Below are positions 1 to 37,835 of a DNA stretch of 37,835 nt, piece by piece (positions within the stretch are counted from its first letter, which is position 1; each line of letters begins with the position of its first letter). Position numbers and translations under genes: made by a program. Source of the DNA: Kaiparowitsia implicata GSE-PSE-MK54-09C (GTDB lineage Bacteria; Cyanobacteriota; Cyanobacteriia; Elainellales; Elainellaceae); NCBI GenBank assembly GCA_019359435.1, contig JAHHHI010000016.1, forward strand, positions 1 through 37,835. The letters run 5' to 3'. A model generated the notes under the pieces. That model worked only from the letters and a program-made list of their open reading frames with translations. It was not told the DNA's origin and did not search any database.

Positions 1-1
1 C

Positions 2-112
2 TTTCTCGTCAACCTGGTCTCGGGCCTGATTGCCTACGCCTACCACCCCGACAAGCCATCGTTGGGCATCCCAGATGATGAGCTTAAAGCCCTGCCACAA
101 GCCGCTTTTTAA
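2..112 (+). CDS. C-terminal end of an unidentified protein (cut by window edge)
   Basis: An open frame runs in from the left edge and ends at a TAA at 110-112, giving the last 36 residues of a protein. The visible part starts with a hydrophobic stretch (FLVNLVSGLIAYAY), consistent with the end of a membrane segment, and closes with a polar tail ending in ALPQAAF. I do not recognise the family, and too little is present to assign a function. That the frame is coding is inferred from its lack of stops and its natural-looking composition. Confidence 0.45.
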   Translation, partial: FLVNLVSGLIAYAYHPDKPSLGIPDDELKALPQAAF

Positions 113-308
113 CGGTCGAACTCAGGTGGGGTTAGGTTCTAGTCGCCGCGATGCTGCCGCTATTTCTCAACAGAGAAATTGGGGACGTTCATTTCTAAGG
201 GTTAGGGTGGGCCAGCCAAAGTGCGTAAACTCCAGCCCCAAATTTCGGGACTGGAGTTTGGCTAGTAGGTAGCCCGCTGGTATAGCGGGATGAGAGCGGG
301 CGATCGCC

Positions 309-821
309 CTAGCCCTTATACGCCGCAATCCCTTCTTCTACTAGCGAGAGCACCTGATCCGCATCCTTCCAACCCAAAATTTCCGTCACCTTTTTCTCTA
401 GGTTTTTGTAGGTGCGGAAAAACTCGGCCACCTCGTCTAGCCTGTGCGAAGCCACGTCGCTAAGAGACTTAACATGGGCATACCGGGGATCTTTGTCAGG
501 CACGCAGAGAATTTTCTCGTCGCGATCGCCCCCATCAATCATCTCTAGCATCCCAATCGGGCGCGCCGGAATCACGCAGCCCGGGAAGGTCGGCTGATCC
601 ATAATGACCATGCCATCTAGTGGGTCACCATCGTCCCCCAGCGTATTGGGAATAAAGCCATAGTCAAAGGGATACATGACCGAGGCATAGAGAACCCGAT
701 CAAGCGCAAAGCAATTTAAATCTTTGTCAAATTCATACTTATTTTTGCTGCCTGCGGGAATTTCGATCAATACATTGATCAGCCCGGGCTTTGGTTGGGC
801 TGGGATACGGGATAAGTCCAC
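309..821 (-). CDS. ppa: Inorganic pyrophosphatase (family I, soluble)
   Basis: This enzyme hydrolyses pyrophosphate to two phosphates in the cytoplasm and so pulls biosynthetic reactions forward. The 170-residue product matches family I throughout: the N-terminal [12 protein letters not shown] segment, [23 protein letters not shown], and the metal-binding signature DDGDPLD (Asp64, Asp66 and Asp69 in this numbering), with a further aspartate at about 101. I chose the GTG at 819-821 because cyanobacterial homologues begin directly at (M)[13 protein letters not shown] lies nine bases upstream of it. The frame stays open to an ATG at 863, which would add 14 residues foreign to the family. No partner gene is evident; the neighbour further upstream on the same strand is a small membrane protein. 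Confidence 0.95.
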
Positions 822-1054
822 GATGAGAGTCTCCAAATTCCTGTTGTAACTGCAACTCGACAAAATCCAAGGGACAACATTTGGCGATCATCGCCCGTTT
901 GCTGACACAGCAAAGCTTCCCTCGAATTTGCTCAATTGCAATTCTAGGGGAAGACGGACACGCGAACTGACTCTGCCCCAGAACTTGATGGAAACATCGT
1001 CTGCGGCAGAGTCGAGCAAATGCCGTTCAGGCTGCTATCTGAAGGAATGTAGTC

Positions 1055-1246
1055 CTAAGGGCGCGTCATCATAGGAGCCGAATAGCCGGGTGGCGGCAAC
1101 ACCTGCAAACTGGACGAGGAGAAATAGGCGATCGCCACGACCGGAATGGTCAACGTCATCAGGGCGATCAGCGCTCCAATTAATTCAGCAAGCCGATTGG
1201 AGACACGCTCAGGAGGGTTGTCGAGTTGACTACTACTAGATTCCAT
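1055..1246 (-). CDS. Small single-span membrane protein, conserved cyanobacterial type
   Basis: The product is 63 residues if translation starts at the ATG at 1244-1246. A polar N-terminus (MESSSSQLDNPPERVSNRLAE) is followed by one clear hydrophobic segment at about residues 20-40 and a short proline-rich tail ending PPGYSAPMM. The NPPERVSNRLAELIGALIA region resembles a small hypothetical membrane protein that I recall as widespread in cyanobacteria; its function is not known to me. The frame continues upstream to 1348, but those 34 extra residues are low-quality sequence, so the internal ATG is preferred. There is no strong Shine-Dalgarno sequence. Confidence 0.6.
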   Translation of the reverse strand: MESSSSQLDNPPERVSNRLAELIGALIALMTLTIPVVAIAYFSSSSLQVLPPPGYSAPMMTRP

Positions 1247-3130
<1,884 letters not shown>

Positions 3131-3352
3131 TGCATCTGTGAAGGAGCCGTGAGGATGTTACTGTTTATGGCTCTCTTTATCTGGATTTGGCTGAGTTCAC
3201 CTGAAGTTAGGATGTAGAGCGATTGGATCGCTCTTGCTGCAGGGATATCGGTTGGGAATGGCATCTACGCATGGCGTGGGTGCCATTCTGCCAGAAGGCC
3301 TCAGCACTGTGACTACCGCAATCTTTAATTCCTAGGTTCGAGACTCAAATCT

Positions 3353-3973
3353 GTGGATAAACTTTCGGATGAATTGCAACGTCACTTCTTTGATGAAGTG
3401 GAGTCAGAGACGGTAACACTCAATCGCATTCTAGTCATTGCAGGCGAACGAGTCTTTGGGTTTTTATTTGTGCTGCTGGCGCTGCCCTCGGCCTTGCCGA
3501 TCCCCGCTCCGGGTTTTGCTATGCCGTTTGGGGTGGTGTTGTTTGTCTTGGCAGTGCAGCTGATGGCTGGACGCAGAAAACCGTGGCTTCCTGACCGGCT
3601 CAAGCAATACCCCCTTGAGCTGAAGCAGGTGCAAGGCTTTCTTAAAACAGGATTACCCTGGCTCAAACGGATCGAAGCGCTAAGCCGACCCCGGATGGGT
3701 TGGTTCTGCAAAAGTTACCCAGGTCGAATGCTGATGGGGGCGGCGATCGCCCTCATGGCGATCTCAATGATGATTCCAATTCCGCTAACCAATACGCTGC
3801 CTGCTATTGGCATTTTTATTGTGGGCTTTGGGCTGCTGGATGACGATGGGTTTATTACCCTAGCGGGGCTGGTGGTCTGCCTGATGGGCGCATTGCTGAC
3901 CACGTCCATTTTAGTTTTTGGCTACACCGCAGTCCGTGCCACGATCGATGCCGTTAAAGGCTTTGTGTTTTAA
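3353..3973 (+). CDS. Exopolysaccharide synthesis ExoD-family membrane protein
   Basis: The product is 206 residues and integral to the membrane. Hydrophobic segments lie at about 30-48, 55-72, 128-145, 147-165 and 170-195, with a cytoplasmic-looking loop rich in basic residues between them (GRRKPWLPDRLKQYP). The layout, with LALPSALPIPAPGFAMPFG near the N-terminus and MISMMIPIP..NTLPAIGI later, matches the ExoD family. That family was named for a rhizobial gene affecting exopolysaccharide and alkali tolerance; its biochemical role is unclear. GTG at 3353 is the best start, because it begins the conserved DELQRHFFDEV helix and no ATG lies nearby. The gene converges with the large kinase, whose end is only 23 bp away. 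Confidence 0.8.
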   Translation: MDKLSDELQRHFFDEVESETVTLNRILVIAGERVFGFLFVLLALPSALPIPAPGFAMPFGVVLFVLAVQLMAGRRKPWLPDRLKQYPLELKQVQGFLKTGLPWLKRIEALSRPRMGWFCKSYPGRMLMGAAIALMAISMMIPIPLTNTLPAIGIFIVGFGLLDDDGFITLAGLVVCLMGALLTTSILVFGYTAVRATIDAVKGFVF

Positions 3974-3996
3974 CGCTATGTGCTGACGCTGTTGGC

Positions 3997-6900
3997 TCAT
4001 GCCACATCTGCCGGAATCTCGATAAGGAAGGTAGACCCCTCGCCGGGGGTAGACTGGCAGCGTAGGGTGCCACCATGCGTCTCTTCAACAATTTGTCGGG
4101 CGATCGCCAGGCCAAAGCCAGTGCCTTTGCCGACGGCTTTGGTGGTGAATAGGTGATCAAAGATGCGATCGCGCACGGTTTCGGGAATGCCAGGGCCATT
4201 GTCGGCGATCGCAATCTGCACGCGGTTATCATCTAGAACCTGCGTGCGAATTGTAATGAAGGGTAAGACGCCAGACTCGGGGTCGGTTGAAACGGCGGTT
4301 AAATCGGCCATCGGCTGAGCCGTATAGAACTCATCCAGCGCATCCACGGCATTGGCCAGCAAGTTCATAAACACCTGGTTGAGCTGTCCTGGAAAGCATT
4401 CCACCATCGGCAGGTCGCCGTAGTCTTTAACAATCTCGATGTCGCAGCGATGGTGGGTAGACTTGAGTCGGTGCTTCAAAATCAGCAGTGTGCTGTCTAA
4501 CCCATCGTGAATATTAAAGGGCACCTTGTGATCTTTATCGGCCCGAGAGAAGATGCGAAGGCTTGTGCTGATGCCGCGAATGCGATCGACCCCCAGATGC
4601 ATCGACTCGATCAGTTTGGGCAGATCGCTTCTGAGATACGCCAGATCAATCACCTCAATATAGTTTTCTATGGATGGATCGGGAGTGGGATAGTGCTGCT
4701 GATAGTGGTCAATGAGCCCCAGCAGATCCGCCACATACAGCTGAGCCGGTTTGAGATTGCCAGAGAGAAAGCCCAGAGGATTGTTGATTTCGTGGGCAAT
4801 GCCAGCCACTAAGTTCCCTAGGGTAGACATTTTTTCACTTTGCACCAGCTGGAGCTGCATCTGCTGCAAGTCTTGGAGCGATCGCTCTAATTGGTGCGTG
4901 GTGTCTTGGGCCTGTTGGTAGAGGCGAGCGTTTTGAAGGGAAATAGCGGCTTGGGCGCATAGGAGCTGCAATAACTCTTGGCGATCGCTCGTAAACACAT
5001 CTGCCACGAGGCGATTTTCGAGATACAGAACCCCAATTAACTGATTTTGGCGAAAAATCGGCAGGCACAGCAGGCTCTGAGGCTGATGTTGTAGTATGTA
5101 CGGATCTGCTGCAAACGCGGCCTCTTGGTCTGCTTGGTGCAGCACCAGTGGTTCCTGGGTGCGGCGCACGTAATGCAAGATTCCCTGGGGCACCATCGAG
5201 CTGTCTTCTAGAGGGACGGGCTGTAAGGTGCAGTGGGTTCCACGGCACGCCACGGCTACGGTCCAGACTTCTGTGTCGAGCACCAGCGCTCCGCCGTCAG
5301 CCCCAGCAGTTTCCATCATCACCCGCATCAGGGTTTCCAGCAGCTTGCTCAACTCAATTTCGCTAGAGACCGCCTGAGATGCTTTGAGAATGGTGGCTAG
5401 ATCCAGCTGCGTGGTCAGGCTGCTAGAAGAGGATGCGCCCGCATTGCCCATGACGGCATCGGTAGAGCGAGCCGCAAGGCTTGCAGTTGGATTTAGGATG
5501 GGGGCCAGCAGAGTCGCGTAGCGGTGTTCTAAATCAGTGACTTTGGCGATCGCACCCCATTGACCATATCGATAATAGGCGGCAATCAGGTAGGGTTGCG
5601 CGAGCTTGTCTTTGCCCCATTCTAAGAAAAAGCGGGCCGCTAACTCATTGGCGAGGGCTTCGTCTTGCAGGTTGCCGTGCTCCCCGGCTTGGGCGATCGC
5701 CCGGTCGTAATAGTCCAACGCAGCCAGGCGATCGCCCAGCACTCGATGCCGCTCCGCCTCAACCAGGTCATACTTATGGCCATAGTTCATGGGCGCATGC
5801 TCGGCCCAGTTATGCAGAATCGTTTGGTTGTGCAGCACGGTTGCCCAGTCTGCCGTCTGCTGCACTGCCGCATTGGGCAGCATTTGCGCCAGCAGCCCCA
5901 GTGACCCATAGCAGCAGTAGACCGCAACCTCCATTAAGGCTGCGACACTGCCGATGTAGCGCGCCGCCTCACGGGCGTGGTGGGCCGCTTCTACCCCGTG
6001 GCCAAACAGATAGTGCAGAATCAGCTTGGACAGGTGATAGGCGCAGAGCGACTGGTGGTTTTGTGCCGCCTGCCATCGAGGGAGCATGACGGTTTCATCA
6101 AAGCACTGGCCGACCAGCAGGCACGTATCGGCCGCCTCGCCTTGGAGGTTTAGGGTGACCTGTTGCCATAGCTGATTATAAGTGAGCTGAAACTCTTGCT
6201 TGCACACCCGCTGCACATCCATGGACTGCGCCTGGGCCTGCCGCACCTCGTCGAGGGGCTCACCGCTAAACAACCGATAGGCGCTGACGTTCATTGCAGA
6301 ATAGGTGGCGTACTCCAGGTTGCCGGTTTCTAGCCCCATGTGGATGGAGTCTTGAAACTTGCTGAAGGTGGCGCGAGCGTGCTCTTTGCGGTGGCGCACA
6401 TAGGCTTCGAATAGGTGCAGAATGCGACTGTCTTTTACATCCCACTGGTCGAGCAGGGCGATCGCTACTTGCCCAGCCTGGTGCGCTCGTTCCACTTCGT
6501 TAATAGCACCGCAGAGCCAGGCATAGGCAATATACGCAAACGGAGCCAAGGCCGAATGCCCCTGCTCTACGCAGAGCCGAAACTGAGTTTGCACAATCCA
6601 GCCGAAGAACTCAGGCTGGGTCTGATAGGCGGTTGTGGTCAGCGCCGAGAGAATTCGCAGCACCGCCAACTGGTGGGGAGCGGTCATGAGGGGGCACTGA
6701 TCGAGATCTTCTACCTGGGGCAGCGATACCGCGAGATGATCCCACCCCAACTCATTCGCAATGGGAAAGTGGAGGGTGTGCAGTGCCGCCATCCCCGCTT
6801 CTAGCGCCTGCGTCATTTCGAGCTGCGCCAAGTAGAACTGAATTTTGAGCTCATACACCTTAATTTGATCTAGGGTGTCGCGGGCGTGGCGCTCGATTAC

Positions 6901-9486
6901 GGCCACTAGTGCTGCCGATTGCTCATAGTCGGTGTGGAGGTAGGCCACTTCTGCGGCCTCACTATGGAGGTTGAGCACCAAGGGATAGACCTGCTCCCAA
7001 GCGGTGGGCGGCAGGCATTCAATCCCTTGCTGAAAGTAGCGGAGGGCGGTGGCGTAGGCGGTCGAGGCCTTGGCTTTTCGTCCTGCTGTCAAGTTGAGCT
7101 GCGCCAAGTTCTGCCGCTCTTGCGCGTCGGTCATCAGGCCAACGCCCTGATTTAGCTGGTTGACAATCTCAAAGCAGCGATCGCCCCGCTCTGCTCTAGC
7201 AATTTGGGCCAGCAACCGCTGCCCAATGGTTAAATGGGTCGCCTGAATCTGCGCCGATGGAATCAGCGCATAGGCGGCTTGCTGCACCCGGTCGTGCAGA
7301 AACCGATAGGTGGGGTTGGCCGCTGAGCTGGCTGGGGCCGGGTTTGCTGCATCGACAGGGGTGCGATCGAGAGCCTCTTCTAAACCGCTGTCTTGATAGA
7401 TTTTGTAATTGTCGCTCGTGGGCACAATTAGCCCCGTTTCTAAGGCTGGCCACAGGGTGGCTGCAATGGAAAACTCAGACTGCTGAGCGGCGATCGCCAA
7501 TGTATCTAGATCAAACTGATTACCCAGGCAGGCCGCCAACTGCATCGCCGCCTGGGTCTTAGTCGGCAACTTTTGCAACTGCTGCGCCATAAATTCCACC
7601 ACGTCACCCGTGAGCACGAGCTGCTGAATCGTAGGGAGGTCATACACCCAGGTTTGCGTCGTGGCGTCTAACCGAATGTAGTGGTCTGCGTGCAGCGCCT
7701 TCAGACATTGACTGGTGAAAAAAGGATTGCCCTGGGTCGTCTGATAGATGATGTGTGTTAGCGCAGTCGTCTGATCTGGAGCGGTGTTGAGGGTGTCTGC
7801 CACCAGGCAGTTTACGTCCGGTTCTGTGAGCGGCTGCAGCGTGATGATCTGAGGCGTGATCCCAGATCGACGCATGTCGTCTAGGCTAAGGGTTAGCAGA
7901 TGCCCAGGGGACACTTCGTTGTCGCGGTAGGCCCCAATCATCAGCAAGCAGCCACCCTCCTGCTCGCTTAGCAATAGCTTCAGCAGTTGCAGAGAGGCGA
8001 CATCTGCCCATTGCAAGTCGTCGAGAAAGATCACCAGGGGATGCTCTGCTGTCGCAAATACCTGAACAAAGCCCTGAAACACTCGGTTAAATCGATTTTG
8101 CCGCGCCGTTCCCGTCAGGTTAGGCACGGGCGGTTGAGGGCCAATGATATGCTCTAGCTCTGGAACCACGTTGATAATGACTTGCCCACTGTCGCCTACG
8201 GCATTGAGGATGCGCTGCTTCCACTGCTCTAGCGCCGCATCTGACTCAGCCAAAATCTGCGCCATCAAGTCTCGAAAGGCCTGCACCACAGCGCTGAAGG
8301 GAATATCGCGCTGAAACTGGTCGTATTTCCCCTTAATAAAGTAGCCCCGTCGCCGCAGGATAGGCTTATGCACCTCGTTGACTACGGCGGTTTTGCCAAT
8401 GCCTGAGAACCCCGCAACGAGAACCAGTTGCCGTGTCAGGGCAGACTCTGCGAGTTCGAGGCCTCCTGCCATGTGGTCAAAGGCGTTGAGCAGGGCCGTG
8501 ACATCTGCCTCACGCCCGTAGAGCTTTTCTGAAACGACGAAGTTATGCCCTTGATCGGTGCTGCCTAAGGAGAAAGGCGCAATGGTGCCCGTAGCAGTCC
8601 ATGCCTCTAGGCAGTGTTGGAGGTCAACTTGCAGGCCTGATGCACTCTGGTAGCGGTCTTCTGCCGTTTTTGCCAGCAGCTTGGCTACAATATCTGACAG
8701 CACCTCAGGCACCTCGGGCCGCAGCTCGTGAATGGAAGGCGGATGTTTGGCCAGGTGGCTGTGAATCAAGTCGAGGGGGTCATGAGTGGGGAAGGGCAGC
8801 TGCCCTGTGAGCAGTTCAAACAATGTGACCCCCAGAGAGTAGAAGTCGCTGCGGTAGTCAATGCCTCGGTTCATGCGTCCGGTTTGCTCGGGCGAGAGGT
8901 AGGCAAGGGTGCCCTGAAGCAGTTGGGTACTCTGCAGTTCCTGCGTCTCGCGGGGCAACTGTGAGGCGATCGAGAAGTCGGTGAGTTTGACCTGCTTGGT
9001 GTCGGGGTGAATCAGAATATTGGCAGGTTTGATGTCTTTGTGGATGATGCGGTGTGTATAAAGCTGGTGCAGGCTGATGCAGAGCTGTTGGGCGATCGCC
9101 AGCACCTCGGCAATAGGCAACTGAGCGGAGCTACTGGTTGCTGAAGCCAGGGCCAGATAATGCCCCAACGATATTCCGCCAAAGTCTTCTAGCACTAGGG
9201 CATAGCTGTTGCGGTATGGAACCAGCGCGAGCGAGCGGATGATGCCCGGTGCATTGCTAGCGTTGAGGATCTGCGTGACTGTATATTGGTTGCGCCACTG
9301 CACTAGGTCTGCCAGCGACGGGAACTCTTGTCGAGGGAGTTTGACGATGACCGGCTGGTCGGCAGAGAGATCCTGCCCTCGATAGACCAGCGTGCGTGGC
9401 CCTTCATAAAGCAATTCGATTAATTGATAGCCAGGGAGGGTTTCCGCAGCATCCACGGACTGAGCGGAACCGATGGAGCTTACCAT
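3997..9486 (-). CDS. Hybrid signalling protein: Ser/Thr kinase - AAA/NTPase - GAF - histidine kinase
   Basis: This is a giant sensor of 1829 residues from the ATG at 9484-9486. An N-terminal Ser/Thr kinase domain (about 20-290) shows the ATP lysine in VIVKL (about 49), the catalytic loop HKDIKPAN (Asp151), LTDFS in place of DFG, and SPEQTGRMNR in the activation segment. An AAA-type NTPase region follows, with Walker A GFSGIGKT (359-366) and a Walker B-like LVIFLDDLQWAD. A long helical, TPR-like region (about 830-1340) leads to a GAF domain (about 1375-1520) and a coiled coil. The C-terminal histidine kinase has AHEINNPLG with His1565, an N box, and G boxes DNGPGIP and GTGFGLAIA. This is the cyanobacterial HstK-type architecture, linking two phosphorylation chemistries. 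The ligand is unknown and no response regulator lies nearby. The frame extends to 9612, but those upstream residues lack kinase character. It is divergent from the ABC exporter. Confidence 0.92.
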   Translation of the reverse strand: MVSSIGSAQSVDAAETLPGYQLIELLYEGPRTLVYRGQDLSADQPVIVKLPRQEFPSLADLVQWRNQYTVTQILNASNAPGIIRSLALVPYRNSYALVLEDFGGISLGHYLALASATSSSAQLPIAEVLAIAQQLCISLHQLYTHRIIHKDIKPANILIHPDTKQVKLTDFSIASQLPRETQELQSTQLLQGTLAYLSPEQTGRMNRGIDYRSDFYSLGVTLFELLTGQLPFPTHDPLDLIHSHLAKHPPSIHELRPEVPEVLSDIVAKLLAKTAEDRYQSASGLQVDLQHCLEAWTATGTIAPFSLGSTDQGHNFVVSEKLYGREADVTALLNAFDHMAGGLELAESALTRQLVLVAGFSGIGKTAVVNEVHKPILRRRGYFIKGKYDQFQRDIPFSAVVQAFRDLMAQILAESDAALEQWKQRILNAVGDSGQVIINVVPELEHIIGPQPPVPNLTGTARQNRFNRVFQGFVQVFATAEHPLVIFLDDLQWADVASLQLLKLLLSEQEGGCLLMIGAYRDNEVSPGHLLTLSLDDMRRSGITPQIITLQPLTEPDVNCLVADTLNTAPDQTTALTHIIYQTTQGNPFFTSQCLKALHADHYIRLDATTQTWVYDLPTIQQLVLTGDVVEFMAQQLQKLPTKTQAAMQLAACLGNQFDLDTLAIAAQQSEFSIAATLWPALETGLIVPTSDNYKIYQDSGLEEALDRTPVDAANPAPASSAANPTYRFLHDRVQQAAYALIPSAQIQATHLTIGQRLLAQIARAERGDRCFEIVNQLNQGVGLMTDAQERQNLAQLNLTAGRKAKASTAYATALRYFQQGIECLPPTAWEQVYPLVLNLHSEAAEVAYLHTDYEQSAALVAVIERHARDTLDQIKVYELKIQFYLAQLEMTQALEAGMAALHTLHFPIANELGWDHLAVSLPQVEDLDQCPLMTAPHQLAVLRILSALTTTAYQTQPEFFGWIVQTQFRLCVEQGHSALAPFAYIAYAWLCGAINEVERAHQAGQVAIALLDQWDVKDSRILHLFEAYVRHRKEHARATFSKFQDSIHMGLETGNLEYATYSAMNVSAYRLFSGEPLDEVRQAQAQSMDVQRVCKQEFQLTYNQLWQQVTLNLQGEAADTCLLVGQCFDETVMLPRWQAAQNHQSLCAYHLSKLILHYLFGHGVEAAHHAREAARYIGSVAALMEVAVYCCYGSLGLLAQMLPNAAVQQTADWATVLHNQTILHNWAEHAPMNYGHKYDLVEAERHRVLGDRLAALDYYDRAIAQAGEHGNLQDEALANELAARFFLEWGKDKLAQPYLIAAYYRYGQWGAIAKVTDLEHRYATLLAPILNPTASLAARSTDAVMGNAGASSSSSLTTQLDLATILKASQAVSSEIELSKLLETLMRVMMETAGADGGALVLDTEVWTVAVACRGTHCTLQPVPLEDSSMVPQGILHYVRRTQEPLVLHQADQEAAFAADPYILQHQPQSLLCLPIFRQNQLIGVLYLENRLVADVFTSDRQELLQLLCAQAAISLQNARLYQQAQDTTHQLERSLQDLQQMQLQLVQSEKMSTLGNLVAGIAHEINNPLGFLSGNLKPAQLYVADLLGLIDHYQQHYPTPDPSIENYIEVIDLAYLRSDLPKLIESMHLGVDRIRGISTSLRIFSRADKDHKVPFNIHDGLDSTLLILKHRLKSTHHRCDIEIVKDYGDLPMVECFPGQLNQVFMNLLANAVDALDEFYTAQPMADLTAVSTDPESGVLPFITIRTQVLDDNRVQIAIADNGPGIPETVRDRIFDHLFTTKAVGKGTGFGLAIARQIVEETHGGTLRCQSTPGEGSTFLIEIPADVA

Positions 9487-9767
9487 GACAGCATGAATGG
9501 TATAGAACGGATGTGGGTGAACGATGCAGTCGCATAACGCAGGGCAAAGGCCGCTGCCTAGAGCCGACTGTTGACGAAGGGACGAGCGATCATCGCGGGC
9601 AGACCCTGACACCCTGAGGCTTGGGGATGACTATAGCATCTCAATAATTCTTATTAGGATGCCCATTTTGCTCAGTTTACTAGCAGGATAGCCGGATTGC
9701 TCTCGAAAGCTGATAGCCTAGCAGAACGGGATATTTGGCTACAAATTGGCAGCCCGCTGACTAGACA

Positions 9768-11507
9768 TTGGCTAGAGACCTAACGCAACGTTCTAATTAC
9801 AGGCGGCTGTTGCCGCTGCTGCGACCGCAGGGGCGCACCATTACCCTGGCGCTGATGTGTACGGCAGTGTTTACAGCTGCCTGGCCGCTGACGGCATGGC
9901 TGGCTGGCAAGCTGCTGTCTGCGCTGGTTGGGGGCAACCTCCGCACCTTGGTTCTGCTATCTGCGGTGGTAGCGGCAATTTTTCTGGTGCAAAAAATTGC
10001 CCAGTATGGGCAAGATTCTCTGATGGCACGGGCGGCGCTGGCGATCGCCCTTGACCTGCGCCAGCGCACCTACACCCATCTGCAACGCCTCAGCCTCAGC
10101 TACTTTGAGCGGGCGCAAACCGGAGATCTCACCTATCGCCTCACAGAAGACATCGACCGCATTGGCGAAGTCATTAACAAAGTCTTTCACGACTTTGTGC
10201 CCTGCCTGTTGCAGCTAATCGTTGTGTTTGGCTACATGATTTATCTCAACTGGCAGTTGACCCTAGCCAGCATTGTAGTTGCACCGCTAATGGCGGTGCT
10301 GATTGGCTGGTTTGGCGAGCAATTGATGGCGACCTCTCGCAAAAGCCAAAACCTGGTCTCAGATTTATCGTCTTTATTAACCGAGGTATTTAGCGGCATT
10401 CGCCTGGTTCGCGCCTTTGCAGCAGAGGACTTTGAGATTCAGCGATTTGGTCAAGAGGCCGAGCGCAATCGCCGTGCCAAGTATGCCACCGCTTGGATTA
10501 AGGCGGTGCAGTATCCCGTGGTGGGATTTCTGCAAACCCTCAGCATTTTGCTGCTGCTGCTGCTGGGGGGCTGGCAAATTTCGACGGGGAATCTAACGGG
10601 CGAGGCGTTCGGGAGCTTTGTTGTGGCAGTGGCCTGGCTGATTGACCCCATCGCCCACCTGACTGAAAACTACAACGAGTTCAAACAGGGAGAAGCCTCG
10701 GTTGATCGCATATTTGAACTACTGGATCTCGAGCCTGCGGTGGTGGAGCTGCCCGGGGCGATCGCCCTACCTCGCGTGACGGGCAAGGTGGAATACCAGA
10801 ATGTCAGCTTTGGCTATGAGCCAAGAGCGCCCGTGTTGAGCCACCTCAACCTGCTGGCTAAGCCGGGAGAGGCGATCGCCCTTGTGGGTGCCTCGGGTGC
10901 GGGCAAAACCACCCTGGTCAATCTGTTGCCCCGGTTCTACGATCCCCAAGGGGGAACCATTTGGGTGGATGGGGTGGATATTCGCCAGGTTACGCTGCGC
11001 AGTCTGCGTCGCCAGATTGGCATTGTGCCCCAAGAGAGCATTTTATTTTCGGGAACCATTGCCCAGAATATTGCCTTTGGGCAGCCAGAGTTTGAACTAG
11101 ACGCCGTGGAAGAGGCGGCGCGCATTGCCAACGCTCACCAGTTCATCACCCAATTTGCCCAGGGCTACCACACCTGGGTCGGCGAGCGGGGTGTCAATTT
11201 GTCGGGTGGGCAGCGGCAGCGCTTGGCGATCGCCCGAGCTGTGCTGCTCAATCCCCGCATCCTGATTCTGGATGAAGCCACCTCAGCCCTCGACTCTGAA
11301 TCAGAAGCGCTGGTGCAAGAGGCGCTGGAACGACTCATGTGCGATCGCACTGTATTTATCATTGCCCACCGACTGGCCACAGTGCGCCGGGCTCACCGCA
11401 TCCTGGTGCTCGAACAGGGCCAAGTGGTCGAATCTGGAACCCATGACGCCTTAATCCTGCAGCAGGGCCGCTATGCCCGCTTCTACGCTCAGCAGTTTTC
11501 TGGATAA
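9768..11507 (+). CDS. ABC exporter, fused transmembrane and ATPase domains (MsbA-like half transporter)
   Basis: The 579-residue product is a half transporter expected to work as a homo- or heterodimer, pumping a lipid, peptide or drug-like substrate out of the cytoplasm. Residues 20-310 form the six-helix membrane domain, including the coupling region LSLSYFERAQTGDL. Residues 340-579 are the nucleotide-binding domain: Walker A GASGAGKTT (374-382), Q-loop Gln422, signature LSGGQ (478-482), Walker B ILILDEATSALD and an H-loop IAHRLAT. The start is TTG at 9768. An in-frame TAG at 9762-9764 excludes an earlier start, and the next ATG lies inside the first helix. The substrate cannot be read from sequence. 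The divergent neighbour is the giant kinase, with which it shares a 281-bp upstream region. Confidence 0.9.
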   Translation: MARDLTQRSNYRRLLPLLRPQGRTITLALMCTAVFTAAWPLTAWLAGKLLSALVGGNLRTLVLLSAVVAAIFLVQKIAQYGQDSLMARAALAIALDLRQRTYTHLQRLSLSYFERAQTGDLTYRLTEDIDRIGEVINKVFHDFVPCLLQLIVVFGYMIYLNWQLTLASIVVAPLMAVLIGWFGEQLMATSRKSQNLVSDLSSLLTEVFSGIRLVRAFAAEDFEIQRFGQEAERNRRAKYATAWIKAVQYPVVGFLQTLSILLLLLLGGWQISTGNLTGEAFGSFVVAVAWLIDPIAHLTENYNEFKQGEASVDRIFELLDLEPAVVELPGAIALPRVTGKVEYQNVSFGYEPRAPVLSHLNLLAKPGEAIALVGASGAGKTTLVNLLPRFYDPQGGTIWVDGVDIRQVTLRSLRRQIGIVPQESILFSGTIAQNIAFGQPEFELDAVEEAARIANAHQFITQFAQGYHTWVGERGVNLSGGQRQRLAIARAVLLNPRILILDEATSALDSESEALVQEALERLMCDRTVFIIAHRLATVRRAHRILVLEQGQVVESGTHDALILQQGRYARFYAQQFSG

Positions 11508-11516
11508 GTTCAGGAC

Positions 11517-11582
11517 GCTGCCCAAATGCTGCCCAGATGCTGCCCAGATGCTGCCCAGATGCTGCCCAGATGCTGCCCAGAC
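11517..11582. repeat. Six tandem copies of an 11-bp unit
   Basis: The unit GCTGCCCAGAT is repeated six times with a strict 11-bp period starting at 11517, 11528, 11539, 11550, 11561 and 11572. The first and last units are slightly degenerate. The array begins 10 bp after the stop codon of the ABC exporter. It lies in a 660-bp non-coding stretch before the cox operon. Confidence 0.9.
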
Positions 11583-12168
11583 GCCATATTGCCCTAGCCG
11601 CCAGCCTTAAGAAGCAGGAAAGATTGCAGATTGCAACAAAAGCCTCACCCTCCCGGTAGAGCCTTGGGGATCGCGTTAGCATCGAAAAGATTTCAGCGAT
11701 GCATGAGGATGACAACGCGATTTTGTTCGTTACAACACAACTGCATTTACGAAGTGCAGTCCTAAAATCAACCCTATCTGTATAGCATTGCATCAAAGGT
11801 CAAATTGATTGCGCCATCATCACTCCATCCCCCTCAAGATGTAAAACAAATCATAAGTTTCCTCCACGACTTGGATTTGGATGATATTACAGAGGGGCAG
11901 GTGTAGCGCTGCGGATTGCATAATCGTGTGTGAAATAGCCAAACAGTCACCTGATTAATTTCTATCAATTGAGACGAGACTGCAAATTAATGGCTCGATT
12001 GAGTACTGCTAAATTGAGCCTAGGTTGAGCTATTTAAGCGCTATCTGAGTTTGGATTGCGCTAGTCAAGGGTTTTAGTTTGTTCTCGATTGGTCAGGCCC
12101 TGGTGCGCATCCGGTTACGCAGAGAGCCGCTACTTGTTTGAACGTTTTGAATTGTTGAGTTTCTCTTC
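11583..12168. promoter_or_regulatory. Long upstream region of the cox operon
   Basis: About 590 bp without a convincing gene precede coxB. The last 300 bp are AT-rich and presumably carry the operon promoter and regulation. I found no clear GTA-N8-TAC NtcA site or other named operator. Short open frames here lack protein character. Confidence 0.4.
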
Positions 12169-13221
12169 ATGAAGCAAATTCCAGCACCGCTCCTTACACT
12201 CATCGCTGGGGTTGTCATTACTCTGGCAAGTCTCTGGCTGGGGTATAACCACGGCCTATTGCCTGAGCAAGCATCGGAGCAAGCGCCTCTGGTGGATGAG
12301 TTGTTTAACGTCATGATGGTGATCAGCACCGCTCTGTTCATCGTGGTGCAGGGCATGATCATCTGGTTCATGATTCGCTATCGGCAGCGTGCCGGAGACG
12401 ACACGGACGGCATTCCAGTAGATGGTAACTTGCCCCTCGAAGCCTTGTGGACAGCGATCCCAGCTGTGTTAGTGATCGGCATTGGGGTTTACAGCGTAGA
12501 AGTGTTTCAGGAAATGGGAGGCTTGTCCCCTGGCAGTCACCCGATGATGGGGCATCAGCATGCGGCTGCGGTGGTGGCGCAGGCTCCCAGTCCTGATGGG
12601 CAATCCATTGGAGGCGACACAATGCCGCTGATGGCCATGACCGAGGCTGAAGCCGCTGACTTTGACCCACAGTATGGCTTTGGAGCTGGCACCTCAATGA
12701 TGGGGAACGCGCCCGACGTAACGGTGGCGGTGACGGGTATGCAGTATGCCTGGTTGTTTAACTATCCCAATAGCGGCATCATGACGGGAGAACTGCATAT
12801 CCCCGTGGGCAAAGATGTGCAGCTCGATCTGACGGCACAGGACGTGATTCACTCGTTTTGGGTGCCGCAGTTTCGGTTAAAGCAGGATGCCTTGCCGGGG
12901 CAGCAGACTGGGCTGCGCTTTCGGGCTACAAAGGTGGGAACCTATCCAGTGGTTTGTGCAGAACTGTGTGGTAGCTATCATGGCGGCATGCGATCGCAGG
13001 TTATCGTGCATACTCAAGACGAGTACGATGCCTGGCTAGAGGAAAATCAGGTTGCTCAAGCCGAGACCTCGCCAGATGTGGTTGCAGCCAATCTGTCAAA
13101 GAATTCATCTATGCTGCCGACGGGCGACTTCTTGCAGCCCTATGTGGCCGAGATGGGGATTACGCCTGAGGCGATCGCCCACCTCCATCCCCCTGCGTCT
13201 GAGGTTGACTCAGCCTCTTAG
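12169..13221 (+). CDS. coxB: Cytochrome c oxidase subunit II (CuA subunit)
   Basis: This subunit accepts electrons from soluble cytochrome c or plastocyanin at the dinuclear CuA centre and passes them to subunit I. The product is 350 residues. An N-terminal hydrophobic stretch (about 6-25) is followed by two more membrane segments at about 48-69 and 92-110. The cupredoxin domain has all CuA ligands: His228, then CAELCGSYHGGM giving Cys263, Glu265, Cys267, His271 and Met274. Between the membrane part and the cupredoxin domain (about 117-182) is a linker unusually rich in Met and His. ATG at 12169 starts a good membrane-insertion sequence. It is the first gene of coxBAC, 84 bp before coxA, and belongs to the respiratory chain of thylakoid or plasma membrane. 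Confidence 0.96.
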   Translation: MKQIPAPLLTLIAGVVITLASLWLGYNHGLLPEQASEQAPLVDELFNVMMVISTALFIVVQGMIIWFMIRYRQRAGDDTDGIPVDGNLPLEALWTAIPAVLVIGIGVYSVEVFQEMGGLSPGSHPMMGHQHAAAVVAQAPSPDGQSIGGDTMPLMAMTEAEAADFDPQYGFGAGTSMMGNAPDVTVAVTGMQYAWLFNYPNSGIMTGELHIPVGKDVQLDLTAQDVIHSFWVPQFRLKQDALPGQQTGLRFRATKVGTYPVVCAELCGSYHGGMRSQVIVHTQDEYDAWLEENQVAQAETSPDVVAANLSKNSSMLPTGDFLQPYVAEMGITPEAIAHLHPPASEVDSAS

Positions 13222-13305
13222 CGGCTGCGTTAAGCCCCGTTCATTTTCGTCCATTGAGTTTTCTTAAACTCCCTCGCTCGATCCTTTTAGACATTTTTTA
13301 GAGTT

Positions 13306-14985
13306 ATGGCGCAAGCACAAGTCCCCGTCGAAACTGGCGTGATTGCTACCCCAGCCCACGTCCACGAACCCTGGAAGTGGTACGACTACTTTACGTTCAA
13401 CATTGATCACAAAGTTATTGGCATTCAGTATCTGGTGCTGGCCTTTGTGTTTTATCTGATAGGTGGGCTAATGGCGGTCGCTATGCGGACGGAGCTGGCC
13501 ACAGCAGATCCCGACTTTATCAGCCCCGCGCTCTACAACGCCTTTTTGACCAACCACGGCACCATCATGATTTTCTTTTGGGTGGTGCCCGCAGCGATTG
13601 GGGGCTTTGGTAACTTTTTGGTGCCGCTGATGGTGGGTGCGCGCGATATGGCGTTTCCTAAGCTGAATGCGATCGCCTTTTGGCTCAACCCGCCAGCGGG
13701 AGCGCTGCTGCTGGGCAGCTTCTTCTTTGGTGGGGCTCAATCGGGCTGGACCTCGTATCCCCCTTTGAGCGCCATCACGGCTAATACGGCCCAGTCCATG
13801 TGGATTTTGGCGTTGGTGTTGGTGGGTTCCTCCTCCATCTTGGGTTCGGTCAACTTTTTGATCACCATCTTTTTCATGAAGGTGCCCAGCATGCGCTGGG
13901 ATCAGCTGCCGCTATATTGCTGGTCGATGGTGGCAACGTCGGTGCTGGCGCTGGTGTCTACCCCCGTGCTGGCGGCTGGCCTCACGCTGCTGTTGTTTGA
14001 TATCAATTTTGGCACCTCGTTTTTTAAGCCCGAAGAGGGCGGCAACGTGGTGATTTATCAGCACTTGTTCTGGTTTTACTCGCACCCGGCAGTGTATCTG
14101 ATGATTTTGCCCATCTTTGGCGTGATGTCAGAGGTGATTCCGGTTCACGCTCGCAAGCCGATTTTTGGCTATAAGGCGATCGCCTATTCCAGCTTGGCGA
14201 TTTGCCTGCTTGGCCTGTTTGTGTGGGTGCACCACATGTTTACCAGCGGCACCCCGCCCTGGATGCGTCTATTTTTCACCATCTCTACACTAATTGTGGC
14301 GGTGCCCACAGGGGTGAAAATCTTTAGCTGGGTGGCAACGCTGTGGGGTGGCAAAATTCGCTACACCGGCGCCATGCTGTTTGCCGTAGGCTTACTGTCA
14401 ATGTTTGTGCTGGGCGGCCTGAGCGGGGTCACCCTGGGAGCGGCTCCCTTTGATGTGCATGTGCACGATACCTACTATGTGGTGGCGCACTTTCACTATG
14501 TACTGTTTGGTGGGTCAGTGTTTGGCTTGTATGCGGGGATCTATCACTGGTTCCCCAAAATCACAGGGCGGATGATGAATGAAACCTGGGCGCGTGTCCA
14601 TTTTGTTCTGACTTTTATCGGCACGAACATCACCTTTCTGCCAATGCACCAGTTGGGAATGCACGGAATGCCCCGCCGCGTTGCGATGTATGATCCCCAG
14701 TTTGAGGCGCTGAACAAACTCTGTACTTTTGGCGCGTTTGTGTTGGCGTTTTCTATCCTGCCCTTTTTGTTTAATGTGATCTGGAGCTGGTCTAAGGGAC
14801 CCAAGGCGAGCGGAAATCCCTGGAATGCGCTGACGCTGGAGTGGACGACGGATTCGCCCCCGATTGTTGAAAACTGGGAGGTGCTGCCGGTGGTGACCCA
14901 TGGCCCTTATGATTACGGCATGAATGTGGGGTTGAATGGACAGGTCGAGCCTGTGGAGGAGGCGATCGCCCCTCACAGCAGTTAA
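13306..14985 (+). CDS. coxA: Cytochrome c oxidase subunit I (aa3-type, A2 family)
   Basis: This is the catalytic subunit, which reduces oxygen to water and pumps protons. The 559 residues contain the usual twelve membrane helices. Ligands are visible: His84 and His397 for the low-spin heme, His395 for heme a3, and His260, His309 and His310 for CuB, with Tyr264 placed to form the His-Tyr crosslink. Helix VI reads FWFYSHPAVY. The glutamate of the classical HPEVY motif is absent and replaced by the YS pair, which defines A2-type heme-copper oxidases and is normal for cyanobacterial CoxA. The gene lies between coxB and coxC with gaps of 84 and 75 bp, consistent with one transcript. Confidence 0.97.
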   Translation: MAQAQVPVETGVIATPAHVHEPWKWYDYFTFNIDHKVIGIQYLVLAFVFYLIGGLMAVAMRTELATADPDFISPALYNAFLTNHGTIMIFFWVVPAAIGGFGNFLVPLMVGARDMAFPKLNAIAFWLNPPAGALLLGSFFFGGAQSGWTSYPPLSAITANTAQSMWILALVLVGSSSILGSVNFLITIFFMKVPSMRWDQLPLYCWSMVATSVLALVSTPVLAAGLTLLLFDINFGTSFFKPEEGGNVVIYQHLFWFYSHPAVYLMILPIFGVMSEVIPVHARKPIFGYKAIAYSSLAICLLGLFVWVHHMFTSGTPPWMRLFFTISTLIVAVPTGVKIFSWVATLWGGKIRYTGAMLFAVGLLSMFVLGGLSGVTLGAAPFDVHVHDTYYVVAHFHYVLFGGSVFGLYAGIYHWFPKITGRMMNETWARVHFVLTFIGTNITFLPMHQLGMHGMPRRVAMYDPQFEALNKLCTFGAFVLAFSILPFLFNVIWSWSKGPKASGNPWNALTLEWTTDSPPIVENWEVLPVVTHGPYDYGMNVGLNGQVEPVEEAIAPHSS

Positions 14986-15060
14986 TGAAAGGCTGAGCGA
15001 GCGGCCCATTGCTCTGGCTTAGCCATTGAATACTTTTGTCTCAACCACTTTTACAACGCT

Positions 15061-15699
15061 ATGCAAGGTTCAACTGTTCCCTCTGAAACCTCTGAAGTTC
15101 TCATCGATGGCGCGATGCCAGCCGAGGCGATCGCCCACGAGCACGAGGCGCATCCCGACCTGCGGGTATGGGGGCTGCTGACGTTTTTAGCGTCAGAGTC
15201 GCTGATGTTTGGTGGGTTTTTTGCGACCTACCTGCTGCTGCGAGGGGCGGCGGCTCAATGGCCGCCCGAAGGCACCGAGGTCGAGCTATTGCTGCCTACA
15301 ATCAATACCGTCATTCTGGTATCGAGCAGTTTTGTGATTCACCTGGGCGACACAGCGGTGAAAAAGAATGATGTGAAGGGGTTACGCCTTTGGTACATTG
15401 TGACGGCGGTGATGGGCATTGTGTTTTTGGCCGGCCAGGTGTATGAATATGCCACCTTGGGCTATGGGCTCAAGTCAAATATATTCGCCAACTGCTTTTA
15501 CTTAATGACGGGGTTCCACGGTCTGCATGTGTTTATCGGCGTCTGTCTGATTCTAGGCGTGCTGTGGCGATCGCGCCGTTCGGGGCACTACTCTAGCTCG
15601 CACCACACTGGCGTAGAGATGGCCGAGATTTATTGGCACTTCGTTGACATTATTTGGATTGTGCTCTTTACGCTGCTCTACATTTTGACGCGGTTTTAG
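15061..15699 (+). CDS. coxC: Cytochrome c oxidase subunit III
   Basis: The product is 212 residues with five predicted membrane helices. A polar N-terminal segment is followed by HPDLRVWGLLTFLASESLMFGGFFATYLLLRG, and later by MTGFHGLHVFIGV and the final EIYWHFVDIIWIVLFTLLY. These are the conserved features of the short, five-helix subunit III. The subunit contains no redox centre; in this family it stabilises subunit I and supports proton uptake. As the last gene of coxBAC it is followed by a repeat hairpin region and a strong intrinsic terminator about 250 bp downstream. Confidence 0.96.
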   Translation: MQGSTVPSETSEVLIDGAMPAEAIAHEHEAHPDLRVWGLLTFLASESLMFGGFFATYLLLRGAAAQWPPEGTEVELLLPTINTVILVSSSFVIHLGDTAVKKNDVKGLRLWYIVTAVMGIVFLAGQVYEYATLGYGLKSNIFANCFYLMTGFHGLHVFIGVCLILGVLWRSRRSGHYSSSHHTGVEMAEIYWHFVDIIWIVLFTLLYILTRF

Positions 15700-15805
15700 G
15701 GCGAGTCTGTGGATCGTGGCTAGCTATGATTGGACTAGCCGTTGAATCAATTTGATTGAGGATTAACGTTCTAGTACCGCTCGGCGTAAATTTCCACCCC
15801 GTTGG

Positions 15806-15898
15806 CCCTCACCCTAAATCCCTCTCCCTTTTTGGGAGAGGGACTTTGAATCTGGCTCCCCTTCTCCCAAGTTGGGAGAAGGGGCTGGGGGATGAGGG
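15806..15898. repeat. Dispersed cyanobacterial repeat folding as two hairpins inside an outer stem
   Basis: Hairpin A pairs CCCTCTCCC (15820-15828) with GGGAGAGGG (15834-15842). Hairpin B pairs CCCCTTCTCCCAA (15858-15870) with TTGGGAGAAGGGG (15872-15884). An outer stem pairs CCCTCA (15806-15811) with TGAGGG (15893-15898). Sequences of this CCCTCACCC...GGGATGAGGG type are familiar as intergenic repeats in cyanobacterial genomes; that statement is from memory. Confidence 0.75.
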
Positions 15899-15943
15899 TC
15901 TACAGGTGGCAAGACTTATGCCGCAGAGTACTAGCATCCCCTC

Positions 15944-15972
15944 AAAAAAGCACCCTACAGGGTGCTTTTTTT
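15944..15972 (+). terminator. Intrinsic terminator, bidirectional in form
   Basis: GCACCC (15950-15955), a four-base loop TACA, and GGGTGC (15960-15965) are followed by seven T residues and preceded by six A residues. It probably ends the cox transcript. The A run means it could also stop leftward transcription. Confidence 0.8.
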
Positions 15973-16495
15973 CTTGCGCAATTGGGGTGGCTGGTTCAAC
16001 GATGTGTTCCGCACATAGCGCTACATAGCGCTCCAACCGCATCCAAACGATCCGATTTCGGGGCGTTCATCCTTTTCTGAAACTTTTTGGGCGATCGCCC
16101 CGTCCGAATAGTTAACAGGCCAACTCACGCATCGTCAACCGTAGATCAGCGCTGACCGGTGCAACGATGCGTAGGCTAAAGCCGTAGCTTTTCCTCAACT
16201 AACGCTCCAGACCATCGGCACTCCGGCATTCGCTTGGGGCCAGGTTTTGCATCGCACTTTACACCGTAGATTGGGGTGCTGCTGGGGGTTGAACAGAGGA
16301 ATACCGTGTCGGGCGATCGCGCCACTCGGCCCCAGTGCACCGGATGCCCATAAATTTATGTGCTCCCTTAAAAAAATGCACGGATCAGGTCAAACCCGAA
16401 TGGAAGTATGATGCGTAGCCATCCCCCAATCGGCTGAATCTCAGGGAATCTGCCACAATGCCTCACCCTATCAATCATCAAAGACGAGAGAAATT
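15973..16495. other. Intergenic region between the cox terminator and the DUF3747 gene
   Basis: No gene is supported in this stretch of roughly 520 bp. It contains a perfect tandem duplication of ACATAGCGCT at 16013-16032 and two HIP1 octamers. The promoter of the downstream secreted protein is presumably in its last 100 bp, but I cannot place it with confidence. Confidence 0.4.
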
Positions 16496-17734
16496 ATGAA
16501 ACCGACAGGCTGGTTGAGTCTCACCGCATTAACAGCAGTAGGGCTAGGAGCCGGTGGCGTGTTTAGCGCAGCCGCAGCGGCCACATTTGCGAGTGCAGAA
16601 GTTGATCAAAGTCGATTTGTCGTGATGGCTACCGCTGGCGGCAGTCGCCCTACAATTTTGGAACAGGTCAGGGGCGATCGCGCTTGCTGGCGAACAAGTG
16701 GCGGCACTGTAGAACCGCTTCTGCTCAACTTTGACTTCACCGGAATTTGTGCCCGCGCTACCGACCGCAACGGCTATTCTGTTCGCGTCGCAGGCCAAGA
16801 TTTGGGACTGCGCTATAGCCTGCGAACCGAACGCGTGAGCAATGCTGTCGTACTCTATGCGGTGCCCAGTGACAACTCTCACCGCCTCGAAGTGGGTCGC
16901 ACTAGCAGCGTCCCGAGCACCTTTGGGCAAATTCAGCTAAACTCCGGCTGGCGCCTTACTCGCCGAGTTTATAACGGCCAGCAGTTAGGGCATGTCTACC
17001 TCACCAACGACACCGCCCTGCCCACACTGGTAGCTTCGGCGACCGGGAGACCTAGCACGCCCACCCCAGCTCCAGTCGCGTCTCGGCCCGCCCCAGCCCA
17101 ACCCAGCCCCGCGCCCATTGCGTCTCGGCCCATCCCAGCCCAACCGAGCCCTGCGCCCGTTGCGGCTAATCCGCCTCGCGTGCCCACCGCAGGCTCACCC
17201 ATCAACATTCCCGTGCCACCGCCCGCCTCGACTGTGGTGACACGGCCCACCCCATCGCCCGTCACCCCGCCGCCTGCCTCGATTGTGGTGACACGGCCTA
17301 CGCCAACTACGCCGCCTATGGCAGGGTCGCCGCTGCCGCCTCCGCCTGCTGTGTCCCGCCCTGGAGATATTGCAGTGCTGCCCGTGCCGGGTGCGCCCCC
17401 AACTCCCACCGGCCACACCCCCGGAACGCTGCCCTCTGTGGGCGTTAACCAAGGCTCTTGGGGCAATGCCGCTCCCGTTTATTCAGGCACGCCCCAGTTT
17501 TCTTCGCCGCGCCTAGCCGCAGATTTGGGCTTTAGCTATCGCGTCGTTGTGAATGACAGCAGCCCCACAGCGCAACAGCGCATTCGTTCGGTAGTTCCTG
17601 ATGCCTTTCGCACGGTGGTTAATGGTCAGGTGGTGATGCAGGCAGGTCTGTTCCGCGATCGCCCCGCCGCAGAAGCCATGATACAACGGCTCAGTCAATC
17701 TAATCTGCCTGCCACCGTTGTCGCAGTGAACTAA
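16496..17734 (+). CDS. Secreted DUF3747-domain protein with proline-rich linker and SPOR-like C-terminus
   Basis: The product is 412 residues. It begins with a signal peptide (about 1-31, with an Ala-rich end). Residues 32-180 match the cyanobacterial DUF3747 domain, with the blocks EVDQSRFVV, ACWRTSGGTVEPLLLNFDFTGIC, GYSVRVAGQDLGLRYSLR and GWRLTRRVYNGQQLGHVYLTND. Residues about 187-320 are a low-complexity linker of Pro, Ala, Ser and Thr with short repeats such as APVASRPAPAQPSP. The last 70 residues (YRVVVND...QAGLFRDRPAAEAMIQRL) look like a SPOR peptidoglycan-binding fold. I infer a cell-envelope role; the biochemical function of DUF3747 is unknown to me. It stands alone, with large gaps on both sides. 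Confidence 0.85.
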   Translation: MKPTGWLSLTALTAVGLGAGGVFSAAAAATFASAEVDQSRFVVMATAGGSRPTILEQVRGDRACWRTSGGTVEPLLLNFDFTGICARATDRNGYSVRVAGQDLGLRYSLRTERVSNAVVLYAVPSDNSHRLEVGRTSSVPSTFGQIQLNSGWRLTRRVYNGQQLGHVYLTNDTALPTLVASATGRPSTPTPAPVASRPAPAQPSPAPIASRPIPAQPSPAPVAANPPRVPTAGSPINIPVPPPASTVVTRPTPSPVTPPPASIVVTRPTPTTPPMAGSPLPPPPAVSRPGDIAVLPVPGAPPTPTGHTPGTLPSVGVNQGSWGNAAPVYSGTPQFSSPRLAADLGFSYRVVVNDSSPTAQQRIRSVVPDAFRTVVNGQVVMQAGLFRDRPAAEAMIQRLSQSNLPATVVAVN

Positions 17735-18239
17735 TGCCTTTAAAGGGTTAAGGCGATCGTTGACTCCCTGCAATCATCCTGAGTTGAGGACGCTAAGACC
17801 CGCTGAATTCACGGCCTGGGTTGGATCAGGCTGCGTTCAAGTTAATGCCAGTTCGGCAAATGCTTAAAACCGTACTGCCTGCGACGCGGGCAGTACGGTT
17901 TAGCGTTGATTTAGCCCCGCACTGGTGGGCTAAATCAACGCTAAACCGACTCATATTCAGGAGTTAAGCCTCGATCTTACGTTTGATCAGTGGCCTTTTC
18001 ATCATCACTACGCGTGCCCGCAGCGCGGATGAGTACTGACGGTGTGGAACAGGTGGAGCACCCTCGCGTCACGGTGGATTCCACAACCCTACTTGCCGAA
18101 CCCAGGCACTCTCAGCGAATCTGAGCGAATCCGTCTAGACCACGAACAGGGTGCCAAGTCCTGCGGTAAAGTCAGAACGGTGTGATGCAGTATCTACGGT
18201 ACACACCCCTGTCTTGGTCGGCTTGTCTACGTACCGCAG
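17735..18239. other. Intergenic region holding a palindromic element
   Basis: About 500 bp lie between the DUF3747 and TRIC-type genes. The centre is occupied by two strong overlapping inverted repeats, listed separately. No open frame here resembles a protein. Confidence 0.5.
17846..17970. repeat. Palindromic element with two competing hairpins
   Basis: Hairpin 1 pairs AAACCGTACTGCC (17867-17879) with its exact complement at 17889-17901. Hairpin 2 has 22-base arms at 17896-17917 and 17927-17948. The six bases CGGTTT at 17896-17901 belong to both, so the two full hairpins exclude each other. The left flank GTTAATGCCAGTTCGG resembles the termini of the elements at 25384 and 26521. Confidence 0.7.
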
Positions 18240-18854
18240 ATGACTCGTGAACTGGTGCTGTTGGGGGTGGAATGGGCCTCCGTGTTTGTGTTTGCGCTCA
18301 GCGGTGTTGTCGAAGCACGCAAACGCAATCTCGATTTCTTTGGGTCGCTTGTGATTGGGTTTGTCACGGCCTTTGGCGGTGGGACGCTGCGCGATGTGCT
18401 GCTCGATCGCCATCCCCTCTATTGGACACAGCACCCGATCTATATCGTTACTGTCCTGATCACGGCGGTGGTTGCGGTGGCTTTTCCGCTTCAGGGCGAT
18501 CGCCGCACCCGTCGATTCATCATTGTGCTAGATGCATTAGGGCTGGGGTTGTTTAGCTATCTCGGCACCTATTATGCGCTCACTTACAACACCCACCGCT
18601 ACGTAGCCCCTGTTATGGGCATGATCACCGCAACTTTTGGCGGTGTGATTCGGGATGTGTTTTTTGCAGAAGTGCCGCAGATTTTTCTCATTCGCACTCA
18701 GCTTTATGCCGTGTGTGCCTTGCTGGGCGCGTTTGTATATGTGCTGCTGCGAGATATCAGGCTAGACAACACTCTTGCTATGCTGGGCTGCATCATTGCA
18801 ACGTTTTGCGTACGAATGTTAGCAATCAAGCTCGATTTACGCTTGCCGTTTTAG
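18240..18854 (+). CDS. TRIC-type cation channel family membrane protein (UPF0126/YicG-like)
   Basis: The product is 204 residues with seven hydrophobic segments arranged as two related three-helix halves plus one. Each half carries the glycine-rich motif of the family: AFGGGTLRDVLL at about 43-54 and ATFGGVIRDVFF at about 131-142. Prokaryotic TRIC homologues form trimeric monovalent-cation channels; that role is carried over from the family and not shown here. The start is ATG at 18240, directly before the first helix. The gene stands alone, with more than 240 bp on each side. Confidence 0.85.
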   Translation: MTRELVLLGVEWASVFVFALSGVVEARKRNLDFFGSLVIGFVTAFGGGTLRDVLLDRHPLYWTQHPIYIVTVLITAVVAVAFPLQGDRRTRRFIIVLDALGLGLFSYLGTYYALTYNTHRYVAPVMGMITATFGGVIRDVFFAEVPQIFLIRTQLYAVCALLGAFVYVLLRDIRLDNTLAMLGCIIATFCVRMLAIKLDLRLPF

Positions 18855-19099
18855 CATTATAATCAGATGTAATGAGGGCATATATCTCTGTAGCGCTCAC
18901 TAGACGAAACACTCTAATTCACGTGCCAAGCAGGCTTCAGCTAATCGTATCCTGCCGAGCTGTGTCATCCTTTTGATTAGTTCGTCAGATTATTCATTAG
19001 CCTTTTGATGAACTGAGATATCTCTTCTGACGGATTAATTCACCCGACCATTCTTGATATTCTTTCATTAGTGTTGAAGTTTCGAGGTTTAACAAAATT

Positions 19100-19372
19100 A
19101 TGAACATTATCGCTTGGATCATTTTGGGTCTGCTGGCTGGTGCGATCGCCAAGGCCATTGTTCCCGGTCGTCAGGGTGGCGGCATCCTGGGTACGATGCT
19201 ACTAGGTATCGTGGGTGCATTCATTGGGGGGACGTTGGTAACCTTGCTCACTGAAGGGTCGCTGGCCTTTACAGCGACTTCCCTCAGCATCCCTGGTGTG
19301 ATTGTGGCCGTGTTGGGTGCTATCATCGCCATCTGGCTGTGGAGCATGCTTACCCGTAGCACAACGGTTTAA
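19100..19372 (+). CDS. GlsB/YeaQ/YmgE family stress-response membrane protein
   Basis: This is a 90-residue, very hydrophobic protein with three membrane segments (about 3-20, 28-50 and 63-84). The first loop has the family motif AKAIVPGRQGGGILGTMLLGIVGAFIGG. Members were once called transglycosylase-associated proteins and are often induced by acid or envelope stress; the molecular function is unknown. The ATG at 19100 begins MNIIAWIILGLLAGAIA, which is typical of the family. A strong terminator lies about 185 bp downstream, leaving room for a long 3' untranslated region. Confidence 0.88.
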   Translation: MNIIAWIILGLLAGAIAKAIVPGRQGGGILGTMLLGIVGAFIGGTLVTLLTEGSLAFTATSLSIPGVIVAVLGAIIAIWLWSMLTRSTTV

Positions 19373-19555
19373 TTGATTCGAGTTGAAGTAGTCCAATTGA
19401 AGAATCAAACCAGGCAGTTCATGGCTGTTGCAGCCTAACGATGTGATTAGCTTTGATGATTGGTTCGTCATGCAGCTACCAATCACGTTGCGAACAGCGT
19501 TGCAGGTAGCACACATGTGATTTGCAACGTGATTACCGACAGATTTACTGTATGG

Positions 19556-19590
19556 AAAAGGAGGGCGCGTTTAACGCACCCTCCTTTTTT
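19556..19590 (+). terminator. Intrinsic terminator downstream of the GlsB-like gene
   Basis: GGAGGG and GCGTT pair with AACGC and CCCTCC across one C-A mismatch, with a very short loop. Six T residues follow the stem and four A residues precede it. It is the obvious end of the preceding transcript. Confidence 0.85.
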
Positions 19591-20194
19591 ATGCGGTTCT
19601 ATGGAGTTCTATGCGGACTTATGCATTTTTACGGGAGCTTTTGATGCGCGAACTCTTAAATTCTTGTATGTAACATCCATCGCGTGGCTGCAACCCGCAA
19701 TGATTCCCCATGCAATCAGCAATTCGCACTGGCTCCAGCACAGGTTCTAGTATTTGGTGCTGCTTGTATCGGAAGGGCTAAAAATAGCGGCTCATACTGG
19801 GGGCTGTTGGGTCATATCCTTAAAACCAGCAATAACGAAATTACAAAGCTGGTTTAATGTATCTGGTGTATAAGAAACAAGGGATTAAAAAAGACACCTG
19901 TAGAGCAGACTAAATTTCAACCAGGCGGTGCCGAAACGCACTAGAGTTGTGCGATCGCTCCTCAGCGCGACAGCCACTCATCCCGTGACGACAGCGCTTA
20001 CTTGTCTTAGCCTTATTCCATATAGGAACGATGTGGTGAAGTCTACAACCTGGGTAACGCAGGGGCTCTATACCTATCCTCTGCTCTATCATTTGGCTCT
20101 ACTATGGTGAGATCTGTTGTGGAAACTCGACCAGCCCCAGTGCTGCAACCCTCTGCTTACCTTGCATCAACCAGCTCCAACCCGAGAAGACCTT
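19591..20194. other. Intergenic region before the M15 peptidase gene
   Basis: Roughly 600 bp with no supported gene. Open frames on both strands lack domain features and have unnatural composition. The region is AT-richer than its neighbours from 19800 to 19920. I see no strong hairpin or named regulatory site. Confidence 0.4.
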
Positions 20195-21487
20195 ATGGTA
20201 AAGCGCACCTTACGAATTAACCGCGACACCCAGTTCAAGCTCCGCGCAGAGCCGCTGGTACAGCTCAGCAATAACGAGCGCCACAACGTTAGGGCGGGCA
20301 CTGTCTACGAAATTCAGTCGTATGCCTATGCCGATGCCGACGGAGATTTCAACGGGCATATCAAATTTGCGCTGCTCGGTCGTAGCATTCAAGGGTTTAA
20401 CACGTGGTTTATCCACAGCTCTGCCGCACAGGTAGAATTTGACGGGGTGGTGGTTTATCCCCATGAGGATCAATCGTCGACGCCAATTCTAGAAGTAGTG
20501 CAAGGGACAGTGTTCAAGCAACGACCACTGCAATCGTCGGTGCTGGCCCCTGGTGAAACTGTGAGTGTGCCTCAGGGGCGACGGTTTTTGCTGCACTCCT
20601 ATGCCTATTCAGATCGGCTAGGTGATTTTAATGATCATGTGCGGATTGCCATCCGCAATGAGAGCGACTTTTTGCAAGAGCGAAGCTCTTGGTATGTTTA
20701 CAAATTCCATGCCTTTGTTGAGTTCGATGGTGATGTCGTTTATCCCAAAATTGAACCCAGCGACTTTGTGCTGAAGATTACTGAAAACACGGTGTTTAAG
20801 CGGCGACCGCTGCAATCGTCTCAGCTTCCGGCTAACGAACGGGTGTCAGTGACGAGTGGCACCAACCTCATTGTGGGGAGCTATGCCTTTGCCGATGCCT
20901 CTGGCTCCTTTAACAATCACATTCGCTTCTCGATTAAGTATCCCAAAGATAATATCAACGGCTTGAATACCTGGTATGTCTTTGACCAGCATGCCCAGGT
21001 ATTGCTAGACAACCGCGTGGTGTATCCTCAACCCCGCCCACCCGCACCACCGCCGTCCACCTTTCCGGGAACTCCGTTTCAGGTGCCGGGGATTGGCCGG
21101 GTCTTTACCGGACAGCCGATTATCCCCAACGGCAATTTTTCTTGGGGCGAGGCAACCCGCAATGGCGCGCGCATTCCTGCCAATGCTACGATCGCCCGCG
21201 ATATTGTAACCTTAGCGCGAGAGCTGCAGCGGGCACGCAATCAGATTGGCCGTCCGTTTCGGGTCAATTCTTGGTACCGTCCGCCAGATGTGAATGCAGC
21301 AGTGGGGGGGGCGTCTCGCAGTCAACATTTGTTTGGTAGAGCGGCTGATTTGCAGGTGGCTGGGCTTAGCGGGCGGGCCGTTGCTAATGCTGTGTTTCCT
21401 TGGTGGAATGGGGGCATTGGCATTTATAGCAATCTACCTAATGTGGTGCATTTAGACACTGGGCCACGGCGCTACTGGGGGTTTTAG
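20195..21487 (+). CDS. M15-family peptidase domain protein with three N-terminal repeats
   Basis: The product is 430 residues from the ATG at 20195, which has AGAAG just upstream; the frame also extends back to a non-ATG start at 20117. Residues about 1-290 consist of three copies of an 80-90-residue module. Each copy contains FK.R(A/P)L, a turn such as YADADGDFNGHI or YSDRLGDFNDHV, a W(F/Y) pair, and a final VVYP. The C-terminal domain is of the peptidase M15/YcbK type. It has SQHLFGRAADLQV (zinc ligands His378 and Asp385) and VVHLDTGPRRYWGF (His419), which suggests cleavage of peptidoglycan peptides. There is no signal peptide. The repeats may bind a surface or polymer, which is inference. 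Confidence 0.82.
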   Translation: MVKRTLRINRDTQFKLRAEPLVQLSNNERHNVRAGTVYEIQSYAYADADGDFNGHIKFALLGRSIQGFNTWFIHSSAAQVEFDGVVVYPHEDQSSTPILEVVQGTVFKQRPLQSSVLAPGETVSVPQGRRFLLHSYAYSDRLGDFNDHVRIAIRNESDFLQERSSWYVYKFHAFVEFDGDVVYPKIEPSDFVLKITENTVFKRRPLQSSQLPANERVSVTSGTNLIVGSYAFADASGSFNNHIRFSIKYPKDNINGLNTWYVFDQHAQVLLDNRVVYPQPRPPAPPPSTFPGTPFQVPGIGRVFTGQPIIPNGNFSWGEATRNGARIPANATIARDIVTLARELQRARNQIGRPFRVNSWYRPPDVNAAVGGASRSQHLFGRAADLQVAGLSGRAVANAVFPWWNGGIGIYSNLPNVVHLDTGPRRYWGF

Positions 21488-21536
21488 GCTTCTATAGTAG
21501 ACCTATTAAAAGTAGTGCTATTAAGACCCGCAGTTG

Positions 21537-21920
21537 ATGCCCCATGAGCAAGCTATGGATGTAGAAGTATCAACCAATTCTGAGGGGTTGATGACGATTG
21601 AGGCGGTGCAAAAGGTGCTGAACCGATCGCGCGCCTCGGTCTATCGCTATGCCAATACCGACCCCGATTTACTCAACCCTCCCTACGACCCAACCAAGCT
21701 TAATCCTGAGCTGCGCCAGAACAAGGAGGAGGCGCTGATGTTTCACCCCAATGAGGTGAGTCGTTTTGCGGGGGATGAGCTTGGCATTAAACAGGTGCGA
21801 ATTGAGGTGCGGGAATCTGCTGAAACGGCGACGCAGGAACTCTTGCGCAGCATTTTGACGGAGCTGCAGCGCATTCGCGTTCTGCTAGAGCGAGATTCGC
21901 CGCCAGATGGCAATCCGTAA
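21537..21920 (+). CDS. Small helix-turn-helix protein of unknown role
   Basis: The product is about 127 residues. The segment LMTIEAVQKVLNRSRASVYRYANTDPDLLNPPYDP looks like a MerR/resolvase-type helix-turn-helix in which the recognition helix RASVYRYA reads DNA. A proline-rich wing follows, and a C-terminal helix (about 95-120) could mediate dimerisation. A TTG at 21534 and an ATG at 21555 are alternative starts; I picked the ATG at 21537. The blocks NRSRASVYRYANTDP and FHPNEVSRFA remind me of a conserved cyanobacterial hypothetical protein. Its target genes are unknown. The sulfiredoxin gene follows about 100 bp downstream. Confidence 0.65.
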   Translation: MPHEQAMDVEVSTNSEGLMTIEAVQKVLNRSRASVYRYANTDPDLLNPPYDPTKLNPELRQNKEEALMFHPNEVSRFAGDELGIKQVRIEVRESAETATQELLRSILTELQRIRVLLERDSPPDGNP

Positions 21921-22019
21921 CTCTTGCAAAACAAACTCATAACGACTACACTTTAGGAAGTGAGAGGGGCGATCGCCCCTCTTGTTCATCCTTGTAAGTC
22001 AGGCTGTGGAGTCTTGTGT

Positions 22020-22280
22020 ATGCGTGTTGTTGATATTCCCTTAAACCAAATTCGTCGTCCTTTGCTTCGTCAAAACGACCCAGCCAAAGTGTTGGCTTTG
22101 ATGGAGTCTATTCGCGAGATTGGGCAGCAAGAGCCGATTGATGTGCTAGAAGTTGAGGGCCAGTACTATGGCTTTTCGGGTTGTCACCGCTATGAGGCGA
22201 TGAGCAAGCTCGGGGCCGATACTATCCGCTGCTATGTGCGGCGTGCGCCTCGCTCAGTGCTCAAAATGCACCTCTCCTAG
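22020..22280 (+). CDS. srx: Sulfiredoxin
   Basis: This ATP-dependent enzyme reduces cysteine sulfinic acid in over-oxidised 2-Cys peroxiredoxins, restoring peroxide defence. The 86-residue product shows the family hallmark GFSGCHRYEA, with catalytic Cys55 followed by His56 and Arg57. It also has the N-terminal IPLNQIRRPLLRQNDP and EIGQQEPIDVLEVEGQYY blocks and the C-terminal APRSVLKMHL. The fold is ParB-like. The ATG at 22020 begins MRVVDIPL and matches the normal length; an in-frame GTG at 21960 would add 20 unrelated residues. The gene ends 30 bp before the dehydrogenase, so the two may be cotranscribed. Confidence 0.93.
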   Translation: MRVVDIPLNQIRRPLLRQNDPAKVLALMESIREIGQQEPIDVLEVEGQYYGFSGCHRYEAMSKLGADTIRCYVRRAPRSVLKMHLS

Positions 22281-22310
22281 AGGCCGACGCAGACCCAACT
22301 TGAAGGCTGG

Positions 22311-23210
22311 ATGAATGCCATGACAGATCTAACCGTAGGACTAATCGGGACGGGGCTGATGGGGCTGCCGATGGCGCAGCGGCTGCTGGCATCGGGGGTA
22401 GAGTCATTGCTGGTCTATAACCGGACACCGGGAAAACTGGCGACGCTACAGGATTTGGGTGCGGCGATCGCCCCCTCTGCGGCGGCAGTGCTGCAAGCCT
22501 GCGACGTGGTGCTGCTGATGGTGAGCGATCGCCCTGCCCTTGACGCCGTGCTGCTGACAGAGTCGGCCCGCTCTGCCCTAGACCAATGCATCGTGGTGCA
22601 GATGGGCACCATTGCCCCCCGCGAAAGCCGCGAACTGGCCGTTGCCGTTGCCGACCACGGGGGCGACTACCTGGAAGCGCCCGTGCTCGGCAGCATTCCC
22701 CAAGCCAAAGAAGGCACGCTGCAAATTATGGTGGGTGGGTCTCCTGACTTGTTTGAATTGTGCCTGCCGCTGCTGCAGCGATTGGGCACGCCGGAGTGGA
22801 TTGGCGACGTGGGTGCGGCTGCAACACTAAAGCTCGCGCTGAATCAGCTCATCGCTTCCTTAACAACGGCCTTTGCCACAAGCCTGAGCCTGGTGCAGCA
22901 GCAGGGCGTAGATGAAGATATTTTTATGGATATTCTGCGGCAAAGTGCCCTCTATGCACCGACCTTTGATAAGAAACTATCGCGCATGGTAGACCGTCGC
23001 TTTGATCAGCCCAACTTTCCAACAAAGCATTTGCTCAAGGATACGCGCCTGTTTTTGCAGGCGGCGAATGCCGGAGGGATCAGAACCGATAGCCTAGAGG
23101 GCATTCAGCACCTTCTAGAAGATGCCTGTGCGACTGGGTTGGCGGAGTCAGACTATTCGGCGCTGATTGCGGCGATCGCCCCCAGCCTCACCCCTGACCC
23201 CCTGAGCTAA
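22311..23210 (+). CDS. NAD(P)-dependent beta-hydroxyacid dehydrogenase family protein (3-hydroxyisobutyrate dehydrogenase-like)
   Basis: The product is 299 residues. The N-terminal Rossmann domain opens with GLIGTGLMGLPMAQRL (about 10-25) and YNRTPGK. Substrate-site residues lie in DYLEAPVLGSIPQAKEGTLQIMVGG (about 119-143). The catalytic lysine is Lys174 in GAAATLKLALN, with Asn178 four residues on. These place it in the 3-hydroxyisobutyrate/tartronate semialdehyde/glyoxylate reductase family. The exact substrate cannot be read, but glyoxylate or succinic semialdehyde reductase would be reasonable in a cyanobacterium. GAAGG lies 4 bases before the ATG at 22311; ATG at 22320 is an alternative. 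Confidence 0.88.
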   Translation: MNAMTDLTVGLIGTGLMGLPMAQRLLASGVESLLVYNRTPGKLATLQDLGAAIAPSAAAVLQACDVVLLMVSDRPALDAVLLTESARSALDQCIVVQMGTIAPRESRELAVAVADHGGDYLEAPVLGSIPQAKEGTLQIMVGGSPDLFELCLPLLQRLGTPEWIGDVGAAATLKLALNQLIASLTTAFATSLSLVQQQGVDEDIFMDILRQSALYAPTFDKKLSRMVDRRFDQPNFPTKHLLKDTRLFLQAANAGGIRTDSLEGIQHLLEDACATGLAESDYSALIAAIAPSLTPDPLS

Positions 23211-23220
23211 TGCGGCTGGA

Positions 23221-23259
23221 GCCCTGCACCAATTGCCAGGGCAGCTCCTACTATAGGAG
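23221..23259 (+). other. Pair of small hairpins after the dehydrogenase gene
   Basis: GCCCTG (23221-23226) pairs with CAGGGC (23237-23242), and CTCCTA (23245-23250) pairs with TAGGAG (23254-23259). No T run follows, so a factor-independent terminator is only a weak possibility. Confidence 0.4.
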
Positions 23260-23384
23260 TCAAGGTGCTGCTGCAAGGCTGACAGAATCTTCCGTCAGTT
23301 GCGATTAGCGGCGCTCGATGACTGAGCGACTGCCGCACTGGGTTGCGAGCGGCGCTGCCCTAGCTGATGCACCGGAGACCCGCC

Positions 23385-25385
23385 ATGAAACCAAAGGGAA
23401 AGCCCACCGGGCGATCGCCCCAGCCACGACGTAATCCAAAAGCCCCATCAAAGCCCGCGTCCGTAATCCGCTCTCGACGCACGATACGGGCGGTGCTGTT
23501 GGGTGGGGCGATCGCCCTCGGCATGGGGGGAGCCTTGGGCTATTTTTTGGTAGATCGACGCACGGTGGCGGTGCAAGATGTGCCACCTGGCGTGGATGTG
23601 CTGCCCCAAACCACGCTGATGGCGGTGTCGATTTCCACCGACCCCACCCAATGGCGACGGCTGCGCGCGCTCGGCACACCGGCCTCGCGCGCCGTGCTGG
23701 ATGAGCAACTGGTGCAGTGGCGCGATCGCCTGTTAACCCAAAATGGTTTGCAGATCGACCGCGCGACCGCGGCCTGGCTGGGCAGCGAAGTGACCCTGGC
23801 CTTGCTGCCTTCTGCGGAAGATTTACTAGAGCAATCTCCGCCTGTTGCTCCGTCACCGTCTCTTGACTCGTCTGAAGATCCCAACTTGTCTGAAGATAGT
23901 CTAGAAGCAGACAGGCCAGACGCGCCTATAGACGGCGAGGCCGATGGGGAGCCAGAGCTAGGCGCAGAGATCGCCACGCCCGAGGGTGCCATTATCGAAC
24001 TGCCGACGCCTAGCTTTGTCGAGCAGGATGCCCAGCGGCCCTTGCTTGCGGTGCTCCCCGTGACCGATGTTGAGCAGGCGCAGCAAGCCCTAGCAGACCT
24101 GAGTCCGCCCCAGACCACCGCCAGCTCTCGCACCTATCGGGGGCAAGCCATTCGAGAGTTTGTGGATGGCGATCGCACCCTAGCGGCCATGCTGCTGGGC
24201 GATCGCTACCTGATCATCACCAACCAGTCTGCTGCCCTCGACGCGGTAATTGATACCGACCAGGGCGAGCCATCGCTAGAGCAGATTGCCACCTATGGCG
24301 AAGCCCTGCGCGATGTGGCCGCCACCCAGCCCCTGGCGCGCATCTATCTAAATGGCCCAGGGATGAAAGAGTGGGCGATCGCCCGCTCTGCCCAGCCTGC
24401 GCCACTCCTGGGCCTATCGCCCATTCAGCGCAACCAAGGCGTGGCGGCTACCGTATCGCTCGAAGCCAGCGGTCTGCGGCTGCGGGGCATGGGCTGGCTG
24501 CCGCTAGAGGGAGACGATCGCCACACCGTCTCGAACCAGGCAGGCGGACTGCTCGACCTGCTACCCGACGATGCGCTCATGGTTGTCTCAGGCGACAACT
24601 TCAAAGACTTTTGGGAGACCTACCGTCAGCAGCCGGTCGCCAACCCCCGCAACCCCCTCAACCCCAACACGCTACACGAAGCCATCGTGGGCTCAACCGG
24701 GCTAGCGCTCGATCAAGATTTTGTGAATTGGATGGATGGGGAGTTTGCCCTGGCCTTGGTGGCGATCGCGCCAGAGCCCTCTCCCAACGCAGCCTCGGGG
24801 AATGCCCCAGAGCAAGCCGGGCTGGTGTTAATGGCAGAATCGAGCGATCGCCCCACCACGGAAAACACCCTCAAGCGGCTAGATGATGTGATGGGCAACC
24901 GCTACCGCTATCAAATTAGCGCCGCCGACATCGGCGGACAGCCCGTCGTCAACTGGGTGTCGCGCTTTGGCTCCCTCACGGCCAGTCATGGCTGGCTCGA
25001 CGGCAGAACCGCCTTCTTTGTCCTGGGGACATCCGTGGTGAATGCGCTGCTGCCCGCCCCCGCTCAGCCCCTCAGCGATAGTGACCTCGCGACTGCAACT
25101 CAATCTCTCGACCTCGCCGCCTACAATGGCCGAGTTTTAATTGATGTGGAACAGCTGCGCCAGGTTAATCGTTCTATCCCTATTCCCCTCCTGCCTCAAC
25201 TGCCAGGCAGCAGCAGCGATGCAATCCTAGAGGCGATGCGTCAGATCGGCATTACCTCTGCCATTCGGAGCGATCGCACCACCCAATTCGACGTCCGTGT
25301 GTTGCTCAAACGCGAGGGCGACCTCCAGCCGCTGCCGCCCCCCGACACCACTCCAGCGCCAGCCGACGGGCCAGACACTAACTAA
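23385..25385 (+). CDS. DUF3352 domain-containing membrane-anchored protein
   Basis: The product is 666 residues from the ATG at 23385, preceded by GGAG at eight bases; an ATG at 23367 is less well placed. A basic proline-rich N-terminus of about 30 residues leads to one membrane segment (about 36-56, AVLLGGAIALGMGGALGYFLV). The rest would be outside the cytoplasm. It contains LPQTTLMAVSISTDPTQWRRL, an acidic low-complexity insertion at about 160-215 rich in Asp, Glu, Pro and Ser, then LLAVLPVTDVEQAQQAL and DALMVVSGDNFKDFW. These blocks match the cyanobacterial DUF3352 family, which has no known function. The stop codon abuts the palindromic element beginning at 25384. Confidence 0.85.
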   Translation: MKPKGKPTGRSPQPRRNPKAPSKPASVIRSRRTIRAVLLGGAIALGMGGALGYFLVDRRTVAVQDVPPGVDVLPQTTLMAVSISTDPTQWRRLRALGTPASRAVLDEQLVQWRDRLLTQNGLQIDRATAAWLGSEVTLALLPSAEDLLEQSPPVAPSPSLDSSEDPNLSEDSLEADRPDAPIDGEADGEPELGAEIATPEGAIIELPTPSFVEQDAQRPLLAVLPVTDVEQAQQALADLSPPQTTASSRTYRGQAIREFVDGDRTLAAMLLGDRYLIITNQSAALDAVIDTDQGEPSLEQIATYGEALRDVAATQPLARIYLNGPGMKEWAIARSAQPAPLLGLSPIQRNQGVAATVSLEASGLRLRGMGWLPLEGDDRHTVSNQAGGLLDLLPDDALMVVSGDNFKDFWETYRQQPVANPRNPLNPNTLHEAIVGSTGLALDQDFVNWMDGEFALALVAIAPEPSPNAASGNAPEQAGLVLMAESSDRPTTENTLKRLDDVMGNRYRYQISAADIGGQPVVNWVSRFGSLTASHGWLDGRTAFFVLGTSVVNALLPAPAQPLSDSDLATATQSLDLAAYNGRVLIDVEQLRQVNRSIPIPLLPQLPGSSSDAILEAMRQIGITSAIRSDRTTQFDVRVLLKREGDLQPLPPPDTTPAPADGPDTN

Positions 25386-25511
25386 CCTGAGTTCGGGATA
25401 AGCTCAAACCCTTAATGTGCCGTGCGCGACGCGCACGGCACATTAAGGGTTTTGGGGCATCGCGCGTCGCGCGATGCCCCAAAACCCTCTTAACCCGAAC
25501 TGACGTTAACT
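25384..25511. repeat. Complex palindromic element, copy 1
   Basis: An outer arm GTTCGGGATAAG (25391-25402) pairs, with one mismatch, with 25489-25500. Inside are two strong hairpins. One has 22-bp arms at 25406-25427 and 25431-25452 with a three-base loop. The other is an almost perfect palindrome at 25446-25488 centred on 25467. The hairpins share AGGGTTT (25446-25452) and so compete. A second copy lies in inverted orientation at 26521-26650. Confidence 0.9.
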
Positions 25512-25663
25512 AGCAGAAGGGCTAAAACTGGCATAGCATAGCCAGCTACACCCCACTCCAGCGCAGCACAGTTCCCATGCGCTCAAGCAGCACCATGTCC
25601 GCATCAGCCGCCCAAAGAGTGCTAGGGTGCAAGGGAAACGCCCTATCTAACTCAACCTCTCCT

Positions 25664-26470
25664 ATGAAAGAACAGCCCAGCATTCCTACCCTCATCGTGC
25701 TTAGCCTGGTGGGACTGCTGACCATCATCGGTCTGAATTCCTTTATCATCATCAACCCTGGCGAAGCTGGTGTGCTGAGCATTTTGGGCAAAGCCAGAGA
25801 CGGCGTCCTGCTAGAAGGGGTGCATGTTAAGCCGCCTCTCATCGCCAAGGTGGATGTATACGATCTCACCGTGCAGAAATTTGAGGTGCCCGCTCAAAGC
25901 TCTACCAAAGACTTGCAGCAGCTCTCTGCCAGCTTTGCCATCAACTTCCGTCTAGACCCCATTGAGGTGGTCACCATTCGCCGCACCCAGGGCACATTGC
26001 AAAATATTGTGTCCAAGATCATTGCGCCCCAAACGCAAGAATCCTTCAAAGTGGCAGCAGCACGACGCACCGTAGAAGAAGCCATCACCAAGCGAGAAGA
26101 ACTGAAGCAAGACTTTGATGAAGCCCTCGGCATGCGGCTCAACCGGTACGGCATCATCGTTCTCGATACCAGCGTGGTGGATTTAAACTTTTCGATAGAG
26201 TTCTCTAGAGCGGTTGAAGAAAAGCAAATAGCTGAGCAGCGAGCCCAGCGGGCAGTCTATGTAGCGCGCGAAGCCGAGCAAGAAGCCGAAGCCACCATCA
26301 ACCGCGCCAAGGGGCAAGCCGAAGCCCAGCGTCTGCTGCGCGAAACCCTCACATCCGAGCTATTGCAGAAACAGGCCATTGAAAAGTGGGATGGCAAGTT
26401 CCCGCAGGTGCTAGGGGGCAACGGGGCCGTGCCGTTCCTTAACCTAGAGCCGGGTGTTCTAACCAAGTAA
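25664..26470 (+). CDS. Band 7 / prohibitin (SPFH) family protein
   Basis: The product is 268 residues from the ATG at 25664. One N-terminal membrane segment (about 8-30) anchors the protein. It is followed by the SPFH domain with NPGEAGVLSILGKARDGVLLEGVH, a central strand-rich part, and AARRTVEEAITKREELKQDFDEAL. A long charged helix (about 180-235, rich in Glu, Ala, Gln and Arg: AREAEQEAEATINRAKGQAEAQRLL) would form the coiled coil used for ring assembly. In cyanobacteria, prohibitin homologues sit in thylakoid or plasma membrane and form large ring oligomers linked to protein quality control. Upstream in-frame codons to 25577 lack family character. The gene is bracketed by inverted palindromic elements. 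Confidence 0.92.
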   Translation: MKEQPSIPTLIVLSLVGLLTIIGLNSFIIINPGEAGVLSILGKARDGVLLEGVHVKPPLIAKVDVYDLTVQKFEVPAQSSTKDLQQLSASFAINFRLDPIEVVTIRRTQGTLQNIVSKIIAPQTQESFKVAAARRTVEEAITKREELKQDFDEALGMRLNRYGIIVLDTSVVDLNFSIEFSRAVEEKQIAEQRAQRAVYVAREAEQEAEATINRAKGQAEAQRLLRETLTSELLQKQAIEKWDGKFPQVLGGNGAVPFLNLEPGVLTK

Positions 26471-26520
26471 CAACCAGAGAACCCATGCTGGTTTATCTGG
26501 CTCCAACAGTTAAGTTGGAT

Positions 26521-26650
26521 TAACGTCAGTTCGGGATAAGAGGGTTTTGGGACATCGCGCGACGCGCGATGTCCCAAAACCCTTAATGTGCCGTGCGCAT
26601 CGCGCACGGCACATTAAGGGTTTGAGCTTATCCCGAACTCAGGTTGGATT
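26521..26650. repeat. Complex palindromic element, copy 2 (inverted relative to copy 1)
   Basis: This is the reverse complement of the element at 25384-25511 with very few differences. The outer arms pair perfectly here: GTTCGGGATAAG at 26529-26540 and CTTATCCCGAAC at 26627-26638. One inner stem has GGGACAT paired with ATGTCCC, where copy 1 has GGGGCAT paired with ATGCCCC, a compensatory change. A 10-bp direct repeat GTTGGATTAA lies at both ends (26514-26523 and 26643-26652) and may be a target duplication. Confidence 0.9.
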
Positions 26651-26652
26651 AA

Positions 26653-26953
26653 AATCAGCTCAGCAAATTGACTGCGGCTGACCCAAAAATAAGGGGTTAT
26701 AGCCTCTAGCCTGTTTGTTAGTCGGGCGTGGCAATGCTGATGAAAGAAGGCTTGTAGTCAGAATTGATGACACGCCCTAGCCCTCTCTCAAGGGCAATGA
26801 GCCAGGATCTCTCGTTTGCTTCTCCTAAAGTTTTAAAGGATAAGCGATGTCCTTAGCTTGCTGAAGGGGGTTGAGGATGGGTGCAATTAACATCTACAAT
26901 TCAGCAATGCCCAACGTGCTTGACCCAATGTGCTTGATCGCTAGCAGTTAGCC
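26653..26953. other. Intergenic region between element copy 2 and the sensor kinase
   Basis: About 300 bp with no supported gene, hairpin or recognisable regulatory site. The kinase on its right is transcribed toward this region, so its terminator would be expected here, but I do not see a convincing one. Confidence 0.4.
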
Positions 26954-29080
26954 CTATTTGCATTCTTTGGGACACTTTGGCCAAGTAAAGCGGAAGGTTG
27001 TGCCCTGCCCGAGTACTGACTCGACGGTGATCGTGCCGCCGCCTTCTTCCACAATCTTCTTCACAATAGATAGCCCAATCCCGGTGTTTTCTTGTTCGTC
27101 GCGGGGCTTAAGGGTTTGAAAAATAGTGAAAATCTTAGCGTGATAACCAGCGTCGATGCCAGGGCCATCATCCGTCACCCAAAATTCGTAGAAATCTTCT
27201 CCGCCATCCGCACAATGAATGCTGATGTGTCCGGCAGTGTGGTCATGATGCTTAATGCCGTTGCTAATGAGGTTAGAAAAGACTTGCTCTAGCAAGATGC
27301 GCTTGGCTTTAAAAGTGGGCATGGGTGACGCGATAGTGACGTTGAACCCGGCTGGCGGTGCTAAAGAGTCGATCATTTCTTCTAACAACAATTGAACGTT
27401 GACTTCGCTGGTGGTAGTTTCGACTCGCCCCACACGAGAATATTCCAACAGCCCGTTAATGAGCGCCTCCATGCGATAAACCCGAAGCCGCATCAGGTTG
27501 AGCAGATCTTTGCTGTCGTCTGAGAGGTTCTTATCTAGGTCTTCTTCAAGCCATTCAGATAGGTTGGCGATCGCCCGCAGCGGTGCCTTTAGATCATGTG
27601 ACACCACATAGGCAAACTGGTCAAGTTCTTGATTGCGCTTGCGCAACTGATGGGTAACACCTGACAGCAACCGATTAACCTGCACTAGCTCACTGGCTCG
27701 CTCTTGCAGGGCACGTTCTGTTCGCTTCCGTTCAGTAATTTCTTGCGCCGTTAGGTTCATCGCCCAAACCCGGCTACCCTCGTCCTTAATCGGGCAAAAG
27801 CTCACCAGCCACACGCGGTCACTGCCCCGCCGCGCTGGGGTACTCCCCCAGATTTCAGTGTTCAGAATGGGGTCGCCTGTTTCTAAAGCTCGATAGAAAT
27901 AGGTTTGCAGTGTGTCCCAAATGTCTGGTAGAAGCTCTTGAACCGTGCGTCCAGCATGTTCGGCAATTGAGAGGCCATTGATATCGGCTAGATGTTGGTT
28001 AATGCGAACATAGCGTGCTTCGGTATCTAGCACGCATAGCCCAATTGGGGTCGTGACGTAAATCGCCTCAATTTCGCTAAACTGCCGCTGAGCAGTTTGT
28101 TCGCTGTGGCGCAGGGCTTGCTCATTCTGATGGCGTGCGGTGGTATCTGACACCACACCCACCATCCGCAAAGCCTTACCGTCTTCTCCGCGGTAACAGC
28201 GGCCATAGGTGTCAACCCAGCGCTGCTCACCCGTGGGTAACACAATGCGATATTCACAGATAAGCTCAGCACCACAGTTGGCGATCGCCGCTTCAATTTG
28301 CGCCTCTGTTTTAGCCAAATCATCGGGGTGTACTCGACACCTCCAATCCTCATAGGTGCGGTTGGGTTGCCCGGGCTCATAGCCAAAAATCTGTTCTTGC
28401 GTCGGCGTCCACACCACCGCATTAGTAGTCAAATCCCAATCCCAAGACCCCATCTGTGCCGCATCCAACGCTAAAGTTAGCCGTTCGGCATAGCGTTCGA
28501 TCTCAGTGCGCGATCGCTCAGCCAACCCTTGCGCCGCCTGCGCCGCCTCAAGCAAGCCCTCCATCTGGCGGTTTGACGCTTCTAGCTGTGTGGTTCGTTC
28601 CGCCACCAACTCTTCTAACTGTGACTGGTAGCGCTTCAGCTCCTGCTCTACCCTAATGCGTTCCGCAATTTCAGCTTGCAGGGCTTGGTTAGTCTGCTCC
28701 AGAGCAGCGGGGCTCGGCAGCGCCAGCGCTTGAGGCACAATCGGCACCAGTTCAATTGCTGTAAACACCGAAATCCCCGCGGTAAAAGCCTTGACCGATC
28801 CCGAAAGCCAATAGGCTGGGTGCCATAGCGTCCAGATAGACAGCAGATGCGTGGTGCCACAGGCCACAATAAACAGACTAAACATCCAGAAAATAGCGTT
28901 AAACGGTAGATCTTTGCGCCGCCGCACAAAGTACACCAACGTTAACGGAATGGAGTAATAAGCTAGGGCAATCAGCGCATCTGAAACGAGGTGCAGCCCC
29001 ACCAGATTAGGGTTCCAAAGGTAGCAATGCCCATGGGGTATAAATGAGCCCACCTCAAATAAGCGTTCAATCACTGGCAT
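26954..29080 (-). CDS. Ethylene-receptor-like sensor histidine kinase with PAS domains
   Basis: The product is 708 residues from the ATG at 29078-29080; a TTG at 29116 would add 12. The N-terminal 110 residues form three membrane helices that match the ethylene-binding domain of plant ETR1. HLVSDALIALAYYSIPL aligns with its helix 1, and FIVACGTTH carries Cys74 and His78, equivalent to the copper ligands Cys65 and His69. Asp34 and Tyr41 keep the same spacing as Asp25 and Tyr32. A coiled coil (about 130-200), a PAS domain with PAC (about 200-320) and a second PAS (about 330-450) follow. The kinase core has YVVSHDLKAPL with His495, an N box, TDDGPGID and NTGIGLSIVKK. Synechocystis has an ethylene-binding kinase of this class. 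No response regulator is adjacent. Confidence 0.93.
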   Translation of the reverse strand: MPVIERLFEVGSFIPHGHCYLWNPNLVGLHLVSDALIALAYYSIPLTLVYFVRRRKDLPFNAIFWMFSLFIVACGTTHLLSIWTLWHPAYWLSGSVKAFTAGISVFTAIELVPIVPQALALPSPAALEQTNQALQAEIAERIRVEQELKRYQSQLEELVAERTTQLEASNRQMEGLLEAAQAAQGLAERSRTEIERYAERLTLALDAAQMGSWDWDLTTNAVVWTPTQEQIFGYEPGQPNRTYEDWRCRVHPDDLAKTEAQIEAAIANCGAELICEYRIVLPTGEQRWVDTYGRCYRGEDGKALRMVGVVSDTTARHQNEQALRHSEQTAQRQFSEIEAIYVTTPIGLCVLDTEARYVRINQHLADINGLSIAEHAGRTVQELLPDIWDTLQTYFYRALETGDPILNTEIWGSTPARRGSDRVWLVSFCPIKDEGSRVWAMNLTAQEITERKRTERALQERASELVQVNRLLSGVTHQLRKRNQELDQFAYVVSHDLKAPLRAIANLSEWLEEDLDKNLSDDSKDLLNLMRLRVYRMEALINGLLEYSRVGRVETTTSEVNVQLLLEEMIDSLAPPAGFNVTIASPMPTFKAKRILLEQVFSNLISNGIKHHDHTAGHISIHCADGGEDFYEFWVTDDGPGIDAGYHAKIFTIFQTLKPRDEQENTGIGLSIVKKIVEEGGGTITVESVLGQGTTFRFTWPKCPKECK

Positions 29081-29851
29081 ATTGACGAGTTGACAGAGGG
29101 AAAACGAATTAGACAATCTTTAAAGCAACGCCACGGACATCCAATTCTCGTGGCCTTAGTAGCGTGATGAAGCTCAACCGCTGGCTACTCCTATACTGGC
29201 TACTCCCGTATTGGTGAGGTGTGGAACTGTTCCCTAGTGACAGTGACCATAAGGCTAAACTTAGTGTTTGAACTGAACAATGGCCCCATAAGCCCTGATA
29301 TTCTGGCTGTATCTAGCGTTTGAGTCGCTTTGCTGATACATCCCAGTTCAAACATCAGACGCTGGGAATACTGCTAGCAGTAGCTCTAAACAGCTTTAAA
29401 TAAGAAGCATCCCTGAGGTCAGGATGTTGAACAGGGTAAGCACAGCACATACCACTCAACATTCTGACTGGTTTAGAGCGATGCTTGAACAAACATGTGG
29501 GGTGCTGGGTTAAGTCTATGCAGTCGAGAGTCAAGTAAGCCTGCCGTAACTTATAAGCCTGCCGTAACTTATATGTCATCTCTGCTAGACCTCGCACCTC
29601 AATCTGACAAGTTTGAGCTTTGAACATGCTGATTTTGGCTGATTTTGTCTAGCTCTGACCCAGCAAATAACTGTGTTAGACGTAGGGCAACTCTTTGAAC
29701 TCTTGTGAGCGGATGAGGGATTAGTATGAATATGAATTACCCTAAACTCCATGAAAATAAATTTATGGAATCCTGTCTACTCCCCCTGCGGAATATTTCA
29801 ACATGCTGAGTAAGAACTGAAGCATGCCAACAAGGTCAGCATATTTCGTGA
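29081..29851. other. Long intergenic region with an 18-bp tandem duplication
   Basis: About 770 bp between the ethylene-receptor-like kinase and a doubtful small frame. The only clear structure is a perfect tandem duplication of TAAGCCTGCCGTAACTTA at 29536-29553 and 29554-29571. A minus-strand open frame over 29355-29627 contains this duplication but shows no recognisable domain. Confidence 0.5.
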
Positions 29852-30214
29852 CTAGGCCTCCTTAACAGAAATTTCGCGACTAGGCAGTAACTCAGGCAAG
29901 GAGTCTGGGTCATCTCTGGCAAAGAACTTTCCCGCATCGGGCAAACAACTGTAAAGCCGTTGGCTTAGCTGCGCCAATGCCCCTACGATCTCACCGCTGA
30001 TTGATGGAGAATTTTCTTTGACAGAAACCGTCTTAAACACCTGTTGCTGGGTAGCTAAACTTACGCCATCCAGGACTAGCTCAACGTTTATCCAAAACGG
30101 TTTGAAAGACACTTGTTTATGAACAGGTGAACTATAAGCCCCAGTAATTCCGAAAATATTCGTGATACTCGGTCTCACTATGAGGCTAGGGCTGTGGTTT
30201 ATACTGCTGTGCAA
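29852..30214 (-). CDS. Hypothetical protein, doubtful
   Basis: A 120-residue open frame with an ATG start. I recognise no domain. The central part (KPFWINVELVLDGVSLATQQQVFKTVSV) has a plausible strand pattern, and GEIVGALAQLSQRL looks helical, so it may be a real small protein or the remnant of a larger one. There is no clear ribosome binding site. It ends in open sequence and is oriented away from the tRNA gene at 30263. Confidence 0.35.
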   Translation of the reverse strand: MHSSINHSPSLIVRPSITNIFGITGAYSSPVHKQVSFKPFWINVELVLDGVSLATQQQVFKTVSVKENSPSISGEIVGALAQLSQRLYSCLPDAGKFFARDDPDSLPELLPSREISVKEA

Positions 30215-30262
30215 TCACTGTTGAGGCTGGGGCAAGATGTAGGCTAGTATGAATTGCTAGAC

Positions 30263-30335
30263 GGGGAGTTAGCTCAGTTGGTAGAGCGCTGCGATCGCAC
30301 CGCAGAGGTCAGGGGTTCGAATCCCCTATTCTCCA
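30263..30335 (+). tRNA. tRNA-Ala (anticodon CGC)
   Basis: A complete 73-nt cloverleaf can be drawn. The acceptor stem is GGGGAGT with ATTCTCC, the D stem GCTC/GAGC, the anticodon stem CTGCG/CGCAG with loop ATCGCAC, the variable loop AGGTC, and the T stem AGGGG/CCCCT with loop TTCGAAT. The discriminator is A and CCA is not encoded. The anticodon is CGC, reading GCG. The third acceptor pair is G-U, the classic alanine identity element, which supports the assignment. A HIP1 octamer GCGATCGC lies across the anticodon arm. The tyrosine integrase gene starts 184 bp downstream. Confidence 0.93.
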
Positions 30336-30454
30336 TTTTCTAAAATCTATACATATCAAGGGTTGTATCGTCCATCAACAAGATGATTCAGAGCCTCGCT
30401 AAGTCCCTGCGGCCAGGTACTGTTATGCCACTTTTGGCCATTTTGGTTAGAATT

Positions 30455-30475
30455 TGGATCGAAAATGGATCGAAA
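30455..30475. repeat. Direct repeat between tRNA-Ala and integrase
   Basis: TGGATCGAAA occurs at 30455-30464 and 30466-30475, an 11-bp period and so on the same face of the helix. Its place between the tRNA and integrase would suit an integrase arm-type or regulatory site. That is inference only. Confidence 0.4.
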
Positions 30476-30519
30476 GACTCCCTCCCTCCATTCGCTCCAT
30501 TCTCAGTGGGGCTTTCACC

Positions 30520-31635
30520 ATGGCTAATACTGCTAGAGCTAAGAAGGGCACCGTCTCGGTGACCAGCGACCGAGATCGATTGCGTCTGGGCTGGCGTTAC
30601 AAAGGGGAACGCTATTTTCTGTTTATTGGGCTCCCTGACACCATCACGAACCGGAGAGTGGCAGAGGCCAAAGCGTCTCAAATCGAGCTCGACATGATGT
30701 CAGGGCATTTCGATCCAACGCTTCGAGCCTATAAATTGCAGCTTCCCAATCGCAGCCAGCTGACTGTTACAGGCCTATTCAACAAATTCATCTGGCACAA
30801 AGCAAAGACAGTCGCTTCGGCCACCCTGGATAAATACCGTGGACTGCTGAACTATTTGAAGGAATTCTTTAAAGCCCGCTCGGTTGCTGAAGTCAGTGTA
30901 GCCGAGGCCGAAAAATTCACCAGCTGGTATGACTCTCAAGATTTATCCAAGGTTGTCATTCGAGAACGCCTGGGACTGTTAAAGGCTTGCTGGGAGTGGG
31001 GGATCGAGCAGGCTTTAGTTGAATCTAATCCTTGGGTAGATATGCCTTTAAGAATTAAGGTTCCGCCAAAACAAATGCCTAAGCCTTTCACCGAGGCAGA
31101 AATAAAATTAATTGTTGAGGCATTTAAAGCTAATCGTTATTATCGCCATTACGTCAATTTTGTGGAGTTTCGCTTTGGAAGTGGTTGCCGTACCGGAGAG
31201 GTTGTGGGCCTACGGTGGAAACATATCTCTGAGGATTGCTCAACCATCTGGATTGGTGAGGCTTTAGTCAAAGGAAAACAGAAAGCCACAAAAACGAACC
31301 GGTCTCGGTATATCACTCTGACGTCTAAATTGCAGACAATGCTTCAAGGATTGAGGCAAGCTAATAGTGATCCCAATGATTTAGTTTTTAAGGGGCCGAA
31401 AGGAGCTCCTATCGATGCAAAAAACTTTGCCCAACGAGGATGGCAGAAGATTTTAACTAAGTTAGGTATTGATTATCAAAGACCTTACAATACCCGACAT
31501 GCCTTGATTTCTCATGCCCTGGATAAAGGTATGAATCCGGTGGAAGTAGCTCAGTTAACAGGGCACGATGTGCAGACGCTTTACCGAAATTACGCAGGTA
31601 ACGTCAACAGCCGCCCTCGCTTACCAGAAATATAA
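30520..31635 (+). CDS. Tyrosine-type site-specific integrase
   Basis: This recombinase would integrate or excise the element. The product is 371 residues from the ATG at 30520; the frame extends back to a TTG at 30454. It has an N-terminal arm-binding-like domain (about 15-75), a core-binding helical domain (about 82-175), and a catalytic domain (about 188-360). Catalytic residues visible are Arg224 in GSGCRTGEV, Arg326 in PYNTRHALIS, His349 in LTGHD, and the nucleophile Tyr358 in LYRNYAG. The usual box II histidine three residues before Arg326 is a tyrosine here, a variant I recall from other phage-like integrases. The adjacent tRNA-Ala is the natural candidate target site. Confidence 0.9.
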   Translation: MANTARAKKGTVSVTSDRDRLRLGWRYKGERYFLFIGLPDTITNRRVAEAKASQIELDMMSGHFDPTLRAYKLQLPNRSQLTVTGLFNKFIWHKAKTVASATLDKYRGLLNYLKEFFKARSVAEVSVAEAEKFTSWYDSQDLSKVVIRERLGLLKACWEWGIEQALVESNPWVDMPLRIKVPPKQMPKPFTEAEIKLIVEAFKANRYYRHYVNFVEFRFGSGCRTGEVVGLRWKHISEDCSTIWIGEALVKGKQKATKTNRSRYITLTSKLQTMLQGLRQANSDPNDLVFKGPKGAPIDAKNFAQRGWQKILTKLGIDYQRPYNTRHALISHALDKGMNPVEVAQLTGHDVQTLYRNYAGNVNSRPRLPEI

Positions 31636-31651
31636 GCGCCAAGCGCAGTTT

Positions 31652-32296
31652 TCAGTATAGTTTGCGCCCAAACCAGACCACTTTCCCCATGAGACTGAGG
31701 CCACTGGATATCTCAGATGGCTGAATTGAGAATGCTTCATAGGCAGGGTGGTCACTGAGCACTCTAAGCGTATTATCGGCTACGTACTGCAAGCGTTTGA
31801 TTAACAGTCGATCATTGAGTTTGAGTAGGTAAATGCCATGACTCACGGTTCCTACATCACGATTGTTGGTGTCTACCAACACTAAATCTCCTAGGCAAAG
31901 GGTCGGTTCCATACTTTCATCGACTACCTGGGTAAGTAGCAAATTTTCAAAGGCATTGGGAAACTCTTTCTGGAGCCAGGCTGTCCCAAAGGCCAGCGGA
32001 TCCTTATAAACATAATTTTCGACTGAAGCTTTGGATGAACCCTTAGCCCCCGCTAAAGGCTGGCCAGTCGCCAGCCACTCGACACTGACATTGGCTGTGC
32101 GTGCTATGGCAAGCAGAGCTGGACGGGTTGGTTCGCTTTGGCCAGTGAAATATTGGCGGAGCACGGTGTCAGAAAACCCGCAGTCTCTGGCAAAGCCCCG
32201 TATACTCTTATCGCCGACCGCCTGTTTCAAACGAATTGGAAACTGATCAACTTCCTTAGCATCCGCCTGCGCCTCGTCAGGTAAGGGATTAGTCAT
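31652..32296 (-). CDS. CI/LexA-like repressor with S24 peptidase domain
   Basis: The product is 214 residues. Residues about 28-75 form an XRE-type helix-turn-helix (SIRGFARDCGFSDTVLRQYFTGQSEPTRPALLAIA). The C-terminal half is an S24/LexA-type domain with the serine in DESMEPTLCLGD (Ser128) and the lysine in DRLLIKRLQ (Lys167). Proteins of this build keep mobile elements silent and are inactivated by RecA-stimulated self-cleavage after DNA damage. An Ala-Gly at 82-83 is a possible cleavage point but is further from Ser128 than usual, so I leave that open. It is divergent from the Ner-like gene across a region with operator-like dyads, a phage-type switch. Confidence 0.88.
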   Translation of the reverse strand: MTNPLPDEAQADAKEVDQFPIRLKQAVGDKSIRGFARDCGFSDTVLRQYFTGQSEPTRPALLAIARTANVSVEWLATGQPLAGAKGSSKASVENYVYKDPLAFGTAWLQKEFPNAFENLLLTQVVDESMEPTLCLGDLVLVDTNNRDVGTVSHGIYLLKLNDRLLIKRLQYVADNTLRVLSDHPAYEAFSIQPSEISSGLSLMGKVVWFGRKLY

Positions 32297-32393
32297 AAGA
32301 GTTATATTAATTGCAGGTGCAAATTATAGCACTTGACGTGCAAACTATTTATTGCTAGCTTCATCGATATATTGATGGAGCTAAGACAATTCT
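32297..32393. promoter_or_regulatory. Divergent promoter/operator region of the element switch
   Basis: The region contains a dyad GTGC-N8-GCAC at 32317-32332. A second GTGCAAA begins at 32338, placed 21 bp (two helical turns) after the first. A rightward promoter can be proposed with -35 TTGACG (32333-32338), a 17-base spacer and -10 TAGCTT (32356-32361). The operator overlaps this promoter, as expected for a repressor that blocks the rightward genes. A further near-dyad CTTCATC-N8-GATGGAG lies at about 32359-32380. Confidence 0.6.
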
Positions 32394-32723
32394 ATGCATG
32401 TGGAAGACATTAAAGCAGCTCTACGCAAGCAGGGCTGGACTTTAACCAGCATCGCAAAAGAACTGAATATTGGCACCTCGGCAGTCTCCCATGCCTTAAC
32501 TCGACAGCGATCGCGTCGCGTCGAGCAGGTCGTGGCAGGCAAACTTGGCTTGCCACCCCATGAGATTTGGCCTCAACGGTATAAGCGAGGAAGGATGACC
32601 CATGGTTCAATTTGTCGGCAAGCAGGAAGCTATCCAGTCGCTGAAGCTCAGCGGTACAACCTTGAGGCGCTATCGGGTGCAGGGACTGTTGATCGAGGGC
32701 GTCCACTGGGTTCGAGTGAATAG
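32394..32723 (+). CDS. Ner/Nlp-like DNA-binding regulator
   Basis: Residues 1-65 (MHVEDIKAALRKQGWTLTSIAKELNIGTSAVSHALTRQRSRRVEQVVAGKLGLPPHEIWPQRY) match the Ner/Nlp winged helix family first described for phage Mu. The helix-turn-helix lies at about 15-37. Ner-type proteins damp early transcription and oppose the repressor. Family members usually end soon after the WPQRY-type motif. Here the frame runs on for about 45 residues of unrelated sequence that overlaps the next gene by 122 nt. In the next reading frame a TGA lies six bases before that gene's ATG, so a one-base shift may have removed the ancestral stop. Confidence 0.8.
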   Translation: MHVEDIKAALRKQGWTLTSIAKELNIGTSAVSHALTRQRSRRVEQVVAGKLGLPPHEIWPQRYKRGRMTHGSICRQAGSYPVAEAQRYNLEALSGAGTVDRGRPLGSSE

Positions 32724-32871
32724 TCGCTGCATCCGCTACAACTTGGAACTGATTAAGGACTGGCTTCACAACCGCCATGACCCAGCGGCTCATCAACGGG
32801 CAATTGAAATTTATCAGGCTAGTTTGTTGAGTAACCAGCGAAAAATTCCTCAGCGATCTAGTCGCCGATAA
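32602..32871 (+). CDS. Small DNA-binding protein, possible excisionase
   Basis: The product is 89 residues. The ATG at 32602 is preceded by GAGGAAGG, a strong ribosome binding site. The N-terminal half (GKQEAIQSLKLSGTTLRRYRVQGLLIEGVHWVRVNSRCIRYN) has the look of a winged helix-turn-helix of the MerR/excisionase type: a helix, a turn, TTLRRYR as a recognition helix, and a wing. The C-terminus is basic (KIPQRSSRR). Its position after the integrase-repressor-Ner block suggests a role in excision or early regulation, but the function is inferred. It overlaps the tail of the Ner-like frame in a different phase. Confidence 0.7.
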   Translation: MVQFVGKQEAIQSLKLSGTTLRRYRVQGLLIEGVHWVRVNSRCIRYNLELIKDWLHNRHDPAAHQRAIEIYQASLLSNQRKIPQRSSRR

Positions 32872-32961
32872 TCTCAGGGGCATTAAGCCACCTTAGTATC
32901 TCGATAGTTTATCAAGTATGTGATGAAGAGCTAGGCTTACCATCTCATTCTTGAGGCCTAT

Positions 32962-32996
32962 GAAAAAACACCCTAACTACAACGCAGTAAGGGTGT
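32962..32996 (-). terminator. Terminator-like hairpin on the minus strand
   Basis: Read on the minus strand, ACACCCTTACTG pairs with the complementary arm and the stem is followed by six T residues. No annotated gene on that strand ends here. Read on the plus strand the downstream sequence is only loosely T-rich, so it could also end the Ner/excisionase transcript weakly. Confidence 0.55.
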
Positions 32997-33178
32997 CAGA
33001 CTTTCTTTGTTTATTTTCTGAGCCAGGCTAATCAATATCCTGATGCAGTTTTTGCCGAACCGCTCAGGTCATTAACCTGCTGATAGAAGTGGTGCCTTCA
33101 ACTATAGCAAAGACATCGAAAATGTCTACCCTGGGCACAGCTGACGGTTAAAAACAGCCGGTTGATTGTGGTGGCCTG

Positions 33179-33196
33179 GCTCCTAAATTTAGGAGC
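33179..33196 (+). promoter_or_regulatory. Perfect 18-nt palindrome covering the primase ribosome binding site
   Basis: GCTCCTAAATTTAGGAGC is fully self-complementary and contains the only Shine-Dalgarno-like sequence (TAGGAG) for the ATG at 33202, six bases downstream. It could be an operator for a dimeric regulator, or an RNA stem that hides the ribosome binding site. Confidence 0.6.
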
Positions 33197-33201
33197 TAAC
33201 C

Positions 33202-34221
33202 ATGGCACAGTACATTTACTCGGGGCGATCGCGCCCCTGTCCGATTTGTGGACGCATCAAAGACCAAGACTGCCGCTGGAATGAGGAGGTGGTGTTCTGC
33301 CACACCCACATAGATCAGGATGGGGCGGTAGACGGCTACGTCTATCGGGGCGCGACAGCCGATGGCATGTGGGGGCAATACTTTGCAGCCACCGCCTCAC
33401 CCGAGAAGCCGGTTCGCCCCCAGCAGCGGCAGGACTATTTCTATCCCAGTCGAACCGGCCAGCCGCTGGTGAAGGTGACGCGGGTGGATCGGGGCAACGG
33501 TGCCAAGTTTTTTGTGCAGTACCACTGGAACGGGCCGCAATGGGTCAAAGGACTGACCCCTGAGATTAGATCCCAGGTGCCGATCTACCGCTACCGCGAT
33601 GTCCAGAATGCCATATCCATCGGTCAACCTATCTGGATGGTAGAGGGGGAAGGCTGCGCGGATGCCCTGTGGGCGATCGGTATTCCCGCGACCACTACCC
33701 TGGGTGGCTCCAAGAAGTACCGCAGCTATGGCGATTACCGTCAGGATTTGCAGGCGGCCCGTCTGGTGCTGTGCCCAGATCGCGATCAGGTCGGCATTGC
33801 CCATATGGGGGAGGTGGCCCAGGACTTCCCCTCGGCCCAGTGGTGCTACCCATATCCTGAGAGCCTGCGTTGGCAAAACCTGCCGAAGCATGGCGGGCTG
33901 GATGTGGTGGATTGGATTCACGATGGGGCCACAGCGGAGCAGATCAGAGCGGCGGTGCAAGACCGGCGGCAGCTGGAGGTCAGCGCTGCTCAAGGCCCCG
34001 AGCGACTGTCGGTGCAGGCCTTACAAGACCAGATTCGCACCTACCTTGGCACCAGCCCCACCGAACTTGCCCTGGCGGCGCAGGTGGTGCAGTGGCACCA
34101 GGAGACGGGGCTATCGGCCAAGGATATTGGTAACCTGGTCACCCTGGTGCAGGCGGAACTGGAGCAAACTGAGGAGCGGGACGATTCTCCTATCGGAGAG
34201 GCTACGCCAACGCCGGGCTGA
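33202..34221 (+). CDS. N-terminal fragment: zinc-finger/TOPRIM primase part
   Basis: This 339-residue frame starts at the ATG at 33202. A zinc ribbon is formed by RPCPICGRIKDQDCRW and FCHTH (Cys13, Cys16, Cys24 and Cys33 are candidates). The TOPRIM domain has the acidic residue in IWMVEGEGCADALW and the paired aspartates in LVLCPDRDQVG, with the glycine-rich TTTLGGSKKYRSYGDY between them. It then enters the linker to the helicase. The last roughly 14 residues (DDSPIGEATPTPG) come from the inserted repeat and the wrong phase. A truncated TOPRIM protein could still be made, but would lack the helicase part. Confidence 0.8.
   Translation: MAQYIYSGRSRPCPICGRIKDQDCRWNEEVVFCHTHIDQDGAVDGYVYRGATADGMWGQYFAATASPEKPVRPQQRQDYFYPSRTGQPLVKVTRVDRGNGAKFFVQYHWNGPQWVKGLTPEIRSQVPIYRYRDVQNAISIGQPIWMVEGEGCADALWAIGIPATTTLGGSKKYRSYGDYRQDLQAARLVLCPDRDQVGIAHMGEVAQDFPSAQWCYPYPESLRWQNLPKHGGLDVVDWIHDGATAEQIRAAVQDRRQLEVSAAQGPERLSVQALQDQIRTYLGTSPTELALAAQVVQWHQETGLSAKDIGNLVTLVQAELEQTEERDDSPIGEATPTPG
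34180..34213 (+). repeat. Small dispersed repeat insertion 1 inside the primase-helicase gene
   Basis: The inferred insert is 34 nt. It contains a short hairpin, TCTCC-tatc-GGAGA, followed by GGCTACGCCAACGC. CGG flanks it on both sides (34177-34179 and 34214-34216), so the exact borders are ambiguous. Its length is 1 modulo 3, which produces the observed change of frame. It shares the 3' core GCTWCGCSAACGCC with insertion 2. Confidence 0.75.
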
Positions 34222-34741
34222 GATTCACCAGCTGCTCAAAATTGGCGACTACCAGCTATGTCTCGGGGAGTATCTCCATGCTGAGCTGGCAGACCCCTTA
34301 GAGCAGATTGCTGACTGGATTGGGGCGACGCCAGCGGCGATGCTGGTGACGCTGCTGCCGGTGGCAGCATCATTGCTGCGGGTGGGTACGGAGCTGGAGA
34401 TTGATGCCGGGATGGGGTTCTCGGTGCCGCCGATTGTGTTCACCGGGTTAGTGGCCCCTTCGGGCAGCAAAAAGAGCCCAATTCAGCGGCAGATTTTGGG
34501 GCCGCTCTCGCTGCTCCAGGCGGAGGCGGATCAGGAGTATGAGTATGCGGCTTCGGAGTATGAGGTTGACCTGCGGGATTGGGAGCAGACTAAGGTCGAG
34601 GATAGGGGCATTCGACCCAGGAAGCCAATGCCACGGGAGTATCACACCTCGGATGCGACAAGGGAGGCGATTGTTCTTTCAGAACACGCTTCGCGAACGC
34701 CCGCATTCAGTCTCAACAGCCAGAGCGGGGGATTTTGGTAA
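34214..34741 (+). pseudogene. Middle fragment: N-terminal part of the DUF3987 helicase-like region
   Basis: This is open in phase 2 and ends at a TAG at 34739-34741. The sequence runs RAEIHQLLKIGDYQ, then DPLEQIADWIGATPAAMLVTLLPVAASLLRVGTELEID, then the nucleotide-binding-like PPIVFTGLVAPSGSKKSPIQRQILGPLSLLQ, and a charged helix. This is the usual start of the DUF3987 region, where APSGSKKSP corresponds to the modified P-loop. The frame has no good start codon of its own near its beginning. The final residues (LSEHASRTPAFSLNSQSGGFW) arise from insertion 2 and wrong-phase reading. Confidence 0.75.
34676..34701 (+). repeat. Small dispersed repeat insertion 2 inside the primase-helicase gene
   Basis: The inferred insert is 26 nt. 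With the preceding bases it forms a hairpin GTTCT-ttc-AGAAC, followed by ACGCTTCGCGAACGCC. Its length is 2 modulo 3 and returns the reading frame to phase 1. The 3' part differs from insertion 1 at only two positions within the 14-base core, while the hairpin stem is different but still self-complementary. Confidence 0.78.
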
Positions 34742-35649
34742 CGCCGGATGAGTTAGCGGGCCTCTTCAAGGGGCAGAACCAGTACCGCAATGGCCGAGGT
34801 AACGATAAAGAGTCGCTGCTGACGGCCTTTGATGGCTCGGGGTTAAAGGTGGATCGGGCCAGTGGTTTGCGTATCAGCCTGCCGCGCACCAGCCTGAGCC
34901 TGACGGGGACGATTCAGCCTGATATTCTGCGGGAGATGATGGGGGATTGCTCGGATGCCAGCGGCCAATGGGCGCGTTTTTTGTGGTGTCTGCTGCCGCT
35001 GAAGCCTGCGCCGTTTCCCCGCCAGACGCTGCCTCACGATATTTCAGACCGGCTCTATGGCCTCTACCAAAGGCTGGAGGGACTGGCTCCCCAATGCTAC
35101 CGATTGACGACTGAGGCTAAGGTTCTATTTGCAGATTGGTATGACCAGTTGGATCAGCTACGGGTGACGGAGACGCACCCAGGCTTGCAGGCGGTCTATT
35201 CTAAAATGCAGGGTTATACGGGGCGACTGGCGCTGATTCTCCACTGCCTGAATGCGGTGATGGATAGAGGGCTACCGATTAATGCGATAGATGCCGAGAA
35301 GATGAGGGCTGCGATTAAGCTGGGGCGTTGGTTTATTGGACAGGTGAAGCTGCTCTATGCGGATGGGAATACGGTGGATGGGGCGCTGGAGCCGGTCTAT
35401 ACGAAGCTGATACAGCTATCGCGGGTGCGGGGCTGGCTACGGGCGAAGGATGTGCGGAATTATGAGCGCAGTTTACGGAAGGCAGGGGTGGAGGTGATTC
35501 GCGCTCATTTTTTGGAGCTGGAGGCGATGGGGTATGGGGAAACCCAGGGGATGGGGAATCGGCTGCGGTGGCGGGCAACGGTAGACGCGGTAGACAGATT
35601 TGAGGAAACGGTAGACGGAGTGTCTACCGCTGAAAGTGTTGATGGATAA
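34735..35649 (+). CDS. C-terminal fragment: DUF3987 helicase-like region
   Basis: This is a 304-residue frame whose first codon here is a GTG lying within the ancestral ILVTPDELAGLFKGQNQYRNGRGNDKESLLTAF. The segments LSLTGTIQPDILREMM and ASGQWARFLWCLLPL, and a helical C-terminal region (YSKMQGYTGRLALILHCLNAV), follow the DUF3987 pattern. The last 25 residues (TVDAVDRFEETVDGVSTAESVDG) are a consequence of the CGGTAGAC motif array extending into the coding region. Translation from 34735 would give a helicase fragment without its P-loop. Confidence 0.75.
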   Translation: MVTPDELAGLFKGQNQYRNGRGNDKESLLTAFDGSGLKVDRASGLRISLPRTSLSLTGTIQPDILREMMGDCSDASGQWARFLWCLLPLKPAPFPRQTLPHDISDRLYGLYQRLEGLAPQCYRLTTEAKVLFADWYDQLDQLRVTETHPGLQAVYSKMQGYTGRLALILHCLNAVMDRGLPINAIDAEKMRAAIKLGRWFIGQVKLLYADGNTVDGALEPVYTKLIQLSRVRGWLRAKDVRNYERSLRKAGVEVIRAHFLELEAMGYGETQGMGNRLRWRATVDAVDRFEETVDGVSTAESVDG

Positions 35650-35803
35650 GGGTTATAGCGAAACGGTAGACAAGTAGACAGGGTTTGCTAATGGGGAATT
35701 GCTAGGAAAGTGTCTACCGTCTACCGAAATGGCTGAAGGGCTTATAGGCAAAGGGTTTTGCCCGGTAGACAGAGTGTCTACCGGGCGTCTACCGTGTCTA
35801 CCG
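35579..35803. repeat. Array of CGGTAGAC / GTCTACCG motifs (iteron-like)
   Basis: Eleven exact 8-bp motifs lie in 225 bp. Five are forward (35579, 35588, 35609, 35664, 35763) and six reverse (35622, 35712, 35719, 35776, 35787, 35796), with a degenerate AAGTAGAC at 35672. The 35761-35785 stretch is a perfect 11-bp inverted repeat with a three-base centre. The array overlaps the 3' end of the primase-helicase gene and fills the gap before the toxin remnant. Placement beside a primase suggests an origin or a multi-site operator. Confidence 0.85.
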
Positions 35804-35811
35804 AAAATCGA

Positions 35812-36119
35812 TTACTCGTCGTCATATGTGAACAAACTCGCCAAGTCGCGGTAGCCACTGACGACTCGCAAGATGTCTACTCTAGATTCGGTTTCGGTGT
35901 AGAGAATGAGGTAGCTCTCCATTGAGAGGCTGCGCAGCTCTGGGAGGATTTCGTCGCGTGATCGCCCTAGATGAGGGAATTGGGTAATTCTGTCGAATTT
36001 GGCATCGAGCTTGAGAGGAAGTACTCGGCCTGTTGGAGCCCAATCTGACTGACGATGTAGTCTGCAATGGCCTAGATGTCTTAAATGGCAGGTTGGGTTA
36101 GGTAAAACTGAGGGGCCAT
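35812..36119 (-). pseudogene. parE: ParE-type toxin, inactivated
   Basis: The ATG at 36117-36119 overlaps the antitoxin stop (TAATG). The frame reads MAPQFYLTQPAI, then TAA, DI, TAG, AIADYIVSQIGLQQAEYFLSS, and then loses phase. The rest continues in another frame as LDAKFDRITQFPHLGRSRDEILPELRS and then YLILYTETESRVDILRVVSGYRDL, the normal ParE/RelE-superfamily C-terminus. Both stops are where Gln codons (CAA, CAG) would fit, each explained by one C-to-T change. Restoring one base near CTCTCAAGCTC repairs the frame. ParE toxins poison DNA gyrase; this one should be dead. Confidence 0.85.
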
Positions 36120-36385
36120 TATTCGGCGGAGGTGTGGCGAGACCGCAGGTTTTCTCGAATCTGGGCCATGGCGGTGGGGCCTTCGACGAGTTCGCCACGT
36201 TGGGCTGCTTCCCAACCGATCTGGGCATCTTGCTGGAGTTCGGGGAGTCGCCCTTGATAGATGTCGTCTTGCTGGTCGAGCAGGTGTATGCCTGCTGTGA
36301 TGACCTCTAGGGCAGATTGGTATTTGCCAGCAGCAATCTGGCGCTGGATGAGTTGCTCTAGTTCAGGGGTAAGAACGATTTGCAT
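36119..36385 (-). CDS. parD: ParD-type antitoxin
   Basis: The product is 88 residues, intact. The N-terminus MQIVLTPELEQLIQRQIAAGKYQSALEVITAGIHLLDQQD matches the ribbon-helix-helix DNA-binding part of ParD/CC2985-type antitoxins. The acidic C-terminal half (GWEAAQRGELVEGPTAMAQIRENLR) is the usual toxin-wrapping segment. Antitoxins of this class bind their own promoter and neutralise the toxin. The gene is translationally coupled to the broken parE through a TAATG overlap. With the partner toxin inactive, it may remain as an autoregulator or protect against a related toxin. Confidence 0.88.
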   Translation of the reverse strand: MQIVLTPELEQLIQRQIAAGKYQSALEVITAGIHLLDQQDDIYQGRLPELQQDAQIGWEAAQRGELVEGPTAMAQIRENLRSRHTSAE

Positions 36386-36401
36386 CGGGATGACACCAGC
36401 C

Positions 36402-36884
36402 TCAACTTTTTTGAGTTATGTCTCCCATTTTAAGGTCTCCCTCAACGCCTAGGTTACGAGCAACCACCTGCTCTGTGGATCCATAGCTGCTTACTTGCTC
36501 AATATTGCCGATTTCTGCACTACCCTTGATTCGCACCGTATCCAACACAACTTGAATAGATGGGGCTTGAGCCTGAATTTGCTGAATCAGCTCTTGCAAC
36601 TGAGCCGCAAACCCCTGATCTTCCTCCATCTGGCTGACCAGTTCTCCCTCCAGCACCTGGATATTCTGCTCCGTGGGCTTTTCCTCAGCTCGCTTCAGCA
36701 GACCAGATGTTCCCGCTGATTGGAGTTTATTCTGTACCGTTTTGCGAACCAACTGAACAGTCTCGCCACTTTTTTCAATGGCCGCCTCACCAATCTTCTC
36801 ACCGATTTTTTCGCTGGCCTTCTCCAGCACCTTGGGTAAAACGATTGTAGTCACGACACCAGCCAATACAGAAAGGGGTTCCAT
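36402..36884 (-). CDS. Hypothetical protein with amphipathic N-terminus and glycine-spaced C-terminal motifs
   Basis: The product is 160 residues. AGGAG lies just before the ATG at 36882-36884, so the start is secure. The N-terminal 55 residues (LSVLAGVVTTIVLPKVLEKASEKIGEKIGEAAIEKSGE) begin hydrophobic and become an amphipathic helix. A middle helical region follows (QLQELIQQIQAQ). The C-terminal 40 residues carry spaced short motifs, AEIGNIEQVSSYG, VARNLGVEGDLKMGDITQ, that look like small beta-type repeats. Similar arrangements occur in cyanobacterial proteins linked to STAND NTPases, as far as I remember. The function is unknown. It lies divergent to the gene at 37117 and next to the toxin-antitoxin pair. 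Confidence 0.7.
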   Translation of the reverse strand: MEPLSVLAGVVTTIVLPKVLEKASEKIGEKIGEAAIEKSGETVQLVRKTVQNKLQSAGTSGLLKRAEEKPTEQNIQVLEGELVSQMEEDQGFAAQLQELIQQIQAQAPSIQVVLDTVRIKGSAEIGNIEQVSSYGSTEQVVARNLGVEGDLKMGDITQKS

Positions 36885-37116
36885 AGACTTCTCCTTGTGG
36901 TGAGCTTCAGATAGAGCCTCTACGACCGTCCGTTCAGAGGAGCGCTATCTTTATTCTATGAGCTGGCTGCACACAGAATCATGCTAAGCCTGCCTTGCCT
37001 TTAGACAGTTATAGTCAGGAGCAATCGCCTCATTGCCCTTTGTCAAGCCGAGTATTATTCGCTACAAAGGATTGGATGCTTGCCTCCTTTTTCCTTGCTG
37101 CTATTCAACTAAAGCC

Positions 37117-37728
37117 ATGAGCGATCGCCCAGAATCCCAAAACCCTCAGCAACATGCTCTCACGAACCCACAAGTGGGGCGGGATCTAATTATTCATGGG
37201 GGAATAAAACAGGAAGTTACTCAAAATTTCTATGGAGAAGGATCTCGCCAATCCGAAATCACGGTCGAATGGATGGGGCAGAATTTTGAGGAAGTGAAGG
37301 CGAATGCTGGGGCACGTTACACACCAGAGATTCATATTGACCTACCCGAAGTATGGGTTTTTGAGGGACTGGGTAGAACCGATGCCTTCTTTGATCGCAT
37401 CCAGAACATATATGGTCAGCTATATCGCAGAAGTAACAAAGCAAAACCCATAAACGCCTTACACCAAAGGTTCACAGCTATTTCCAAAAGCCTCGAAGCT
37501 TTGCATCAGCCGATTGCTGTACTGATTACTGCCTTGCAGCAGATTGACAGGGATAGTCTTGTAGAGATCAATTTCCAACACATTGCCGAACTTGCTGCAC
37601 AGGCACAGGCTGAAGAACACAACTTTTACACCGCAACCTGGGATGCAGAATCTTCCTTAAAAACCGATGCTTCACAAGCATTTCACCAGACTGAACTAGC
37701 CTCCCAGTCCAGGGTTGATTCATTGTAA
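37117..37728 (+). CDS. Hypothetical protein, possibly the N-terminal part of a STAND/NTPase-type defence protein
   Basis: The product is 203 residues from the ATG at 37117; the frame extends back to 37033 in poor sequence. A short glycine/asparagine segment (NPQVGRDLIIHGGIKQEVTQNFYGEG) comes first. It is followed by ITVEWMGQNFEEVKANAGARYTPEIHIDLPEVWVFEGLGRTDAFFDRI and then helices. The RYTPExxxDLP...GLGRT block resembles, from memory, the segment preceding the P-loop in large cyanobacterial STAND-type ATPases. Here the frame stops at 37728 before any P-loop, so it is either a stand-alone adaptor or a truncated gene. The window ends too soon to decide. Confidence 0.6.
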   Translation: MSDRPESQNPQQHALTNPQVGRDLIIHGGIKQEVTQNFYGEGSRQSEITVEWMGQNFEEVKANAGARYTPEIHIDLPEVWVFEGLGRTDAFFDRIQNIYGQLYRRSNKAKPINALHQRFTAISKSLEALHQPIAVLITALQQIDRDSLVEINFQHIAELAAQAQAEEHNFYTATWDAESSLKTDASQAFHQTELASQSRVDSL

Positions 37729-37835
37729 GAGGTGAAAAATCTGGTCAATTTGGTTGGCGAGCGTTCGTAGAGCGGAGGTCAGCGAATGAAATCCATTGAG
37801 CCGGAGCACATTGATAGTAATGGTTCGAAATAGCG
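37729..37835. other. Right edge of the window
   Basis: The last 107 bp carry no recognisable gene. Whether the preceding gene continues in another frame, or the right end of the integrated element lies beyond, cannot be seen. Confidence 0.5.

Follow-up and report, generated by a model that had tools for sequence, protein, structure and literature searches.

A 122-bp MITE with IS982-like ends, overlapping hairpins and loops of either orientation in Kaiparowitsia implicata and two related genera

The Band-7 locus and its two inverted elements

The window analysed here is a whole stretch of 37,835 nucleotides from the cyanobacterium Kaiparowitsia implicata GSE-PSE-MK54-09C (contig JAHHHI010000016.1, assembly GCA_019359435.1), in which a Band_7/SPFH gene, preceded by a DUF3352 gene and followed by a kinase gene, lies between two near-identical elements in opposite orientation. 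A tyrosine recombinase gene (30454-31635) is found 4 kb downstream of the pair. The features of the pair are:

25379-25384, no strand: left target-site duplication of copy 1, TAACTA, an exact match to 25507-25512 that shares bases with the stop codon of the DUF3352 gene upstream
25385-25506, plus strand: MITE copy 1, 122 bp, 5'-AC...GT-3', with paired end motifs; six more places in the genome carry an identical 126-nt stretch
25385-25402, plus strand: left terminal inverted repeat of copy 1 (ACCTGAGTTCGGGATAAG), whose core motif is also present on both sides of the IS982-family transposase matches at C35 and C1 of the genome
25406-25452, plus strand: hairpin 1 of copy 1, 23-bp arms and 1-nt centre, with two-sided changes and reverse-complement loops among copies
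25446-25488, plus strand: hairpin 2 of copy 1, 21-bp arms and 1-nt centre, overlapping hairpin 1 by 7 nt, with two-sided changes and reverse-complement loops among copies
25489-25506, minus strand: right terminal inverted repeat of copy 1
25507-25512, no strand: right target-site duplication of copy 1, TAACTA
25664-26470, plus strand: Band_7/SPFH gene (PF01145, E = 3.2e-33), a bystander
26516-26522, no strand: left target-site duplication of copy 2, TGGATTA
26523-26644, minus strand: MITE copy 2, 122 bp, in orientation opposite to copy 1, of the GGGACAT/ATGTCCC type
26541-26583, minus strand: hairpin 2 of copy 2
26577-26623, minus strand: hairpin 1 of copy 2
26645-26651, no strand: right target-site duplication of copy 2, TGGATTA

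The inverted arms (25384-25509 and 26520-26645) are 97% complementary across 126 nt, in agreement with a sequence-only reading of this DNA that had placed two nearly identical inverted elements of about 125 bp on either side of the gene; the element proper is 122 bp, from 5'-AC to GT-3'. Each copy has the structure described in that reading, an outer terminal stem and two perfect hairpins (47 nt and 43 nt) with 7 nt in common (25446-25452 in copy 1), and copy 1 folded as DNA has a z of -13, with 0 of 200 shuffles folding equally well. The paired stem change reported between the copies (GGGGCAT/ATGCCCC versus GGGACAT/ATGTCCC) is likewise present. A 10-bp direct repeat (GTTGGATTAA) said to edge copy 2 is real as the 7-bp duplication TGGATTA plus terminal bases of the element, and the duplication of copy 1, TAACTA, had been overlooked.

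A dispersed family with IS982-like ends

Further copies were sought in the genome and its relatives, and many were found, mostly with a target-site duplication of their own. Exact paired end motifs occur at 66 places in the K. implicata genome (G000; control 0), where a first look gave 269 candidates and all 40 that were scored match over 123-126 nt at 98-100%. Two more genera of the family (genomes G013 and FACHB-8) also have the double-hairpin element in abundance, at 75-90% identity, with 113 matches to the exact end-motif pattern in FACHB-8 and 0 in G013, because the left end in G013 is one base off the pattern. Copies were collected from all three genomes (73 from G000, 37 from G013 and 74 from FACHB-8; 184 in total), those from G000 and FACHB-8 being samples that stand beside the exact-pattern counts of 66 and 113, and an end-motif and flank filter requiring both ends within 3 mismatches removed 6 of them. 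Flank pairs are distinct in all 178 remaining copies (a 12-nt left flank is common to two G000 copies), and 164 of the 178 are 122 bp long. Target duplications of at least 5 bp flank 59/71 copies in G000, 19/35 in G013 and 58/72 in FACHB-8 (136/178 in total), with shuffled means of 1.9, 0.7 and 1.9, respectively; those in G000 measure 6 bp (33), 7 bp (24) or 8 bp (2) and are mostly of the form T...A. At 122 bp the element is too short for a transposase gene, and ORFs of at least 80 aa that touch it enter from the flanks.

It is near certain that the window elements are copies of a dispersed non-autonomous transposable element (MITE) of 122 bp with IS982-like ends. The two window copies are independent insertions, since the target-site duplication of one is TAACTA and that of the other TGGATTA. 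Carriage by plasmids or phages was dropped as a candidate route, with no match to the element by blastn in the plasmid and phage collections and none to the exact end-motif pattern in viral contigs.

IS982 ends are given as 5'-AC(N)6T(N)5TT, with direct repeats of variable length (PMC7335449). Like these, the element starts with AC (69/71 copies in G000), has T at end positions 9 and 15 of its consensus and has target duplications of variable length; unlike the insertion sequences, it has no transposase gene, and position 16 is A where the IS982 consensus has T (PMC7335449). The IS982-type end core brackets PF13612 matches at C35 and C1 of G000, with ends alone in common between these insertion sequences and the element, and a 231-aa ORF of the same genome passes the NCBI IS982 model (213 bits, cut-off 130). 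No exact target duplication was seen around the C35 and C1 elements, and no clearly complete transposase in G000; the best transposase ORF is without profile positions 1-30, and the C35 copy has stops within its frame. PF13612 gave no match in G013, FACHB-8 or G009, G013 and FACHB-8 being draft assemblies rich in copies. From the likeness of the ends, we suggest that an IS982-family transposase, which would recognise them, mobilises the MITE in trans or did so in the past.

Other cyanobacteria have a plain element of the same length and with near-identical ends that is without such hairpins. A plain consensus, made from 11 of 14 plain 122-bp elements among the matches listed, aligns with G000 copies at up to 97% over positions 1-30 and 96% over 98-122, with no alignment between, and the middle regions of hairpin and plain elements match slightly above a shuffled null in G000 and G013. 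None of the 24 candidates scored in each of G000, G013 and FACHB-8 was of the plain type, as alignment to the plain consensus was confined to the ends; no one-hairpin intermediate was found. By parsimony, the plain element is probably the ancestor of the double-hairpin element.

Two-sided stem changes and loop orientation

Stems and loops were counted in the 164 copies of exactly 122 bp, with the other 14 looked at separately. Two-sided changes of stem pairs, among distinct rows, fill 55 cells of 21 types in G000 (shuffled means 11.8 and 3.5), 116 cells of 21 types in FACHB-8 (32.3 and 7.1) and 34 cells of 21 types in G013 (2.8 and 2.7); these cells are not independent events because the copies are related, a kinship that the shuffles leave uncorrected. 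A base is inserted in both arms (GGAGG/CCTCC) of four related 124-bp copies, and a 120-bp copy has a stem that is shorter on both arms. The GGGACAT type of window copy 2 is carried by two other collected copies, each with a different target duplication, so the paired change between the window copies need not have arisen at this site. Broken stem pairs over the three genomes comprise 53 G-T, 61 A-C and 39 others, with no overall G-U preference.

Every loop present in at least 4 copies is also found as its reverse complement. The reverse-complement loop is also present for 63/65 copies at loop 1 and 63/65 at loop 2 in G000, 58/67 and 62/67 in FACHB-8, and 28/32 and 25/32 in G013, the null for these counts being random triplets irrespective of base composition. 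The clearest flips are three-base cases in FACHB-8 (AAA/TTT, AAC/GTT and GAA/TTC), in three backgrounds that are identical outside the loops. In G000 and G013, the loop pairs seen most often (GAC/GTC and CCG/CGG) differ by one base, and are therefore explained as well by a point transversion as by a flip; the three identical backgrounds with both orientations in G000 are all of this kind, and G013 has no identical background with both.

Because stems change on both arms, loops flip and broken pairs are without a G-U preference, we infer that DNA copied from one arm to the other, through template switching or palindrome conversion, and not RNA selection, probably keeps the hairpins near-perfect. 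The paired change in the window had been taken to mean that the structure is preserved; preserved it is, in a way that resembles copying between DNA arms more than it proves a function under selection. The two overlapping hairpins would have arisen by template switching inside a plain 122-bp element, with the replicating strand folding back and laying down inverted copies of sub-terminal segments. The same process would keep the arms matched by erasing a mutation in one arm or passing it on to the other, and would turn round the loop between them during the copying. By template switching, the arms of an inverted repeat become homogenised and the spacer inverted (PMC8604942), and the process has been proposed to make and maintain hairpins (PMC8794818). 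The footprints of such template-switch (quasipalindrome) mutation, arm homogenisation and spacer inversion, are the same as those seen here, but have been described for yeast genes and RNA genes, whereas here they extend across copies of one bacterial repeat (PMC8604942, PMC8794818). That a plain 122-bp MITE was rebuilt internally, at constant length, into overlapping palindromes that replication rather than selection maintains, with loops flipping, is a tentative proposal whose odds we see as close to balanced. Read or PCR artefacts at the hairpin tips may be a point against the arm-copying reading, and recombination between copies could spread two-sided changes.

If ectopic recombination between copies, and not intramolecular template switching, had produced the two-sided changes and loop flips, it would draw on the many similar copies in each genome and on palindromic arms that can pair in either orientation. 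Such exchange accounts for the spread of each two-sided change but not for its first origin, and each of the three genomes has 21 two-sided pair types which, like the paired indels, require an arm-copying step somewhere; we consider it unlikely as the explanation.

A lower probability still attaches to selection on RNA, under which the hairpins would be kept as a bidirectional terminator, an mRNA stabiliser or an attenuator-like switch, the shared 7 nt making the hairpins alternative. The very stable predicted structure and the many two-sided stem changes are in its favour, as are the placement of copies, with 59/64 examined copies outside ORFs of at least 120 aa (inside which 66% of randomly placed sites in those loci fall) and 20/56 classifiable sites between convergent ORFs versus 9 divergent, and a lean of broken pairs to G-T within G000 alone (10 versus 5 A-C). 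However, an intergenic bias is expected of any tolerated insertion, a wobble preference is not seen over the three genomes together, three-base loop inversion has no RNA explanation, and the related elements in other cyanobacteria are without such hairpins. A terminator, as suggested by the sequence-only reading, is rejected: a search of 25300-26750 for intrinsic terminators (a GC stem followed by a T-run) gave one site, inside the Band-7 gene, and none at either element. A known RNA family is also rejected, as the four Rfam hits with E values of up to 1, to microRNA and snoRNA families, fall far short of the gathering score.

The Band-7 gene between two copies and the place of the element among known repeats

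Two further readings would make a unit of the window pair. Recombination between the inverted copies could turn 25.4-26.6 kb into an invertible segment (a phase switch), and 97% complementary 126-bp arms about 1 kb apart could support homologous recombination; however, nothing sets this pair apart as a switch, both copies being typical of a dispersed family and each flanked by a target duplication of its own. No finding points to inversion, and we regard this as very improbable. Least probable is a composite transposon with the inverted copies as ends and the Band-7 gene as passenger, which has in its favour the geometry of the pair and a partial G013-type copy close to the Band-7 3' end in G013 (L308, at a contig edge), and against it the separate and different target duplications of the copies, with no single one around the unit, the relatives' Band-7 loci, and the roughly 0.8 equally close pairs expected by chance (71 copies in 6.72 Mb, uniform; 2.5 if confined to 34% of the genome).

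Relatives were looked at for presence or absence of such a cassette, and the element is absent beside Band-7 homologues in 21/22 loci, several of them shortened by contig ends. A tblastn search of the Band-7 loci of the 22 relatives found neither DUF3352 nor the downstream kinase, so the case for an empty site comes from the target duplications alone. A mobile cassette with a passenger gene had been suggested; the mobility is borne out by many copies with their own duplications, and the passenger is not. The position of the Band-7 gene between two copies is a matter of chance, and the gene is a bystander. As a whole, the best explanation, to which we give a probability of about 0.83, is a MITE with IS982-like ends and arm-copied hairpins, two copies of which enclose the Band-7 gene fortuitously.

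Among the closest parallels is MITECca01 of Cardinium, an IS982-family MITE that is likewise short, gene-less and multi-copy, and whose ends resemble those of an IS982-family element that its genome also contains; it is about 240 bp long and belongs to another phylum, whereas the present element has 122 bp, two overlapping hairpins and loops in both orientations, and the words hairpin and secondary structure are absent from the main text of the MITECca01 paper (PMC9769881). Nezha and other MITEs are named from cyanobacteria too (PMC10969869, PMC3733652). REP sequences are dispersed palindromes that occur in cyanobacteria too, but they are 20-40 bp long with a GTAG or CGTC tag, unlike an element of 122 bp with AC...GT inverted ends and target duplications (PMC3733652). 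Among the matches listed in a search of the open-access literature, with subscription papers mostly outside it, titles and abstracts gave no account of the element or of a cyanobacterial IS982 MITE.

Paired stem changes are usually taken to prove that an RNA structure is under selection. In the three genera studied, paired changes occur together with paired indels and inverted loops in a selfish repeat that has no evident RNA role, a warning that covariation alone is unsafe evidence of function in repeats. With so many similar copies, the footprint of template switching in bacteria could become measurable, and the family hints at how palindromes can arise within existing elements. If the arm-copying reading is true, the family would keep a natural record of how palindromes copy themselves in bacterial chromosomes.

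The window copies and their dispersal

The two elements flanking the Band-7 gene in the window, which is contig C16 of the 6.72-Mb draft genome of Kaiparowitsia implicata GSE-PSE-MK54-09C, are members of a dispersed mobile element. Features of the window are as follows:

11503-11590: tandem repeat of an 11-bp unit (GATGCTGCCCA), directly past an ORF end
17896-17948: inverted repeat, perfect over 22 bp, with a 9-nt spacer (CGGTTTAGCGTTGATTTAGCCC), not like the element
25383-25385: stop codon of a DUF3352 gene, the insertion point of copy 1
25385-25506, + strand: copy 1 of the element
25664-26470, + strand: Band-7 gene
26523-26644, - strand: copy 2 of the element
26954-29116, - strand: histidine kinase with an ETR1_N (PF25487) ethylene-receptor-like N-terminal domain and PAS domains
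30454-31635, + strand: tyrosine recombinase gene (Phage_integrase)
35609-35629 and 35763-35783: near-identical pair of 21-bp palindromes (CGGTAGACGGAGTGTCTACCG), 154 bp apart

The sequence-only reading described the structure correctly: complementarity between the arms (25384-25509 and 26520-26645) is 97%, and both copies form two perfect hairpins with seven bases in common, plus an outer stem. As DNA, copy 1 folds at -55.6 kcal/mol (z = -13). TAACTA stands on either side of copy 1 and TGGATTA on either side of copy 2. At the DUF3352 stop, the joined flanks read AAC TAG and, with copy 1, AAC TAA, the final A being base 1 of the element. Numerous in the genome are GCGATCGC motifs, which we take to be a cyanobacterial mark.

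With a 126-nt query, all 40 scored candidates (out of 269 from a first look) matched over 123-126 nt at 98-100%, and seven places, the window copy itself among them, were identical to the query over its full length. Measured between its anchored ends, the element spans 122 bp (5'-AC...GT-3'). The proposed check for mobility and further copies bore both out: the paired end-motif pattern (motifs 71-101 nt apart) occurs in at least 66 places of the genome, against none for a reversed-pattern control, flanks are site-specific (71 distinct pairs among 71 collected copies), and 59 of the 71 have 6-8 bp duplications (shuffled mean 1.9, maximum 7), with T first in 56/59 and A last in 56/59; the duplication is absent in the remaining 12. 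Judged by its ends, target duplications and copy number, the element is a MITE with IS982-like ends.

The Band-7 gene had been suggested as passenger of a mobile cassette, a proposal that comparison with relatives does not sustain. Band-7 matches are present in 35/36 family genomes (own included), many as distant paralogues only. At the best match in each of 22 relatives (48-89% identity; up to 1.5 kb compared per side, several ended by contig ends), the exact end motif was never found, and 21 loci have no element beside the gene except 14- and 26-nt matches at chance level; at the other (L308, in the same-family genome G013), a 54-nt match to the element (87%) adjoins the gene where the contig stops. 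Among 71 copies, chance would give 0.84 such close pairs at random positions, and 2.5 if only 34% of the genome is open to them. The Band-7 gene is a bystander, and its bracketing is chance.

Neither copy shows a terminator pattern, and Rfam gave no match at gathering score. By a simple ORF heuristic rather than gene calls, 59 of 64 copies with enough flank lie outside ORFs of at least 120 aa (randomly placed sites in these loci fall inside in 66% of cases), and the ORFs at 56 classifiable sites are convergent in 20, tandem in 27 and divergent in 9. This placement fits tolerated insertions and needs no function, though it is compatible with one.

Candidate partner genes and distribution

A passage of PMC7335449 gives IS982 elements AC ends and variable-length direct repeats. 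In the K. implicata genome, the IS982-type transposase profile PF13612 has 9 matches, some of them fragments; end cores flank the match on contig C35 (cores at 19244 and 20200-20212, match 19626-20099) and that on contig C1 (388 and 1344-1356, match 501-974), with no target duplication seen around either and in-frame stops in the C35 copy. An ORF on contig C7 (231 aa counted from GTG) scores 213 bits on NCBI's IS982 family model (cut-off 130), without profile positions 1-30. In sequence, the element's ends fit the IS982 type well, and these genes are a candidate partner.

The element is matched in 8 of 60 genomes (own included), at full length in only three: K. implicata, G013 (86-90% identity) and Leptolyngbya sp. 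FACHB-8 (75-77%), a member of the K. implicata family. FACHB-8 has 113 exact-pattern copies and G013 none, because its left end is one base different. PF13612 has 8 matches in genome G037 and none in G013, FACHB-8 or G009; in G013 and FACHB-8, both rich in the element, either the MITEs are orphaned or the draft assembly lacks the partner. Plasmid and phage collections gave no blastn match, and viral contigs no exact pattern match.

An end-motif scan of named genomes found at least 92 stretches. Among the matches listed, those of FACHB-8 fold at -61 to -84 kcal/mol, those of Nostoc, Calothrix, Gloeocapsa, Nodosilinea, Mastigocoleus, Fischerella and other cyanobacteria no lower than -45 kcal/mol, and a few Bacteroidota and others also have such stretches. 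Loci sharing the end motif in Bacteroidota include L147 (fold -50 kcal/mol), L154, L159, L161 and L170 (Prevotella, Porphyromonadaceae, Hoylesella, Parafilimonas). Another double hairpin, GGGTTTTGGGG... followed by a second stem with CTGGTTTTCC, occurs at two loci of genome G034 (L093, L100), without the end motif and similar to hairpin 2 of the 122-bp element.

Paired stem changes and loop orientation

The stem and loop comparison used the 164 copies whose length is exactly 122 bp. Over 37 stem pairs, 96-98% of the cells from distinct rows are Watson-Crick. None of 500 shuffles, which do not correct for shared descent, reached the observed numbers of two-sided changes (both arms altered).

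Stem and loop changes by genome. Shuffled means are in brackets; broken pairs are from distinct rows; loops are reverse-complement partners with copy counts, and P is against random triplets, a null that takes no account of composition.
Genome; copies; two-sided cells; pair types; broken G-T, A-C; loop 1; loop 2; P loop 1, loop 2
K. implicata; 65; 55 (11.8); 21 (3.5); 10, 5; GAC 43/GTC 5, GGT 10/ACC 1, GAT 3/ATC 1; GTC 48/GAC 15; 0.0004, 0.016
FACHB-8; 67; 116 (32.3); 21 (7.1); 25, 38; AAA 23/TTT 11, GAC 11/GTC 3, TTC 5/GAA 3; AAC 25/GTT 13, GAA 12/TTC 7; 0.0006, 0.0002
G013; 32; 34 (2.8); 21 (2.7); 18, 18; GAC 20/GTC 8; CCG 19/CGG 6; 0.020, 0.029

Broken pairs total 53 G-T and 61 A-C, without an overall G-U preference of the kind RNA pairing would favour, a comparison that transcription from both strands would blur. 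Four related 124-bp K. implicata copies have an extra base on both arms (GGAGG/CCTCC), and one 120-bp FACHB-8 copy has both arms shortened; the other copies of unusual length carry one-sided or tip deletions. Paired indels cannot go through a G-U step.

Partnerless loops are also present but rarer. A single base separates GAC from GTC and CCG from CGG, pairs that could have arisen by point transversion; AAA/TTT, AAC/GTT and GAA/TTC are unlike at all three positions, and GGT/ACC at two or three. Where backgrounds are identical apart from the loops, three in FACHB-8 carry three-base flips and three in K. implicata have GAC/GTC changes only; in G013 no such background has both orientations. Trees built without loops need at least 13 loop changes in K. 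implicata and 31 in FACHB-8 (summed over loop types present in 8 or more copies), rough values from poorly resolved trees.

Arm-to-arm template switching in inverted repeats homogenises arms and inverts the spacer, according to a passage of PMC8604942, and a passage of PMC8794818 proposes it as maker and keeper of hairpins. By analogy, two-sided changes, indels in both arms and inverted loops are putative footprints of template switching; some of them could be spread or mimicked by recombination among copies. We give a probability of about 0.83 to an IS982-like MITE inserted independently, with hairpins made and kept by template switching and the Band-7 gene between copies by chance. Confidence in this explanation, and in the account of rebuilding from a plain MITE given below, is lowered a little because in two of the three genomes only one base separates the members of the commonest loop pairs.

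Origin of the hairpins

Plain elements, of the same length and with similar ends but without such hairpins, number at least 14 among the matches listed. Eleven of the 14 (six Nostoc, two Calothrix, Gloeocapsa, FACHB-321 and Nodosilinea) were compared by position with the hairpin consensus. Mean identity to the K. implicata consensus (shuffled null) is 0.61 (0.25) at 19-43, 0.32 (0.24) at 44-68, 0.36 (0.23) at 69-84 and 0.29 (0.24) at 85-104; to that of FACHB-8 it is 0.54, 0.24, 0.22 and 0.32 (nulls 0.23-0.25). Aligned to K. implicata copies (24 scored), the plain consensus reaches at most 97% in positions 1-30 and 96% in positions 98-122, and does not align in between. Identity by segment suggests that hairpin 1 inherited its arm 1 and hairpin 2 its base, and that most else was rewritten.

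The plain element has sub-terminal AAACC repeats at each end, and one inverted copy complementary to both would yield the AGGGTTT common to both hairpins. Seven K. implicata mini forms (L083-L089; 45-47 bp, three with exact duplications) hold little beyond the two ends and seem to have lost both hairpins by deletion between the AAACC repeats, and in one 84-bp form the hairpins are fused at their similar tips. We only infer the order of events, because a one-hairpin intermediate was not found.

Among described elements, the closest relative found is MITECca01, an IS982-derived MITE from Cardinium that measures ~240 bp, compared with 122 bp here; the main text of the paper on it (PMC9769881) does not use the words hairpin or secondary structure. 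The available text of a MITE review (PMC10969869) does not use the word IS982, and no description of this element appeared in the literature searched. That a plain MITE was rebuilt into two palindromes, kept near-perfect by replication with loops flipping, is a tentative account to which we give slightly less than an even chance. The double, overlapping, self-mirroring hairpins are what is new in this MITE.
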